Origin: Pseudomonadota bacterium
Lineage (GTDB): Bacteria > Pseudomonadota > Gammaproteobacteria > Steroidobacterales > Steroidobacteraceae
Length of the DNA stretch: 64,000 nt
Direction: 5' to 3'
Assembly: GCA_021792755.1 (NCBI GenBank)
Contig: JAJYUA010000015.1
Location: 1 to 64,000 of the forward strand
The notes below the pieces were generated by a model. The model had not been told where the DNA came from. It was given only the letters and a program-made list of their open reading frames with translations, and made no database searches. The position numbers and the translations under genes were made by a program. The stretch's first letter is position 1, and every line of letters starts with the position of its first letter. Of the stretch, positions 1 through 64,000 are shown piece by piece.

Positions 1-124
1 CACGGCAGCGAACCCCAGCCCTCGGCTGGATCGTCTCGAACTGCAACCGGACATGCTCGTTCAAGAGTGCCGGACGAGCGCGGGAAAACGGAAGGCGTTA
101 CGCCTCAGATACTAGAGGACGTAA

Positions 125-649
125 CACCCGGAGCCGGTCACGCGGCTGGGCTTGCTGCTCTTGGCGCATACGTTCACGCGCACCTCAGAGCTGATCGGCG
201 CGCAGTGGACTGAGATTCGCGATGCTGAGACCTGGGTCATTCCCGGTGAGCGCATGAAGCGGGGTTTGCCGCACGTCGTCCCGTTATCTCGGCAGGTGAG
301 AGCGATTCTCGGGGAGTTGCGCGCGATGACCGAGGAAGAGTCTCCCTTCATCCTGGCCTCGAGCCAGAATCCGCGCAGCAGCATCAGCAATAACACGTTG
401 CTCTTTGCCTTGTATCCTCTGGGGTACAAGGGGCGCATGACGGGACACGGCTTTCGCGCCGTCGCCTCAACGATCCTCAACGAGAGCAGGCTGTGGGCCC
501 GGGACGGCATTGAACGTCAGCTCGCGCACCGGGAAACGGATCAGGTCCGCGAGGCATATCACCGGGCCGAGTATCTCGAGGAGCGACGGCGGATGATGCA
601 GTGGTGGAGCGACTATCTGGACGATAGTCGCTCGAGAACCCACGAGTAG
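125..649 (+). pseudogene. P4-type tyrosine integrase, C-terminal fragment
   Basis: This is the catalytic C-terminal half of a P4-like tyrosine recombinase, the enzyme that integrates and excises genomic islands at att sites. The frame is open from a stop at 122-124 and gives about 174 residues. It shows the box-I arginine in FTRTSELIGAQW, the box-II HGFRA, the histidine of QLAHRE, the tyrosine region EAYHRAEYL and the MMQWWSDYLD tail of P4 integrases, which are about 400 residues long. Bases 1-124 encode no recognisable N-terminal arm or core-binding domain in any frame, so the gene is 5'-truncated. TTG at 152 is the only obvious in-frame start. It is most likely inactive. Its 3' end overlaps the convergent HTH gene by 37 bp. 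Confidence 0.8.
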
Positions 650-837
650 GGGATGCGGCCGGCGGCGACGACCGGCGGCTTCATTCTGCGCACCGTGCGG
701 CCCGAGCAGCCGAGCATCTCACCCGCCTGCTCGTAGGTTACCGTGCTCGCGAAAGGTCGTTTGGCCAGTGCGTGCGCCACGGCACGCTCGATGAGCGCGG
801 CCAGCTCAGTCTGCGAAAGCGTTATGGATCGGTCCAT
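613..837 (-). CDS. small helix-turn-helix (excisionase-like) protein
   Basis: A 74-residue protein. The segment TVTYEQAGEMLGCSGRTVRR (residues ~30-49) looks like a MerR/excisionase-type helix-turn-helix: a helix, a GCSGR turn and a recognition helix. I chose ATG at 837 because GGGGAA lies just upstream; the longer frame to 984 would add low-complexity sequence without support. The gene is the last of a minus-strand run that starts at about 2,498, and it converges on the integrase fragment. Such proteins usually control excision or transcription of mobile elements, but that role is inferred from family and position only. Confidence 0.5.
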   Translation of the reverse strand: MDRSITLSQTELAALIERAVAHALAKRPFASTVTYEQAGEMLGCSGRTVRRMKPPVVAAGRIPYSWVLERLSSR

Positions 838-892
838 AGTCCATTCCCCGGCGCGGGATGCGACTGCGGCGGGTACCTCGGCGGTGCGGGTG

Positions 893-1366
893 TCACGGTC
901 TCTGCAGGATGAGCATTCCAAGAGCATGAATGGCTGCGGCGGCTCGAGAGAGGCACCAGGCGACCCAGATGCGGCTTGCCGCACCCATCATCCCCGCCAG
1001 AACCAGCATTGCCGGCAGCCGCCAACGGTGCCATCGCAGCGCCGACTCCGCGTAGGCCCGCCACGCGGCCAGCGACTGATTTACGGCCTGCACTTCAGCG
1101 TGTACGGTCTGCGCCGCCACGCCGCGGATGTCACCGATCGCTCTGTGAACCCCGGCCGCCACCGCGCGTTCCGCGCCCGCCGAGATCGCCGCCTCGAGGG
1201 TCTTGACGGTCTGCGCCATCGCTGTGCGGATTGCAACCTGCGCGGCCTCGACCTGTGCCTTCTGAGTGGCGGCGGCTGTGCGCCGCCACTCATCCGCCGC
1301 CTGCTGGGTCAGCACGTTCAACTCACCGCGCAGCCCGGCAATCATCATTTCCACCGCATCGCTCAT
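893..1366 (-). CDS. small coiled-coil and membrane protein, third gene of stb-like operon
   Basis: A 157-residue protein whose family I do not recognise. Residues ~10-95 are alanine-rich and helical, probably a coiled coil. Residues ~108-150 contain one or two hydrophobic segments (around LPAMLVLAGMMGAA), so it is probably membrane-anchored near its C-terminus. Its ATG overlaps the stop of the upstream ATPase gene in an ATGA arrangement at 1363-1366, which implies translational coupling. The position is that of stbC in R388-type stability operons (DNA-binding protein, ATPase, third protein). Similarity to StbC cannot be claimed from sequence, so the role is open. Confidence 0.5.
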   Translation of the reverse strand: MSDAVEMMIAGLRGELNVLTQQAADEWRRTAAATQKAQVEAAQVAIRTAMAQTVKTLEAAISAGAERAVAAGVHRAIGDIRGVAAQTVHAEVQAVNQSLAAWRAYAESALRWHRWRLPAMLVLAGMMGAASRIWVAWCLSRAAAAIHALGMLILQRP

Positions 1367-2118
1367 TTCGCACCCTCCTGGGCCAAGTAGTCATATACGG
1401 CCCGCAGATTCGTCTGAGCCTTACGGGCGAAGCCGATGCCATCCAGGGCGAGTCCGAGGCGAGCTTCCGCGTCCACGTTCCCGCGCGCCTTGGCGGCCTT
1501 CTCGCGCAGCGCGTCCAAGTCGATCCCCGCGACACCCGCGATGCCGGTGCCGTCGAGCAACGCATGGTAGGACGAGTCTGAATCGAGGAGCGGGGAGTAA
1601 TAGATCGGGGTCGGACAGAGTTCGATGCCGGCGGATGCGCAAAAGTCCGCGATCTGTTTCCCGGCCGCCGACTCGCGCAGATCCCGGAATCCGGTCTCTC
1701 CTTTGCGCACGAGGTTGTAGACGAGCACCTGCCTCACGCCTTGGGGCAGCTTATTGACGAACTTCTCCAGGCCCGATGCGCACTTGCGGCCCGCCTCGAA
1801 CGGGATGACCACCGTCATCTCGCTCGGGAGCTGCCCGACCTCCACCAGTTCGGTGAGCACCTGCGCGCAGAGCTCGCTGTCGGTGACCCCGGCGTCGATG
1901 ATCGTAGTGTGCTTGCTGTCACTGGCAAAAAGGCGGGTCTTCAGAACGCGCGCACCACGCTCGTCATCGCGGGAGAGCAACTCGACCTCATCACCCCCCG
2001 GGGATGCGCTCTCGATGGAGAGGATCGCAGGGTGTGGAGCGTGAGCGGCGAGGACATGCTTCGCAATCACGGTTTTTCCGATGCTGCCGACGGGCAGCGC
2101 GACGATGTAGATCTTCAT
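1363..2118 (-). CDS. StbB/ParA-like P-loop ATPase (plasmid stability)
   Basis: A 251-residue protein with an N-terminal beta strand and Walker A-like loop MKIYIVALPVGSIGKTVIA (residues 1-19). This is the layout of StbB/ParA-type NTPases that help plasmids segregate or position. An aspartate-ended strand TTIIDAG (residues ~71-77) is a plausible Walker B. A later strand VVIPFEAGRK and the pair VLVYNLVRKGET (~130-143) fit a ParA-like core. It lies between a DNA-binding gene and a small membrane protein, overlapping both by 4 bp, so the three form one operon. The role in stability or conjugation control is inferred from family and context. Confidence 0.65.
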   Translation of the reverse strand: MKIYIVALPVGSIGKTVIAKHVLAAHAPHPAILSIESASPGGDEVELLSRDDERGARVLKTRLFASDSKHTTIIDAGVTDSELCAQVLTELVEVGQLPSEMTVVIPFEAGRKCASGLEKFVNKLPQGVRQVLVYNLVRKGETGFRDLRESAAGKQIADFCASAGIELCPTPIYYSPLLDSDSSYHALLDGTGIAGVAGIDLDALREKAAKARGNVDAEARLGLALDGIGFARKAQTNLRAVYDYLAQEGAK

Positions 2119-2498
2119 GTGGATTTCCTCTTCTTCGGACGTAGATCAGAAAGAATGTCGGTGGGCTCCGGGCCGTAGGCGTCGGCGAGGGACGGAGTGA
2201 CGGAATCCGATGTCCCCGCGGCCGGGAGGTCTGTGCCTCGGGGAGGACCGGATGGCTGGCGCGCGCTCGCGGTGGCGTTGTAAACCCGGCCCAGGTGAGC
2301 CCTGCACCAGCGCCGCAGCCAGCGGGGTGAGACCGGATGCCCGGCGCGGGAAAGAGCACGGGCGATCTGGGCATAGCTGTATCCCTCCGCCAGGCGCCGG
2401 GAGATCTCCTGCGTCCATGACCACAGCGGCGAGCGGCGGCGTGCGGGTAAACCGGCGCCACCCATTTCGAGTTCTTGAGGCTTGTGGGCGTGATCCAT
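2115..2498 (-). CDS. HTH DNA-binding protein, first gene of stb-like operon
   Basis: A 127-residue protein. Residues ~25-70 (around RRLAEGYSYAQIARALSRAG and VSPRWLRRWCRAHLGR) form a helix-turn-helix of the type found in plasmid StbA/KfrA/TraK-like small regulators; the rest is low-complexity and Pro-rich. Start at 2498 is decided by GGAGG five bases upstream; an ATG 12 bp further upstream overlaps that ribosome site itself. It overlaps the ATPase gene by ATGA at 2115-2118. The repeats at 2554-2683 lie just upstream and are the obvious candidate binding sites. DNA binding is well supported; the specific StbA-like role is inference. Confidence 0.6.
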   Translation of the reverse strand: MDHAHKPQELEMGGAGLPARRRSPLWSWTQEISRRLAEGYSYAQIARALSRAGHPVSPRWLRRWCRAHLGRVYNATASARQPSGPPRGTDLPAAGTSDSVTPSLADAYGPEPTDILSDLRPKKRKST

Positions 2499-2553
2499 GT
2501 AGACCTCCATGCCCCGTTCCCCCGGCAGGGAGACTCCGCACCCGGTGCCGTGA

Positions 2554-2683
2554 ATCGCCCCATGTTTCGGGCCATATCGAGGGCTATCGATCGCCCCATG
2601 TGATGGGGCGGATTGCAACCCTATTGCAGCCCGCTGGATAGGTCGTTGTATGACCCTCGCCTAGCCCGCTGGATGGGTCGTTG
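2554..2683. repeat. direct repeats and hairpin upstream of stb-like operon
   Basis: Two pairs of direct repeats with near-equal spacing. ATCGCCCCATGT occurs at 2554-2565 and 2590-2601 (36 bp apart). GCCCGCTGGATAGGTCGTTG occurs at 2629-2648 and, with one mismatch, at 2664-2683 (35 bp apart). A perfect hairpin CGCCCCAT-GTG-ATGGGGCG lies at 2592-2610. The 35-36 bp spacing is close to integral helical turns and the array abuts the HTH gene start, which fits an operator or centromere-like site for that protein. Confidence 0.6.
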
Positions 2684-2721
2684 GATAGCCCCGGCGATTC
2701 CGTACAAGGTAAGGGGTTGTA

Positions 2722-2780
2722 TCACACGAGGGGGGTTGCGCTTACGCGCACCGGCTGTGCCGGGCACTCCCCTCGTGTGA
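2722..2780. repeat. 12-bp inverted repeat (possible oriT-type structure)
   Basis: TCACACGAGGGG at 2722-2733 is exactly complementary to CCCCTCGTGTGA at 2769-2780, with a 35-bp loop. The loop contains TGCGCTTACGCGCACCGG; read on the minus strand it includes GTAAGCGCAACC, which loosely resembles MOBQ-type oriT cores (TAAGTGCGCCCT). R388-type stb operons lie next to oriT, which is why this is worth noting. No relaxase gene is visible, so the oriT reading is weak. Confidence 0.4.
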
Positions 2781-3415
2781 CCCACCGCCCCGGCGCTCGG
2801 CGTGGCAGCGCCACTTCTCGCCCCTCGGGGCTCACCCACCTTGGTCAGGGTGCCGACGCACCCCGACACCCCTCAGTCATTACGTCCACTACGCCGTGAG
2901 TGGCAGCGCACCAGCCGCGTGGTACTCCAGGCCTCTTGGCGTGCCTGCGGCGGTGCCTCGCGGTGGCGAAACTGCGCTCCTCATCGGAATCGCTGCCCAG
3001 AGGCCCAGATTGATCCCGGAAATCGCCACATGTGTGATCACGCGTGTGAGTGCGCCCCCGTGCGCCCGGGCCTGTGCGACCCGCACAGCGTGTTTCGGGG
3101 CGCATTGGGCGCCGCCGTGGGGTTCCCGCGCGGCGTGTCGGCGGAGCCGAAATCCGGAGCTGTATGGCGGCTCGCCGCATTCTTCATCAGCAGGTGAAGC
3201 TGACCCGGTTGCTCATTGACGGATGCGTTCGATTGCCTCGAATCATTCGGGAGAATCATCCGTTTGAAGGAGCGATGCAGCGGGCATTCAAGCGACCGCG
3301 CTGCGGGCGGTGATCTTGAAAGCGACCGCACAAATACCGTACGACACAAATGACGTAGCACTGATGTTACGTTGCTAAACGAACCAAATGAATGGAGTTG
3401 TTCTGGCGCGGTCCC
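2781..3415. other. intergenic, no gene recognised
   Basis: About 635 bp between the inverted repeat and the methyltransferase gene. Open frames here lack ribosome sites and domain signals. GC falls toward the 3' end (3,320-3,400), which marks the border of the lower-GC segment. I see no RNA gene or mobile-element end. Confidence 0.3.
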
Positions 3416-4381
3416 TTACTCCACTCTTTGGATGTAAAAAGATTGTGGCTCACAGGAAGCCGTCAGGAACGGGCAAACCCTTTTCAATGCGTCGAAGTGA
3501 TGATGTTTCAGCAGGTTGAGAGCCGCGATGATCTTCCAGTTACGATTGTGTGTGAGGAATGCCTCGAGCAGATATTGTTCGTTCCACAGCCACATCCTCT
3601 CCAGCAACCAGCCCTTATGATAGTCTCTGGGTGAGAGGATATCGTGGATGTGAACGATGACGCCGGGCTTCAGAATCGGAAGAATCTCCAGGTATTCGGT
3701 CAGCACGTCTCCCTGAGGGCGAATCACGTGAGACGAGTCGATGAACAGAATGTCGCCGGCCGCAAGTTCATGGAAGATCTTCTTGTCTACCTCCTCGACC
3801 TTCTGTCGGATGACCGTCGGCCCCAGCGTCTCAAGCCATGGAGCCTCGAAAGGCTCTATGCATGTGTGCTCCCCCCCTCCATTGCGAAGTAGCGCCTCCC
3901 CAGCAATGACCGTAGAATTGCCGCTGCCGATTTCAACGAGCCGCCGAGGCATCTTCGCGCGAATTATCTGGTAGAGAAATTCCGCATCGCCGCGCTCGAA
4001 GGTTCCGTTGTCAACAAAGAACGGTGCTTTGCCACGCTCGGTCGTTGCGACCTGCTGCAACTCGTCCTCGTGACGCAGCGTATCGAGCAACGCGAGTTGC
4101 TCGGGAATGTTCCAGTCGATCCCTGGGAGGCTTCTCTCCAACTCAAGTGGAAATCGTAGATCCCTGGCATCAATGAAGGGCTCGTAGTAATGCTTCTTCA
4201 GCGGCAGAACGCCGACTCTGATCAGAGTCATGCGACACAGCCGCAGTCGGTGCAGCCCCATCCTTCGGATGGATTTCAGAATCAGGGCGGCAGGCAATAC
4301 GAGCGGCAGAAGCAGCAAGTCCAATAGCGGTGTCATTATGACTGTCGCCAGTCCCGACCTGTTCTTGCGTCGTTTCTTCAT
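3416..4381 (-). CDS. membrane-anchored class I SAM-dependent methyltransferase
   Basis: A 321-residue protein. An N-terminal hydrophobic stretch (LLDLLLLPLVLPAALILKS, residues ~19-37) after a basic start KKRRKNR suggests an inner-membrane anchor. The SAM-binding motif I is VEIGSGNSTVIAGEA (~145-159), followed by CIEPFEAPWL and the acidic DILFIDSSHVIR (~205-216), a pattern of the Methyltransf_24 group that modifies glycans or small metabolites. HIHDI (~243-247) is a further conserved element. The substrate is not evident. GC is clearly lower than in flanking chromosomal genes, which suggests recent acquisition with the neighbouring secreted-protein gene. Confidence 0.7.
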   Translation of the reverse strand: MKKRRKNRSGLATVIMTPLLDLLLLPLVLPAALILKSIRRMGLHRLRLCRMTLIRVGVLPLKKHYYEPFIDARDLRFPLELERSLPGIDWNIPEQLALLDTLRHEDELQQVATTERGKAPFFVDNGTFERGDAEFLYQIIRAKMPRRLVEIGSGNSTVIAGEALLRNGGGEHTCIEPFEAPWLETLGPTVIRQKVEEVDKKIFHELAAGDILFIDSSHVIRPQGDVLTEYLEILPILKPGVIVHIHDILSPRDYHKGWLLERMWLWNEQYLLEAFLTHNRNWKIIAALNLLKHHHFDALKRVCPFLTASCEPQSFYIQRVE

Positions 4382-4845
4382 TTTGAGAACTATCTGTTAC
4401 ACACTCGCGGAGCTGAAGTCGCAGACTCAGATGGACTACATCTCTTGCGGGCGCCGCGCGTGCCAACCAAACGTGGCCGCACTCGGCGGTCATGGATCAC
4501 AACCTCACCCGGGAGTTGCAGATGTCGGCAGTTCAGCCCGAGCGTGTTACTACCACTGAACAGCGCCGCCCCTGGTGGTCGTTCGTTCGTCTCGGTGCCC
4601 GCAGGATGAGCCGGATCCAACACGCTGGACGGCTGACAAGCCCGGAAGGCCGCCTCGCCCTCACACTGAGCCCCAATTCTGTGGTGCAAACCGAGCAGTT
4701 GCATTACTTGCGAGCCGCTGCGTGAGGAACTCAGCCGGATTTATGCAAGGATTGGGTTCATTGTGAAAATAATCGGACCAGTAGTGACCTTATTTCTCGA
4801 TCAACTTTATGATGCTGGCGCGACATGCATCGTTGAACAATGCAG
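4382..4845. other. intergenic, no gene recognised
   Basis: About 460 bp between two minus-strand genes. The part near 4,750-4,845 is AT-rich and may hold the terminator of the upstream gene or the promoter of the methyltransferase gene, but I cannot place either convincingly. Confidence 0.3.
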
Positions 4846-6111
4846 TTATTGAACAAACTCCGCAATCAAGCTGTTCTGCGCGTTAGTCGCCATCCAGTAC
4901 ATGTATACGTGACCATTGAACGTCAATAACGTCGGATTACCTTCGCACGGATGTCCGGTATTCACTTTCTTGATCAAAGTATAGTTACCGTTGTTGATTT
5001 GATATTCATATATTTGAATATCGTTAGACCCGCGTGGAACCCAAGCCACGAAAAGAGTGTTGCCCAATGTCGTCAAGCCTATCCCCGTGGTACTCGTTTC
5101 GCCCGGCAACAGCGAGATTAGAGGCGCGCCATTGACATAGATGGCATCAAATTGGCTCGTCGGAGAAAGACCGGTGCCGCCCCACAGCAGCGTCGATCCA
5201 GGCTCGACAGCCAACGTGGGCGAATCTATGGAAACAGATGGCGTACCAAATATCAGCGACTTAATAAACCCCCACCAATTGCCGCCTGCGGTTGGATTGA
5301 ATTGCCCATTGGAGTATGAAATACCGACCCACGGCTCATTCACCGTGCAGGGTCCGCCACTTACCGAGTTACAGACGATGCCGGGCCAACGGCCAGCGTC
5401 ATTGGCGTTATCCCATAAGGGAAGTCCATAAATCTGCGGGTCACTGAAATTCAACCCGTCGACGGACGACGCTATGTGCAGCATGTGGTATACGTCGCTC
5501 CCGGACCCGGCCCAAGCGATATATAACTGCCCATTGGCAGCTGCGAGCGCTGGGCCCGTATAGCTGTCGAACTCCTGTTGAGTGCCGATCAAAAATTTGT
5601 CTTGGAAGTGCAACCCGTCACTTGAATGTGCGAGATCAATGTCCGTTATAGTGCCATTTGAGTTAGTGCGGTAGCCGGTGGTTGACCACGCCAACCACAG
5701 ATAGCCATTGAATGCCGCGAGGCCGGGACCGGAAAAACTCGTGTTTGTTCCGTACACCACCGGTGTTCCAAAGTGCAGCCCGTCGCAAGAGTTTGCGACA
5801 ATGACGCTGTGACTTGCGTTGGTACCGGTCCATGCCAAATAGACGTTTCCGTCAAATACAGCGGCAGCAGGCGTGTCTCTGGTGTAGTCGTTGTTCAAGA
5901 CTATCCAGGTGCCGGGCGACGGAAGGGAAGGACAGGATGGGGGAGGTGGCCCGCCACAGGTGTGCCCCACGGCGCAGGCCATCGCCTGCTCATGTGGGAG
6001 GTAGCCACTCAAGACGCACACAGCAATCACCACTGAAGCCTGAACGGTGAGGCGCCGAAGTCGGCGCATGCCCACCTTGAGATTGCCCCAGATTGAACGA
6101 CCACCCTGCAT
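4846..6111 (-). CDS. secreted beta-propeller-like repeat protein
   Basis: A 421-residue protein with a basic N-terminus and a hydrophobic stretch (TVQASVVIAVCVLSGYLP, residues ~22-39), read as a signal peptide. The mature part repeats a blade-like unit every ~50-60 residues: PAAAVFDGNVYLAWTGTN, PGLAAFNGYLWLAWS, PALAAANGQLYIAWAGSG, GLTTLGNTLFVAWVPRG and PTLLTFNGHVYMYWMATN. This alternation of NG-x-LYxAW strands and SSDGLxF loops is typical of sialidase/neuraminidase-like propellers, but no catalytic residues can be assigned. Start at 6111 is chosen because AGGAGG sits 4 bp upstream; the frame is also open to 6615, where it reads into IS21 sequence. Low GC suggests transfer. Confidence 0.6.
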   Translation of the reverse strand: MQGGRSIWGNLKVGMRRLRRLTVQASVVIAVCVLSGYLPHEQAMACAVGHTCGGPPPPSCPSLPSPGTWIVLNNDYTRDTPAAAVFDGNVYLAWTGTNASHSVIVANSCDGLHFGTPVVYGTNTSFSGPGLAAFNGYLWLAWSTTGYRTNSNGTITDIDLAHSSDGLHFQDKFLIGTQQEFDSYTGPALAAANGQLYIAWAGSGSDVYHMLHIASSVDGLNFSDPQIYGLPLWDNANDAGRWPGIVCNSVSGGPCTVNEPWVGISYSNGQFNPTAGGNWWGFIKSLIFGTPSVSIDSPTLAVEPGSTLLWGGTGLSPTSQFDAIYVNGAPLISLLPGETSTTGIGLTTLGNTLFVAWVPRGSNDIQIYEYQINNGNYTLIKKVNTGHPCEGNPTLLTFNGHVYMYWMATNAQNSLIAEFVQ

Positions 6112-6399
6112 AATGCCTCCTGAATTCATTGTTAGCGAGCGAGCAGAATGGAGTACCTTCAGTGGGCGTATAATGATACGTTGGACGGCGATGGCGAGCA
6201 TGGAGCAAACGAGCCACGCGTAGTCTAGCGATCGAGGTAGAAATACACAACTGCAGCGGCAAGACAGGTGAATTGTCGTGTTCGCAACCCGCGCAGGCAT
6301 GAAGGGCACCCCACACTGAACAGCCTGCCTTGGCTGGTACGACGCTCTCGGACCGCCCTGGTCCACGCAGGAAGGGCATACCATAGAGAGTGGAGCGAA

Positions 6400-6615
6400 A
6401 AGCCGACCCCTTCGCCCGCCCAGCGCTCGACCTGCGCGCGGTACGGGTCGACGGTGGAGACCGTGTTGCGGGCGCGATGCGCCCATCGGTGCACTCAGGG
6501 CCGCATCGTCGGGCAAGGCCGCCACTTTGCGGCGTCCCATCAGCTTCGCGCGGGCAATGTCTCGGTCAGAGTCGTCTTGACGCAGTCGCACCAGGACTTG
6601 GCGATACTGGAACAT
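6400..6615 (-). pseudogene. istA: IS21-family istA remnant (5' end)
   Basis: The minus-strand frame starting at 6615 reads YRQVLVRLRQDDSDRDIARA and LMGRRK, then ALPDDAAL. This is the N-terminus of IS21-family IstA transposases (helix-turn-helix region). The similarity then continues in another frame with NTVSTVDPYRAQVERWAGEG near 6,405-6,480, so there is at least one frameshift and an internal deletion. The DDE catalytic domain and istB are absent. By chance the frame continues open into the adjacent propeller gene. This is a dead IS fragment. Confidence 0.7.
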
Positions 6616-6735
6616 CTCGAAATCTTTTGCGGCTCATGGGCTCCCCTGTCGGCCCAAACAAAGACCGGCAGCGGGGCCGCTTCTGCTCAAGATGCCCGTT
6701 CCCGTCCTTAGATTAAGCTGGCTCTTACGTGCCGA

Positions 6736-7080
6736 TCATCGGGTGGTTCCAATATGCCGGTCGGTGACAGACGATCCGGCTCTTTGAGCCGTGGGGCAGA
6801 AGTAATGCAGCGAAGAGGTCGTCTCGGCCGGCAGCCTGTGATCGGTCGCGGCGGCCTTGGCACAGTACGCTACAGCGTGCGACTCTTTGGCCGGGTGGGC
6901 AGGCCCGTATCGCAGCGTGGGCCACTCGAGCCGCACATGCCGCCTCGGCGGGTAGCCCTTGGTAACTGGTGATTCGGTCAGTTTGGGCAGCCAGCTCACC
7001 ACGCGCAGCGTGCTGCAGCCAGTAAGCAGCGTGCCCGCAAGCAGTCCAGCCCAAAGCGGCGTCCAGGTTATCCATTTCAT
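6736..7080 (-). CDS. putative small lipoprotein
   Basis: A 114-residue frame beginning MKWITWTPLWAGLLAGTLLT followed by GC, a clean lipoprotein signal: a short basic/aromatic n-region, a hydrophobic core and the lipobox LLTG-C. The remainder has no recognisable domain and turns basic and Ser/Thr-rich at the end. It lies between the IS21 remnant and the 3' part of the broken replication gene, so it may be a truncated cargo gene. No strong ribosome site is visible before 7080. Confidence 0.35.
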   Translation of the reverse strand: MKWITWTPLWAGLLAGTLLTGCSTLRVVSWLPKLTESPVTKGYPPRRHVRLEWPTLRYGPAHPAKESHAVAYCAKAAATDHRLPAETTSSLHYFCPTAQRAGSSVTDRHIGTTR

Positions 7081-7273
7081 CGAAGACAAGACGTATCACG
7101 TCGGAGCAGGGATTTCAACACAATTGATTGAAGCGATTGCTGTTCTACTTTCCAGAGGGGCTATGGTGGTGCCCTGCGGGGAAGGCCGGGACATGAATGA
7201 CTGGCAGGCGACGCGCCCGTCCGGCACTGCGCAAGGGTCAGGTTCCGGGACATGGATCAGGGCCGATAGCGCC

Positions 7274-7803
7274 TCAGAGCGCGCCTGGGACGCGCTCCGC
7301 ACCATCCGGCGGGGCCTGGGCGGCTGGCATCTTGCCGGTCCGCGCTCTCTCGCTGCCCGAATCGGTGGTAACAGTTATACCTGATGCAGCCAAGGCCGCC
7401 GCGGACGCGGCGGCGGAGTCCTCGGCCCGCACGAGGATCCAGTGGCGAGTGCGGGTCGTCACACAGACGCCGTGAGCGTCGAGGTGAACGCCGACCGTCC
7501 GCCGGCGAGTGACCGCCACGACCGCCCGGCGGGTCAGGGCGGACTCCGCCTCGCGGATCTCACGCACGGTTTCAGCATCATCGCCCGCATGCGCGAGCAG
7601 TGGCTCGATGAGATCTGCTGGCGGCGTGTCGGCGCCGACCGGCACGCCGTTCTCGGCGGCGAGCCCGCGGAGCCGGCGTGCGGCTTCCGCTTGCCCGACC
7701 TCCAGTTCGGTGTGGACTTCGGGGTCGGGGTGCGGGAACTCACGCTGCTCGGTCACGGTGGCGAGCCGCGCGCCCGCCGTTTCGGCAGCCTCGTGAAACT
7801 CCC
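7274..7803 (-). pseudogene. gpA/HUH replication initiator, 3' part (cut off by IS)
   Basis: The C-terminal ~175 codons of the replication endonuclease whose 5' part is at 11,808-13,190. Across the insertion the minus-strand frame joins exactly: the upstream part ends KFREFH and this part continues EFHEAAETAGAR, with the 11-bp target duplication accounting for the repeated EFH. It contains VGVHLDAHGVC and TRTRHWILVRAED near residues ~105-125 of the fragment, resembling the C-terminal region of phage GPA-type proteins. It has no ribosome site of its own and is presumed not expressed. Confidence 0.7.
7793..7803. repeat. 11-bp target-site duplication, left copy
   Basis: GTGAAACTCCC, identical to 11,808-11,818. 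The two copies flank the IS4-family element plus everything nested within it. A 10-13 bp duplication is usual for this family. Confidence 0.85.
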
Positions 7804-7937
7804 AGGCCTGTCCCAACGTTGATCGGCGGTGAGCCGATAAGTGACTGAAGATATTGTGGAAATCGTGATTTTGAGCGTGTTAACGATTTCGGCCCCAGTA
7901 GGTGGCATTGTGATCCCCGGACGGGTCTCCGGGGGTC

Positions 7938-9109
7938 GTGACGATGCACGCGGGCAAGCTGGTTTTTGCGCAGCTGATGGATCACCTGCCGCCGATGATG
8001 TTCGAGCGCTGCGTGGCGCGGTACGGTGGCAATCACAAGGTCAAGAGCTTCACGTGCATGGATCAGTACCTGTGCATGGCGTTCGCGCAGCTGACCTTTC
8101 GCGAGAGTCTGCGCGACATCGAGGCGTGCCTGCGCTCGCAGGCCGAACGGCTCTACCACATGGGTATCCGGGGTCGGATCTCCCGCAACACCCTCGCCAA
8201 TGCGAACGCCACGCGCAATTGGCGCATCTTCGCCGACTTCGCCCAACGTCTGATCGGTATTGCTCGCAAGCTGTATGCCGAGGAGCCCTTCGGGGTCGAT
8301 TTGGCGAACACCGCCTACGCGCTGGACTCCACAACGATCGATCTGTCGTTGTCGCTGTTCCCATGGGCGCCGTTTCGCTCGACCAAGGCGGCGGTGAAAA
8401 TGCACACGCTGCTGGATCTGCGCGGCAACATCCCCAGCTTCATTCACATCAGCGACGGGAAGCTCCACGACGTCAACATCCTCGATCAGCTGATTCCGGA
8501 AGCCGGGCGTTCTACGTGATGGATCGCGGCTACATCGATTTCGCGAGACTGAATCGGCTGCACCAGGCGGGCAGCTTCTTCGTCACGCGCGCAAAGAAGA
8601 ACATGGATGCGCAGCGCCGATACTCTCATCCCGTGGATCGATCCACGGGCGTGCGCTTCGATCAGACGCTCGTCCTGCAGGGCTATCAGTCTGCCAAGGA
8701 CTACCCGCAACCGCTGCGCGGTATCCGCTACAGGGACCCCGAAACCGGCAAGCGACTGCTGTTCATCACCAACAACACCGCTCTGCCGGCGCTGAGCATC
8801 TGTGCTCTGTACAAAGCCAGGTGGCAGGTGGAGCTCTTCTTTCGCTGGATAAAGCAGCACTTACGCGTCAAAGCGTTCTTCGGTACTACCGAGAACGCCG
8901 TGAAGTCCCAAATCTGGATTGCCGTGTCGGTTTACGTTCTGGTGGCCATCGTGCGAAAGCGGCTGAACCTCTCCCGCAGCCTCTACGAAATCCTACAGAT
9001 TTTGAGCCTCAACCAGTTCGAGAAAACCCCGCTGGACATGCTGCTTTCTCGATGCGCCGAGGCGCCGGATGGCCATCAATCAGCCAACCAGCTGATTTTG
9101 TTCGAATAA
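7938..9109 (+). pseudogene. IS4-family transposase with one-base frameshift
   Basis: A DDE transposase of the IS4 family. Frame one (7938-8519) runs from MHAGKLVFAQLMDHLPP to LIPEAG and holds the first catalytic aspartate in YALDSTTIDLSLSLFPW. The protein then continues in another frame as AFYVMDRGYIDFARL (second aspartate), and ends with the YREK signature as YKARWQVELFFRWIKQ. Loss of one G in the GGG-CG stretch near 8,503-8,506 explains the shift. Full length would be about 390 residues. Programmed frameshifting is not usual for this family and no slippery A-run is present, so this is more likely an inactivating deletion or a sequencing error. Confidence 0.8.
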
Positions 9110-9967
9110 CGTTGGGAGTGCGCCGGGAGACCGGCAAGGAGTAGGTGGTGCAAGTCCACTGCGATGAAGGATTAGCGATCCACATCGGCCCTGAGCCGTG
9201 CGCAGATTTCCGTGAGGAGGTCGGCGAAGCGTCGGTAAGGGAGCATGCAGGCCAGCCATTGAGCCGCGAAAGGTTTATTTCCGGGGTGCCAACGATGTTC
9301 TCAAGTCGGAAGGCTACATGGTCCAGCGCGTCAACGCGAGCACTGGATCGACCCCGCGTGGTCGAAGAACCTGGCATGCATGGACGCTCTTTGCACGGGA
9401 ACCGGGATATCTCCAGCTCGACCACCTGCAGCGAAAGCGGGGTGGTCCGCATTGGGAAGGCGAGGAGCCGTAGCCGATGACGTACGAGCCGGAGAAGTCA
9501 GATCCCTCCATATTAGCGAGGAAGCCGACGAACAAATCCGGACGATCGGAGGCGGAGTCGGTGGAGCGAAGGGAGGGGGCTGAGGGAAACACGGATGAGC
9601 GCCGCACGCGCCGGACACTGAGCCGGGAACGTGTGTCTTCGGGGCTCGACCGTGTACGGGAGCGAGCAAGGCAAGAGAAGAAGGAGCGGTTCACGGCTCT
9701 ACTTCACCATGTGACCGCCGATCAACTTCGCGCCGCATTTTCCTGGCTCAAGCGGGATGCGGCACCCGGGGTGGATGGCATCACGTGGCAGGAGTACGGT
9801 CAGAACCTGGAAGTCAATCTTGCTGATCTACATGCGCGGCTCCATCGCGGTGCCTACCGGGCACAGCCCTCGCGGCGTAAGTTCATCCCGAAAGAGGATG
9901 GACGGCAGCGACCGTTGGGGATTGCTTCGCTGGAAGACAAAATCGTTCAGCGTGCGGTGGTGGAAGT

Positions 9968-9976
9968 GCTCAATGC
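9968..9976. repeat. 9-bp target-site duplication, left copy
   Basis: GCTCAATGC, repeated at 10,740-10,748 on the far side of the 763-bp element. Removing the element and one copy restores the reverse transcriptase frame. Confidence 0.85.
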
Positions 9977-10739
9977 CTGAGGCGCTATCCAGAAAGAGCC
10001 CGCTTCTGCTTGCGAAAACTAGACCCCTGGACCTGACATGCGTGTAGGAGCGGACCCGCCATGCGACGTCGTTGGCGTGGCGCGCTACCGCTCTTGAGAG
10101 TGACCGGTCCTTGCTTGCCAGAAATGACCCGTTGACGGATTGCCTCACCTAGTGCAGTGTTGTGTTCGGATTGGTAATGAGCGGAGTTCCCGACGTAGAA
10201 CCGACACGCCCGTTCGCGCGCGCGAAAACTTGGGGTTGGTGGAAGGCGTCTACCCGACGCTGAAGAGCGAAGCGGTCCTTGAGAACCCCTATGCAAGCGC
10301 GGCTGAGATGCGCGAGTCGATCGTAATGTTCAGGCCCGCATCCGTGCGCGTGCGCAAGTGCTTGTCTGATAAAGGATGCAGTAAAGCTCCTGGATACAAA
10401 CCCAGGCCGAGCCGAAGCGGCTGACCGCGGCGTTGCGACTAGAGGGCAACGCGCAGCGGACAAGGACATCGCGCGGTGCCTCGCAGAGGCCTTCCGGCGA
10501 CGCTCAGCGTGGTTCATTGCCAGCGCCACGAGTCGGCGCTCTCCCTGTTGCGCCACCCGTCCGGGTGGCGCCTCTTGGCACCTCCGTGTGCCAAGACTGC
10601 ATTGCGTATAGAACCGATGAAACATGACCGGGCATCGATGGTCACAATCCACCTTGCGCGGAATCGTGCGCCAAATCCTGTCACCAAAGCGGGCTCATCT
10701 AGCCAAGCAGACCCGGACTCTTTTTGCCGAGCGCCGCAG
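9977..10739. mobile_element. 763-bp non-autonomous element with terminal inverted repeats
   Basis: The ends start CTGAGGCGCT (left, 9977) and CTGCGGCGCT (right, read inward from 10,739) and match at 28 of 36 positions. Nine-base direct repeats GCTCAATGC flank it. A CTGA-type end plus a 9-bp duplication is characteristic of IS10/IS50-like members of the IS4 family, but no transposase or other convincing coding frame is present, so it would need a helper. It interrupts the reverse transcriptase gene between motifs RT2 and RT3. Its right half holds a dense run of perfect hairpins (10,389-10,595). Confidence 0.75.
10389..10595 (+). ncRNA. run of eight hairpins, possible structured RNA
   Basis: Eight perfect stem-loops follow one another in 207 bp: CCTGG/CCAGG (10,389-10,406), AGCCG/CGGCT (10,410-10,422), GCGTTGC/GCAACGC (10,430-10,452), GCCTC/GAGGC (10,478-10,490), ACGCT/AGCGT (10,500-10,510), AGCGCC/GGCGCT (10,522-10,540), GCGCCACCC/GGGTGGCGC (10,550-10,571) and CTTGGCAC/GTGCCAAG (10,574-10,595). 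I do not recognise the RNA family. The strand is uncertain, since the stems are symmetric. It could be a cargo RNA or a structural element of the mobile DNA. Confidence 0.35.
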
Positions 10740-10748
10740 GCTCAATGC
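10740..10748. repeat. 9-bp target-site duplication, right copy
   Basis: Second copy of GCTCAATGC (first at 9968-9976), directly after the right terminal repeat of the 763-bp element. Confidence 0.85.
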
Positions 10749-11727
10749 GATCTACGAGGAAGATTTCCTGGGATTTTCGTACGGGTTTCGACCGAGGCGC
10801 AGCCAGCATGATGCGCTGGACGCGCTTGCGTTTGCGATAACCCGCACGAAGGTGAACTGGATCTTGGACTGCGATCTGAGCGCCTACTTTGATTCGGTGA
10901 GCCACGACTGGCTCGTCCGCTTCATCGAGCATCGGGTTGCTGATCCGAGGATCATCTGTCTGATTCGCAAGTGGCTGAAGGCAGGTGTGCTGGACGACGG
11001 ACAACTGACGGTGCCTGAAGCGGGGACCCCACAAGGTTCTGTTGCTTCCCCACTGCTCGGGAACGTCTACCTGCACTATGCTTTCGATCTGTGGGCCGAA
11101 CGGTGGCGACACTACGAGGCCCGAGGTCAGGTCGCCCTGGTGCGATACGCTGACGACATCGTCGCGGGTTTTGAGCACAGGGTGGATGCCGAGCGATTTC
11201 TGGCGGATCTGCGTGTGAGACTGGAGAAGTTTGCGCTGTCGCTGCATCCGGACAAGACGCGACTCATCGAATTCGGCCGCTATGCAGCCGAAAATCGGGC
11301 ACGTCGCGGCCTTGGTAAGCCGGAGACGTTCAACTTTCTGGGGTTTAGGCATATCAGCGGGCACTCCCGTGCCGGACGCTTCCAGCTAAAGCGGAAGTCG
11401 CGCCGGGATCGGATGCGCGCCAAGATGCGAAGCCTCAAAGAGGAACTGCGACGACGGAGGCATGAACCGATCCCGCAGCAAGGTCGCTGGTTGGCTCAGG
11501 TGCTTCGCGGGTACTTTGCCTATCACGCGGTGCCGACCAATGCCAAGAGCCTCTATGCGTTTCGCCAACATGTGATCGATCTCTGGCGACGTTCGCTTCG
11601 GCGCCGCAGTCAGAAGGATCACACCACGTGGCAGCGCATGACACGGCTCGCAGCAGCCTTTCTGCCTACCCCGCGCGTCCTACATCCCTGGCCTGATGAT
11701 CGCTTTGCCGTCAACCACCCTCGGTGG

Positions 11728-11760
11728 GAGCCGAGTGCCCGAATCGGGCCCGCTCGGATC
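11728..11760 (+). other. group II intron domain V
   Basis: GAGCCGAG at 11,728 pairs with CTCGGATC at the 3' side with one mismatch. The inner stem GCCCG/CGGGC carries a short loop and there is a 3' bulge. This is the catalytic hairpin that begins GAGC and supplies the catalytic triad of the ribozyme. It overlaps the last codons of the reverse transcriptase frame, and domain VI follows to 11,800. Confidence 0.65.
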
Positions 11761-11807
11761 TGTGCGGGGGGCGTTCAGTAATGTGCGTCCCTACCGCGAT
11801 CAGGCGT

Positions 11808-11818
11808 GTGAAACTCCC
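11808..11818. repeat. 11-bp target-site duplication, right copy
   Basis: GTGAAACTCCC, identical to 7793-7803; right boundary of the IS4-family element with its nested intron. Confidence 0.85.
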
Positions 11819-13190
11819 TGAATTTCCCGGTCTTGGCGAGGCCAGCGAGCTGCGCAATCGGCGCCGGGGCGTCTGGTGGAAGCTGGCGGCGCAACTCGCG
11901 CCAGACCCCGAGGCGGCCTTTGAGGCCGAAGAGTTGCCAGCCGCGTATCCCCCAGGTCGACCGCCAAGCGTCGACTCCCTCGAGGTCATCGCCCGAGATG
12001 TGCTTCCCGATCTCGCCGTCGCCGCAGGCGGCCGTTTTCGCTGAGTACGCCATGCAATACTTGGCCGCGCCCTCGGCGCTGCGCGCGCGCTCGATGCGCA
12101 CAGCGGGACCGAGACCGCCAAACACCGCGGTCAGGATGTCAACGACCCGCTGCACCGCGTCGTCGCGGAGAAACTGTATCTGGTGCCAATGCACGCAGCC
12201 ATCGCTATGAGGCTCGACGAACCGGCCGCCTACCAGATCGATACCGGCCTTTTTCGCGCGCGCCCGGGCGAGCGCCCAACGGCGGCGCAGCTCACGCTGC
12301 CCAGCGACAGGCAGACTGCCGTCCCACTTCGCGCGGCCGAATTTCGGTGCAGGGTGCCAGGTCGCCGGTAACGTGAGGGTGATGAAGTGCGGCCAACGGC
12401 CCTGCGCGATCTCGTAGTCGATCATGCCGCGCGTCACCACGTGAAGCTCGGCGCGGCGCTGCCGAGGCTGGCGCGCCACCTTGGCGAGCGGGATGGCTTC
12501 GCCGGTGGTGGTGTCGACGACCATCGCAGCTTCCATCCACTCCCTCTCGCGCTCGAGCTGGTCCCGTCGGTCGTATCGCGCCCGGCGCGAGGCGTGTTTG
12601 GCCTGATGGCCGCGCGAGCCGACGTGTCCGCGCAACAGCCCATAGGCTTCCCGTGCTTGGCGGGTGCAGCGGCGCATATTTCGCCTCTCAGCCCTGATTG
12701 CGGCCTCGGAATCGACCATGGCACGCGCGCTGGGTGCGCGCCCGTAGCGCAATCGGAAGCTCCGGGCCCAGTCGCGGCGGTGGCGCAGCCACCACAGCAT
12801 GCGACCTCGCGCGGCCTCGCCGATGGCGTCGGATTCCATGTCCCGGTGTTCCCAACCCCATGCGGTTACGCCAGTCTGCAGCGCCCGCACCCAGCGGGGG
12901 TCGCTGGAGAAGTCGGGCAGGGGCGCGCAAGTGGGGCTCGCGTCGGCTTCTGGTGCGGCGTCCGCGACGAGCGCCCCCACATGCGGATGGAGCGCTGGAC
13001 GAGGTGACGGGCCGCGTCCGCGGCCCTCGGCGGCGCGTTGCTCCGCCTGGGAACGTGGCACAGTACGACCGTCGTCGTAGCCACCGACGGGTGACAATCC
13101 CTCTACGCCGTGCGGACGCAGCGGCCCATCAGCGGGGCCTACTACCCACCGGTCGGCCGTACTTTTTTGCGCCAAATCGGCGCGCACCAC
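11808..13190 (-). pseudogene. phage gpA/HUH-type replication initiation endonuclease, 5' part
   Basis: A replication initiator of the phage GPA type, which nicks one strand to start rolling-circle replication. About 461 codons remain before the IS insertion; an artificial tail ends at a stop at 11,775. Key residues are visible: FITLTLPATWHP (motif 1), the metal-binding HUH motif as GCVHWHQIQFL, and the double-tyrosine motif YCMAY (YxxxY) with a following lysine, as in P2 gpA. Joined to 7274-7792 the protein would be ~633 residues. The start is uncertain: GTG at 13,190 lacks a clear ribosome site and a shorter form from an internal ATG (~residue 117) is possible. The protein is inactivated by the insertion. 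Confidence 0.75.
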
Positions 13191-13906
13191 GCCGCCCGCC
13201 TACATGGCGGGCCGCGCGTCGCTCACATGCGAAATAGCGAACACAGCGACCTCCGGGCCACGTGCTCGCACACGCGGCGATAGAGGTGGTGTTCGCAGGG
13301 GGTGGTATTGCTGCTCGATCGACTACGTCAAGCTGCGCAACCCGGGTTGTACCCTGTGGGACGTCCCCACGTCGTTTTCGCCCCGCTCATGGACCACTGC
13401 TCACGCGCGCCAACCACCACTCACCAGTTGGCGTTGTGATCCACTACCCCGCTATCACGAAGGCTAGTTGCGGGATGGAACTTGGGCGGTCCTACTTGCC
13501 GTTCTCCCAAGCCGCTCGGCAGCACTGTGCAGCGTGTCCACCTTGCTGCGCTTCGGTGGCGGCATACTAGCTATCCGCCACCTGTGTCCGTAAAGGCCAG
13601 TCCATGGAACCGAGCGTTGCGCATATTTCACGTCGACTGGACGCAACATGTCAAGCTTACGACCATAGTCGTAATGTTCGCCGGTTCGATGGTTGGTGAA
13701 TGAGACTGGAAATTACGCACTGGATACGCACTAAAGTGCACCACACACTACAAATCACGAAGAATGTGGCGGTCACCCTCTCCGCCAGATCTGTCCGGTC
13801 CTGTCACGCACGACTGACGGACCCTGAGAAATCACAGGCTTGAGCGATCTTCGGTCCCGCTCTGTCCGTGCAAAATGCCTCTGCGGGCCAAAAAGTACGC
13901 ACGGCA
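13191..13906. other. intergenic with tRNA-3'-end-like sequence
   Basis: About 715 bp without a convincing gene. It lies upstream of the replication gene, where an origin nick site might be, but I cannot identify one. CACCCTCTCCGCCA at 13,774-13,787 matches the acceptor 3' end typical of serine tRNAs, without the rest of a tRNA, 120 bp before an integrase N-terminus. This is the usual distance between an att core and int. Confidence 0.35.
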
Positions 13907-14035
13907 ATGGCACCCATTACGCATGACGGCGAGGGCTGGCGGGCGCACCTCTACCTGGATGGGAAACGCGAAGCGCGGTTCTTTTGCCTTCGCCGGGAGG
14001 CGGAGCGGCGGGCGGAGGCGCCCATGGGCCGGTAA
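13907..14035 (+). pseudogene. integrase N-terminal (arm-binding) remnant
   Basis: A 42-residue frame containing GWRAHLYLDGKREARFFCLR and REAERRAEAP before a stop. This pattern (W-RA-LYLDGKRE…F…RREAE) is the N-terminal arm-type DNA-binding beta-sheet of many phage and ICE tyrosine integrases. Nothing of the core-binding or catalytic domains follows in any frame. It is not the missing start of the fragment at 125-649, which lies 13 kb upstream, unless a circular island was rearranged. Treated as a dead gene start. Confidence 0.5.
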
Positions 14036-14564
14036 GCTTCAGCGCCGAGAGCTGCAGAGCAGAATTCTGGTCAGCGCCCGAGAGCCCGCACGCAGCCCAT
14101 TTTCGTGACTATCGCCGGAATTCCCGTGCGCAGTGAAAACATGCGCTCTGCCAGTGGGGGATGGGTCCACCCGGCAACTGTCTCGCCAGCCGGTCGCAAT
14201 CGGAGCGGTCGTGGAGGTAACGAAGCGATCGAAGCCTTCGGTGCAGAGGGCCGCCTTGGGTGGCTTGGCGACTACGCGGGCTGCAACGAGCAGTGAACGT
14301 TGAGCAGACCCCCGAAAACAGTAATGCGAACGCCGACCCGGTCGGGGATCGTGGGGATGTGAACGGTGGCCAGAAACCGCCTGATTTTGGGGTGGGGCCG
14401 CGGTCTTGAGATGACCGCGCGAGTCTCGGGGCGCTCCGGTCCGCCTCCTTCGTCTTGTTCCGATTTCCCCTTGCTATGTATTTCTTGTCTGCGCCGCCGC
14501 AACGCGCAGTCTGACCGGAAGTCGGAAAGGGCATCCGCTCCCTTCTACCTGTTGGCAATGCGGC
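14036..14564. other. intergenic, right edge of the accessory island
   Basis: About 530 bp with no supported gene. Open frames on the minus strand look like shadow or IS-tail sequence. The chromosomal arabinose cluster starts at 14,565, so the island boundary is probably in here, but no second att copy is visible in the window. Confidence 0.3.
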
Positions 14565-16523
14565 TCAATGCACGTGCATTTCGATCACGTTGATCGAATA
14601 CGGCGCGAACGTGTGCCGGACATCCGATCCAAGCCATTTCACCGTCTCGGTATGAGGTACGACGCGGTCCGGATCGTTGATCGAGTTCGTGGCGTGGGTG
14701 CTGCCGGCGTGCAGTGTCACCAGAGTCCCGTCGTGCGCCACGGCCCCGCCTTCGATGCGCAGTGCCAGGGGCTGCGGCTGCGGGCTGGCATTGACGATCT
14801 TGACGTACAGCGTATGCGTGGCGGCGTCCCGGGTGACTGACTCGAAGCACAGCGGTCCGGCTTCGCTCAGATGCGAGGCGATCGCCTGGTTGCCCAGATA
14901 ATCGCTGAACATCACCTGTGCGTAGTAACTCGGCGAGCCGTAGCTGTGCAGCGCGTCATAGCCGATCAGGTTCGTGCCCCACTGGGAGGCGAGCGGATTG
15001 ACGTTCACGAGCAGCGGAGCGTAGCTGGCCATCACCACCAGGTCGCTGTTGCGCTCGAGACCGGTCATCCAGGCCGCATCGCTCAATGCCGCACCGAAGT
15101 CCGGTGTCGGAGTGCCCTGCTGCGTCGCCCATTCGCCCACCATGATCCTCGGGCCCTTGCGGCTCAAGTGGTCGAAATAGTGCGTCTCGCGCAGGAACTG
15201 GCCGGCGGTGCGGTAGAAATGATCGTCGACCAGATCGGGCTGCACGTCGCCTCTGACCGGCATGGTGGCGATGATCTTGATGCGCGGGTAGGCCTTGCGA
15301 ACGGCTCGCGCGAACTGGGCGAAGCGTCCGTGCGACCCGCTGTAGCTGCCCGAGCGGTCGAAAAAGTCCTCGTTGCCGATCTCCACGTAATGCAGCGCAA
15401 ATGGGGCCGGATGCCCGTCGCGCGCGCGCACCGCACCCCACTTGGTCGTGGCGGCGCCGGTGATGTATTGTATTTCCTCGAGCGCATCCTTCACGTAAGG
15501 CTCAAGCTGCGGGCCGGGGCGGATGTGCATGCCGTCGAGCGCGTAGCCGGCGTAGACGGCCAGCACCGGCTGCATGTGCAGATCCTGACACCATTCGAGG
15601 AATTCCAGCAGGCCGAGGCCATCGGAGGACTCGTAGCCCCAGGGGCTCGGGTGCGTCGGCCGATCGACGATCGGACCGATCGTGAGCTTCCAATCGTACC
15701 AGTCGGCGAGCGTCTTGCCTTCCAGGAAATTGCCCCCTGGGAAACGTAGATATTTCGGTCGCAGCGCCGCGAGCTTGCGCATCAGGTCGATCCGAAAGCC
15801 ATTGGGCTGGTTCCGGTAAGTCGGCGGGAACAGTGACACGACATTCATCAGTACCGAGCCGGGATGCCCCACCGTGATGCGGACGAAGTCGTCCTGCGAC
15901 TCCCGGACGCGGCCCGTGCGCAGCGCAGCCGTGTACTTCTTCCACTGCGGACCCGCGGCCGCAAAGGTGGCGCTCGCCATCACTTTGCCCGAGTCGCTCA
16001 CGATAGCCAAGGTCACCGGTCCAGGGTTGCGTGCGCCCGACTTCAGATAGATCGAGGCACGGTAAGTGGTATCGGGCCAGACCGGCACCCCCCAGTAGCC
16101 GGGATTGTCGATCCCGCCCGGATCCTCCGGGCTCGCCCGCGCGGCGGTCAGCCTCAGGCTGTAGGGCAGTGCGCGGCTCGGTCCGTTCCGGTTGTCGATC
16201 GAGATCGAGATGCCGTTCACGGCGTTCTGGTCCACGGACCAGATCTTCACGTACTGGTGATGCTCTCGCCTGAAGAACACGCGGTCGCGGATCAGCTGCG
16301 CGTACAGCCCGCCGTCGTAGGAGTGGTTGATCTCCTCGGTCATCAGGCCGTAGAGCGTCGGGCTGACCGCATGCAGCGGATGATCGTACTGGACCGTGAG
16401 CTGCGCTTCGGCCTTGGCGCACGCGGGTGACAGGGCAAGTGCGGCGGCCACGAGGCCTGCGAGGCTCTGCGCTGCGCTGCGGCGCACGAAGCGGCGTCGG
16501 CAGGCTGGGAGCCGCGGAGTCAC
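14565..16523 (-). CDS. secreted alpha-L-arabinofuranosidase, GH51
   Basis: A 652-residue enzyme removing L-arabinose side chains from arabinan or arabinoxylan. An N-terminal signal peptide (basic FVRRSAAQ, then LAGLVAAALALSPACAKAEA) exports it, and a carbohydrate-binding-like beta-sandwich region spans ~90-215. The GH51 TIM barrel follows with YLRFPGGNFLEG (~265). The acid/base glutamate is in LHYVEIGNEDFF (~410) and the nucleophile glutamate in RIMVGEWATQQG (~488). Most GH51 enzymes are cytoplasmic, so export suggests periplasmic or surface action on oligosaccharides. Its GTG start overlaps the stop of the upstream epimerase gene (16,520-16,523), so both are co-translated. Confidence 0.9.
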   Translation of the reverse strand: MTPRLPACRRRFVRRSAAQSLAGLVAAALALSPACAKAEAQLTVQYDHPLHAVSPTLYGLMTEEINHSYDGGLYAQLIRDRVFFRREHHQYVKIWSVDQNAVNGISISIDNRNGPSRALPYSLRLTAARASPEDPGGIDNPGYWGVPVWPDTTYRASIYLKSGARNPGPVTLAIVSDSGKVMASATFAAAGPQWKKYTAALRTGRVRESQDDFVRITVGHPGSVLMNVVSLFPPTYRNQPNGFRIDLMRKLAALRPKYLRFPGGNFLEGKTLADWYDWKLTIGPIVDRPTHPSPWGYESSDGLGLLEFLEWCQDLHMQPVLAVYAGYALDGMHIRPGPQLEPYVKDALEEIQYITGAATTKWGAVRARDGHPAPFALHYVEIGNEDFFDRSGSYSGSHGRFAQFARAVRKAYPRIKIIATMPVRGDVQPDLVDDHFYRTAGQFLRETHYFDHLSRKGPRIMVGEWATQQGTPTPDFGAALSDAAWMTGLERNSDLVVMASYAPLLVNVNPLASQWGTNLIGYDALHSYGSPSYYAQVMFSDYLGNQAIASHLSEAGPLCFESVTRDAATHTLYVKIVNASPQPQPLALRIEGGAVAHDGTLVTLHAGSTHATNSINDPDRVVPHTETVKWLGSDVRHTFAPYSINVIEMHVH

Positions 16524-17677
16524 CTGATCACCGAGAAGCGGTACACGATGGTGTTGTGATAGACCTGGCCCGGATCGAGCGTGGCGGAGGGGAAATTCGG
16601 GTGGTTGGGCGCATCGGGAAAGTCCTGCGGCTCGAACACGGCGGCGTCGCCCTGGCGATAGGCGATGCCGCCCCTGCCGACGATGGTGCCGTTCAGGAAA
16701 TTGCCCGAATAGAACTGCAGTCCCGGGGCGGTGGTGTAGATGCTCAAGACCCGGCCGGAGCGGGGATCCTCGAGGCGGGCGGCGAGGCGCAGCGTTCCCG
16801 GCCGGCCGTTCAGGACGAAATTCATGTCATAGCCGCGGCCGTAGAGAATCTGCGGATCGCTGCCGTCGTGAATGCGCAGGCCAATTCGAGTCGGCTCGAG
16901 GAAATCGAAAGGCGTGCCCTCCACGGGCGCGATCCGTCCGGTGGGAATCTCCGAGGCGTTCATCGGCGTGTAGCGCGAGGCATTGATCTGCAGGATATCG
17001 TGCGACACGGAAAAATGCGCTGGATCGCCGGGGGAGAGATTGAAGTAGGAATGGCTGCTGAGATTGACGATGGTCGGTTTGTCCGTCGTCGCGCGGTAAT
17101 CGATGCGCAGCTCTCCGCTGTTGAACAAGGTAAAGGTGGCTGTCACGTGCAGCGTGCCCGGATAGCCCTCCTGGCCATTGGGACTTACGTAGGAGAGCAC
17201 GGCCGAGGCGCTCGTGCCGCTGTGGACGGAGTCGATGGTCCAGATGCGCTTGTCGAAGCCCCTCTTTCCGCCGTGCAGGCTGTTGCCGCGGTCGTTGATC
17301 GACAGCTGATAGGCATGGCCATCGAGGGTGAAGCGGCCATGGGCGATGCGATTGGCGAAGCGGCCGACCGTGGCGCCGAAGTAGTTGCCGTACTTTACGT
17401 ACGCCTGCGGGTTGGAAAAGCCGAGGACGACATCGCCGAGCTTCCCGCTTCGGTCGGGGGCGTTGATCGACTGGATACGCGCCCCGAGCGTGATGATCCG
17501 CACACGGACGCCGGCGCGGCTGGTGAGCTGCACGGACTCTATGCGGGTGCCGTTTGCGAGGGTACCGAACATGCCGCGCCGCGCCTGCGCGGCCGAGGCT
17601 TGTGCCGTTGCGGCCAATAGTGCGGCGGCGCATCCCGCCGCAGCAAGGATCGATCTTGCCACTGTGTGCTCGGTCAC
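16520..17677 (-). CDS. galM: secreted aldose 1-epimerase
   Basis: A 385-residue mutarotase that interconverts alpha and beta anomers of released sugars. The signal peptide is SILAAAGCAAALLAATAQAS (~9-28). Family markers are FGATVGRFANRIAHG (~105), the sugar-binding NSLHGGKRGFDKR (~133), the catalytic histidine in NLSSHSYFNL (~208) and the C-terminal LQFYSGNFLNG with its region of the catalytic glutamate. Export and coupling to a GH51 arabinofuranosidase suggest it prepares arabinose for uptake. The galM symbol is by family; the sugar is inferred to be arabinose. Confidence 0.88.
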   Translation of the reverse strand: MTEHTVARSILAAAGCAAALLAATAQASAAQARRGMFGTLANGTRIESVQLTSRAGVRVRIITLGARIQSINAPDRSGKLGDVVLGFSNPQAYVKYGNYFGATVGRFANRIAHGRFTLDGHAYQLSINDRGNSLHGGKRGFDKRIWTIDSVHSGTSASAVLSYVSPNGQEGYPGTLHVTATFTLFNSGELRIDYRATTDKPTIVNLSSHSYFNLSPGDPAHFSVSHDILQINASRYTPMNASEIPTGRIAPVEGTPFDFLEPTRIGLRIHDGSDPQILYGRGYDMNFVLNGRPGTLRLAARLEDPRSGRVLSIYTTAPGLQFYSGNFLNGTIVGRGGIAYRQGDAAVFEPQDFPDAPNHPNFPSATLDPGQVYHNTIVYRFSVIR

Positions 17678-17810
17678 GACGCCCCCTAATCTTTGGCTGG
17701 ACGGCCCGCGGCTGCGCGGCGCAATACTCGGACAATTTCGCAGATCCCGCCTCGAAAGGCAAGGTGGCGTCCCTTTCCGCGGACCGCTTCGACGCCGCCG
17801 GTCGGCGCGG

Positions 17811-18800
17811 CTAGAGCGGCCGCACTTGGAAGGATTGAGGCGCGCCCGTTGCCAGGCGGTTGCGCAGCGGCAGCAGAAACGCGTCGGCGCTGATCTCGAA
17901 CAGGTCGCCCGGCTCGCAGCGCACCTGGTCGGAGAACGACAGCGTGGCGGTGCCGAAGAAGTGCACGTGCACGTCGCCCGGGCGGCGGAAGTTGGCGTAC
18001 TTGAAATGGTGATGCTCGAGGTTCGAGATCGAGTGAGACATGTTGCTCTCGCCGGTGAGGAACGGTTTTTCCCAGATCACCCGCTCGCCGCGCAGGATCC
18101 GGCTGCTGCCGCGCACGTCCGCGGGCAAAGCGCCGAGCAGCTCTGGTCCCAGGGCGGCCGGGCGCAGTTTCGAATGGGCGAGCCACAGATAGTTCTCCCG
18201 CTCCGTCACGTGATCGGAGAACTCGTTTGCCAGCGCGAACCCCAGGCGCAGCGGCTGCCCGGCCGGATCGATCAGATAGATGCCGGCGATCTCGGGCTCC
18301 TCCCCGCCGTCGAGAGCAAAGCAGGGCATCTCGAGCGGACAGCCGCTGGCGACGACGCTCGAGCCGGTGCCTTTGTAGAACCATTCGGGCTGCGAGCCGA
18401 CGCCGGCGGCCGGCTTGCCGCCCTTGAGCCCGTCGAGGAACATCCGCATCGAGTCGGTCGGCGCATCGGCGGCGGCGGCGAGCGCATGCATCCTGTCGCG
18501 GCTTTCCGCCGAGCCCAGATGTGTGAGGCCCGTGCCGGTGAGATACAGGTGCGCAGGGTCCGGATGGTCGATCGGCGGCAACAGGCGCACGCCCGGCTCA
18601 GCGCCGGAAATATCAACAACCTCATGGCCAAGGCGCTTGCTTGCCGCTTCCTCGAGCGAGGCGCCTTCCGCGATGGCGGCGCCGGCGAGCTCGTAGACCG
18701 ATGAGACACCCTCGAGCCGCCTCGCGCGGCTAGCACCCTCGAGCATGGCCACGCAACGCTTGCCGCCCGAAACAGCGAGCTGAGTGAGACGCAAAGACAT
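17811..18800 (-). CDS. AraD1/GguC-family 2-keto-3-deoxy sugar-acid dehydratase
   Basis: About 329 residues of the fumarylacetoacetate-hydrolase superfamily, AraD1/GguC branch. Members dehydrate L-2-keto-3-deoxyarabonate in the non-phosphorylating arabinose route to alpha-ketoglutarate semialdehyde. Supporting segments are DHPDPAHLYLTGTGLTHLGS, EPEIAGIYLID (metal-binding acidic residues), FALANEFSDHV and SNMSHSISNLEHHHFKYANF. ATG at 18,800 is chosen because GGGGG lies five bases upstream; the frame upstream to 18,890 is Pro/Ala-rich and unlikely to be coding. It lies with arabinose-releasing enzymes and a GntR regulator. The other pathway enzymes are not in the window. Confidence 0.8.
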   Translation of the reverse strand: MSLRLTQLAVSGGKRCVAMLEGASRARRLEGVSSVYELAGAAIAEGASLEEAASKRLGHEVVDISGAEPGVRLLPPIDHPDPAHLYLTGTGLTHLGSAESRDRMHALAAAADAPTDSMRMFLDGLKGGKPAAGVGSQPEWFYKGTGSSVVASGCPLEMPCFALDGGEEPEIAGIYLIDPAGQPLRLGFALANEFSDHVTERENYLWLAHSKLRPAALGPELLGALPADVRGSSRILRGERVIWEKPFLTGESNMSHSISNLEHHHFKYANFRRPGDVHVHFFGTATLSFSDQVRCEPGDLFEISADAFLLPLRNRLATGAPQSFQVRPL

Positions 18801-19417
18801 GAAAGCCCCCGCTAGTACACGTGTGGAAAACGGCACGCGGCCGGCCCGGCCGGCCAGGCCTGCGCACGGGGAGAGTATAGCCGGCCGCAAGTTATCATGT
18901 CTGAGTATTGGCCATTATCCCCTCGACTGTAATCCGGCTGGTCACGATAGACTGTCTGAGTAAATAACCGGCGCAGAATGCGCGCGGAGGCGGCCGATCT
19001 TCGACGCGCGACTCATCGGGGCTTCTGAGTCGGCAGAACACGTCCGTCGCCCGCTGGTCCGCGGCGACCTTGGGCGCGGCTCGCCCACAGCCAGATCGTA
19101 CGTCGTTCGATCATGGGGGCAGACGATGACCAAGGCCTTCGGGTACGGTACCTTGCCCACTGTTGCGCTTCGATGCGCGGCCGCGGCGGCCGCTTTTGCG
19201 AAGGCCGGACCTTTGCCGAATGCTCATCGGCTCGCCGGGGGTGGCGCTGAGCGGAGTGCGGGACGGCCTGCAGACGGCGCAATCGAGCAAGCGCAAATCC
19301 AGCATGGTCGAGGACGCGATCCTCGTGCGGGACATCGGCAAATTTCCTGACAACAGCGCCACGGCGCCTTGCAGCGCCTGACCGGCGTGCAAGCGGGAGA
19401 ATCGGGAACACGCGCCC

Positions 19418-19988
19418 ATGCCGCACGAAGGTGATGAGTTCAATGCCTTGGACCCGAATCACTTCGTGGAGCTCGAGGGCCGCAGCCGGCTCGTCTTTGG
19501 CAGCTCTTGGACCGGGATCAAGATGCGCCGGCTCGATCCGCTCACCGGCAAGCCGTTGCCGGCGAAGGAGCGTGTGTTCTCGGTGGCCCGCCGCCCGGTG
19601 CCCCGCGGAGGGCCCGAGGCCATCGAGGGGCCGTTCATGTTCCAACGGCAGCGAAATTACTCTCTGTTCACCTCATACGACTATTGCTGCATGGGCGCGC
19701 GGAGCACCTACCACACCGCCTACGGGCGGGTGTGGCAGGTGACCGGCCCCTTCCTGGGTCGAGACGGCGGCGCGGCGCCCTGCGGTTCGGGGCACAGTGC
19801 TCTTGAAGGCAGACCTGCACCAAAGGGAGCGGTGGCGCAGACCGGCAGCATGCGGTGTGTTCCGCGGCGACGATCACGGTTGTATCGTGTATCACGTCTA
19901 CGATGCCCGCCATCACGGGATTCCGCCGGTGCGGATTGCGCCCCTGGGGTGGCCCGGCGACGGCTGGCCCACCGCGGACACGACGTGA
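19418..19988 (+). pseudogene. GH43 arabinanase, truncated and frameshifted
   Basis: Remnant of an endo-1,5-alpha-L-arabinanase. The first frame gives DEFNALDPNHFVELEG, LVFGSSWTGIKMRRLDP, AIEGPFMFQRQRNYSLF and TSYDYCCMGARSTYH, all hallmark GH43 arabinanase segments. Near 19,770-19,800 the frame shifts, and the C-terminal part follows as DDHGCIVYHVYDARHHGIPP and VRIAPLGWPGDGWP. The N-terminal blades with the first catalytic aspartate are missing upstream. It lies in the arabinose cluster but on the opposite strand. It is dead unless the shift is a sequencing error, and even then the N-terminus is lacking. Confidence 0.8.
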
Positions 19989-20019
19989 GCGCCGGGGGTG
20001 GCCGGCGATCCGCCAGAGG

Positions 20020-20796
20020 CTACTCGTGCGAAGCATGTCTCGGGCGGGCGCGTGCGTGCCTGCGGCTTGCATAGCCTCGCGTCGTGTCCAACAGCGCCAG
20101 AGACACCAACTCGGTCATCGCCTTGTGTGCCGCCGGGGCATCGCGCGAGGCGACTGCCCGGTACACCCTCTCGTGGTCGGGCAGAGGATCGCGGGGAAGC
20201 GGCTGCTTGCGCTGCTTGAAGATGGTCGTCCAGGTGACGGCGGCGGCGACGCCGCTCATCAAGGAGACCAGAAAAGGGTTGCCGGAAGCCTCGAGCAGCG
20301 TCCCATGGAATTCGCAATCGGCCTGTTGACCTTCATCGGCGGCGAGCGAATGCTCGGTCATGCGATCAAGGCAGGCTCGCAGCTTCTTGACATGGTCTGC
20401 GCCGCGCCGCTCGGCCGCGAGCGCCGCGGCGGCCGGCTCGACGATGGTGCGCAGCTCGAATAGGCCTCTCAGCAGCCGCTCGTCGGGGTTGCCGGTAAAG
20501 ATCCAGGAGATGACATCGGGATCGAGCAAGTGCCAGTGGCGCGGTTCGCTCACCCTCGTGCCAAGCTTCGGCCGGGACTCGATGAGTCCCTTTGCGGCGA
20601 GGATGCGCACCGCTTCGCGGTAGGCGGTGCGCGAGACCTTGAATCGCTCGCTTGCCTCGATTTCCCCTTCCAGCACGCAGCCCGGGGCGATTCGGCCGCC
20701 GACGATCCGCACGCCGATGTCACGCGCGATCGTGCCGTGCAGGCGTAGCGGGCGTTTGCGCTCGCCGCCGCAGGAGAGAAGGTTTCGCGCTCGCAT
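20020..20796 (-). CDS. FadR-type GntR transcription regulator
   Basis: A 258-residue regulator. An N-terminal winged helix (residues ~18-85: PGCVLEGEIEASERFKVSR, then AYREAVRILAAKGLIES and RPKLGTRV) is followed by an FCD ligand-binding domain (~110-235) with metal-type residues in ELRTIVEPAAAALAAERR and CEFHGTLLEASGNPFLV. Such proteins often sense sugar acids. Adjacent arabinose and uronate genes make it their likely local regulator (inference). ATG at 20,796 follows a TATACT box by 7 bp with no room for a ribosome site, so the mRNA is probably leaderless. Confidence 0.85.
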   Translation of the reverse strand: MRARNLLSCGGERKRPLRLHGTIARDIGVRIVGGRIAPGCVLEGEIEASERFKVSRTAYREAVRILAAKGLIESRPKLGTRVSEPRHWHLLDPDVISWIFTGNPDERLLRGLFELRTIVEPAAAALAAERRGADHVKKLRACLDRMTEHSLAADEGQQADCEFHGTLLEASGNPFLVSLMSGVAAAVTWTTIFKQRKQPLPRDPLPDHERVYRAVASRDAPAAHKAMTELVSLALLDTTRGYASRRHARARPRHASHE

Positions 20797-20803
20797 GTGC
20801 AAA

Positions 20804-20809
20804 AGTATA
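20804..20809 (-). promoter_or_regulatory. -10 box of the GntR gene, leaderless start
   Basis: TATACT on the minus strand, followed by TTTGCAC and then the ATG. With the usual 6-7 bp from -10 to the start site, transcription would begin at the A of the start codon. A -35 box is not convincing. Confidence 0.5.
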
Positions 20810-21430
20810 CGCTGCGGCGCCGGGTTTGACTTCGTTGGTCGTTGAACGCGCGCAGCAGCGAGTGGCGGTCCCGTCTGCCCTCGGATGAGCGGTGCGATGC
20901 GCAGCGGCTTCCGGGAGCCTTCATGCGGCAAGCTGCTGCTCCACCGGGTGGCGTTGCCCGACGGAGGAGCAGCGGATAGAAGAGCGGGAAGCCGTAGCAG
21001 GGCCGCGCAGCAGGCAGCACTGCTGCAGCTCGGCGAGCGCGCCGGGCGGGCGGCCCGCAGTGTCTGCTTGCCGAGATCCGCCAGCCGCACGCGCCGGATG
21101 AGTATCGCCAGCTCGGGCAGCACGGCCGCCGCCAGCAGGTAGGGCAGCGCCACGGTCCTGCTCTGCGCGGCGCGCTGCCGGGCCGTCAGGGCGATCGTGC
21201 CGCGCGTGGCAAATGACCGACCGGACCTGCTGTCGAGCACGGCGTAATGCGGGCGGACGTGATGTCTGTCTTTGCTCCTTGCAGTGCGTTGTCCTGCTCG
21301 AGTGGACCGCTGCAGGCGAGGCGGCCGGCGCCCGCCGTGAAGCGGTGCTGTCAGCTCCTGCGGCATTGACGCAGCGTGTGCCTGTGTTGCGAAATGATGG
21401 AGTCCCGGAATTGCTCCTCGCCGGTGTGCC
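20810..21430. other. intergenic, no gene recognised
   Basis: About 620 bp between the GntR gene and the SNF2 partner gene. Frames are Ala/Arg-rich and lack domain signals; I see no RNA gene here. Confidence 0.3.
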
Positions 21431-22633
21431 TCAGCGCGCCAGCGATCTCAACAGGCACGCAAAGAGTGCCGGTTGGCGCTCCTTCAGCTGCTTGCGCAGC
21501 GCCAGGTCCTGCGCTTCGGCGCCGGCGGCGCGCGCCGAGAGCCAGCGGTGGACCAGACGGTAGTGCTCCTCGGCGGGGCTCGTCCCGAGCGGCAGGTCCG
21601 CCGGCACCGCCCGCGCCAGGGCCGGCTCATGCAGCAGCAGCCAGGCGGGAAAATCCTGCGCAGCGAGCGCCTCCTCCGAGTCGAGAAACCGCTGCCACAG
21701 CGAATGGATCTCGGACCACCTGAGCTTCTCGACCGCCTCGGCGGCCTCAGCGGGTGTTTGCCAACACAACTGCAGCCACGCGGAGAGGCCCTCGGCCCGG
21801 CGCCGCCTCCGCAGGCTGCTTTCCACGAGCCGCAGACCGAGCGCAGCGTGCCGCCACCACTGCGGCTCTGCCAGCACGCTGGTCCTCGCTTGCTCCCAGT
21901 CCTGCGCCTGAGTCCAGGCGTAGCTTGCGTGCAGCATGGGCTGCTGCGGCGAGTAGGGCAGGGCCCGTGCGGCTTCGGCCATGCGCCGCCACTGCGGCAC
22001 CAGCAGATCCCGGGCGCGCGCGCCGAGCAGGCGGCGTGCGCTGGGGGTGATTGCCGTGATGGATTCCAACAGTTCGCGAGCGTCCGTGACCGGCCGGCGG
22101 ACTCGCTCGAGCGACTCGAGCAGGCGATCGAAGGCCGGCAGGTCGGGGTGGTTCGGCTCCTTGGTATAGAGGGCATCGAGCAGCCGTGTCGCCTCGGGCG
22201 CATTGGCGTCGGCGAGCGCAGCCGCGATGCCGGTCGTGAGTGCGACCACCGGGTTGTCGAAGAAGAGATCCATCTGCGGCGCGCTCTGGGCGGGGACGTA
22301 GCGGCTCGCGAGCAGTGCGGCGAGCCGCGGATCGTCGCTGATGCGCGGCGCCGCGCCGGCCGGGTCTGCTACCTGAGAGTCGAGCTCCTGGCGCTCCTCC
22401 TTCAAGCCGAGGGCGCGGGCGTGGGCCGTCGAGTGCTCGAGCTCCTCGCGGATCGACTCGCGGCAGCCCATCAGCACCTCGTCCAAGACCCTGACTTCCC
22501 GGCGCCGCCAGGCCTCGTAATCGGCCGGCAGAAGCCGGCCGGTCGCAAAAAGGAGCTCGAGGGGCGCGAAGGCTCCCTGCTCGAGCAGCAGCGAGTCGAC
22601 TTGCGCCTGCAGCTGCGCGGCGAGCATGCTCAT
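21431..22633 (-). CDS. conserved hypothetical protein coupled to SNF2 helicase
   Basis: A 400-residue, mostly helical protein with no catalytic motif I can name. It starts MSMLAAQLQAQVDSLLLEQG, has a mid-region rich in Leu/Ala/Trp helices (WTQAQDWEQARTSVLAEPQW, ~275-295) that resemble TPR-like repeats, and no signal peptide or membrane segment. Its ATG overlaps the stop of the SNF2 helicase gene (22,630-22,633), a strong sign that the two act together. It could be an adaptor for the helicase. It does not look like a restriction or methylase partner. Confidence 0.6.
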   Translation of the reverse strand: MSMLAAQLQAQVDSLLLEQGAFAPLELLFATGRLLPADYEAWRRREVRVLDEVLMGCRESIREELEHSTAHARALGLKEERQELDSQVADPAGAAPRISDDPRLAALLASRYVPAQSAPQMDLFFDNPVVALTTGIAAALADANAPEATRLLDALYTKEPNHPDLPAFDRLLESLERVRRPVTDARELLESITAITPSARRLLGARARDLLVPQWRRMAEAARALPYSPQQPMLHASYAWTQAQDWEQARTSVLAEPQWWRHAALGLRLVESSLRRRRRAEGLSAWLQLCWQTPAEAAEAVEKLRWSEIHSLWQRFLDSEEALAAQDFPAWLLLHEPALARAVPADLPLGTSPAEEHYRLVHRWLSARAAGAEAQDLALRKQLKERQPALFACLLRSLAR

Positions 22634-25600
22634 GGCTCAAGGAGCCTTTCGAGGTCGGAGACGGTGAGCGACAGCGGCGAGCCGCCCGTGCCGGCGTAGA
22701 GTCCGGCGGCGAGCGTGCGCTTGCGCTCCTGCAGCTCGAGCATCCTTTCCTCCACCGTGTCCTGCGCGATCAGCCTGTACACGAAGACGGGCTTGCTTTG
22801 ACCGATGCGGTGCGCGCGATCGGTCGCCTGCGCTTCGGCCGCCGGATTCCACCAGGGCTCATAGTGGATGACGGTGTCGGCGGCGGTGAGATTGAGCGCG
22901 GTGCCGCCGGCTTTCAGGCTGATGAGGAAGAGCGGCGCACCATGTGATTGGAAGCGCTCGACTTGGGCGGCGCGCTCGCGCGTCGCACCCGTCAGCAGGC
23001 AGTAGGGGATGGCGAGGTCGCGCACCCTCGCCTCGATGAGGCGCAGCATCGAGGTGAACTGCGAGAAGAGGAGAATCCGCCGTCCTGCCGCGACGAGCTC
23101 GGGCAGGGCTTCGCCGAGCCAGTCGAGCTTCGCCGAGGGGACCTCCGTTCCGGCGCCGACCTCGAGCAGGCGCGGATCGCAACACGCCTGGCGCAGCTTC
23201 AGAAGCGCCTCGAGGATGCTGATCTGACTGCGTGCAAGCCCCGCCTGTTCGATGATCTCGCGGATGCGCCGGTGGCAGGCGAGCCGGATGGCGTCGTAAA
23301 AATCGCGTTGCCGCTCATCGAGCACGATGGGCTCGAGCATTTCGGATTTCGGCGGCAGCTCGGGAGCGACCGTATCCTTGGTGCGCCGCAGCAGAAACGG
23401 CCTGAGGCGGGCGGCGAGCGCCTCGGCGCGCAGCCGATCCCCGCCCTTCTCGATCGGGGTGCGGTAGCGGCGTTGAAATTCGCTCTCGCCGCCGAGCAGG
23501 TCCGGTTGGGCAAAGGAGAACAGTGACCAGAGGTCCCCCAGGTGGTTCTCCAGCGGCGTTCCGCTGAGGCACAGCCGGTGATCGGCGCGCAATGCGCGGG
23601 CCGCCTGCGAGACCTTGGCGCGAGGATTCTTGATCGTCTGCGCTTCATCGAGGATCACCACGGAGAAATCCCGTTCCAGCAGCACATCCGCATCGAGCTG
23701 CAGCTGCGGATAGCCGATGATCACGATGTCGACGTTGTCGATCTGCGCAAAGCGGGCGTGGCGCGCAGGGCCGTGCAGCATGAGCGCCCGCAGCGCCGGC
23801 GCGAGGCGCCGGATCTCCTGCTGCCAGTGGGCGAGCGCGCTCACGGGCGCAACGATCAGCGCGGGTTTGGGCAGCCGGCCGGCGAGCTTCTCGTGCAGGA
23901 GGTGTGCGAGAGCCTGGACCGTCTTGCCGAGTCCCATGTCATCGGCCAGCACACCGCCCAGGCGGTGGCGGCGCAGGAACTGCAGCCACCCGATCCCCTC
24001 GCGCTGATAGGGGCGCAGCTGCGCGGCGAATCCCTTCGGCGCGGCAAGCGCCTCGATGCGTGTGAATCCATCGAGCTCCGAGAGCAGGGGCGCGAGCGTC
24101 GGATCCGCCGATTGAATTGTGGCGCCGAGCTCGCGGTGGAGGATCGCGAGCGGATAGCGCTGGCTTCGCGCCAGCGTGAGGCCCTCGCCATCGAGGGCAT
24201 CGCGCTCGAAGAGCTCGACCAGCATCGAGGCGATGCGGCGGATGCGCTCAAGAGCGATGGGGACATAGCGTCCATCCTCCAGGCGCAGCAGCCAATGCTC
24301 ACCCACCACGAGGGAGGAAGGCTGCGCCTGCCCGGCATCGCCCGCAGCGGCGGGGGTCTGCTCCACGAGCGAGCGTTGCAGGTATTCGGCGAGCGCCGGC
24401 AGGAGGTTCACCGCCTTCCCCTCCACCATCACGCCGAGCCGCAGATGGAACCAACTCTCGGTGCGGCCTTCGAGCTCGCCGAACCAGCGCTCCGGGCGCG
24501 CGATGCGATAGGGGAATCCGGGCTCGATCAGGATGTCCCAACCGCTCGCTTCGAGGCGCGGTGCGGTGTCAAGGAGAAAGGCGAGCCAGGCCTCGCGGTG
24601 TGCCGTCGGCGGGGCGGCGGCAAATTGCGCTCTGAAGGCGTCTTCGCGAGCCCGATCGCGTGGGATCTCGTAGACGTCTGATCCGCGGATCTGGCGCACC
24701 GGCGCCTCTGCCTCGGGCAGTCGGCGGCTGTCCACCGCCAGGCCGTTGTAAAGATACTGCAATCGCGCCGCAGGCCCCGCCCCGAGAAGCAGTCTCGCGC
24801 GCAGGCTCTCGAGCGGCTGGCGGTGCACCCGCAGGCTCGCAAGGCCAGGCAGCGGACTCGGTCCGATCTCTCGGGCGAGTGCTGCGTTCACCGCCGTGAT
24901 CTCCTCCGGGGCCACTGCCAGGCGGCCGTAGCGCTCGATGACCTGTCGCTCGCACGGCAATTCGAGCGTCCCCCACTGCAGAGTTGCCGGGTCGAGGTAA
25001 TGCGCGGGCTCGAGGCAAAGCAGAGGATGCGCCTCATCGCCGGCATCACAGGCGAGGCGTTGCATGCCGGCCTCGTCGCTTCGCCAGGAAAGGCGCGCAC
25101 GGCGAAGCGGGCCCGCCCGCAGCGGCTGCGACTGCAGAGAGCCCCAGAACGCGCGGCCGCTTCGCGCCACCTGCTCGAAGAGTCTTGCGCCCGCGTTCGC
25201 CTCGAGATTGCGGCCTTCCTCGAAGCGGCGATCGGCCAGGGTCTCGAGGATGCTTCGATCGAGCAGGTCGATGTAGCGTGGATACTCCCCGCGCATCTGC
25301 GTTGAGCGAGGCACGTAGGGAACCGCGGTCGAGCAGGATGAGCCGGATCCTGGCCCCTGTTGCACCCAGACAGACAGCCGCAGCTCGCCGCAGTCGCACG
25401 GGTGAGAGGCGCTTGCGCGCAATGAGAAAAGATAGCAAAGCTGCTGCCTGGGCGCGGACTGCGCGCGCAACGGCGCAGCCGCTCCGGCTGCCGGCCCAGG
25501 GTCGAGCGCCCCGTGAGATTGCCCCTCGCCGGGCCCCTGCCGCGGCGGCTGCTGCGATGCGATCGCCACGGCGGTCACGTGAATGCACGCGCTGCGCCCG

Positions 25601-25845
25601 CCGCAGCTGCATTCGGCCCGCTGAAGGGCGTCCTTCGCGCGCCGGATGTAGACGCGGTAGCCGCCCTTGCCTTGAGCGAGCTCCTGCGACACCACGATCC
25701 CGGTTACCACGGCGCCGTTTTGATGGACCCGCACCTCGCGCACGGCGCCGGCTTCGATCAACTGCAGCGCGGCCCGCTGCAGGCTTTCGCCGACAGCGCG
25801 ATTCGGATCGGGCTCCAGGCGGGTACGGTGGCTGGGATCGGTCAT
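22630..25845 (-). CDS. SNF2-family DEAD/DEAH ATPase with SWIM zinc finger
   Basis: A 1,071-residue DNA-dependent ATPase. The N-terminal SWIM zinc finger is CSCGGRSACIHV (~79-90). The SNF2 ATPase core follows after ~590: Walker A GVLADDMGLGKTVQALA, Walker B VVILDEAQTIKNP, motif III LCLSGTPLENHLGDLWSLF. The helicase C lobe has RILLFSQFTSMLRLIE, LISLKAGGTALNLTAAD and motif VI ATDRAHRIGQSKPVFVYRL. Bacterial homologues of this build (HepA/SNF2 with SWIM) are thought to remodel protein-DNA complexes; some occur in defence systems. Here the neighbours are metabolic and only the 400-residue partner is coupled, so the function is open. Confidence 0.88.
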   Translation of the reverse strand: MTDPSHRTRLEPDPNRAVGESLQRAALQLIEAGAVREVRVHQNGAVVTGIVVSQELAQGKGGYRVYIRRAKDALQRAECSCGGRSACIHVTAVAIASQQPPRQGPGEGQSHGALDPGPAAGAAAPLRAQSAPRQQLCYLFSLRASASHPCDCGELRLSVWVQQGPGSGSSCSTAVPYVPRSTQMRGEYPRYIDLLDRSILETLADRRFEEGRNLEANAGARLFEQVARSGRAFWGSLQSQPLRAGPLRRARLSWRSDEAGMQRLACDAGDEAHPLLCLEPAHYLDPATLQWGTLELPCERQVIERYGRLAVAPEEITAVNAALAREIGPSPLPGLASLRVHRQPLESLRARLLLGAGPAARLQYLYNGLAVDSRRLPEAEAPVRQIRGSDVYEIPRDRAREDAFRAQFAAAPPTAHREAWLAFLLDTAPRLEASGWDILIEPGFPYRIARPERWFGELEGRTESWFHLRLGVMVEGKAVNLLPALAEYLQRSLVEQTPAAAGDAGQAQPSSLVVGEHWLLRLEDGRYVPIALERIRRIASMLVELFERDALDGEGLTLARSQRYPLAILHRELGATIQSADPTLAPLLSELDGFTRIEALAAPKGFAAQLRPYQREGIGWLQFLRRHRLGGVLADDMGLGKTVQALAHLLHEKLAGRLPKPALIVAPVSALAHWQQEIRRLAPALRALMLHGPARHARFAQIDNVDIVIIGYPQLQLDADVLLERDFSVVILDEAQTIKNPRAKVSQAARALRADHRLCLSGTPLENHLGDLWSLFSFAQPDLLGGESEFQRRYRTPIEKGGDRLRAEALAARLRPFLLRRTKDTVAPELPPKSEMLEPIVLDERQRDFYDAIRLACHRRIREIIEQAGLARSQISILEALLKLRQACCDPRLLEVGAGTEVPSAKLDWLGEALPELVAAGRRILLFSQFTSMLRLIEARVRDLAIPYCLLTGATRERAAQVERFQSHGAPLFLISLKAGGTALNLTAADTVIHYEPWWNPAAEAQATDRAHRIGQSKPVFVYRLIAQDTVEERMLELQERKRTLAAGLYAGTGGSPLSLTVSDLERLLEP

Positions 25846-26051
25846 TGGGCCGGGCGGGTCTCGAGCAAAAAGGGTGCCGCCTGTCAGCGGTCCTCACCCG
25901 TCCATGATAGTCGAAGGACGCGCGACTGCGGGCCCGCGGCGGCCATGCCGTTCGGCGGGCGGGCGCAGCGGCGCCGATCCGCGGGGCTCTCGCCACCGAT
26001 CGGCCGGGCATTCGCGGCGCCTCGGGGCCGGGCCAGCAGACCGGGGCGGGC

Positions 26052-28250
26052 TCAGCGCACATTGACCGTGCGACTTCCCTCGAATTTCATGATGTGGTAG
26101 TAGCCCTGCCAGCCGTTGTCGAGAAACGGCGGCGGCAGTGTCATCGTCGGGTCGTGCAGGTATCGGATGAAGTCGGTCACCAGTTTGCGCGTGTGGCGGA
26201 TGCCGACCAGCCATTCGCCCCGGTACCAGTGCTTCCATTTGCCGTATTCGGCCTGCTGCTCCATGCGCCGGATCTGGCGGAATGCGGGCAGCGTGCGGCG
26301 CGCCTCGGCGAGCGCCGCGACTTTCTCGCCATGGCGAAAGGCGCGCACTGCCCGGGCCACGCGGTACAGAATGCGCACACTGTCGCGGTTGATCGCGATC
26401 ATGGTCAGCATCTCGGCCTCGTAGTAGCGCCGGCGCGAGGGGGCGACCAGTGGCTCGGCCGCCAGCGCCGCTTGCCACACCGCAGTCCAGCGCGCGCGCG
26501 CCGGCCCGCAGAAGTCGATATCCCGACGCAGCGCGTGCGGCAGCCATTTCGGCCCCATGTGCATGAAGAAGGGCTTGTGCAGCCCCGCATCGATGATGCG
26601 AATCGGCGTCCACGTCGGGGTCTGACCGTCGAAGAAGTAGTAAGGCGGCTGCACCATCGCGCTGATCAAGAGATGCTGGGCCTGGTGCTGGAAGAACTCA
26701 TCGCCGTAGGACTCCCCGGCATCGGGCCGGCCGGCCGGCACGGGATCGAACGCCCGGAAGTACCGCTCATACACCCGGGCGAGCACATTGGCCGCGCGGG
26801 GGCCGAATTCCCGGCGCGCCCAGCGCCGGTAAAAGCCGCGGGCGCCGCCGGCAGGCACTGCGCCCCAGGCGGCATCCATCGCCGCCTCCGTGCTCATCGC
26901 CACCGGGCGAATGTTGCTCACGTTCAGCAGGAAATACGCCGTCGCGCGCGCCTTGATGTAACGGCCGAGCTGCGCATAGATCCGATGCACCGGGATCATC
27001 TCGGTCAAATGATTGGCGCTACCGTTGATCATCGCCACGTGGTAGTACACGCCCTCGCCGGGGGCGAGATCGCCATCGTCCTGCGGAATGCCGTAGCCGC
27101 TGTCGGCCCAGACGCGAATGACTGCCCGCGGGATCTTCAGGTCCCCTTCGTGCTCGAGCCGCGCGCCCTCCTGCCAGAAGTTGGTGACGAATTGCGCGTG
27201 CGGATGCACGGCGCGCACGATGCGCATTTCGGCGCCGATCGCCTTGCTGATCACCGCCCCGAGCCGCGCATCGTGGTCGCGGACGCTCGGGTCCAGGGCG
27301 GCGTAGGACTCATCCGACAGTCCGCGCAGTCCGACCTCCCAGAGAATCCTCTGGTGCGGATCGTATTCGGCCACTGCGTTGCGCCAGGCGTGCTCGAGGA
27401 TCTTCGGATGCGCCGTGAAGTTGTAGGGCACGTTCGGCGGCCAGCGCGCGACGTTCACCCCGAGCGGCATCGCGTGAGTCTGCGTGACGATCAGCCCGCG
27501 CTCGCCGGCGAGCTTGATGCGCGGATCGTCGGGGAAGATCCACGTGCCCGGAATGACCATGTTGCCCTTCAGGCGAAGGATGGTCTCGTAGATCTGGTTC
27601 ATCACCGCGAGCGATATGCCGGTGTGCTCGCCTTTTGGCGCCGGCGCCCAGCCCGTGAGCAGGTCCTCGTCGTTGATGAAGAACCCGCGATACTTGAAGC
27701 GCGGCGGCGGGAACACTCTCGCGAGCGAGGCCGGCAGGGCGATTCGCCGCCGCCGCGGCGGCGGCAAGCCGGTCCAGTGGTACATCGGGTCGACGCCGAG
27801 GTAGTCCTGCGAGAACTGATAGATCGCGTAGATCGTGCCGAGGACATCCGGGCCGGTGAGGACCAGCGCTCGCCCCGCCGGGCTCCAGGCGTCGCGTTCG
27901 ACGGAGATCGAAAAACTCTCCGGCCGGGTGGCGCCCGCCGGACGCATGCTGCGCGGGATCTCGGCTTCGGTCCCGATCATGAGCGTCACCGGCCCTGCGG
28001 CACCGCTCCGCGTGACGATGCGAGGGCTCGTGCCGAAGACCTTGCGCAGATCGTTGCGCAGATCGCTGGCGGCGAGGCGGATAGGCAGGGGCTCGCCGGG
28101 GCGCTCGAGGAGCGTGACACGTGAGCTGAGGACCAGCGGTTCGGAGGCGAGGGTCGCCCGCCCGGGGCTGGCGCAGAGCGTAGCGCTGGCCAGCATGGCA
28201 GTCAGAAGCAGCCCTCCGGCGCTACCGTAATGGATCGGTTTACGGCTCAT
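26052..28250 (-). CDS. secreted xylan alpha-1,2-glucuronidase, GH115
   Basis: A 732-residue glycoside hydrolase that removes (methyl)glucuronic acid from xylan. A signal peptide (LLLTAMLASATLCASPGRA) precedes a GH115 body: APLVL-like N-terminal domain with IRLAASDLRNDLRKVFG, the conserved FKYRGFFINDEDLLTGWAP (~150), LKGNMVIPGTWIFPDDP, the barrel segments FVTNFWQEGARLEHEG and VIRVWADSGYGIPQDD, and YYHVAMINGSANHLTE. The C-terminal region includes YYHIMKFEGSRTVNVR. ATG at 28,250 has GGAGG nine bases upstream. The length is slightly short of typical ~800-1,000-residue members, which carry an extra C-terminal module. With GH51 it points to glucuronoarabinoxylan use. Confidence 0.88.
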   Translation of the reverse strand: MSRKPIHYGSAGGLLLTAMLASATLCASPGRATLASEPLVLSSRVTLLERPGEPLPIRLAASDLRNDLRKVFGTSPRIVTRSGAAGPVTLMIGTEAEIPRSMRPAGATRPESFSISVERDAWSPAGRALVLTGPDVLGTIYAIYQFSQDYLGVDPMYHWTGLPPPRRRRIALPASLARVFPPPRFKYRGFFINDEDLLTGWAPAPKGEHTGISLAVMNQIYETILRLKGNMVIPGTWIFPDDPRIKLAGERGLIVTQTHAMPLGVNVARWPPNVPYNFTAHPKILEHAWRNAVAEYDPHQRILWEVGLRGLSDESYAALDPSVRDHDARLGAVISKAIGAEMRIVRAVHPHAQFVTNFWQEGARLEHEGDLKIPRAVIRVWADSGYGIPQDDGDLAPGEGVYYHVAMINGSANHLTEMIPVHRIYAQLGRYIKARATAYFLLNVSNIRPVAMSTEAAMDAAWGAVPAGGARGFYRRWARREFGPRAANVLARVYERYFRAFDPVPAGRPDAGESYGDEFFQHQAQHLLISAMVQPPYYFFDGQTPTWTPIRIIDAGLHKPFFMHMGPKWLPHALRRDIDFCGPARARWTAVWQAALAAEPLVAPSRRRYYEAEMLTMIAINRDSVRILYRVARAVRAFRHGEKVAALAEARRTLPAFRQIRRMEQQAEYGKWKHWYRGEWLVGIRHTRKLVTDFIRYLHDPTMTLPPPFLDNGWQGYYHIMKFEGSRTVNVR

Positions 28251-28400
28251 CGGCACTTGCCTCCTCAGGACGTGTGGATAGATCGCGTACGGCACGTCCT
28301 TGCCTGCGCGCCTTCGTAAGGTAGCGCTACCATATCCGCGCCGGCAAGCACTCGCGCCGCCGCGGGTCCAATCTGCGGCGTGAAGCGGCGTTGCGAGAGG

Positions 28401-31400
28401 CTAGTGCAATTGGAGCTTGAGCCGGATGCGGCCGTGCCAGGCTGCGCCCGATGCCTCGCTGGTGAGAAACACCCGGTTGGCGCTGAGGATGCCGTGCGCG
28501 AGCAGGGCATCCTGCACCCGCCTCGCCCGCGCCAGCCCCAGGGCGATAAGCGCCTCGCTCGAGGGGCGCACGGTGGCGCGAAGCTGCTCGCGCAGCCAAC
28601 GGATCTCGGCCTGTTGCCGCTCGTGCCGCGCAGTGCGCGCTGCCGGGTGGGGGCCGCCCGCCTTCGGCGCCGCGGCAGCGGCCGGCGCCGAGGGCAGATG
28701 CGCCGGATAAACGGGGCGTTTGTCGAGCTTCGCGCGGTAAAGCGCCGCCAGCAGGCGCCTTTGCTCTTTGAGGCTGAGCGCGCCGATACCGCCCGCCGGC
28801 GCGCGGTGAAGACGCGCAAGCGCGAGCGCATCGATCCGCTCATCCTCCAGCGCGAGCGCGTCTTCGGGGCCGGCAGCGCCGGCGGGAACGTCGACTTGCA
28901 GCGCGGGCCGTTCGGCGAGCGCGCGGGCAAGTGCGCAGAGGCTGGTGCCGGCGCCGTGCGTGAGCGCGGCCGAGCCCGGTGCGAACACGATGTATCGGGC
29001 CTGCTGGGCGCCGGCGAACAGCTTGCCGATGAGATCGAAGGGCGCGAGCGCGGCTTTCTCGAGCAGGTGCCGCAACATCATCCATACGACCGGCCAGATA
29101 TCGAAGCTGGGGTCATTGAGCGAGCCGCTCACCGGCAGATCGATGCGGATCACGCCGGCGCGGTTCTTCAGGAGCGCCGTCGCGAGCCGGATGGGCCAGG
29201 CCACGCGGTGCTTGCTGCCGCTCGGGCCGCCCCACTGCAACTGATCGACGACGATGTGATGATCGGCCCTGAGCTCGCGATTGACGATGCGGTAGTGGAA
29301 TCGCGTGCTGAGCGTGCCCTTGGCGATGGCGTAACCGGCATAGAAGTCGGAGTACGGGTCGAAGATGGGCAGCTGGATGTTGTCGAAGGCGACGTGAATG
29401 TCGGTGCTGCGGCCGAGGCCGTAGGGGTTGAATGTTCCTTTGACGCTCACGGGCGAGTATCGGTCGATCACCTGGCCGGCGAGGTCGATGTGTGCGATCG
29501 CCGTCCTGGAGGTCGATATATCGTCGATCGTGCCGTGCAGGTCATCGATCGGGGCGCGGAAGTGGGGTTTGATGGATTCGTCGGCGAAAGTGATCGTGCC
29601 GTTCTCGATGTCGAGGCGCCGCAGCAGTGCCGCAAACCTCGGCGCTCCCTTGCTGGACGGCGCGGCGTGCGCCGGGGAGGTTGGCGCAGGCGGCGCGCTC
29701 GCGTGCGTGCCCGGCGAAGCGAGTGCGGCGAGATTCAGCGTGCGGTTCGGGAGGATCTCGATGAGGCCGGTCGGCGCGGTGAGCCGCGCCAAGCCGATCA
29801 CGAGGTGTGCCGGGCGGTACTCGACCCCGGTCAAAGTCAAGTCGTGCCAGCCGAACAGCCCGGTGTTCGCGGCGCGATCGAGCAGCTGGACGTCGCGGGC
29901 ATCCATGCGGCCGCTGAGACGGACCAGCCTGCCCGCCGCGAGCTCGGCAAATGCGTGCACGCCGAGCTCTCCGGAGTGCAGCTTCACCAGCGGGGCGAGC
30001 GGCAGGTACGGGGCGAATGTCCTCAGCGACAGGGGCGCCAGGGAGACCCACAATGCCGCGTTTCGGCTGGCGGGCGTGACGCGGCCGTTCAGCGCCAGAT
30101 AGGCGCGGCCGACGCTGGCACGCACGCTGAATGGGACTGCGCGCCCGAGATCATTGCTCAGCGATGCCGCCGTGAGGGAGTGCAGCGTGATCGCAAGACG
30201 GACGGCCGGAAAGACCGTTTGGTCCTCGATCGTCGCCACGGCGTTGGTGAGGGCGAAATGGTCGAGCTCGATTTGCCATCCTGCGCGGTGAGAGCGGGCC
30301 GTTCCGCAGACGGAGGGGACCTGCCGGGGCGTGGGGGACGGCAGCAAGCGCATCAGGCTGATCCGCCCTCTCTTTGAGCGGCGCACGGACACCTTCAGGC
30401 CCGCGAGGGCGAGGAACGACACGGCAAGGCGGCGCTGTCCCTCATCGAGGCTGGCTCCCTTCAGGGCGAGCCGTGCGAGGCGCACGGTCTGGCCCGCAGC
30501 AGGACCTGTGCCGGTGAGTGTCACGCCGCGCAGGGTCAGGGCCGGAAGCGACCCGGAGGCCGGCCTGCCGCTTGCATACCGCAGCTCACCGGAGCTCGCC
30601 TCGATGCGGGCGATCCGCAGCGTGCCGCGAAGGTCCCTGCCGCGAAGGCCGAGGCCGGTCGCGGCAACATCCAGCGCCGATAAGTGGGTGGCGAGACCCC
30701 GCGCTCGGTATGCGACGGCATACTGGGTGCTGAGGCTCATCTCACCGGCGCTCAGCGTCATGGGCAGGCCGGACGGCAGAAATTGCGCGAGCGTGCCGGC
30801 CTCGAGCCCGCTGACCGAGACGGTCCCGTGTGAGGCGAAGGGCGACATCGACACCTGGCCTTGCCAGGCAAGGATCGCTCCATCGCTCTGCGCCTCGAGG
30901 ACGAACCGTCCGCCCGGGCGGCCCTGGGTGCGGAACTTGACGAGCCGCAAAGTGATGGGAGCGAGCGTGGTGCGGGCGGCAGGGCTGCGTCCGAGGTCGG
31001 TGAGGCTCAGCTTACCCTGGTTGATCTGAAGATCATCGATACGAAAGACGGGGGTGGGACTGGTGCTATGCCCGGACGGGGCGAGGAGTGCGGCAAGGTT
31101 GAGCTTTCCGTCCGGGTCGATCACCACGTGAACGGCGGGATGGTCCAGATCGAGCGCCGTGATGTGATAGCTGGACTCCAACGGCGACAGCGGCGAGATC
31201 CCGATGAACAATCGGCCAAGCGAGGCGAGCGGCTGGCCATGATCGCTCAGGCGGATATCGCGAACCGAGACCGTGAAGTGGATGGGATCGACCTCGATCG
31301 GTCCCAGGCCGAGAGACAGTCCGGAGTGCCGGCCGGCCCATCGGGCGGCCTCGGAGCGGATCAATCGCGGCGCGAGCACGTAGCCGGCCCAGAGGTACGC

Positions 31401-31478
31401 CAGAAAGATCAGCCCGATCACCGCCGTGCCAATGAACCACTTGCGTCCCGGCAGCCGGATCGGCGCTCGTGCTTGCAT
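28401..31478 (-). CDS. AsmA-like DUF748 envelope protein
   Basis: A 1,025-residue protein anchored by one N-terminal membrane helix (WFIGTAVIGLIFLAYLWAGY, ~14-33). The long periplasmic part is built of beta-rich repeats such as LGLGPIEVDPIHFTVSVRDI, VRDVQLLDRAAN-like segments and FDPYSDFYAGYAIAKGTLST, characteristic of DUF748/AsmA-type bridge proteins thought to carry lipids between membranes. The final ~150 residues resemble a domain seen at the end of DUF748 proteins (ALALARLHRAPAGGIGAL, QAEIRWLREQLR). The gene stands alone. The exact cargo is unknown. Confidence 0.78.
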   Translation of the reverse strand: MQARAPIRLPGRKWFIGTAVIGLIFLAYLWAGYVLAPRLIRSEAARWAGRHSGLSLGLGPIEVDPIHFTVSVRDIRLSDHGQPLASLGRLFIGISPLSPLESSYHITALDLDHPAVHVVIDPDGKLNLAALLAPSGHSTSPTPVFRIDDLQINQGKLSLTDLGRSPAARTTLAPITLRLVKFRTQGRPGGRFVLEAQSDGAILAWQGQVSMSPFASHGTVSVSGLEAGTLAQFLPSGLPMTLSAGEMSLSTQYAVAYRARGLATHLSALDVAATGLGLRGRDLRGTLRIARIEASSGELRYASGRPASGSLPALTLRGVTLTGTGPAAGQTVRLARLALKGASLDEGQRRLAVSFLALAGLKVSVRRSKRGRISLMRLLPSPTPRQVPSVCGTARSHRAGWQIELDHFALTNAVATIEDQTVFPAVRLAITLHSLTAASLSNDLGRAVPFSVRASVGRAYLALNGRVTPASRNAALWVSLAPLSLRTFAPYLPLAPLVKLHSGELGVHAFAELAAGRLVRLSGRMDARDVQLLDRAANTGLFGWHDLTLTGVEYRPAHLVIGLARLTAPTGLIEILPNRTLNLAALASPGTHASAPPAPTSPAHAAPSSKGAPRFAALLRRLDIENGTITFADESIKPHFRAPIDDLHGTIDDISTSRTAIAHIDLAGQVIDRYSPVSVKGTFNPYGLGRSTDIHVAFDNIQLPIFDPYSDFYAGYAIAKGTLSTRFHYRIVNRELRADHHIVVDQLQWGGPSGSKHRVAWPIRLATALLKNRAGVIRIDLPVSGSLNDPSFDIWPVVWMMLRHLLEKAALAPFDLIGKLFAGAQQARYIVFAPGSAALTHGAGTSLCALARALAERPALQVDVPAGAAGPEDALALEDERIDALALARLHRAPAGGIGALSLKEQRRLLAALYRAKLDKRPVYPAHLPSAPAAAAAPKAGGPHPAARTARHERQQAEIRWLREQLRATVRPSSEALIALGLARARRVQDALLAHGILSANRVFLTSEASGAAWHGRIRLKLQLH

Positions 31479-31719
31479 GCGATTGTGCCCTTGCCCCGCT
31501 CGTGGTCGGGCGGCGCGTCCTCGCGACCCCGCGCCCCCCGCGTTGCGTATACTGCAAGTTTGGCAATTGTATCATGCGCGACGAACAGACACGGCGAGGG
31601 GGCTGCGGCCCTGATGCGGCGCCGATCGGCCGCGCCGCGCACGGTGTGCGGCTCGAGGCCTGCCGCAAGCAAGACCGATTGGCCGATGCGGCGGCGCGCA
31701 GGGCAGCGGGCGTGCCCGC

Positions 31720-32313
31720 GTGATCGAGGCATTCCTCGCCAGCCTCTCGACCATCGGAATCGCCGAAATCGGCGATCGCACGCAGGTGCTTGCGCTGGTG
31801 CTCGCCGCGCGCCTGCGCCGGCCGTGGCCGATCCTGGCGGGAGTGTTCTGCGCCGCGCTCGCAAGCAACGTGATCGCGGCGCTCATCGGGGAGCGCATCG
31901 GGCATTTCCTCACCCCTGTGCGCCTGAATGCATTGGTCGGGGCGAGCCTGATCGTGATGGCGCTCTGGGAGCTCAGGAGCGAGGACGTGAACGTGAAGTC
32001 CGCCGCGGATTCGCGCGGCAGCGCGTTCTGGGCTGCATTCGCCAGCATCCTCGTCGCCGAGATAGGCGACAAGACTCAGATCGCCACCGTGGTGCTGGCC
32101 GCCGCCTATTCGAGCCTCATTGCGGTGATCGGCGGTGCCACTGCGGGGATGCTGCTCGCCTGCGCTCCGGCGGTATTTCTCGGCAAGACGCTCTCCGCAA
32201 GGGTGCCGCTCAAGGCGATTCACTATCTCGCCAGCGCCCTGTTTCTGGTGCTCGGCGTGGTCTTCCTGCTGCGGGCTTACCAGGCGTACCACGTCCCGGC
32301 TTTGGCCAGGTGA
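31720..32313 (+). CDS. UPF0016/GDT1-family cation exporter (Mn-type)
   Basis: A 197-residue inner-membrane protein with six predicted helices and the two signature motifs of the family, GIAEIGDRTQVLALVLAA (residues ~12-29) and LVAEIGDKTQIATVVLAA (~109-126), whose E-x-G-D-(K/R)-T residues bind the cation. Bacterial members such as MneA export manganese. The start is GTG at 31,720 without a strong ribosome site. The 240-bp leader contains GCAAGACC at 31,669-31,676, reminiscent of the 3' part of yybP-ykoY manganese riboswitches that often precede this family, but the rest of that fold is not convincing. Confidence 0.85.
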   Translation: MIEAFLASLSTIGIAEIGDRTQVLALVLAARLRRPWPILAGVFCAALASNVIAALIGERIGHFLTPVRLNALVGASLIVMALWELRSEDVNVKSAADSRGSAFWAAFASILVAEIGDKTQIATVVLAAAYSSLIAVIGGATAGMLLACAPAVFLGKTLSARVPLKAIHYLASALFLVLGVVFLLRAYQAYHVPALAR

Positions 32314-32332
32314 GCGCCGGTCTCAGAGGCAA

Positions 32333-33016
32333 TCAGGAGTTCGATCGACCGACCGCGAGCGCGAAGTGCACGCTCTGGATCCCCAGCGGGCCGCTGGCTA
32401 CGACGCTCAGGCCGGCGCCGTCGAGCAGAGCGAGGATCTCGTGCAATGGCAGGTTGCCGTGGCGATGGCGCAGCTGACGCCTCAACCCCTTCCGCCGCGA
32501 CTGCTCGGCAAAATCGACCACGAGGACGCGACCCCCGGGCTTCACGACCCGGCGCGCCTCGGCGGCAAGCTGCGCGCGCGCTTTCTTCGGCAGGTGATGC
32601 AGCATCAGGGTGCTGAGCACGACGTCGAAGAAGGCGTCGGGGTAGGGTAGCGCCTGGGCGGCAGCCCGCTGAAAGTCCGCCTCGACCCCGAGGCGCCGGG
32701 CCTTTTGCCGAGCCCACGAGATCATCTCCGCGGAAGCATCGACCCCGCAGACGAGCCCCGTGCTGCCTACGGCCTCCTTGGCCATGAGCGCCAACGAACC
32801 TGTGCCGCAGCCGATATCGAGGACAGTCTCGCCGGGACGAGGTCCGGCCAGGTCGAGCAATTGCCCGCGAAACGAGGGCTCGCGCCCGATGAGGGCCAGC
32901 TGCACGAAGAGCTCGTAGAGCCGCGGCCGGTGCAGCAGTACGCCTACGGCGCCCGCGGCGGTGTCGCCGCAGCGCATGGCTTGCGCAAAGGCATCGGCAG
33001 GGGCAGCTTCACTCAT
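32333..33016 (-). CDS. class I SAM-dependent methyltransferase
   Basis: A 227-residue UbiE/Methyltransf_11-like enzyme. SAM motif I is TVLDIGCGTGSLALMAK (~64-80), motif II the acidic GVDASAEMI (~91-99), then FDVVLSTLMLHHLP (motif III) and VVKPGGRVLVVDF (~160). The C-terminal part is short, and the substrate is not deducible. It is transcribed toward the UPF0016 gene (convergent) and divergently from the TetR gene with a 147-bp gap, so the TetR protein may regulate it. Confidence 0.8.
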   Translation of the reverse strand: MSEAAPADAFAQAMRCGDTAAGAVGVLLHRPRLYELFVQLALIGREPSFRGQLLDLAGPRPGETVLDIGCGTGSLALMAKEAVGSTGLVCGVDASAEMISWARQKARRLGVEADFQRAAAQALPYPDAFFDVVLSTLMLHHLPKKARAQLAAEARRVVKPGGRVLVVDFAEQSRRKGLRRQLRHRHGNLPLHEILALLDGAGLSVVASGPLGIQSVHFALAVGRSNS

Positions 33017-33162
33017 GGTCAGTCATCCGGAAATGGACATCTGTACGGCAGCGAGCGTACCCTTCCCCTCGCCGGCATCGAAGAACACAGGTCCGCGATG
33101 TATCCGCTACCGAACAGCCTGCGGCACTTTGTCCGGGTTGTCGCCCCGAGGGGAAGCGGCGC

Positions 33163-33807
33163 GTGAGCGCGCCATCGAACAAGGCCTGCAGTGTCGGGCC
33201 CGCAGCCGATCGGCGGGTCCGCCGTACGCGCTGCCTGCTGCACGAGGCGCTCTTCGGACTGATCGGCGAGAAGGATTACGATCGCATCTCGGTCAGTGAG
33301 ATCCTGGAGAGGGCCAACATCGGCCGCTCGACCTTCTATATGCACTTCCGCGACAAGGACGATTTGTTCGCGAGCGCGATCCAGGAGAAACTCGAGTCCA
33401 TGCGGGCGGCCGATCCGGCCTCCGGCAATCCGGTCGGACCGATCCTGGGATTCAGCAGGGCGGTGTTCGAGCACATCGACTCGAACCGCGCGGCGGGCGG
33501 CGCACGCATGGGCCGCCGCGGACGCGCCATTCTGCATGAGCATCTGCGGGCCGTGCTGGCGCGCTGGATCCGGGATGAGATGGCCCGGGCGAGTCGGATT
33601 CGGGCACTGACCCCCAGAGGGATTCCGACGGAGCTGGTGGCGCAGCACGTGGCCTCGACATTCGTGCTGGTGCTCGACTGGTGGGTCGACAGCGACTGTG
33701 CCTCATCGCCCGCCGAAGCGGATGCGCTGTTTCGGGCGCTGGTGCTGCCGGCACTGAGCGCCGCGCGGCTGCCGGTCGCGCAAGTGCATTCTGGCCGCGC
33801 CGGATAG
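33163..33807 (+). CDS. TetR-family transcription regulator
   Basis: A 214-residue repressor. The N-terminal TetR helix-turn-helix spans ~20-65: LLHEALFGLIGEKDYDRISV followed by SEILERANIGRSTFYMHFRD. The rest is the helical ligand-binding domain, typical in length. GTG at 33,163 has GAGGGG upstream. It is divergent from the methyltransferase gene, and the shared 147-bp region is the natural place for its operator, though I cannot mark a clear palindrome. Confidence 0.85.
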   Translation: MSAPSNKACSVGPAADRRVRRTRCLLHEALFGLIGEKDYDRISVSEILERANIGRSTFYMHFRDKDDLFASAIQEKLESMRAADPASGNPVGPILGFSRAVFEHIDSNRAAGGARMGRRGRAILHEHLRAVLARWIRDEMARASRIRALTPRGIPTELVAQHVASTFVLVLDWWVDSDCASSPAEADALFRALVLPALSAARLPVAQVHSGRAG

Positions 33808-33867
33808 AAACCGGCATCATGGCGGCATGCCGCCCGGTCTGCCGGGCAGGCGGGCGGAGGAACGAGC

Positions 33868-34479
33868 GTGCGCCGGTATCGTAAGATTGGCTTGGCTTTG
33901 GCAGTGGCGGCGCTCGGCTGGCCGTGGGTCCCGGCGGTGCCGAGGGCGCAGGCGGCGACCGCGCTCTCCCCGATGAGTGCCTTGCGCCAGTCCAGTTGGA
34001 TAGCGGAGGGGAGCGCGCATCCGCGCCACGTTATCTATGTGTTCATGGATGCCAATTGTCCGTACTGTCATTCGCTGTGGCTCGCGCTGAGGCCGTATTA
34101 CCGGAAGGGCCTGCAGGTGCGCGACATTCTGGTCGGAGTCATCTCAGCGAGCAGCCCGGGCAAGGCTGCGGCCATTTTCGACGCCTCCGATCCATCGGCC
34201 GCATTGCGATTGAACGAGCGGCGATGGGGCCACGGACCTGACCGCCGCGGAGGCATTGCGCCCGTAGCGCATCCCGGCCGCGGGGATTTGAGACGACTCG
34301 CATACAACCAAGTGCTGATGGAGGAATTCGGCCTGCAGGGAACGCCCGCTTTGGTGTTTGCCGACGGACAAGGCGAGGTATACGCGATCCGGGGGATGCC
34401 CGCGAAGGGCGAGCTCCCTGAGATCGTGCGGACCGCCGTGGTTCCCGGGCACGGTGCGCAAGCGAAAGGTCGAGGCTGA
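33868..34479 (+). CDS. periplasmic thioredoxin-fold protein, DsbG/DsbC-like
   Basis: A 203-residue exported protein. A signal peptide (KIGLALAVAALGWPWVP to RAQA) is followed by a thioredoxin-fold domain with the active site MDANCPYCHSLW (CPYC, residues ~65-76) and the cis-proline loop LQGTPALVFADG (~158). CPYC and the RLAYNQVLMEEFG helix resemble the catalytic domain of DsbG/DsbC isomerases, but the N-terminal dimerisation domain is missing, so it may act as a monomeric thiol oxidoreductase. GTG start at 33,868. Confidence 0.75.
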   Translation: MRRYRKIGLALAVAALGWPWVPAVPRAQAATALSPMSALRQSSWIAEGSAHPRHVIYVFMDANCPYCHSLWLALRPYYRKGLQVRDILVGVISASSPGKAAAIFDASDPSAALRLNERRWGHGPDRRGGIAPVAHPGRGDLRRLAYNQVLMEEFGLQGTPALVFADGQGEVYAIRGMPAKGELPEIVRTAVVPGHGAQAKGRG

Positions 34480-34616
34480 TCGAGGGGTGAACCGACCGCA
34501 AAGCCTTTCACGTGCGATCGGCGCGCGCGCCCGATGACGGGATGAGATGCGCATTTTCAATTCAATCGCGTGAACTGTAAGGTATGCGGTATCCGCGAGT
34601 TCCGGAGGCTCTTGAG

Positions 34617-35489
34617 ATGGCTGATTCCGAATATGTGCCGCCGAAGGTCTGGACCTGGAACAAGCCGAGCGGCGGACGGTTCGCCAGCATCAATCGCCCG
34701 ATTGCCGGGCCGACGCACGAGAAGGAGCTGCCGGTCGGCCGCCATCCGCTGCAGCTTTACTCCCTCGGCACGCCGAACGGGGTCAAGGTCACGATCATGC
34801 TGGAGGAGCTGCTCGCGCGCGGGCACGCCGGGGCCGAGTACGATGCCTGGCTGATCCGGATCGCGGACGGCGATCAGTTCGGCAGCGGCTTCGTCGCGGT
34901 GAATCCCAACTCCAAGATCCCGGCCATGGTCGATCGAAGCGGCCCGAAGCCGATCAGGGTGTTCGAGTCCGGCTCGATTCTGGTCTACCTCGCGGAGAAA
35001 TTCGGCGCTTTCCTGCCGACGCAAGCCTCGGCACGCGCGGAGTGCTTTTCGTGGCTGTTCTGGCAGGTGGGCAGCGCGCCTTATCTCGGCGGCGGATTTG
35101 GCCATTTCTACGTCTACGCGCCGGTGAAGATCGAATACGCCATCGAGCGGTTCGCCATGGAAGTGAAGCGTCAGCTCGATGTGCTCGACCGCCGTCTGGC
35201 GGAGAGCGAGTACGTCGCGGGCCCCGACTACACGATCGCGGACATGGCCATTTTCCCCTGGTACGGCGGGCTGGTGAAGGGATGGTCCTACGGCGCGGCC
35301 GAGTTCCTGAGCGTGCACGAGTATCGTCACGTACAGCGCTGGGCTGACCTGCTTCTCGAGCGGCCGGCCGTGCAGCGCGGGCGCATGGTGAATCGGATCG
35401 GCGGGGAGCCCTCGAGCCAGCTGCACGAGCGCCACGACGCGCGCGATTTCGAAACCAGGACGCAGGACAAGCTCTCGGCCGCGAAGTGA
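34617..35489 (+). CDS. yghU: glutathione-dependent disulfide-bond oxidoreductase, YghU-like GST
   Basis: A 290-residue glutathione transferase of the YghU/nu class. It has the extended N-terminus YVPPKVWTWNKPSGGRFASI typical of YghU, then the thioredoxin-like domain with LQLYSLGTPNGVKVTIMLEE and SKIPAMVDRSG, the ESGSILVYLAEKFG glutathione contact, and the helical domain with YTIADMAIFPWYGG. YghU has disulfide-bond reductase activity with two bound glutathiones. ATG at 34,617 follows GGAGG by eight bases. Confidence 0.88.
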   Translation: MADSEYVPPKVWTWNKPSGGRFASINRPIAGPTHEKELPVGRHPLQLYSLGTPNGVKVTIMLEELLARGHAGAEYDAWLIRIADGDQFGSGFVAVNPNSKIPAMVDRSGPKPIRVFESGSILVYLAEKFGAFLPTQASARAECFSWLFWQVGSAPYLGGGFGHFYVYAPVKIEYAIERFAMEVKRQLDVLDRRLAESEYVAGPDYTIADMAIFPWYGGLVKGWSYGAAEFLSVHEYRHVQRWADLLLERPAVQRGRMVNRIGGEPSSQLHERHDARDFETRTQDKLSAAK

Positions 35490-35621
35490 ATGACAGCCGA
35501 TTTGACGTCAGGGGGCGAGCGTGCCGCGGCCCATCGGCGGCCGCTTGCTCCCGGTCTCGGCTAAGATGCGCCTCGTGCCGCGCCATGTGCAGAAGCCGGC
35601 CCGTGATCCCGGCGGCCCTCC

Positions 35622-36590
35622 ATGAGAACGAGGTCCGTGCGCGGCGCAGCGGCGCGCCGCCCGTGGCTCGCCGAGCCTGCCACCGCCCTGTACATCGCCC
35701 TCATCGCCCTCATCGCGCAGGCGACCGGGCTGTTCTACGTGCTGTTTCCCGAGCTCGGCGCACTGAGTCATGACGTTCTGAAGCGGCCGCACGGGGTGTG
35801 GGCGCGCGCACCGCTCATGCTCGTACTGACACCGCTGTTGACGGCTGTCGGCGGCACCTTGATCGTCCGACATTTGCCTTACGGCATGCCCTCCGTCCTG
35901 CTCGATGTCGGCTGGTCCGCGGTGGTGATCACAGTGCTGAGATCGCCTATCGCCCCGGCCATCTCCGCCGGCCTCATGCCGCTCGCGCTACAGATTCGCA
36001 GCCTCTGGTATCCGCCCTCGATCCTCATCGGCACATCACTGCTCGCGGGCCTTTCCCTGCTGTGGCGGCGGATCGGCTTCCCTCCGCCCGCCGAAGCGGG
36101 GCTCGATGCGGACGATGACGCGGTCGAGCGGGCGCCCGGGGACTACAGCTGGGTGCCGTTCTTCCTGCTGTTCCTGCTGCTCGCGATCGGCGCCGCCGAG
36201 CTGAGCGGCGACCGGATGGTGCTGTTTCCGCCCCTCGTGGTGATCGGCTTCGAGATGTTCTCCCACCCTTCCCATTGTCCCTGGGCCGATAGACCCTTTG
36301 CCCTGCTGGTGGCTTGTGGTCTGACTGCCGTGGCGGGCGTGGCTTGCGTGACGATGCTTGGGGTGGGCCCCCTCGGCGCCACGCTGAGCATGCTGGCCGG
36401 CGTGGAGGTCCTTAAGGTGCTCGATCTACACGTGCCGCCGGCACTGGCGGTGGGGCTGTTGCCGTTCGTGCTGGCTCGGCCCGACTGGTCGTTTCCCGTG
36501 GCGGTGCTGGCGGGGACGGCGCTGCAGGCTCTCACGTTCGCGGCCTGGAGGAAGCTGCTGCGCCTGCGGGGGGCGGGGCGCGCGCTGTGA
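35622..36590 (+). CDS. HPP-like integral membrane protein
   Basis: A 322-residue inner-membrane protein with about eight to nine hydrophobic helices, for example TALYIALIALIAQATGLF, LLTAVGGTLIVRHLPYGMPS, WVPFFLLFLLLAIGAAELSG and LLVACGLTAVAGVACVTMLG. FPPLVVIGFEMFSHPSHCPW and VGPLGATLSMLAGVEVLKVL resemble HPP-family transport or nitrite-related proteins, but the match is loose. A hydrophilic acidic loop (~155-175) separates two halves. It stands alone and no substrate can be given. Confidence 0.6.
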   Translation: MRTRSVRGAAARRPWLAEPATALYIALIALIAQATGLFYVLFPELGALSHDVLKRPHGVWARAPLMLVLTPLLTAVGGTLIVRHLPYGMPSVLLDVGWSAVVITVLRSPIAPAISAGLMPLALQIRSLWYPPSILIGTSLLAGLSLLWRRIGFPPPAEAGLDADDDAVERAPGDYSWVPFFLLFLLLAIGAAELSGDRMVLFPPLVVIGFEMFSHPSHCPWADRPFALLVACGLTAVAGVACVTMLGVGPLGATLSMLAGVEVLKVLDLHVPPALAVGLLPFVLARPDWSFPVAVLAGTALQALTFAAWRKLLRLRGAGRAL

Positions 36591-37008
36591 GGGCGCCGCT
36601 ACATGAACCGGGTTCGCGGCTCGCAAACCCCGCAAGTCCGGCGCGCGGCGCACGACTGAGAAGCATCCCCGATCCCGGCCCCGCGGGCTGGCGGAGGGTG
36701 GCCGCAGGTCCCGAATGAGCTGGCACCGGCGTGAGCCGGCATCGTCTCGCGCACGGGGCCGGCAATGCCCGCCGGGCTGCGGTCGGGTGCAAGGGATTGA
36801 TTTGGCCAGGCTTGGGCGTCTCCTTCGCCCAGGCGGCCCAAGCCTCCCGGTGGTCTGCGGGTGCGCCATGCCTGATCAGCCGGCACGGGCTGGCGGGCGC
36901 TGCTATCATGGCTATCTCGAGTCCAGATCCCGGTGTCGGCACACGCCGGCGGGGACGGGTTTGCCCCGGCTGAGAGGGGCTTGGGTTTTCTGCAAGATGA
37001 TTGGCTGT
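36591..37008. other. intergenic upstream of 4.5S RNA
   Basis: About 420 bp without a supported gene. It should contain the ffs promoter; TATCAT near 36,904 and the AT-richer tract near 36,985-37,000 are possible -10 regions, neither with a good -35. Confidence 0.3.
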
Positions 37009-37121
37009 GGTGGCCCGCATCGGCTACTCCGCGACGACCAGTCGTGAACCCCGTCAGGGCCGGAAGGCAGCAGCGGCAGCGGCGATGTCGGGTGCCGGAG
37101 CATCCGCTGGTGCGGGCCGCC
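37009..37121 (+). ncRNA. ffs: 4.5S RNA of the signal recognition particle
   Basis: A 113-nt hairpin RNA that binds Ffh and targets membrane proteins. The apical domain carries the invariant loop sequence GTCAGGGCCGGAAGGCAGCAG (37,052-37,072). The 5' end GGTGGCCCGCA (37,009-37,019) pairs with the 3' end TGCGGGCCGCC (37,111-37,121). Placement immediately before dnaX is common in gammaproteobacteria. Ends are taken from the terminal helix, so they may be off by a few bases. Confidence 0.93.
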
Positions 37122-37149
37122 TCCCTTCCCGGTTCAGGTAGTCCGAGGC

Positions 37150-38715
37150 ATGACCGAAACCTACACCGCGCTGGCGCGCAAGTGGCGGCCGAAGACCTTC
37201 GCCGAGCTCGTCGGCCAGGATCATGTCCGCCGCGCGCTGGTCAATGCGCTTCAGACCGGCCGGGTCCATCATGCGTTTCTCTTCACCGGCACCCGCGGCG
37301 TCGGCAAGACCACCATCGCGCGCATCCTCGCGAAGTGCCTGAACTGCGAGCGCGGGGCGGGGCCCGAGCCCTGCGGTGAGTGCGCGAGCTGCCGCGAGAT
37401 CGACGCCGGAAGATTCGTCGATCTCATCGAGGTCGATGCCGCCTCGCGAACCAAGGTCGATGACACGCGCGAGATCCTGGACAACGTGCAGTTCGCTCCC
37501 ACGCGAGGCCGCTTCAAGGTGTACCTCATCGACGAGGTGCACATGCTCTCCACGCATTCCTTCAACGCGCTGCTGAAGACGCTCGAAGAGCCCCCGCCGC
37601 ACGTGAAATTCCTGCTCGCGACCACCGACCCGCAGAAGCTGCCGGTGACCGTGCTGTCGCGCTGCCTGCAGTTCAACCTCAAGCGCATCCCTACGGCGCA
37701 GATCGCCGAGCACCTGAAGGCGATTCTCGAGAAGGAGGACATCGGCTTCGAACCGGCAGGCATCGCGCTCGTGGCGCAGGCCGCCGACGGCAGCATGCGC
37801 GACGGACTCTCGCTCCTCGATCAACTCATCGCCTTCGGCGGCGGGCGCGCGGGGGAGGCCGAGGCGCGCGCCATGCTCGGCACCGTGGCGCGCGATCATG
37901 TGGTACAGCTCAGCGAGCGGCTCGCCGCACCGGACCCGGCCGAGCTCGTGCGCTTTGCCCAGTCGCTGGAGCAATGGGCGCCGGACTATGCGCAGCTCCT
38001 CGATGAGCTCGCCTCGCTGCTGACACGCATCGCGATCAAGCAGGTGGTGAGTGACTACGAAGGCGATGATCTTTACCCGCCGGAGCTGATCGCACGCCTG
38101 GCTGGCTCGCTCGGCGCCGAGGACGTGCAGCTTTACTATCAGATCGCCCTCATCGGACGGCGCGATCTCGCGCTCGCGCCCGATCCGCGCACCGGCTTCG
38201 AGATGACGCTGCTGCGGATGGTCGCCTTCCGGCCCGCGGCCGATGAGGGACAGGCATCGGCCGCCCCCGCGCGGGCTTCCGCGGCAACCGCCGCGCCGCG
38301 CGCCCCGCAGAGCGCTTCAGCCGCTGCTGCAAGCGCCTCGGGAGAGTGGCACGGCCTGCTGGCGCAGCTCGATCTGCAGGGCGCCGCGCGCCAGCTGGCG
38401 AGCCACTGCGCGCTCATCGGGCGCGAAGGCACGGTCGTGAGGCTCTCGATCGACCCGCGCAGCCGCTCGCTGCGGACCGCATCGCTGGAGGAGAAGCTCG
38501 TCCAGGCGCTCTCCAAGCACTTCGGCCAGCCGGTCCGTCTGGAGTTCGTCGGCGCGAGTGAGCCGGCCGAGACCCCCGCGCAGGCTCGCCAGCGCGCATC
38601 CCGCGAGGAGGTGGAAGCGGCGCGCCGCGCGTTCGAGGCCGATCCCGGCGTACAGGGCTTTCGCGAGCGCTTCGGCGCGACGACCGTCCCCGAGACCATA
38701 CGCCCGGTGAAGTGA
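37150..38715 (+). CDS. dnaX: DNA polymerase III subunit tau/gamma
   Basis: A 521-residue clamp-loader ATPase of the replicative polymerase. Walker A is [20 protein letters not shown] (~47-66), the zinc module is CNCERG…CGECASC, Walker B is [11 protein letters not shown] (~125) and the sensor-1/SRC region is [19 protein letters not shown]. Domain III follows to ~370, then an Ala/Pro linker and the C-terminal tau domain binding polymerase alpha. I see no A-rich slippery site like the one that makes gamma in E. coli. It forms an operon with ybaB and recR. Confidence 0.95.
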
Positions 38716-38786
38716 GCCGGGGGCCGATCACGAGCGGGCGCCGGGGCGTCCGGCTTTCTCAGTCAAGACCATCGAGGAGCGAGCCC

Positions 38787-39110
38787 ATGCGAGGCAACAT
38801 CAACCAGCTCATGAAACAGGCCCAGGCGATGCAGGCCAACATGCAGAAGATGCAGGAGCAGATCGCGAGCCTGGAAGTCGTCGGCGAGGCCGGCGGCGGC
38901 ATGGTCAAGGTGAGCATGAGCGGCCGGCATGAGGTCCGGCTCGTGCAGATCGAGCCCGCCGTCGTCGGCGAGGATCGCGAGATGCTCGAGGACTTGATCG
39001 CCGCGGCCGTGAACGACGCGGTGCACAAGGTGGAGGCGCTGGTGCAGGAGAAGATGGCTTCCATGACCGCGGGACTGCAGCTGCCGCCGGGGATGAAGCT
39101 GCCCTTTTAG
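38787..39110 (+). CDS. ybaB: YbaB/EbfC nucleoid-associated protein
   Basis: A 107-residue DNA-binding protein that dimerises in a tweezer-like fold. It has the typical amphipathic start [20 protein letters not shown], the [19 protein letters not shown] beta region and the ending [15 protein letters not shown] at 38,787 is preceded by GAGGAGCGAGCCC. It lies between dnaX and recR as in most proteobacteria. Confidence 0.93.
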
Positions 39111-39305
39111 CATGACGCTCCGGATCGGACATCCGTTGCCGGTCCCCTCGCGGGACTCGCCCCTTCGAGGCCGGCGCTTCGCACCGTCCGCAATCGCCGG
39201 TGGCGATGTTGTCGCGACCTTCGTGGCGGCGCGCAAGAGGCGCGATTTTTGCGCCCCGCTTGCCGCCTGCGGCGGCGGGCGCGTCCTCGTGCCTGCCGTG
39301 GCTCG

Positions 39306-39902
39306 ATGAAATTCTCCCCACGCCTCGCGCAGCTGATCGAAGCGTTGCGGGCACTGCCCGGGATCGGTCCGAAGAGCGCCCAGCGCATGGCGTTTCATCT
39401 GCTGCAGGACGGGCGCTGCGCCGCCCAGGCGCTCTCGCAGGCGCTCGAGGCGGCGCTCGCCTCGGTGCAGCGCTGCGGGCGCTGCCGCATGCTCGCCGAA
39501 GAGCAGTTATGTTCGATCTGCGCATCGTCGCAGCGCGAGACGGCCCTTCTGTGCGTGGTTGAATCCCCCGCGGACGTCGTGGCCATCGAGCAGTCGGGCA
39601 GCTACCGCGGCCGCTACTTCGTGCTGATGGGACATCTTTCGCCCCTCGACGGGGTCGGGCCGGAGCAACTCGGCATGCGCGAGCTCGATGCGATTCTCGA
39701 TGAGGGCCTCGTGCGCGAACTGATTCTCGCCACCAATCCCACGGTGGAGGGCGAGGCGACGGCGCACTTCCTGGCGGAAATCGCGGCCCGGCGCGGCATC
39801 CGCGCGAGCCGCATCGCGCACGGGGTGCCCATCGGCGGGGAGATCGAGTATGTCGACGGCGGCACATTGGCGCGTGCACTCGCCGGCCGGCAGGCGGTCT
39901 GA
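39306..39902 (+). CDS. recR: recombination mediator RecR
   Basis: A 198-residue RecFOR-pathway protein that helps load RecA at gaps. The N-terminal helix-hairpin-helix is [20 protein letters not shown] (~13-32), the zinc finger is [19 protein letters not shown] (~57-75), the Toprim domain starts [17 protein letters not shown] (~83) and the Walker B-like end is [20 protein letters not shown]. Start ATG at 39,306. The preceding 195 bp to ybaB is unusually long for this operon and contains a GGCGCGATTTTTGCGCC hairpin. Confidence 0.95.
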
Positions 39903-39969
39903 AGACCCGATCCCGCCCTGAGTGCCACCCACAGGCCACAGGCCGACGGCGTCGTTCCGGGCTTGGCTC

Positions 39970-40887
39970 TTAGCGCCGCGCTTTCGGGCCGTGCGCATCG
40001 AGCAGCGTCTCCCGCAGCCGCCGCAGCCGCCGGTAACTCTCGTAACGCCGGGGATGGACCGCGCCGGCGTCGACCGCCGCTCGCACCGCGCAGTCCGGCT
40101 CGCGCAAATGCCGGCAGTCAAGAAAGCGGCAGTCGCCGGCAAGGCGCGCCACTTCGATAAATCCCAGGTGGCGGGGCTCGAGGCGCTCGATCGCGGGCGC
40201 GAAGTCCCTCACGCCCGGGGAGTCCATCAGCTGCCCGCCACCCGGCAGATCGAACGAGCGCGAGGCGGTGGTCGTGTGACGGCCTTCGGCTGTGCGCATC
40301 AGGCCGCCGATCGCGATGTCGGCGCCCGGGAGGAGGAGGCGCGCCAGGGATGACTTGCCGACGCCCGACTGTCCGACGAGAGCCGTAACATTCGCGATGC
40401 AGGCATGGCGCAGCGCCTCCAGACCTTGACCGGTCGCTGCCGACGTCGCGATCCAGGCGTAGCCGGCCACCGCGAACGCCTGCAACTGCTCCCGCAACGT
40501 CGCATCGATCCCGAGATCGGCTTTGTTGAGCACGAGGGAGGCGGTGATGCCGGCCGATTCGGCGGCGGCCAGATATCGATCCGCCATGAACAGCTCGGGC
40601 GGTGGCGCCGGGGCGATGACCACCAGCAGGCGGGTGAGATTGGCGAGCACGGGCTCGGAGCCGCCGCGCACGTTGGAGCGGTAAAGCACCGTGCGTCTTG
40701 GCAATATTTCGAGCACGTGAACTTCGGAATGATGCTCGTCGTGGCGGCAGCGCACCTCGTCTCCGCAGACGATGGCGAGTCCTCGTCCGAACGGGCGTGC
40801 CTTGAGCTCCTGTCCGTGCTCCTCGCGCACCAGCAGGTGCCGGCCGAAGGCGGCGATCACCCGGGCTTGGAACGTTGCTACACTCAC
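39970..40887 (-). CDS. rsgA: ribosome small-subunit GTPase RsgA
   Basis: A 305-residue circularly permuted GTPase that checks late 30S maturation. After the OB-fold come the permuted G motifs: NKADLG (G4, ~120), the P-loop [20 protein letters not shown] (G1, ~170), TTTASRSF (G2) and [12 protein letters not shown] (G3, ~218). A C-terminal zinc site is [14 protein letters not shown]. The start is GTG at 40,887, giving a normal length. It is divergent from orn with a 51-bp gap, a common pairing. Confidence 0.93.
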
Positions 40888-40938
40888 GGGCAGCGATTAT
40901 CGCCCATCAGGCCCCCCTGGGCCCACCGGGGAGTGAGC

Positions 40939-41493
40939 ATGCCGAGTGCCGAGCATCTGATCTGGATCGACCTGGAGATGACGGGCCTGAAGCCCGACAC
41001 GGACCTCATCATCGAGATCGCCACCATCGTCACCGACAAGGAACTCACTGTGGTGGCCGAGGGGCCGGTACTGGCCATTCATCAGAGCGAGCAGGTTCTG
41101 GCGGGCATGGACGAGTGGAACCAGAAGCAGCACGGCGGCTCGGGCCTCCTGGCGCGCGTGCGCTCGAGTACGATTGACCTGACGGAGGCGGAGACGCGTA
41201 CGCTGGAATTCCTCTCGCCTCTGGTGGCTCCGGGGGCCTCGCCCATGTGTGGCAACAGCATCTGCCAGGATCGGCGGTTCCTGGCCCGTCTCATGCCGCG
41301 GCTCGAGCGCTTCTTCCACTACCGCAACCTGGACGTGAGCACGCTGAAGGAGCTGGCGCGCCGCTGGGCACCGGGGATGGCGGAAGGATTCGTGAAGCAG
41401 GATGTGCACTTGGCCCTCTCTGACGTCCGCGACTCGATCCGGGAGCTCAAGTATTACCGCGAGAGACTGTTCCTGCCGGCCTATCGCGGCTGA
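40939..41493 (+). CDS. orn: oligoribonuclease
   Basis: A 184-residue DEDDh 3'-5' exonuclease that degrades di- to oligonucleotides. Catalytic residues are visible in [14 protein letters not shown] (Asp and Glu), [16 protein letters not shown] (Asp) and [19 protein letters not shown] (Asp, and His in the KQDVHLAL segment). Length matches E. coli Orn (181). GGGGAGTGAGC gives the ribosome site before ATG at 40,939. Confidence 0.95.
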
Positions 41494-41516
41494 GCCCCTC
41501 GAGGGCGGGATTGCCT

Positions 41517-41673
41517 CCCGCCAAGAACAGCCATGTCTCGACCGCTAAGTCGGCTCAGATATGTGTCGCTCGTGGTGGTGCCCCGCCAAGAACAGCCATG
41601 TCTCGACCGCTAGGTCGGCTCAGATATGTGTCGCTCGTGGTGGTGCCCCGCCAAGAACAGCCATGTCTCGACC
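41517..41673. repeat. 65-bp tandem repeat at the 3' end of ppsA
   Basis: Copy A at 41,517-41,581 and copy B at 41,582-41,646 differ at one base. A third partial copy (27 bp, CCCGCCAAGAACAGCC onward) lies at 41,647-41,673, inside ppsA. The ppsA stop codon is in copy B, so the last ~12 codons lie in the repeat and copy A is a downstream duplicate of the gene's tail. A local tandem duplication is the simplest cause. Confidence 0.85.
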
Positions 41674-44000
41674 ACGGTGTCGGGGTTGAGGGAGATACTC
41701 TCGATGCCCTGCTCGAGCAGCCAGCGCGCCAGGTCCGGGTGGTCGGAGGGACCTTGGCCGCAAATGCCGACGTACTTTCCCTTGGCTCGGCAGGCGCTGA
41801 TCGCCATGCTGATCAGGCGTCGGACCGCCTCGTCCCGCTCGTCGAATTGTCTGGCGACGATGGCTGAATCGCGATCCAGGCCGAGCGTGAGCTGGGTGAG
41901 GTCGTTCGAGCCGATCGACATGCCGTCGAAGTACTCGAGATAGTGCTCGGCAAGCAGCGCGTTGGTCGGCAGCTCGCACATCATGATGACCTTCAGGCCC
42001 CGCTCCCCGCGCTTCAGGCCGTTTGCGGTGAGCAGCTCGGTCACCCGCCGCGCTTCCTTGACGCTGCGCACGAAAGGCACCATGACCTGGACGTTCTCGA
42101 GCCCCATCTGCTCGCGTACGCGCCTGATGGCCTGGCATTCCAGCTCGAAGCACGGCCGAAAGCTCTCGTCCACGTAGCGCGAGGCGCCGCGGAAGCCGAG
42201 CATCGGATTCTCCTCATGAGGCTCGTAACGGGTGCCGCCGATGAGGTTGGCGTACTCGTTGGATTTGAAGTCCGACAGGCGCACGATCACCGGCTCGGGG
42301 GCGAAGGCCGCTGCGATTTGCGCGATGCCTTCGCAGAGCTTCTCGATGAAAAAGCCGACCGGATCGTCATAGCCGGCCATCTGTGAGCGGATCTGCTCCT
42401 TGAGGGCATCATCGAGGCGCTCGAACTCCAGCAGCGCCCGCGGATGCACGCCGATCATGCGATTGATGATGAATTCCAGCCGCGCAAGTCCCACGCCGTG
42501 GTTGGGAATGCCCGCGAAGTCGAACGCGCGGTCGGGATTGCCGACGTTCATCATGATCTTCACCGGTATCTTCGGCAGGGAGTCGAGCTCGATGGTCGAG
42601 CGCTCGAATTCCAGCAGCCCCTCGTACACGTACCCCGTGTCGCCTTCGGCGCACGAGACGGTGACCGGCTGGCCTTCATCGATGCGCCGGGTCGCATCGG
42701 CGCAACCCACCACCGCCGGAATGCCCAGCTCGCGGGCGATGATGGCCGCGTGGCAGGTGCGGCCGCCCCGGTTGGTGACGATGGCCGCCGCCCGCTTCAT
42801 GACCGGCTCCCAGTCGGGATCGGTCATGTCGGCCACCAGCACGTCGCCCGCTTGCACGCGGGCCATCTCCTGCACGTCGCGGACGATGCGCGCCGGGCCG
42901 GCGCCGATTCGCTGGCCGATGCTGCGGCCCGTGGCGAGCACCCGGCCGCGCGAATGCAGAGAGAAGCGTTGGATGGTGCGTCCGCCGCGGCTTTGCACCG
43001 TCTCCGGGCGCGCCTGCAGGATGAATAGCTGCCCGCTTTCGCCGTCCTTGCCCCACTCGATGTCCATGGGCATCTTGTAGTGCTCCTCGATGGCGAGCGC
43101 CTGGCGCGCGAGCGAGGTGAGGTCGGCATCGGTCAGGCAGAAGCGCATCCGCTCGGGCTGCGGCACCTCCACGGTGCGCACCCGCTCGCCCGACTCCGGC
43201 GGCGCATACACCATCTTGATCGCCTTGGCCCCGAGGTTGCGGCGCAGCACCGCGGGCCTGCCGGCGCGCACGGCCGGCTTGTATAGATAGAACTCGTCGG
43301 GATTGACCGCGCCTTGTACCACGGTTTCGCCAAGGCCGTAGGAGGCGGTGATGAACACCACGTCCCGGAAGCCCGAATCGGTGTCGAGCGTGAACATGAC
43401 ACCGCTCGCGCCGAGATCGCTGCGCACCATGTGCTGCACGCCCGCCGAAAGCGCCACCGCGTCGTGGTTAAATCCCTGGTGAACGCGGTAGGCGATGGCC
43501 CGGTCGTTGAACAGAGAGGCGAACACCTCGTGCATCGCCTTGAGCACCTGCGCCTCGCCGCGGACATTGAGGAATGTCTCCTGCTGGCCCGCGAAGGAGG
43601 CTTCCGGCAGATCCTCGGCGGTGGCCGAGGAGCGCACGGCCACGGCAATCTCGGCGCCCGCGCTGATGCGTGCGAGCTCATTCCTGACCGCCTGTTGCAG
43701 GGCGGCCGGGAACGGAGTCGATAGGATCCACTGGCGGATGCGCGCGCCCGCGACCGCCAGGCGAGCCACGTCATCCACGTCGAGTGCGGCGAGCTCGGCG
43801 CGGATGCGCGCATCGAGTCCGTCCTGCGACAGGAACTCACGGAAGGCGCGCGCGGTGGTGGCGAAGCCGCCGGGCACGCGCACGCCGAGCGGGGCGAGCG
43901 AGCCGATCATCTCCCCGAGGGAGGCGTTTTTGCCGCCCACGGTCTCGATGTCGCCCATTCCAAGGTGCTCAAAGGCAATGACGTATGCGTCCAAGGTCAC
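41610..44000 (-). CDS. ppsA: phosphoenolpyruvate synthase
   Basis: A 796-residue gluconeogenic enzyme making PEP from pyruvate, ATP and water. The N-terminal ATP-grasp domain has [12 protein letters not shown] (~19-30) and [20 protein letters not shown] (~120). The phospho-histidine domain has [20 protein letters not shown] (~405). The PEP-utilising barrel has [34 protein letters not shown] and the catalytic cysteine in [16 protein letters not shown]. Length equals E. coli PpsA (792). The start is GTG at 44,000. It is divergent from ppsR, its regulator. The last codons lie in a 65-bp tandem repeat. Confidence 0.95.
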
Positions 44001-44077
44001 CTCGTTTGACGCTTGCTCCGCGCCGCGCGCGGTGGAACACTTGAGGCACCCCGGAAATCGCAGCCGAGTCTCGCGCC

Positions 44078-44899
44078 GTGACCCGACGAACCGTATTTTT
44101 CGTTTCGGACCAGACGGGAGTGACCGCGGAAACGCTGGGTCACAGCCTCATGACCCAGTTCGAGGGTCTCACCTATCGCTCGATCACTTTGCCATTTGTG
44201 TCGAGCCTTGACAAGGCCGAGGAGGCGGCGCGGCGCATCGATCGCGCGGCGGCCGAGGACGGGATGCGCCCGATCGTCTTCAGCACCATGGTGCAGGATG
44301 AGCTGCGCAAGGTGGTGCAGCGCTCGAACGGTCTGTGCCTGGATTTCTTCGCCGCGTTCGTCGGCCCCTTGGAGCGAGAACTCGACACCCGCTCGACCCA
44401 CCGCACCGGCCGGGCGCACGGCATCGCCGACCTTGCGGTATATACGGCGCGCATCAACGCCACCAACTTCGCGCTCGCCAATGACGACGGTACGGGCGGC
44501 GATTACGCGCATGCCGATGTCATTCTGATTGGCGTGTCCCGCTCCGGCAAGACGCCGACCTGCCTGTATATGGCGCTGCAGTATGGGGTGTTCGCGGCCA
44601 ATTACCCGCTCACCGAGGAGGATCTCGAATCCGGCCGTCTGCCGCAGCGTCTCGAGCCGTATCGGGGCAAGCTCTATGCGCTCACCATCAAGCCCGAGCG
44701 GCTGCAGCAGATCCGCAACGAGCGCCGGCCGCAGAGCCGCTACGCCTCGCCGCAGCAGGTGCGCTACGAGCTGCGGGCTGCCGAGGGCTTGTTCGCCCGG
44801 CATGGCGTCCCCTTGCTCGATACCACGGAGTGCTCCATCGAGGAGATCGCCAGCCGCATTCTCAACACCACGGATATCGAGCGGCGGCTGCGTCCGTGA
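44078..44899 (+). CDS. ppsR: PEP synthase regulatory kinase/pyrophosphorylase
   Basis: A 273-residue DUF299 protein that switches PEP synthase off and on by ADP-dependent phosphorylation and phosphate-dependent dephosphorylation of a threonine near the catalytic histidine. It starts with [19 protein letters not shown] and carries the P-loop [20 protein letters not shown] (~147-166) and [23 protein letters not shown] start at 44,078, 77 bp from the divergent ppsA start. Confidence 0.93.
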
Positions 44900-44987
44900 C
44901 ACAGGGGCTGCTTTGCACGAAATTTGCACGCACAAATCCGCGCCACGGCGGCTTGCACTGTCATCGCCCTCGGTTATAGTCGAGGCG

Positions 44988-45446
44988 ATGCTCAATGACA
45001 CACTGACACGGGTTTCCTGGCGCGCGCGGCCGCGCAGCTTCGTGGCGCTCATGGGACTGTACGAGAGCAATTTCATCCGCCTGGCCCGGCTGGCGGGAGA
45101 CCTCGAGCGCCTTTGCGGCACGCACCACTCGCGCGTCGAGGGTGATTGCGACCTGGTGCTCACCGTTGCGGAACGTTTGCCGTACACCAGCCTCGTCCAG
45201 TTGACTTATCTCATCCCCGGGGAGGTCGGTCCGATGCGCTGTCCGGATATGCGCCTGCGGATTTATCACGACGCCCGCTTGGTCGAGGCCTGGGACTGGG
45301 CGGCCTGCCGGGCCGGGAGCGTCTCTCGCACGGCCGCGGGTGTCGCAGAGCGTGAACTGGATCAGCGTTGGACGCGCAATATGATGTTAAACAAATGGTT
45401 GGAGTATTGCGCGGAGCGGGGGCACCGCTTTTCGGCGATCGCCTGA
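44988..45446 (+). CDS. DUF1249 family protein (YqiB-like)
   Basis: A 152-residue conserved protein of unknown function. Typical family segments are FVALMGLYESNFIRLARLAG, YTSLVQLTYLIPGEVGPM, CPDMRLRIYHDARLVEAWDW and the C-terminal LNKWLEYCAERGHRF. In E. coli yqiB lies near nudF and cpdA; here the neighbours are ppsR and a coiled-coil gene. ATG at 44,988, preceded by GAGGCG. Confidence 0.85.
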   Translation: MLNDTLTRVSWRARPRSFVALMGLYESNFIRLARLAGDLERLCGTHHSRVEGDCDLVLTVAERLPYTSLVQLTYLIPGEVGPMRCPDMRLRIYHDARLVEAWDWAACRAGSVSRTAAGVAERELDQRWTRNMMLNKWLEYCAERGHRFSAIA

Positions 45447-45478
45447 TGTGATGCGGGGCGGCGCCTGCCGCACCCCTC

Positions 45479-46531
45479 ATGAAGGCATTTCGACAGCTCG
45501 GCTTTCTCAAGCTCACTCTCGGACGCGAGTCCGTGCCCGAAGACCACCGGGTCCTTGCGCTTTTCCGCAATCGGGCTGAGCTCAAGAAGGCCTACGGCGA
45601 TCTGCGCGAGGAAATCGATCGGCTCAAGGACCGCATCAAGCAGCAGGAAGGTGTGACGCGGCGGGTGCAGGATACCCTTGCTGCCCTGGAAAGCCGCCTC
45701 GGCTTGAGCGAGACCGCCTACCCGGCGCTGGTGTTCTATCAGCTTCGGCGCCTGTGGCAGTGCGGCCACGAGCACCTCGGGCGCTTCTGCGCCGAGCTTG
45801 CCGTCCAGCAGGACGAGCGCGAGCGGCGCCGGCACCTGGCCGAGCACAACCGACGCCAATTTGCCAAGCGCCAGTCCGCCGAGCACCAGATGCGCATGGC
45901 GCGGCAGCTGGCTGACCACGAGCGCGAGCGGCTGTCGGAGCTCGAGAGGCGGCACGCTCGGCTGCACCGCATCTGGCATTTCTTCAAGCGTCGCGCGCTG
46001 GAGCAGGCGATCGCGCATGCTCGCGCGGGCGCGGATGCCGCCGAGGTTTCGCTCGCAGCCGCCGGTCAGGCGCTCTCGGACGTCGCGGCCGAGCCCATAC
46101 CCGAGTTCCCGGGACTGTCCCTCGAGGGGCGCCGGGCAATCAACCTCGCGGTCATCGCCTACGCGGAAGTGCTGTGCTTGAAGCTCGCTCCGATGCCGCT
46201 GCTCGTCATGCGAGCGTGCGAGGCGGCCTCGCACCGGGAGGTGATCGATGCGTACGGCTCGCGCAGCGAGTGTGAGGCGCTGATGGGCCAGATCGAGCGG
46301 GCCGAGGCGCGCTTGAGGCCGCATGCGAGCCTGAGCAGGGAGATCAAGCGGCGCACCGAGCGGTTGCGGCCGCTGGTGCGCTACCGCGATGCCGTGGAGG
46401 ACGCCATTCCCATGGCCGAGTTCCTTGCCTCGGACACCGATGCCGCCGTCACCGGTGCAGGGCCCATGGCGGGCGTTCCCAACGTGCTGGCCGAGAACAC
46501 CTGGGACATCCACGGCATCCTGCTGCGTTGA
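45479..46531 (+). CDS. coiled-coil protein of unknown function
   Basis: A 350-residue cytoplasmic protein without membrane segments. Residues ~35-75 (KKAYGDLREEIDRLKDRIKQ) and ~115-200 (ERERRRHLAEHNRRQFAKRQ and on) are strongly charged heptad-rich coiled coils. The C-terminal third (RRAINLAVIAYAEVLCLKLA, then SREIKRRTERLRPLVRYRDA) is helical and ends GVPNVLAENTWDIHGILLR. No enzyme motif is visible. It sits 32 bp after the DUF1249 gene and is probably co-transcribed. I do not recognise the family. Confidence 0.65.
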   Translation: MKAFRQLGFLKLTLGRESVPEDHRVLALFRNRAELKKAYGDLREEIDRLKDRIKQQEGVTRRVQDTLAALESRLGLSETAYPALVFYQLRRLWQCGHEHLGRFCAELAVQQDERERRRHLAEHNRRQFAKRQSAEHQMRMARQLADHERERLSELERRHARLHRIWHFFKRRALEQAIAHARAGADAAEVSLAAAGQALSDVAAEPIPEFPGLSLEGRRAINLAVIAYAEVLCLKLAPMPLLVMRACEAASHREVIDAYGSRSECEALMGQIERAEARLRPHASLSREIKRRTERLRPLVRYRDAVEDAIPMAEFLASDTDAAVTGAGPMAGVPNVLAENTWDIHGILLR

Positions 46532-46573
46532 AGGCAGTTTCCCGCACCGCCGCCGCGCTCCCGTGCGCCAGCT

Positions 46574-48715
46574 CTAACTCCGTCCGGTCAGAGCGGCAGT
46601 CTGCGCGGTCTGCTCGGGCGGCAGCCGCCCGCCATCGAGACGGATCATATCGACCATGATGTCTTCGGCCTGGTCGAGGACGACGTCGGGGATCTTGTCC
46701 TGCTTGCCGCCGATCTCCTTCGCGCTCTTCAGCGGCGGCAACCCGAGCGCCGTTCGCCGCTTGTTGTCGAGCGCGAGCAACTCGTCATTGTCTCGGGTGC
46801 GCTCGGCGCGCCGCTTGGCGATATTGAGCGAAACTGTCTGCCGTGCCTCCATCGCGTGAATGTCCTTGATGTCCGCGACCAGCCACTGGTAGTTCGGATC
46901 GCGCTTGGCCCGGGCCGCCTCCTCGACATCGAGCCGCGCGATCGAGGGCACCGGGGCCGAGTAGCTCGTGGACAGCTGGAAGGGCACCCCGCCGATGCGG
47001 TCGTACGGCAGGGATCGCCACAGGTCGGCTTCTCCCACCTGCTTCGGATTGATGGGCGAGGGCAGCACCAGGTTCGGGATCACCCCGCGATGCTGCGTGC
47101 TCTGACCCGTGATGCGGTAGAACTTGCCGATGGTGACCGTCAACTGCCCTTCAACCGGCTTGCGATTCCAGCTGTCGAGCGGAATGAGGTTCTGCACCGT
47201 GCCCTTGCCGAAGGTGTTCTGGCCGATGATGAGGCCGCGGTGATAATCCTGGATGGCCCCGGCGAAGATCTCGGAGGCCGAGGCGCTGTAGCGGTTGACG
47301 AGCACCGCGAGCGGACCGGTGTAGGCCGGTACTTTCTCCGGGTCGTCGAGCACCTCGATCCGTCCGGTGCGGTCGCGCAGCTGCACCACGGGGCCGTGCT
47401 TGATGAACAGGCCGGTCAGTTCGAGCGCCTCGGGCAGATACCCGCCGCCGTCGTCGCGCAGATCGAGAACGAGGCCGTTGATGTGCTGCTGCTCGAGCTT
47501 GCGCAGCAGCCGCAGCACATCGCGGGTGGTGCTGCGGTAATTCGGATCGCCGGCATTTTCCGCCGCGACGTCCTCGTAGAAGCTCGGAACGTCAATGACG
47601 CCGATCCGGTAGGTGTGACCGTCGTGGTGCAGGATCCTGAGCTTGCTGTGGGCCTCCTGTGCCTTGAGGGTGATCTTGTGGCGGACGAATGTCAGCACTT
47701 CCTCCTTCGCACCGGGGTGGGCGCCCGCCGGCAGGATCTGCAGGCGCACGGTGGTGCCGGCCTTGCCGCGGATCAGTTGCACCACATCATCGAGCCGCCA
47801 GCCGACCACGTCGGTCATCGGGCCGTGTCTGCCCTGACCCACGCCGGTGATGCGGTCATCGGGCTTGAGTGTTCCGGCCACGGCGGCCGGCCCGCCCGGG
47901 ATGATGTTCATCACGGTGACGTAGTTGCCGATGAGCTGCAGCGAGGCACCGATGCCCTGGTAGTTGAGGCTCATCTCGATGCGGTATTCCTCGGAGTTCA
48001 TCGGTGAGAAATACGTGCTGTGCGGGTCGTAGGTACGTGCGTAGGCGTTCATCACATCCTCGAACACGTCCTCGGGGCTGATCTGATCGACACGCCGGAT
48101 CACAGCCTCGTAGCGGGCCCGCAGGATCTTTGCCGCCTGCGGCCAGGTCTTGCCGGCGAGCATCAGGGACAACACATCGTTCGTGACGCGTTTTTTCCAG
48201 AGCGCATTCATCGCCGCCTCGTCGGCCGGCCACGGCGCGTGCTCCCGGTCGAAGTCGTAGGTGGCGTTCGTGTTGAGGTCGGGCTTCTTTGCGAGCAGCC
48301 CGATGGCGTAATCCATGCGCTCGCGGTTGCGTTGTTTGAAGCGCTGAAAGATGAGGAAGGCCGGATCGAGCCGGCCGGCTTCGATCAGGCTTGCGAAGGA
48401 ATTGCGGTACTGCGAGAGCTCGCGCACATCGCTGGCCAGAAAATACTCGTGCTCGGGGTCGAGGAAGTGCAGGTACCGGCCGAAGGCAAGCTGCGAGAAG
48501 CGGCTGTCGATCGGCAGCTGGCGATATTCGGTCTCCTTCAGGATCCGCGTGATCTTGCGCGCGATGGCGCGCTGCTGGACCGTCGGGGCGATCGCCCCCG
48601 GAGGCAGGATCGAGGCGCGGGCGGGAGCACGCTGCATGATGAGCGCGGCGGCGAGCGCGAGAAGGACCACGGCAATGGCGAGCCAGCCGAGGGGGTGGCG
48701 CAGGGGCTTGGTCAT
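46574..48715 (-). CDS. prc: periplasmic tail-specific protease Prc
   Basis: A 713-residue S41A protease that trims or degrades periplasmic proteins with non-polar C-termini, including some tmRNA-tagged ones. An N-terminal anchor (LGWLAIAVVLLALAAALIMQ) leads to the periplasm. The PDZ domain spans ~245-330 (VTVMNIIPGGPAAVAGTLKP). The catalytic serine is in YSASASEIFAGAIQDYH and the lysine in NTFGKGTVQNLIPLDS. The C-terminal Prc domain has YQWLVADIKDIHAME and ends RLPPEQTAQTAALTGRS. Length is close to E. coli Prc (682). Confidence 0.93.
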   Translation of the reverse strand: MTKPLRHPLGWLAIAVVLLALAAALIMQRAPARASILPPGAIAPTVQQRAIARKITRILKETEYRQLPIDSRFSQLAFGRYLHFLDPEHEYFLASDVRELSQYRNSFASLIEAGRLDPAFLIFQRFKQRNRERMDYAIGLLAKKPDLNTNATYDFDREHAPWPADEAAMNALWKKRVTNDVLSLMLAGKTWPQAAKILRARYEAVIRRVDQISPEDVFEDVMNAYARTYDPHSTYFSPMNSEEYRIEMSLNYQGIGASLQLIGNYVTVMNIIPGGPAAVAGTLKPDDRITGVGQGRHGPMTDVVGWRLDDVVQLIRGKAGTTVRLQILPAGAHPGAKEEVLTFVRHKITLKAQEAHSKLRILHHDGHTYRIGVIDVPSFYEDVAAENAGDPNYRSTTRDVLRLLRKLEQQHINGLVLDLRDDGGGYLPEALELTGLFIKHGPVVQLRDRTGRIEVLDDPEKVPAYTGPLAVLVNRYSASASEIFAGAIQDYHRGLIIGQNTFGKGTVQNLIPLDSWNRKPVEGQLTVTIGKFYRITGQSTQHRGVIPNLVLPSPINPKQVGEADLWRSLPYDRIGGVPFQLSTSYSAPVPSIARLDVEEAARAKRDPNYQWLVADIKDIHAMEARQTVSLNIAKRRAERTRDNDELLALDNKRRTALGLPPLKSAKEIGGKQDKIPDVVLDQAEDIMVDMIRLDGGRLPPEQTAQTAALTGRS

Positions 48716-48794
48716 CTTGAGTAGACTTGCGACAGTCCGTGGGACATTAGGTTCGGGCCCGGGATCGGGGCATGATGAAGGCTTGGCCTGAGGC

Positions 48795-49115
48795 TCAGTT
48801 GCGGGGGAAGTGTCGGATCAGCGCCAGCCACAGACGCACCGCGCCGAGCAGCAGCACCGGCCCCACGGCGACGATCCAGTAACCCGGAGAGCCCCGCAAC
48901 AGCCCCGCGAAATAGTCTGCGAACAGCGTCAATGGACCGTAGCCGGGGCCTGTATCCCCGTGCGTGTAGGGCCCGAGGGTCCAGTGCCCCGCCATCCAGA
49001 TGAGGAAGGGGATGACCACCAGGCCGAAAGCCAGTGCGCCGCCGAACAGCAGCAGCTCCCGTCGGGCGCTCGCTGGGCCGGCAGAGTGCATGGCCGAATC
49101 AGTGCGTGAATTCAT
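48795..49115 (-). CDS. small membrane protein of unknown function
   Basis: A 106-residue protein with two hydrophobic helices, LLLFGGALAFGLVVIPFLIW (~20-39) and YWIVAVGPVLLLGAVRLWLA (~78-97), joined by a Gly/Tyr-rich loop GPYTHGDTGPGYGPLTLF. ATG at 49,115 is preferred over an upstream frame extension; a second ATG eight codons in is possible. It lies upstream of prc on the same strand and may be its operon partner (79-bp gap). Family not recognised. Confidence 0.55.
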   Translation of the reverse strand: MNSRTDSAMHSAGPASARRELLLFGGALAFGLVVIPFLIWMAGHWTLGPYTHGDTGPGYGPLTLFADYFAGLLRGSPGYWIVAVGPVLLLGAVRLWLALIRHFPRN

Positions 49116-49301
49116 GAGCACCAGTGTAGCAGGCCCGTCCGGCCTGTGGGCGCTGCGCCCCCGCCTTGAATCGGGCCATTCCAGGGGCATTGCGAGCGCG
49201 TGGGGTCAAACCCGGAGGCTCGGCCGCACACACCTTGCAAGCCAATGGGCGGTGCCCGCCGGCAGAAGTTCCATATTCGCATGAAGAAAGCCGCAGGCAT
49301 A

Positions 49302-50288
49302 ATGGTGCGCATGGACAAAATGAGAGCAGCTGTCATCGGCGTCGGGTACCTGGGGCGATTTCACGCACAGAAGTACGCCCAGTCCGCTCAATGCCGGCTG
49401 GTGGCGGTGGCCGATACCCGGCAGGAGGCCCGCGAGGCGGTGGCGGCCGAGGTGGGCGCCCGGGCCGTCGCGGATTACCGGCAGCTTCTCGGTGAGGTAG
49501 ATGCCGTGAGTATCGTCACGCCCACGCCGGCGCATTTCTCCATCGCCCGGGATTTCCTCACCGCCGGCGCTCACGTTCTGGTCGAGAAGCCGATCACCGA
49601 GACCCCCCGTGAGGCGCGTGAGCTGATCGAGCTCGCCGCGGCGGGGGGGCGCACGCTGCAGGTGGGGCACCTCGAGCGCTTCAACTCGGCCATCCTGGCC
49701 GCAGAGCCGCATCTGCGCGCGCCCCGATTCGTCGAGTGCCACCGGTTGGCGCCGTACAAGGAGCGCGGAACCGACGTCAACGTGGTGCTGGATCTCATGA
49801 TCCACGACATCGACCTGGTCCAGACCATCGTCGGGGTGCCGGTGCTGACGATCGACGCGGTCGGCACGCCGGTATTCTCCGACGCGATCGACATCGCCAA
49901 CGCCCGTATCCGCTTCGCCAACGGCTGTGTAGTCAATGCCACCGCGAGCCGCGTCAGCCTCAGGATGGAGCGCAAGATGCGCATATTCGAGGACGATGTC
50001 TACCTCTCTCTCGATCTGCAGGAGAAGATCCTCACCCTCATCCGCAAGCGCGAAGGCGCCGGCATACCGGGCCAATTGCCGGTCCAGATCGAGGAGCAGA
50101 GCCTCGAGCAGGGCGATGCGCTCAAGGCCGAGATCGAAGCGTTCCTCGAGTGCAGCCGCACGGGGCGCCCGCCGGTGGTCAGCGGCGAGGACGGTCTGGC
50201 GGCGCTCGAGACCGCCATGCGCATCACCGAGCAGGTCAACGAATCGCTGGCAGCCCGCGGGCTGATGGAGGCGGGACTCGATGTCTGA
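49302..50288 (+). CDS. Gfo/Idh/MocA-family NAD(P)-dependent oxidoreductase
   Basis: About 328 residues. The Rossmann fold begins MRAAVIGVGYLGRFHAQKYA with the dinucleotide GxGxxG. AVSIVTPTPAHF and HVLVEKPITETPREARELIE (the EKP catalytic lysine) follow. TLQVGHLERFNSAI and IHDIDLVQTIVG match a subgroup often found with lipid A genes (GnnA-like UDP-GlcNAc 3-dehydrogenases), but the partner aminotransferase is absent here, so the substrate stays open. The start is uncertain among ATGs at 49,281, 49,302 and 49,311. It overlaps aguB by 8 bp. Confidence 0.82.
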   Translation: MVRMDKMRAAVIGVGYLGRFHAQKYAQSAQCRLVAVADTRQEAREAVAAEVGARAVADYRQLLGEVDAVSIVTPTPAHFSIARDFLTAGAHVLVEKPITETPREARELIELAAAGGRTLQVGHLERFNSAILAAEPHLRAPRFVECHRLAPYKERGTDVNVVLDLMIHDIDLVQTIVGVPVLTIDAVGTPVFSDAIDIANARIRFANGCVVNATASRVSLRMERKMRIFEDDVYLSLDLQEKILTLIRKREGAGIPGQLPVQIEEQSLEQGDALKAEIEAFLECSRTGRPPVVSGEDGLAALETAMRITEQVNESLAARGLMEAGLDV

Positions 50289-51288
50289 GTCTGAGCGCCC
50301 CGCGCATCTGCGGCACACCCCACGACCGGTCACCGTGGCGGCCCTTCAGATGGCCTGCGGCTGGGATGCGGAGACCAACATGGCCTGTGCCGAGGACTTG
50401 GTACGGGAGGCGGCCGGGCGGGGTGCGCAGGTGATCCTGCTGCCGGAGCTGTTCGAGACGCCGTACTTTTGCATAGAGCAGGACGCGCGGCACCTGAAGC
50501 TGGCGCGTCCGCTCGCGGACAGCCGCGCCGTGCGGCGCTTCAGCGACGTGGCGCGAGAGCTGGGGGTCGTGCTGCCGGTGAGCTTTTTCGAGCGCGCCGG
50601 GCCGGTGTATTTCAATTCCATCGCCATCGTGGATGCCGACGGCAGGGTGCTCGGGGTGTATCGCAAATCGCATATCCCCAACGGCCCCGGCTACCAGGAG
50701 AAGAGCTACTTCAGCGAAGGCGATACGGGCTTCAAGGTCTGGGCGACGCGCTTTGCGCGCCTCGGGGTCGGAATCTGCTGGGATCAGTGGTTTCCCGAGG
50801 CGGCACGCGTCATGGTCTTGGGCGGCGCGGAGCTGCTGCTTTACCCGACCGCCATCGGCTCCGAGCCGCCGCCCGCGCCCCCCGTAGATTCCCGCGAGCA
50901 CTGGCAGCGTACCCAGCAGGGCCACGCGGCGGCGAACCTCACCCCGCTCATCGCCGCCAATCGCTATGGTCTGGAGCGCTCCCTGCTGGACCCGGAGGGG
51001 CTCTATATCCGATTCTACGGCTCATCGTTCATCGCCGATGCGCTCGGCGCCAAGGTGGCCGAGGCGCCGCTGGAAGGCGACGCCGTGCTGACCGCCACCT
51101 TCGACCTGGAGGAGACCGCCAGGCTCCGGGACAACTGGTTCGTGTTTCGCGACCGACGGCCGGATCTGTACGGGGCGCTCCTCACGCTGGATGGGCGAGC
51201 TGCGACGCAGGCGAGCAACGGCGCGGGATTGCGCAGGCCGGGAGCCCTGCCGCCAGGGACGGCCGGTGCGCCAGGTGCGAGTGCGTAG
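50281..51288 (+). CDS. aguB: N-carbamoylputrescine amidase
   Basis: A 335-residue nitrilase-family enzyme that converts N-carbamoylputrescine to putrescine. The Glu-Lys-Cys triad is visible: LLPELFETPYFC (Glu, ~52), VYRKSHIPNGPGYQEKSYF (Lys, ~122) and VGICWDQWFPEAARVM (Cys, ~160). SKSYF-like and HAAANLTPLIAANRYGLE segments match AguB. The C-terminal ~35 residues are Gly/Ala-rich and longer than usual. The agmatine deiminase AguA that normally supplies the substrate is not in the window. The gene overlaps both neighbours, so the three are one operon. Confidence 0.9.
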   Translation: MSESERPAHLRHTPRPVTVAALQMACGWDAETNMACAEDLVREAAGRGAQVILLPELFETPYFCIEQDARHLKLARPLADSRAVRRFSDVARELGVVLPVSFFERAGPVYFNSIAIVDADGRVLGVYRKSHIPNGPGYQEKSYFSEGDTGFKVWATRFARLGVGICWDQWFPEAARVMVLGGAELLLYPTAIGSEPPPAPPVDSREHWQRTQQGHAAANLTPLIAANRYGLERSLLDPEGLYIRFYGSSFIADALGAKVAEAPLEGDAVLTATFDLEETARLRDNWFVFRDRRPDLYGALLTLDGRAATQASNGAGLRRPGALPPGTAGAPGASA

Positions 51289-52231
51289 CGCGGAGCGCAC
51301 GGGCGCGCCGCGGCAAGAGCTCGGGCGGAACGCGGCGGCGAAGGTGGCGCTCGTTGGCGCCCGCGCCGCCCGGGGACTCGATGAGGACATGGCGCCGCTC
51401 GCCACGGCGTTGAGGGATTGCGGCCTCGAGCCCCATGTCCTCGAATGGGACGACCCGGCGGTGCGCTGGGCGCAGTATGACCTCGCGCTGCTGCGCTCCA
51501 CCTGGGACTACACGGAGCGGCTGGCGGAATTCCGCGCCTGGCTGACGAGCGTCTCGGCGCAGACACGGTTGCACAATCCGTCTGCCCTGGTCATCTGGAA
51601 TACCGACAAACACTATCTCCGGGAGCTGGCCGCGCTCGGTGTCCCGACGGTGCCGGGCGAGTTCATCGAGCCCGGCGCGGATGCGGCGGCGGCCGTGGAG
51701 GCGTTCCTCGGCAGGCAATCGTGCGCGGAGCTCGTCGTGAAGCCCGCCGTCGGGGCGGGGTCGCGCGGCGCGCGGCGGCTCTCACGCTCCCGAGTGGCCG
51801 AAGCCGCCGCGCACGCCCGCGGGCTGTTGCTGGCGGGGCGCAGCGTGCTGCTGCAGCCTTACCTTGCCGATGTCGACCGGGACGGCGAGACTGCCTTGGT
51901 CTATTTCGCGGGTCGTTTCAGCCATGCCATCCGCAAAGGCCCGCTTCTGCGTCCGGGGGAGGCCCCGACCCGCGCCTTGTTCGCGCCCGAGCACATCACG
52001 CCCCGTGCGCCCGATGAGCAGCAACTGCGGATCGGCGCGGCGGTGCTCGATGCGCTGGCGGCCGCCGGCCGCTCGCCAGGGGGGCCGTTGTACGCCCGTG
52101 TGGATCTGCTGCGCGACGGGGAGGGAACGCCCCGGGTGCTCGAGCTCGAGCTCGCCGAGCCCTCGCTGTTTCTCGGATTTGCCGCGGGCGCGGCGGCACG
52201 GCTGGCGCGGGAAATCGCGCGGCTGCTGTAG
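51266..52231 (+). CDS. ATP-grasp domain protein (DcsG/RimK-like)
   Basis: About 321 residues of the ATP-grasp superfamily, which ligates a carboxylate to an amine or thiol. Segments are DLALLRSTWDYTERLAEFRA (pre-ATP-grasp), NTDKHYLRELAALGVPTVPG, the ATP-binding ELVVKPAVGAGSRGARRLSR and the metal-binding end YARVDLLRDGEGTPRVLELE followed by LAEPSLFL. RSTWDY…NTDKxYL resembles the cycloserine-synthetase DcsG group, whose chemistry varies. The GTG start at 51,266, inside the end of aguB, is the least certain point (51,275 and 51,281 are alternatives). Co-operonic with aguB and an oxidoreductase; product unknown. Confidence 0.75.
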   Translation: MRQVRVRSAERTGAPRQELGRNAAAKVALVGARAARGLDEDMAPLATALRDCGLEPHVLEWDDPAVRWAQYDLALLRSTWDYTERLAEFRAWLTSVSAQTRLHNPSALVIWNTDKHYLRELAALGVPTVPGEFIEPGADAAAAVEAFLGRQSCAELVVKPAVGAGSRGARRLSRSRVAEAAAHARGLLLAGRSVLLQPYLADVDRDGETALVYFAGRFSHAIRKGPLLRPGEAPTRALFAPEHITPRAPDEQQLRIGAAVLDALAAAGRSPGGPLYARVDLLRDGEGTPRVLELELAEPSLFLGFAAGAAARLAREIARLL

Positions 52232-52258
52232 ACAGGCTGCCGGCCGGTGGCTGTTAGA

Positions 52259-53878
52259 TCAACCCGTGAGGTATGTCTGCTGCTGCGCAAGCGGCGGCGG
52301 GGTGTATTGGTACATCCAGGTCTCCGACAGCGCCTGGCCGTCCAAGGACAGATAGAGCCTCAGGTTGATCGGCTCGAGGTCCGGCCCGGGAACCAGGTCG
52401 AACATCGCGCGCCAGCCGTTGATCGGCGTGAGAGGCCGCGCCGAGACGATTTGCACGTGGCCGCTCGAGGTGGTGATGACCGGCACGACCTTGGCGTCGT
52501 GCGTGAGCATCGGCAGATCCCCGCCGACGAAGTCGACCACGAAACGCCACGAGAACTGCGTGCGAGGGCGCCCGACGACGCCGCCTATCCCGTCGCGAGT
52601 CGCTCGCACGTGTGCGAGGGGCGGGCCGGAGGGATTCTCGCGGCACCAGTACATGCGGTATCCGTACTCGTATATCCGGCCCGGCACGACCTCCCCGGCC
52701 GGGTTCCAGAACGCCACGATGTTGTCCATCGTCTCGTCGATGGTGGGAATCTCGACCAGCATCACCGCGCCCTTGCCCCAACCGCTCTTCGGCTGCACCC
52801 AGCAGCCCGGACGCCGGTTGTACCAGGCGCCATCGTCCTGGTAATCCGCGAAGCGATGGTCGCGCTGCATCAGTCCGAACCCGCGCGGGTTGTCATCCAG
52901 ATAGGAGTTGACCCGCAGCACGCTCGGGTTGGTGAGCGGGCGCCAGATCCACTCGCCGACGCCGCTGTGCATCTGCAGGCCGTCGGAATCGTGGATCTGC
53001 GGCCGCCAGTCATCGGCGACCCGGTGATCGTTCTCGCCCACCAGGTACATGCTGGTGCCCGGGGCGATGCCGAGGCGCTCGATCTGCCGGCGAGGATACA
53101 GCGTCAGGTCCACATCCATCACCAGCGTATCGGCGACGTCGATGACGAAGCGATAAGCGCCGGCCACGCTCGGGGAGTCCAGCAGCGCATACACCGTGAG
53201 CAGTGTCGATTCGGGCGCGGGCTTCTCCAGATAGAAGGCGACGAAGTCCGGGAACTCCTCCGGCTGCGGCAGCCCCGTGTCGATCGCGAGCCCCCGCTGC
53301 GACATGCCATACTGGCCGCTGCCGTCGACCGCGCGGAAATACGAAGCGCCCTGAAATACCGTGCGGTCGTTTGCCCAGTCGGTGTGAAACAGCACGTTGA
53401 AGCCCGAAAAGCCGAGTTTGCGCGGAATCTCGGCGGGCTTGAGTCCCGATCTGCTGTAATCGAACAAAGTGGGGTCGAACAGGATCTGCCGTGCGCTGCC
53501 TCCCTCGAGGGCGTATATCGACACCGGGCGTTTCATCGTGAATCCCAGATGGTCGAAGCGAATGCGGAAGAAAAGGTTCTCGCCGTACCACAGCGTGCGC
53601 TCAGGGCGATAGGTGATCGATTCCCACCGGTCCCAGGTGAGCTTCGCGATGGCGGGCGGCAGGGGAGGCACCGGCTCCTCGTACATCGAGAGCGCCATCG
53701 AGCGCGCGCGACTCTTCAGCGTCGCGAAGGAGAAAGACTCGGGCGCGCCGAGCTTGGTGATGCCCAGCTGGGGTTTCGGAGGCGGCTTCTTCTTTTTCCG
53801 TGCGAAATCCCATGGCCAGGGCGCGACGGAGGTTACAGTGGCCGCGCCGGCTTTCCTCAGGAAACCGCGTCGATTCAT
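52259..53878 (-). CDS. opgD: periplasmic glucan biosynthesis protein OpgD
   Basis: A 539-residue protein of the MdoG/OpgD family that shapes osmoregulated periplasmic glucans. The N-terminus MNRRGFLRKAGAATVTSVAP is a twin-arginine signal, the feature that separates OpgD from OpgG. The family body shows YFRAVDGSGQYGMSQRGLAI, DWRPQIHDSDGLQMHSGVGE, NPRGFGLMQRDHRFADYQDD and WVQPKSGWGKGAVMLVEIPT, ending in the beta-sandwich with LYLSLDGQALSETWMYQY. ATG at 53,878 has GAGG seven bases upstream. It is the last gene of opgG-opgH-opgD. Confidence 0.9.
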   Translation of the reverse strand: MNRRGFLRKAGAATVTSVAPWPWDFARKKKKPPPKPQLGITKLGAPESFSFATLKSRARSMALSMYEEPVPPLPPAIAKLTWDRWESITYRPERTLWYGENLFFRIRFDHLGFTMKRPVSIYALEGGSARQILFDPTLFDYSRSGLKPAEIPRKLGFSGFNVLFHTDWANDRTVFQGASYFRAVDGSGQYGMSQRGLAIDTGLPQPEEFPDFVAFYLEKPAPESTLLTVYALLDSPSVAGAYRFVIDVADTLVMDVDLTLYPRRQIERLGIAPGTSMYLVGENDHRVADDWRPQIHDSDGLQMHSGVGEWIWRPLTNPSVLRVNSYLDDNPRGFGLMQRDHRFADYQDDGAWYNRRPGCWVQPKSGWGKGAVMLVEIPTIDETMDNIVAFWNPAGEVVPGRIYEYGYRMYWCRENPSGPPLAHVRATRDGIGGVVGRPRTQFSWRFVVDFVGGDLPMLTHDAKVVPVITTSSGHVQIVSARPLTPINGWRAMFDLVPGPDLEPINLRLYLSLDGQALSETWMYQYTPPPLAQQQTYLTG

Positions 53879-53920
53879 CGAGTCACCTCTTGGTTGATCT
53901 TTTGCGCCTTGCCGCGGGCA

Positions 53921-55903
53921 TCAGGATCCTCGCCATTCGGTCCGGGTTCGACGGGTGTTCCGATCGGCGCCGCGGCGGATGCCGACATAGCGCAGCGGCT
54001 GGGCCTTCATCGGCAGCGGTGCGTGCGCCGGCACGCGAGCCGGTGCCTCCTCGGGCCGGCCCCTGTCGGCGGCCTGCGCCGGACCTGAGCGCCCGGCGGG
54101 GAACGTGTACGGGCCCTCGCGCAACCGCGCCTCGAGCGCGGCCAGCTCGGCGGGCGGACTGGTCTCCTCGGGAGTCAGAAACAGCCCCCGCCGGCGCATC
54201 CATCGTCCGAGCTGCGCGCGGCTCGTCAACATCGTGAGCGGCACCGAAAGCACCATGCCGGCGAGCACCGGCAGCAGCCAGCCGGTGTAGCGCGGAGCCA
54301 GCTCGAGGATGAGAGCGCCCCAGGTCACCCCGATGATGACATGCCACTTGTGCCGCCGGAGAGCCTCGAGCCAGCCGATACCGCGATCGCCGCGCTCCTG
54401 CGCGCGCCATGCGACGGGCTTGCCGGCGAGGATGCTGATGACGAAGGTGGTGTGAAACAGCATCATCGCCGGCGCGAGCAGCACGCTGTAGAGCTGCTCG
54501 AGCACGAGGCTCGCGACGAGGCGGGGCGCGCCGCCGAAGCCGCTGCGCAGCGCGCGATCCCGGATCGCGAGCGCCACCGCGAGCATCTTGGGCAGCAGCA
54601 GCACCACGCCGGTGAGAGACAGCAGCGCCGCGATCTCCCCGTCCCGATAGTGCGGCCAGATCGGAAAGAGCGCATGGCTGCCGGGCACGAAGTACTGGTG
54701 GCCGTGCAGCGCCTGCAGGATGACCACGCTCGAGCTGAGCAGCAGCACGAGCAGCCATAGAGGCGAAGCCACGTACGAGAGCACGCCGCTCAAGAGGTGC
54801 ACGCGGCTCAGCCAGTACAGACCGCGTGCCGGGAGAAGACCGAGATGCTGAAGATTGCCCTGTGCCCAGCGGCGATCGCGCCCCGCGTAGTCGATGACGT
54901 TGGAGGGAACCTCTTCCCAGCTGCCGTGATCGCACGGCAGCAGCCATACCTCGAAGCCCGCACGGCGCATGAATGCCGCCTCGACGAAGTCATGGCTCAG
55001 GATCTCGCCTCCGAGCGGCGGGGGGCCCGGCAGGCGCGGCAGATCGCAGTGCGCGGCGAACGCCTTCAGGCGAATGATGGCGTTGTGCCCCCAGTAGTTG
55101 CTCTCCCCGAGCTGCCAGAATGCCAGTCCGCTTGCGAGCATCGGGCTGCTCAAGCGTGTCGCGAACTGGATCAGGCGAGCGAACAGGGTGTCCCGGCCCG
55201 CCGGCAGCGGCAGCGCCTGGATGATGCCGACCCGGGGATGCGCGTCCATCAGGCGGGCAAGCTGCGCCAGCGCCGCGCCGGACATGATGCTGTCGGCATC
55301 GAGGACGATCATGTAGTCGTAGGCGCCTCCCCAGTTGCGCACGAAGTCGGCGATATTGCCGGCCTTGCGCCCGGTGTTGTCCGTGCGGCGACGGTAGAAG
55401 AGCCGGCCGCCGGCGTCGTGGCGCGCCACGAGCTGCGCCCAGGCGCGCTCCTCGGCGGCGGCGATCTGCGGGTCGCGGGTGTCGGAGAGAATGAAAAAGT
55501 CGAACACGCCCTGCTCGGGCAGTCTTGAGACCGAGGACCAGATGACATCGATCCCGGCCGCGACGCGGGTGGTGTCCTCGTTGTGGATGGGCATGACGAG
55601 AGCGGTGCGGCTCGCGAGCGCCGCTCCCGTGGGCGCCGCGGCGAGCATGAGAGGATCGCCGCCGCGCAGGCGCACCACGAAGCCCGCGACCGCGCTCCAG
55701 AAGGAGCTCGAGATCCACACGAACAGGATGAAGAACAGCGCGAGTCCGATCCAATCGAGGTTGCTCACGCCGTTCGCGTGCAGAATGTCCCACATCATCG
55801 CGGTCGCCGCCGCGCCCGTGAGCAGCGTCAGGCCGAAAAAGAGCGTGCGGCGCCAGCGCGCGGCGCGTCGCAGGTCAGCCGCGTGCACCGTCAGCTCGCC
55901 CAT
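53921..55903 (-). CDS. opgH: glucans biosynthesis glucosyltransferase OpgH
   Basis: About 660 residues. An inner-membrane GT2 enzyme that polymerises beta-1,2 glucose from UDP-glucose and passes it to the periplasm. Two helices near ~22-70 precede the cytoplasmic GT2 domain with VMPIHNEDTTRV, the D-x-D VLDADSIMSGAAL (~205) and the GRDRRWAQGNLQHLGL (R-x-x-R-W type) acceptor motif (~345). Several C-terminal helices follow (LLVLLLSSSVVILQAL, GVVLLLPKMLAVALAI). Start at 55,903 overlaps opgG by 13 bp, implying coupling; an open extension to 56,008 lies wholly within opgG. Confidence 0.92.
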   Translation of the reverse strand: MGELTVHAADLRRAARWRRTLFFGLTLLTGAAATAMMWDILHANGVSNLDWIGLALFFILFVWISSSFWSAVAGFVVRLRGGDPLMLAAAPTGAALASRTALVMPIHNEDTTRVAAGIDVIWSSVSRLPEQGVFDFFILSDTRDPQIAAAEERAWAQLVARHDAGGRLFYRRRTDNTGRKAGNIADFVRNWGGAYDYMIVLDADSIMSGAALAQLARLMDAHPRVGIIQALPLPAGRDTLFARLIQFATRLSSPMLASGLAFWQLGESNYWGHNAIIRLKAFAAHCDLPRLPGPPPLGGEILSHDFVEAAFMRRAGFEVWLLPCDHGSWEEVPSNVIDYAGRDRRWAQGNLQHLGLLPARGLYWLSRVHLLSGVLSYVASPLWLLVLLLSSSVVILQALHGHQYFVPGSHALFPIWPHYRDGEIAALLSLTGVVLLLPKMLAVALAIRDRALRSGFGGAPRLVASLVLEQLYSVLLAPAMMLFHTTFVISILAGKPVAWRAQERGDRGIGWLEALRRHKWHVIIGVTWGALILELAPRYTGWLLPVLAGMVLSVPLTMLTSRAQLGRWMRRRGLFLTPEETSPPAELAALEARLREGPYTFPAGRSGPAQAADRGRPEEAPARVPAHAPLPMKAQPLRYVGIRRGADRNTRRTRTEWRGS

Positions 55904-57450
55904 TGATATGTCCAGGTCTCGGTCAGAGCCGAGCCATAGAGCCTGAGGTAGCAGCTGAGGTCCACCGGTCGGCCGCCGGTGGGCTTCACGTCGAATGAGA
56001 CGCGCCATGCGCCATTCTCAGGCAGTCGCTGCACGAAGATCCGGGAAACGGCCGCGCCGGCCGCCGTGACCTCGGCGCGCACCGGCTGACTGGCTTGCAG
56101 GCCCCCGAGCGTGCCCCCGCTGAAGTCGATGAGCACACGCCGCATTCCCGGCACCGGGTGTCCGGCGCGCATGACGGGACCGAAGCGTGTGGCCACGGCC
56201 CGCCCGCCGGGCGGCCAGCGCTCGCCCGAATGCAGGTAAGAGGACAGCAGGTAGGAGAAGGAGATCGGCCGGCGCGGAATCACCGGCGCGCTCGGCACCC
56301 AATAGGCATCGATGTTGTAGTTGGTATCGTCCCTGCTCGGGATCTCCACGAGCTCCACGCCGCCGCGGCCCCAGTCCCCGAGCGGTTGAACCCAGTAGCT
56401 CGGCCGCTGCTCGAAGCGGGCGGCCGGGTCCTCGTAGTCGGCGAAGTCGCGGTCGCGCTGGATGAGCCCGAAGCCGCGCGGGTTGTCGTCCATGAAGCGG
56501 TTGACCTCGAGCCGCCTCGGGTTCTGCAGCGGGCGCCACAGCCACTGGCCGGCCCCGGTGTGCATCATGAGCCCGTCGCTGTCGTGCACTTGCGGGCGCC
56601 AGTCATAGAAGCGCCGCCGCGCCGAGTTCACCCCGTACAGGAACGTCGAGGTGAGCGGGGCGATGCCGAGCTTGGCGACGTGAGCTCGCGGGTAGAGCGT
56701 GGCGGTGACGGTCACCTGGGTGATGGCTCCGGGGCGCACGACGAACCGGTAGGCTCCGGTGAGGCTTCGGCTCTCGAGCAGCGCGTAGAGCTTCATCTTG
56801 CGTGCGCGTGGGGCCGGGCGCACGAGCCAGAAATCGGTGAAGTACGGGAACTGCTCGCCGCCGACCGTGGCGGTATCGATGGCGAGGCCCCGAGCCGTCA
56901 CTCCGTAGACTTGATTGCGGCCGAGCACGCGGAAGTAGGACGCGCCGAGAAAGGCGATCACCGGGTCCTCTTGCGCGGGCGTGTTCAGTGGATAGCGCAC
57001 CGAGAAGCCCGCGAATCCCAGATAGTCCGGCAGCCGCATCCGCGGCACCGCGGGGCCGAACGTGAACATCGAGGGGCGGTAGGACACCTGGCGCACGCCC
57101 GAGGGCAGCACCTCGAAGATTCTCACCTGCCGGGTGAACGCGAAGCCGCGGTGATAGAACTCGACGGCGAACCTCGACTGGCCGCGCCACAGGGCGGCGG
57201 CGGGCTTGAAGCGGATCTGACGATACTGGGCGTACGAGAGCCGGACCAGCGCGCGCGGCAGAGGCGTGGAGCGGATTCGATAAGGGATGGCGGCGCGTCT
57301 CTCGGCCAGACGCTTCACGGTTTCGAAGTTGAAGAGCCGGGGTGGCGGGGGGGACGGGCGCTGCACGCCCGGCTCCGCGGAGCGGCAGGCCGCGGAGGTC
57401 ATCAGCAGGAGCATCAAATAAGCCAGCTGTGCTCGATGGACAGATAACAC
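55891..57450 (-). CDS. opgG: periplasmic glucan biosynthesis protein OpgG
   Basis: A ~519-residue MdoG-family protein. The hydrophobic N-terminus AYLMLLLMTSAAC ends in a cysteine that could be a lipobox (S-A-A-C), unlike the classical soluble OpgG. Family segments are YFRVLGRNQVYGVTARGLAI, DWRPQVHDSDGLMMHTGAGQ, NPRGFGLIQRDRDFADYEDP and SYWVQPLGDWGRGGVELVEI, closing with LYGSALTETWTYQW. GTG at 57,450 is preferred because AGGA lies six bases upstream; TTG one codon earlier is too close. First gene of the operon with opgH and opgD. Confidence 0.9.
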   Translation of the reverse strand: MLSVHRAQLAYLMLLLMTSAACRSAEPGVQRPSPPPPRLFNFETVKRLAERRAAIPYRIRSTPLPRALVRLSYAQYRQIRFKPAAALWRGQSRFAVEFYHRGFAFTRQVRIFEVLPSGVRQVSYRPSMFTFGPAVPRMRLPDYLGFAGFSVRYPLNTPAQEDPVIAFLGASYFRVLGRNQVYGVTARGLAIDTATVGGEQFPYFTDFWLVRPAPRARKMKLYALLESRSLTGAYRFVVRPGAITQVTVTATLYPRAHVAKLGIAPLTSTFLYGVNSARRRFYDWRPQVHDSDGLMMHTGAGQWLWRPLQNPRRLEVNRFMDDNPRGFGLIQRDRDFADYEDPAARFEQRPSYWVQPLGDWGRGGVELVEIPSRDDTNYNIDAYWVPSAPVIPRRPISFSYLLSSYLHSGERWPPGGRAVATRFGPVMRAGHPVPGMRRVLIDFSGGTLGGLQASQPVRAEVTAAGAAVSRIFVQRLPENGAWRVSFDVKPTGGRPVDLSCYLRLYGSALTETWTYQWAS

Positions 57451-58018
57451 CAATTTTCCTAGCTTCTAGCATCGGTGCCGTCGGACTTGCATGCATTATT
57501 CGTTGCAAGATGGCGCTGAAATGTCACCGCACAGAGACAGCCGATGCTCTCGAGCTGACTGTCGCTGTCCGGAGACAGGCTGGTCTCGCGGCACGAGATA
57601 CCCATTGGGTAGCGGCAGACTAACCCATTTGGCATTTGGTGTGCCAGAAAAAGTCCGCGTTGCCGGCCGAGAGTGGGATCGCCGTCAAATGATGGCGTCG
57701 AGAGTCAACTTCGCTCCTGCGGCGCTGTGGCGCGATGCCGTTCAGGACGCCGATGCGACTGCCTGCTGCAGATTACTTGGGTATGGTTCGGCGAACGGTC
57801 GTTCTGGGCTGTCACCTTGCCGGTACTTCTGTCGGCGCGATGGCCGAAAGGGTGTATCGCAAGAGCGCCAGCTCGGCAGTGACACTGACCACCGCCCGGC
57901 GGTGCCCGCTCCTGTGCGGGTGCGTGAGAGTGCCCTTTGCTTCGCGGGCGATGATGCCGGCGACGCGGTCGGCTTCGGGATCCGACAGGTGTCTGACGTT
58001 CGGCATCCGCGCCATCCG
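57451..58018. other. intergenic, no gene recognised
   Basis: About 570 bp between opgG and the end of ssrA. The opgG promoter should be close to 57,460-57,560. A 64-codon minus-strand frame from ATG at 58,006 has no family match or good ribosome site. Nothing else is supported. Confidence 0.3.
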
Positions 58019-58052
58019 CCCGTGTTCCCGGCCGGATGGCCGGGAACACGGG
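58019..58052 (-). terminator. strong hairpin after ssrA, possible terminator
   Basis: A perfect 15-bp stem CCCGTGTTCCCGGCC/GGCCGGGAACACGGG with a 4-base loop, starting 7 bp beyond the CCA end of tmRNA. Position and strength fit transcript ending or 3' processing of ssrA. There is no T-run after it on either strand, so it is not a textbook intrinsic terminator. Confidence 0.5.
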
Positions 58053-58058
58053 CACCGT

Positions 58059-58701
58059 TGGTGGAGGCGGGGGGACAGTGCCTCCGCCGCTTTCGCGGCG
58101 GCCTGGACTATGCCTTCATCCGCACCGTTGCCGGCGTGGATGCGGAGCGTATTATCCCGCCGCAATGCGGCGGAATCCTAGTGCCCTCCCAGGACCCTTC
58201 AGGCCCCCGGAAGGTCTATGAGTCTCTACAGGGCGGGCCTGAGGTTGGCCCTCTTCCCACCCCTCGGCGTTGCCATGGCACTCTGCCTTCCCGGAAAAGC
58301 GCCGGCAGGTTTCGCCGATGTGAGCTCCGTTTACAGCCGACCCTCACGGATCGGCGCGACCCTTGATCGAACCCCCGTCCGCAAGCCCTAGACTTCAGGC
58401 TCTACGTACGTAGCCCTCTCTTTGGTTCTCGCGCCGCGCTACCCGAGGGGCAGGGAAGACGAAGCGCCAGCGGACGGTGACTCTTAACGGTCCGGCCCGT
58501 CGCACGCCGGATCGCGAGCCTGTGAGCGCGTCCCCCGAGTCGACCGCACAGGCACGGACCGGTCGGAGGTCAGCCGCGATTAGGCGGCGAGAGCGAAGTT
58601 GTCGTCGTTGGCAACTATGGTTTTGCAGCGTGATTTACGAGGGCACTGCGCCTCGGTACGCCCCTGAAGGTTCGCAACCCGCGTCGAAACCGGTCGCCCC
58701 C
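58059..58701 (-). ncRNA. ssrA: tmRNA gene interrupted by a group I intron in the T-loop
   Basis: The RNA that rescues stalled ribosomes with SmpB. The 5' part starts GGGGGCGACCGGTTTCGACG (58,701 down). The resume codon and tag (58,612-58,580) read Ala-Asn-Asp-Asp-Asn-Phe-Ala-Leu-Ala-Ala-stop. The 3' tRNA-like part reads GCTTGCGGACGGGGGTTCGA (T-stem GGGGG and T-loop start) and then breaks off. The missing 17 nt, T-CCCCC-CGCCTCC-ACCA, are at 58,075-58,059. They pair with the T-stem and with the 5' acceptor strand GGGGGCG. Between them lies a 290-nt group I intron. Spliced length is 353 nt, normal for tmRNA. smpB is 1.2 kb away. Confidence 0.95.
58076..58365 (-). ncRNA. group I intron (IC3-like) in the tmRNA T-loop
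   Basis: A 290-nt self-splicing intron. The 5' exon ends in U (…TTCGAT at 58,366) and the intron ends in G (58,076), as required. P1 forms between exon CGAU and intron GUCG with a U·G pair at the splice site. Core elements closely match the Azoarcus tRNA-Ile intron: ATCGGCGAAACCTG (58,319-58,306), ATGGCAACGCCGAG (58,276-58,263), TGTAGAGACTC (P7 5' side, 58,230-58,220), GAAGGCATAGTCC (P7 3' side, 58,117-58,105) and a P9 hairpin CCGCCGC-GAAA-GCGGCGG (58,101-58,084). The stretch between the two P7 strands is ~100 nt, longer than in Azoarcus. No homing endonuclease frame. Confidence 0.92.
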
Positions 58702-58713
58702 AAAGGTAGCCAC

Positions 58714-58719
58714 AGCATA
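58714..58719 (-). promoter_or_regulatory. -10 box of ssrA
   Basis: TATGCT on the minus strand, 12 bp before the mature 5' end at 58,701. GTGCAC 18 bp further upstream is a weak -35. A short 5' leader removed by RNase P is expected for tmRNA. Confidence 0.5.
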
Positions 58720-58995
58720 CCTCAAAGCCGCATGAGCGTGCACGACTTCTTCAGCGCGTCATCCTTTGCGCGGGGTCTTCATCGCGGAGCGTCCTGAGCC
58801 CCGGGGTGACAGACGCTTCAGCCGCCAGTGACTCCTGGCGCAGACGATTTTCATCCGCTTGCCCGATTCCCGTATCGGCCGCGGTTTGCAGCCGCCTGCC
58901 CGCTGCGGCGAGCCGGTTCCCTCGTCTGCGTGCTTTGTGTATCGTTCGCCACTTTTCAAGTCTGCGGTCGCGGACCGGCTTCGGAGGCTCGATCG

Positions 58996-59871
58996 ATGAG
59001 GATGCAGAGCGTGGCGCTGCTCGGTGCCGCCTTGGCGATTTGCGGCATTGCTTCGGCGGCTGCCGGCACCACTTCGGCCACGCAGGACAACGCCTCGACC
59101 GCTCACCGCAAGGGGCGAGCCCACTCGAAGTGGGCGACTCACGGGGAGATCGGCTTCGTCATGGCTCGCGGCGTCACGACGACTAAAAGCGGAGACGTCA
59201 AGCTGAGTGCGGCGCACAGGCTAGGGCGCTGGACGTACAGCGGCGGCTTCACGGCCCTTTACGCCAGCACCGATCATGTGACCACCCAGCAGGACATGAA
59301 CGGACGGCTTCAGGTCGATATGGCGCTGAGCAAGCGCACGTTCTGGTTCACAGGGCTGAATTACGACCGCAACCTCTTCGACGGCTTCGCGTACCAGGAG
59401 AGCGCGGCGAGCGGTCTGGGCCGGGTTCTGATGGAGACGAACCAGACCCATCTCTCCATCGAGCTCGGCGCGGGCTATCGACGCGAGCTGCCGGAGGCGC
59501 TGGTGCTGAACAGTTTTGGCGGTGTCAAAAGCCTTACGCGCGGTTCCGTGGTGGGCGATGCGGTGCTGCACGCGGTCATGAAGTTCGCGTATTCGTTCAG
59601 TTCCTCGACGAAGCTGCTGAACAGCCTGCTGGTGGAATCCGGCGCGAGCGATACCATGACGATGGACAATCTGTCGCTTCAAGTCAAGATGGACACGACT
59701 CTTGCGCTTTCGGTGGGGTTGCAGGCGACCAACAACACCAATCCGTCGTTGGGGAACGCGCCGCACACGAACACCGTGATGACGCTCAATCTGGTCTATC
59801 AATTCAAGACGAAGAATCTCTCGCCGGGCCCGCCGATGCACTCCTTGCTGGACAGCTTCGATGTGCCGTAG
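58996..59871 (+). CDS. outer-membrane beta-barrel protein, DUF481/YdiY-like
   Basis: A 291-residue exported protein. A signal peptide (SVALLGAALAICGIASAAAG) is followed by alternating amphipathic strands such as HGEIGFVMARGVTTTKSGDV, WTYSGGFTALYASTDHVTTQ, TFWFTGLNYDRNLFDGFAYQ, HLSIELGAGYRRELPEALVL and MTLNLVYQFKTKNLSPGP. This is the pattern of DUF481 salt-induced outer-membrane proteins. The first strand GEIGFV and repeated Y-R-F motifs support the family. ATG at 58,996 has GGAGG eight bases upstream. The barrel's function is unknown. It lies between ssrA and smpB. Confidence 0.75.
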   Translation: MRMQSVALLGAALAICGIASAAAGTTSATQDNASTAHRKGRAHSKWATHGEIGFVMARGVTTTKSGDVKLSAAHRLGRWTYSGGFTALYASTDHVTTQQDMNGRLQVDMALSKRTFWFTGLNYDRNLFDGFAYQESAASGLGRVLMETNQTHLSIELGAGYRRELPEALVLNSFGGVKSLTRGSVVGDAVLHAVMKFAYSFSSSTKLLNSLLVESGASDTMTMDNLSLQVKMDTTLALSVGLQATNNTNPSLGNAPHTNTVMTLNLVYQFKTKNLSPGPPMHSLLDSFDVP

Positions 59872-59886
59872 CGAGCGAGCCCCCGA

Positions 59887-60360
59887 TCAAACCCCGCGTC
59901 TGAGCAGCCGCGCCTTGTCTCGCTGCCAGTCTCGCTCCTTCTCCACGGCACGCTTGTCGTGCTGTTTCTTGCCCTTGGCGAGACCGACGGAAAGTTTCGC
60001 CCGTCCGTTCTTCCAGTAAAGCTCCAGCGGCACCAGAGTATAGCCCTTGCGCTCGACGGCGCCGATCAGACCGTTGAGCTCGCTGTGGTGCAGCAGGAGC
60101 TTGCGCGTGCGCACGGGGTCGGCGAGCACGTGGCTTGAGGCGGCGGTCAGCGGCGAGATGTGCGCGCCGATGAGGAAGGCCTCGCCACCTCTTAGATAGA
60201 CGTACGCCTCCTTGAGCTGGGCGCGACCGGCACGCATGGCCTTGACCTCCCAGCCCTGCAGGGCGAGCCCCGCCTCGTAGCGCTCCTCGATGAAGTAATC
60301 GAAGCGTGCCTTGCGGTTCTCGGCGATCAGCCGGGAGGAGGGATCGGCCTTGGGGGGCAT
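59887..60360 (-). CDS. smpB: tmRNA-binding protein SmpB
   Basis: About 157 residues. An OB-fold protein that binds the tRNA-like part of tmRNA and carries it to stalled ribosomes. Conserved segments are [60 protein letters not shown] and the basic tail [20 protein letters not shown] that fills the mRNA channel. ATG at 60,360. It is divergent from ratA, as is usual, and close to the intron-containing ssrA gene. Confidence 0.95.
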
Positions 60361-60471
60361 GAGCGAGGATGGCAATTCGAGGGAGGTTGGCTATTGTAGC
60401 CTGAGCGGGCCCAGCGCAGGCGGGACGCTGGCCCTTGTGGCGGCGGGGCCGATCCTGGGACAATCCGGACC

Positions 60472-60921
60472 ATGCGAGAAGTCAAGCGCTCGGCGCTCAT
60501 TGCTTTGCCGCCGCCGCGGCTGTTTGCGCTCATCAACGATATCGAGAGCTATCCCCAGTTCCTGCCGTGGTGCTCCCATGCGCGGGTGCTCTCCCGTACC
60601 GAGCGCGAGATCGTGGCGACGATCGGCGTGCATCGCGGACCTTTGCACGCGGAGTTTACCACGCGCAACGAGCTGGACCCGGACCGCAGGGTGACGATGC
60701 GCCTCATCAAAGGCCCGTTCACCATGCTCGAGGGCGAGTGGCGGATCACGCCCGCCGGCGAGGGCTCGATGGTGGAGTTGGCGCTGCGCTTCCAATTGAA
60801 GAACACGCTGTCGGCCATGCTGTTCGAGCAGAAATTCGCCGAGACGATCGGCTCGCTGGTCGATGCGTTCGTTGCGCGAAGCCGCGCCATGCATCCGGCT
60901 GCGGGCCTCGCGAGTCCGTGA
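60472..60921 (+). CDS. ratA: START-domain protein RatA (coenzyme Q10-binding/ribosome toxin family)
   Basis: A 149-residue START/Coq10-like protein. Segments are ALIALPPPRLFALINDIESY, PQFLPWCSHARVLSRTEREI and MRLIKGPFTMLEGEWRITP, ending with FQLKNTLSAMLFEQKFAETI. E. coli RatA was reported to block 70S formation, while homologues bind quinones. Overlaps rnfH (GTGA at 60,918-60,921). The smpB/ratA/rnfH arrangement is conserved in gammaproteobacteria. Confidence 0.92.
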   Translation: MREVKRSALIALPPPRLFALINDIESYPQFLPWCSHARVLSRTEREIVATIGVHRGPLHAEFTTRNELDPDRRVTMRLIKGPFTMLEGEWRITPAGEGSMVELALRFQLKNTLSAMLFEQKFAETIGSLVDAFVARSRAMHPAAGLASP

Positions 60922-61202
60922 GCGGCCCCGGCGGCAAGCGCTGCCTGGTGGCCTATGCCACCGGACGGCGCCAGCTGCTCTTGACGGTGGATCTGCCAGC
61001 CGATGCCAACATCGGTGATGCCATCGAGGCGGCGCGCCGTCTGGCGCCGCACGAGGACGTTCCGTGGGAAAGCGCGCCGGCGGGCGTCTTCGGCGAGATC
61101 CGCAGCCGCAGCGACGTACCCGCCGACGGGGACCGGATCGAGCTGTACCGCCCGCTGCGCCAGGATCCCAAGGAAAAACGCAGAGCCCGGCTGAGACGTT
61201 AG
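60918..61202 (+). CDS. rnfH: RnfH/RatB family protein
   Basis: A 94-residue ubiquitin-like-fold protein of the UPF0125 family. RCLVAYATGRRQLLLTVDLP is the first strand pair, then ANIGDAIEAARRL, VPWESAPAGVFGEIRSRSDV and the family end DGDRIELYRPLRQDPKEKRR. The start is GTG at 60,918, overlapping the ratA stop, so the two are translationally coupled. Function is not established. Confidence 0.9.
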   Translation: MSGPGGKRCLVAYATGRRQLLLTVDLPADANIGDAIEAARRLAPHEDVPWESAPAGVFGEIRSRSDVPADGDRIELYRPLRQDPKEKRRARLRR

Positions 61203-61246
61203 GCGGTTGCCATCGGGCGGGACACCGCGGGCGCAGCGCAATGGCT

Positions 61247-61428
61247 GCGGCGGGCGAAAGCCACGCTTTTTGCCCGACGCCGCGCTGGGCCGGACACGAT
61301 GGCCGGATCCAGCGCCTTTCCAGGCACAGGGAAGTGTCCGCCGCCGAAGGTGGCGAGCGGCGGGCGAAAACCACGCTTTTTGCCCGACGCCGCGCTGGGC
61401 CGGACACGATGGCCGGATCCAGCGCCTC
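61247..61428. repeat. 72-bp direct repeat with hairpin
   Basis: Two nearly identical 72-bp copies at 61,247-61,318 and 61,357-61,428, 110 bp apart, between rnfH and bamE. Each begins GCGGCGGGCGAAA, contains CCACGCTTTTTGCCCGACGC and ends ATGGCCGGATCCAGCGCCT. On the minus strand GCGTCGGGCAAAA can pair with TTTTCGCCCGCCGC, giving a terminator-like hairpin in each copy. The second copy ends three bases before the bamE stop. Confidence 0.8.
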
Positions 61429-61431
61429 TAT

Positions 61432-61821
61432 CTAAATAGGAAACTTATCGACAGAAGGCAGCATACCCGGTGCGATGGGGCTGCCCTTGGGGATGTTGTA
61501 AAGCTTGAAGCCCGACACTTTGTTGCCGTGGAAGAACACGGTCACCCGGCTCTCGATCGGCTTGTGCACGTAGCCGCGCTTGAAGTAGTAGACGTAATCC
61601 CAACGGTCGTGATCGAACACGTCCTTGATCATGGGAGTGCCGAGCAAGTAGCGCACCTGGACGCGGGTCATGCCGACCTTCAGTTGTCGCACGTCGTGTC
61701 CATCCAGGTAATTGCCCTGCTGAATGTCCATCCGATAGACGCAGCCGGCAAGCAGCGTGGACAGAGCCGCGAGCGTCAGAGCGAGGCGCCGAGGCGCCGG
61801 ATTCGGTCGAGCTGGTCGCAT
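61432..61821 (-). CDS. bamE: outer-membrane assembly lipoprotein BamE
   Basis: A 129-residue SmpA/OmlA lipoprotein of the BAM complex. Lipoprotein signal LALTLAALSTLLAG then C; mature part with YRMDIQQGNYLDGHDVRQLK, VGMTRVQVRYLLGTPMIKDV and WDYVYYFKRGYVHKPIESRV. ATG at 61,821 has GGAG four bases upstream. It is divergent from fur, a standard gammaproteobacterial arrangement. Confidence 0.94.
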   Translation of the reverse strand: MRPARPNPAPRRLALTLAALSTLLAGCVYRMDIQQGNYLDGHDVRQLKVGMTRVQVRYLLGTPMIKDVFDHDRWDYVYYFKRGYVHKPIESRVTVFFHGNKVSGFKLYNIPKGSPIAPGMLPSVDKFPI

Positions 61822-61927
61822 GGAGCTCCAATGGGCCATAATGAGCCGTTAATTGACGATCGATCATACCCGATCGAGTCATTCCCGCCGCGTCTCTCAC
61901 GCGGCCTCATCCGGAGGCAACGACGAC

Positions 61928-62362
61928 GTGGAAGGCAAGGACCTTCGCAAAGCGGGCCTGAAAGTCACCCTGCCCCGCCTCAAGATCCTGGAAATCCTGG
62001 CGGGCAGCGCCACGCGCCATCTGTCGGCCGAAGACATCCACCGCGGCCTGCTCGAGTCGCACGAGGACATCGGGCTGGCGACGGTCTACCGCGTGCTCAC
62101 CCAGTTCGAGGCCGCGGGTCTGGTTACGCGCCATCACTTCGAGGACGGAATGGCGGTGTTCGAGCTCAACCAGGGGACGCATCACGATCATATCGTGTGT
62201 CTTGACTGCGGCCACGTCGAGGAGTTCGTGGACGCGGGGATAGAGGAGCGCCAGACCGCCGTGGCGCGCAAGCTCGGCTTTGAGATCCGCGATCATTCCC
62301 TGATCCTCTACGGCAAATGCCGCAGCGCCGACTGCCCGCACCGCCGCAACAGCGAGAGATAG
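61928..62362 (+). CDS. fur: ferric uptake regulator Fur
   Basis: A 144-residue iron-responsive repressor. DNA-binding winged helix: DLRKAGLKVTLPRLKILEIL, LSAEDIHRGLLESHEDIGLA then TVYRVLTQFEAAGLV. Metal sites: GTHHDHIVCLDCGHVEEFVD and the second cysteine pair CRSADCPHR. GTG at 61,928 is chosen: GGAGG lies ten bases upstream and the protein then begins at the usual place. An ATG at 61,853 would add 25 residues without family support. Confidence 0.94.
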   Translation: MEGKDLRKAGLKVTLPRLKILEILAGSATRHLSAEDIHRGLLESHEDIGLATVYRVLTQFEAAGLVTRHHFEDGMAVFELNQGTHHDHIVCLDCGHVEEFVDAGIEERQTAVARKLGFEIRDHSLILYGKCRSADCPHRRNSER

Positions 62363-62424
62363 GCTTTCGGGCCGTCACCGCCCCATGGAGACGTTGCGGT
62401 CGCGCGATAGCTCCGCGGGCTGGA

Positions 62425-64000
62425 TCAGTTTCTTCGCGCGGCGCGGGTCCTGCCGGTTCGCGATGATTTTGGCGCCGTCGGCGGGCTCGAGGCGCCCAGC
62501 AGCATTTCCTGCGCGTGCTCGCGCGCCTTGGAGGTCACGTCAATCCCGCCGAGCATGCGGGCGAGTTCCTCGATCCGGTCCTGCTCCGAGAGCTCTGCCA
62601 GGCTGGTGCGCGTGGTGCGTCCGTCGGTCAGCTTGCTGACGCGCAGGTGATGATGCCCCTGGGAGGCCACTTGCGGCAGATGCGTGACGCACAGCACCTG
62701 GCTGCGCTCCCCGAGCGAGCGCAGCTCGCGCCCGACGATCTCGGCCACGGCGCCGCCGATGCCCGAGTCCACCTCGTCGAACACCATGCAGCGCGTTTCG
62801 CGGGCGCTGCTGGCGACCTGGACGGCGAGCGACAGGCGCGATAGCTCCCCGCCCGAGGCGACCTTCGCCAATGGCCGCATCGGCTGGCCGGGGTTGGCGC
62901 TCACCTGAAATCCGACCTCATCGCCTCCGTGAGGCGTAGGCTCGTCGGCGCCGCTTGAGACCGTGACTTCGAACCGTCCGCCCGCCATCCCGAGCGATTG
63001 CATATGGGCGGTGACGGCCTCGCCGAGGGAGCGAGCCGCGGTACGGCGGGCGTCCGAGAGCGTGTGCGCCCGCTCCCGATACCGCTCGAGCGCTGCGGAG
63101 AGCTCTCGCCTTTGCACTGCGAGGTCGATCTCCGCGTGCTCGAGCGAGGCAAGCTCCGCGGCCAGTTGCTCTGTGCGCGCAAAGATCTCCGGCGGCCCTA
63201 CGCGATGCTTGCGGGCAAGCTCCTCGATCGCCGCGAGCCGGCTCTCGAGCTCGTTCTGGCGCGCGGTGTCGAGCTCCAGGGATTCCCCGTATCGCTCGAG
63301 CTCGCGCGCCGCCTCGCGGATGCGCACCTCGGCTTCCTCCGCCAGGGTGATGACCGGGGCGAGTTGCGCATCGAGCGCAGCGGCCGTGCGCAGGGCCTGC
63401 AGGGCGCGGCTGACCGCGAGATGGGCGTTGGCCTGCTCATCCTGGTACAGCTGCATGAGAGCCGCCTGGGCCGCTCCCGCCAGGCGGCCCCGGTTCATCA
63501 GGCGCGAGCGCTCTTCCAGAAGCCGCTCGACTTCGCCGGGCTGAAGCGTCAATGCCTCGAGCTCGCCGACCTGGTAGCGCAGCAGCTCGAGCCTCGCCTC
63601 ACGGTCGTGGGCGGCGCTTTCCAGCTCGAGCGCGCGAGAGCGTCTCTCGTGCCACTGCCGGTATGCTCCGCCGACCTCGGCGAGCAGCGGCTCGAGCCTG
63701 CCGTGCTCATCGAGCAGCTCGCGCTGGCAGGCCGCGCGGGTCAGGGACTGGAATTCATGCTGACCGTGGATATCGATCAGGAGGTTGCCGGCCTCGCGCA
63801 GCAGCTGCGCCGGCACGGCCTGGCCGTTGAGCCAGGCGCGCGAGCGGCCGTCGGCGCAGAGCACCCTGCGGACGATGAGCTCCTCGCCCGAGAGCGCCTG
63901 GCCTTCGAGCCACTCACCGAGCGCCTCGGGCGCACCGGCAAGATCGAACGTGCCACAGATCTCGGCGCGCTCTGCGCCGTGACGGATCATCTCGGGACCG
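62425..64000 (-). CDS. recN: DNA repair protein RecN, N-terminus outside the window
   Basis: An SMC-like ATPase for double-strand break repair; at least 524 codons are present. The frame is open through the window edge and the N-terminal Walker A (GETGAGKS) is not included. Visible parts are AGNLLIDIHGQHEFQSL (~90), the coiled-coil arms (~150-360), the signature VASGGELSRLSLAVQVA (~395), Walker B MVFDEVDSGIGGAVAE and VLCVTHLPQVASQGHHHLRV. The C-terminal tail is slightly longer and more basic than usual. Convergent with fur. Confidence 0.95.
   Translation of the reverse strand, partial: GPEMIRHGAERAEICGTFDLAGAPEALGEWLEGQALSGEELIVRRVLCADGRSRAWLNGQAVPAQLLREAGNLLIDIHGQHEFQSLTRAACQRELLDEHGRLEPLLAEVGGAYRQWHERRSRALELESAAHDREARLELLRYQVGELEALTLQPGEVERLLEERSRLMNRGRLAGAAQAALMQLYQDEQANAHLAVSRALQALRTAAALDAQLAPVITLAEEAEVRIREAARELERYGESLELDTARQNELESRLAAIEELARKHRVGPPEIFARTEQLAAELASLEHAEIDLAVQRRELSAALERYRERAHTLSDARRTAARSLGEAVTAHMQSLGMAGGRFEVTVSSGADEPTPHGGDEVGFQVSANPGQPMRPLAKVASGGELSRLSLAVQVASSARETRCMVFDEVDSGIGGAVAEIVGRELRSLGERSQVLCVTHLPQVASQGHHHLRVSKLTDGRTTRTSLAELSEQDRIEELARMLGGIDVTSKAREHAQEMLLGASSPPTAPKSSRTGRTRAARRN

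Follow-up and report, generated by a model that had tools for sequence, protein, structure and literature searches.

An earlier report on intron-form tmRNA is said to be that of Williams in 2002. A far larger collection is given by Nawrocki, Petrov and Williams (2025, PMC11915505), who count 883 unique intron-form tmRNAs in 21 phyla, with four intron sites in the T-loop of which position 7 is the main one, a homing endonuclease in 36 of the 883, and an average length of 293 bp for the founding tmRNA introns. The boundary rule stated in the same paper for group I introns is a U before the intron and a G as its last base, and a P7.1 region is mentioned there for tmRNA introns. In a clostridium, a group I intron of 287 nt in tmRNA is described as previously shown to self-splice, the construct having a 338-nt 5′ exon and a 24-nt 3′ exon (PMC2729099). 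Intron-form tmRNAs have therefore been reported already, as the first-pass annotation of the present DNA had stated for T-loop group I introns of other bacteria, and the existence of this gene form is not new. What is added here is one genus in which, among 58 genomes, 17 are intron-bearing and 30 intron-less, a host tree with at least nine changes of state, intron distances that, on the scale of the family, follow those of the host, and at least 13 other genomes out of 369 from the class with the same intron.

The window, that is, the whole stretch of 64,000 nt that was analysed, carries on its minus strand (58701-58059) a tmRNA gene (ssrA) in two exons, a 336-nt 5′ exon and a 17-nt 3′ exon, with a 290-nt intron between them (Table 1). 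The Rfam tmRNA model RF00023 matches 58694-58364 (minus strand, 151.7 bits, E 1e-59); its alignment stops at TTCGAT of the T-loop, and the 3′ half of the T-arm and the acceptor are outside the match. By eye, the acceptor GGGGGCG pairs with CGCCTCC with one G.U, and the T-stem GGGGG pairs with CCCCC. The tag frame translates to ANDDNFALAA*. When the exons are joined in the computer, ARAGORN calls a 353-nt tmRNA (336 + 17 nt) with the tag ANDDNFALAA, which is the product that had been predicted, and the genomic form is not recognised. A second intact ssrA was not found: in the assembly, which is 96% complete, no other tmRNA stands over the RF00023 cut-off, all of 12 weaker matches having at most 28.4 bits, and no intact T-arm/acceptor end was found in the genome within 2 mismatches. 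A permuted, two-piece tmRNA was also considered: its model RF04321 stayed below the cut-off (43.6 of 47 bits), and a permuted order of the gene halves is rejected because the standard model RF00023 matches in order. The hairpin directly 3′ of the gene is absent from the output of a terminator scan. Other RNA elements recognised by Rfam in the window, all on the plus strand, are a bacterial small SRP RNA (37018-37112, 64.5 bits), a group II intron piece (9151-9371, group-II-D1D4-6, 187.5 bits) and another, different one (14152-14291, group-II-D1D4-4, 84.5 bits).

Table 1. Features of the intron-form tmRNA gene and its surroundings, in window coordinates
Feature	Position	Strand	Evidence
smpB, protein partner of tmRNA, about 1.2 kb upstream of the tmRNA gene on the same strand	59887..60375	-	Pfam SmpB PF01668, E 9.8e-58
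tmRNA (ssrA) 5′ exon, 336 nt: acceptor 5′ strand, D-loop side, tag frame, pseudoknot region, 5′ T-arm half to UUCGAU	58366..58701	-	RF00023, 151.7 bits; lengths and ends
Tag reading frame ANDDNFALAA and stop	58580..58612	-	translation; same tag from ARAGORN on joined exons
Group I intron, 290 nt, first bases CAAGGG, last ACTG	58076..58365	-	exact empty sites in relatives; covariation in 22 introns; fold z -6.5
P1 3′ strand GUCG, partner exon CGAU 58369-58366, U.G at splice site	58357..58360	-	invariant, 22/22
P3 5′ strand CGGAGC, partner 58148-58143	58324..58329	-	two-sided change in 1/6 pairs, 5 invariant
P4-P5 domain	58264..58318	-	helix 4 100% paired, helix 5 79.0% paired
P6/P6a	58230..58263	-	helices 6 and 7, 100% paired
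P7 5′ strand GAGACU (guanosine-binding helix)	58221..58226	-	invariant, 22/22
P7.1 hairpin	58184..58214	-	helix 9: two-sided changes in 12/13 pairs, 81.1% of cells paired
P7.2 hairpin	58154..58176	-	helix 10: two-sided changes in 8/10 pairs, 85.8% of cells paired
P3 3′ strand GCUCCG	58143..58148	-	helix 3
P8 hairpin	58117..58142	-	helix 11, 80.7% of cells paired
P7 3′ strand AGUCC	58105..58109	-	helix 8, invariant
P9 hairpin, GAAA loop	58084..58101	-	helix 12: two-sided changes in 4/7 pairs; CGAAAG 22/22
tmRNA 3′ exon, 17 nt, UCCCCCCGCCUCCACCA: last T-loop base, T-stem and acceptor 3′ strands, encoded CCA	58059..58075	-	empty sites; exon lengths
Perfect 16-bp G+C-rich hairpin directly 3′ of the tmRNA gene, terminator-like, without U run	58018..58053	-	fold

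How does this locus compare with those described? As in the intron-form tmRNAs of PMC11915505, the T-loop is interrupted and the exons rebuild the T-arm and the acceptor; the likeness extends to the position in the loop, the U before and the G at the end, the length, and the absence of a homing endonuclease, as in most of its cases. The lineage differs, the relatives found here being titled Gammaproteobacteria or Steroidobacteraceae; the main text of that paper has none of the words 'Gammaproteobacteria', 'Pseudomonadota' and 'Proteobacteria', and the genus may already be in the database of that study. The clostridial intron shares the host gene and similar exon and intron lengths, and is from another phylum (PMC2729099). 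A search for literature on Steroidobacter together with group I introns, mainly in journals open without subscription, found none. Taken together, the evidence below makes it very probable that an endonuclease-free group I intron of 290 nt splits a tmRNA gene of the one-piece form at position 7 of the T-loop, that splicing would yield a 353-nt tmRNA, and that the intron, as it appears, is old, mostly inherited vertically, and often lost or exchanged.

Both splice sites could be fixed without any assumed intron rule, since relatives of the same genus show the empty site TTCGAT|TCCCCC. The insert of the window has C as its first base and G as its last, and the empty allele goes on with T; therefore only a single cut is possible, after a U and before a U, with G as the last intron base. 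The boundaries 58366|58075, which had been proposed from the letters alone, are thereby confirmed, and by the numbering of PMC11915505 the insertion lies at T-loop position 7 (UUCGAU|U). Among the 58 genomes of the genus that were searched, 48 gave a tmRNA match. An insert of 282-295 nt after TTCGAT is present, at the sequence level, in 17 of the 58, and 30 are intron-less: 29 of these read TTCGAT followed directly by T and the stem (28 unaltered, one with a changed stem base), and the thirtieth, G066, reads empty but is apparently split over two contig ends. The remaining 11 comprise ten genomes without a tmRNA match and one with a partial match at a contig end (G006). It is to be noted that the genomes are draft assemblies and that the named relatives are mostly metagenome bins. 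One intron-less tmRNA gene (L045, G032:C54) has, unlike its relatives, no encoded CCA end (CTCCATACC).

The Rfam group I model RF00028 does not list the window intron even at E <= 10, and a covariation test was built for this reason. At its own cut-off RF00028 also misses all of 19 related loci (6 + 13), so we regard its failure as a gap in what RF00028 can recognise rather than as the lack of a defining feature. Where the first-pass annotation had looked to covariance models for both parts of the gene, the tmRNA model did see its part and the group I model did not. In the test, 22 distinct introns were aligned and 95 pairs counted, P1 and the P7 pseudoknot included. Over these pairs 90.3% of the cells are paired, against 34.6-42.5% when the partners are slid, a comparison in which the nested helices, taken from the window's own fold, are favoured over the slid versions; independent of that favour are the changes on both sides, which are seen in 50 of the 95 pairs. 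None of five covariation measures was reached by shuffles (0/500). Folded by itself, the intron forms P2 to P6, P7.1, P7.2, P8 and P9 with -155.2 kcal/mol, and its shuffles give -122.9 kcal/mol (sd 5.0; z = -6.5; 0/200 as stable). P1 is a helix of 4 bp (CGAU/GUCG) with the U.G at the splice site, and both it and the two strands of P7 are identical in all the 22 introns; because of this invariance they are consistent with the fold but give no covariation signal. The terminal G and CGAAAG at P9 are also found in 22/22, and 93.5% of the cells of the P9 stem are paired. A point against is that, when the whole precursor is folded without constraints, the P1 pairs have a probability of only 0.025-0.043. 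Of the features of a group I intron, helices P3-P9 with the P3/P7 pseudoknot, the U.G in P1 and the terminal G are present, the last two in every intron. The elements that had been read from the window (the U before, the terminal G, the U·G of P1, the P7 strands and the GAAA hairpin of P9) recur in all the 22, and the proposal of a group I intron in the tmRNA T-loop is borne out by the stop of RF00023 at TTCGAT, by the empty sites and by the covariation. In sister lineages, six loci (L093, L099, L113, L164, L165 and L166) have about 15 extra nt at the start of the tmRNA intron, which could extend P1 into a hairpin.

To which subgroup does the intron belong? Azoarcus-type tRNA-Ile(CAU) introns are of group IC3, and the first-pass annotation had described the window intron as almost matching that of Azoarcus. 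For comparison we have L169, an intron of tRNA-Ile(CAU) in a different genus of the same family, which we take to be Azoarcus-like. The core likeness holds: GGCAACGCCGAG, TGTAGAGACT, GAAGGCATAGTCCAG and CGAAAG are common to both introns, and L169 is itself found by our core model R2 with about 35 bits. The subtype is not supported. Host gene and site are different, and the junction from P7 5′ to P3 3′, which is 4 nt by eye in L169, is 72 nt in the window intron and 65-80 nt in the 22 introns, with two covarying hairpins in the place of those 4 nt. A short P7-P3 junction without P7.1 and P7.2 is taken, after L169, as a mark of IC3, and the window intron does not show it. Hairpins P7.1 and P7.2 in domain 7 are features of group IA2 (PMC4227781), and helices 9 and 10 of our alignment correspond to them. 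Group IA2 also has an extended domain 9 (P9.0, P9.1, P9.2); no P9.1 or P9.2 is seen in the window intron, whose P9 is a single GAAA hairpin. Domain 9 has one clear hairpin, with a short outer pairing predicted around it. Because P7.1 and P7.2 are present and domain 9 is a single hairpin, we call the intron IA-like and give it no formal subgroup.

As had been foreseen, a standard tmRNA search misses the gene. Of 43 loci with the intron ARAGORN recognised a tmRNA in none, whereas of 64 loci without it only L140, which is half a gene, was missed (63 of 64 found); these counts are not independent, because several loci are copies of one gene from two collections, and the 43 intron-bearing loci hold 22 distinct introns. 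Since both ARAGORN and RF00028 miss the intron form, surveys that count tmRNA genes in this lineage by means of the two will come out too low.

How far does the intron spread? The structure of a first core model, R1, was derived automatically and contained an outer helix judged to be false; in the rebuilt model, R2, the P4-P6 structure was set by hand. In the multi-genome surveys the best 9-12 candidates per genome were scored by R2 under strict filters, so that all counts are lower bounds. In the order, at least 20 of 296 genomes match, at least 15 of them (own genome included) at the tmRNA T-loop, and these 15 introns belong to 7 genera in 3 families; the contig of one, L159, stops short of the 3′ exon. 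Scores are 80-137 bits for 14 of the 15 and 41.7 bits for L167. Five further matches in the order (L168-L172, 30-37 bits) lie outside the tmRNA T-loop; L169 and L171 are by eye in tRNA-Ile genes, and L168, L170 and L172 are other matches outside the T-loop set. L168 (G140) holds two matches in one locus, 1501-1606 and 2413-2516, with 37.1 and 20.8 bits, and possibly represents several group I introns in one gene. In a draw from the class, at least 13 of 369 genomes besides our own match, in 11 families. All the 13 show the T-loop junction (10 by pattern, 3 by eye) and in 12 of these loci Rfam also recognises a tmRNA; the remaining locus, L183, begins within the gene. In a draw from the phylum, only our own genome matched among 398, the best candidates per genome being scored. 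A second intron form, with a different P4-P6 (GCCAACGCCGTCCGGTGAAYGGGAAACC) and R2 scores of only 42-45 bits, occupies the same T-loop site in L167, L182, L183 and L184. Among mobile elements, 50,697 phage and 72,556 plasmid records were searched and, at the sensitivity used, gave no similar DNA. In viral contigs a 17-base P7 pattern occurs in 3 stretches, partly read by eye; none looks intron- or tmRNA-like, Rfam gives nothing there at its cut-offs, and they are taken as chance.

The same genome has another group I intron (L009, G000:C50:90807-91091, plus strand), found by RF00028 with 58.2 bits, which by eye interrupts a tRNA-Ile(CAU) gene after the anticodon; ARAGORN with introns allowed names it tRNA-Gln. 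When an intact copy of the interrupted tRNA was sought within 3 mismatches, only a site with a CTT anticodon was found. On the whole genome R2 listed only the tmRNA intron, 150 of 3482 candidates being scored. When L009 was scored directly, R2 gave 12.3 bits (E 0.02) against 126.5 for the tmRNA intron; the two are therefore at most remotely related, and an origin of the tmRNA intron by a recent move from L009 is unsupported.

Did the intron come recently to each species, or has it long resided in these genes? For the host tree, 50 of 80 loci and the window were taken, 30 having been dropped as their tmRNA state was unreadable by pattern inside the locus; with 6 further outlying intron-less rows left out, a careful tree of 45 loci was made from smpB and four neighbouring genes. 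On this tree the intron state must change 10 times, with no fewer than 9 of the changes on branches that are well supported, and a single intron clade, a group defined by trait and not by tree, is rejected (AU p 1.2e-42). The sister of the window, 92% identical in the proteins of the smpB neighbourhood, is without the intron. One may suppose that each intron-bearing species gained its intron recently by horizontal transfer. The changes of state speak for such gains, as does the weak agreement (0.33, a value reached by 299 of 5000 permutations) of intron and host distances among the 11 close rows, so that local exchange may have taken place. Over 16 rows, however, intron distances do follow those of the host (Spearman 0.86; 0/5000 permutations as high), and the 6 of 120 pairs with an intron distance < 0.35 all have a host distance of at most 0.21. 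No reading frame of at least 90 aa lies wholly inside the intron, which leaves no room for a homing endonuclease, and the phage and plasmid records above gave no similar DNA at the sensitivity used. Recent horizontal gain is rather unlikely. The host tree itself does not tell gain from loss. To all appearance the intron has long resided in tmRNA genes of the class, passing mostly by vertical descent, and was often precisely lost, or exchanged between close relatives; its history is read most simply as long residence with numerous precise losses and, perhaps, some local exchange. More tentatively, a very old intron of these tmRNA genes might leave and re-enter one and the same base among close relatives, each time precisely and with no homing endonuclease, via recombination with spliced copies or via reverse splicing; we regard this as a possibility somewhat doubtful at present.

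If the gene works as its sequence suggests, the precursor transcript would fold so that the intron core P3-P9 forms and CGAU at the exon end pairs with GUCG in P1. A P7-bound guanosine would attack after the U, and the freed exon end would then attack after the terminal G, by which the halves of the T-arm would be joined into the 353-nt tmRNA. We infer that splicing would proceed unaided in the cell. Ribosome rescue in this organism may then depend on it, as the first-pass annotation proposed. Would the intron instead be dead, or the whole a tmRNA pseudogene, with ribosomes rescued by other means? P1 and P7 are without the variation that could show selection on pairing, as such a reading would allow. 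Against it, the nearest intron-bearing relative shares 99.2% of the 353 exon positions with the window, and the nearest intron-less relatives share 98.6%, while the introns of the window and that intron-bearing relative are 93.1% identical over 290 positions (about 7% differ); moreover, all 22 introns have the same bases at the splice sites and in the two strands of P7. That the tmRNA stays intact while the intron within it changes faster is what one expects of a gene that works and is spliced; exons and intron both look selected, as judged from these comparisons, and a dead intron or pseudogene is very improbable. That an assembly artefact or an unrelated insertion put a tRNA-type intron into the gene is hardly credible, even with draft assemblies and metagenome bins, since 17 genomes of the genus carry the intron at the same base with diverged sequences, and these independent occurrences refute it.

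What would such an intron mean for its hosts? As the sole tRNA-Ile(CAU) gene found in the genome is also intron-bearing, two key translation RNAs of this organism may need splicing. If the switching in and out of the same base is true, the genus offers natural sets of near-identical tmRNA genes with and without the intron. By comparing close relatives that differ in its presence, one can test what a tmRNA intron costs, by which route it is lost and what benefit it may bring.
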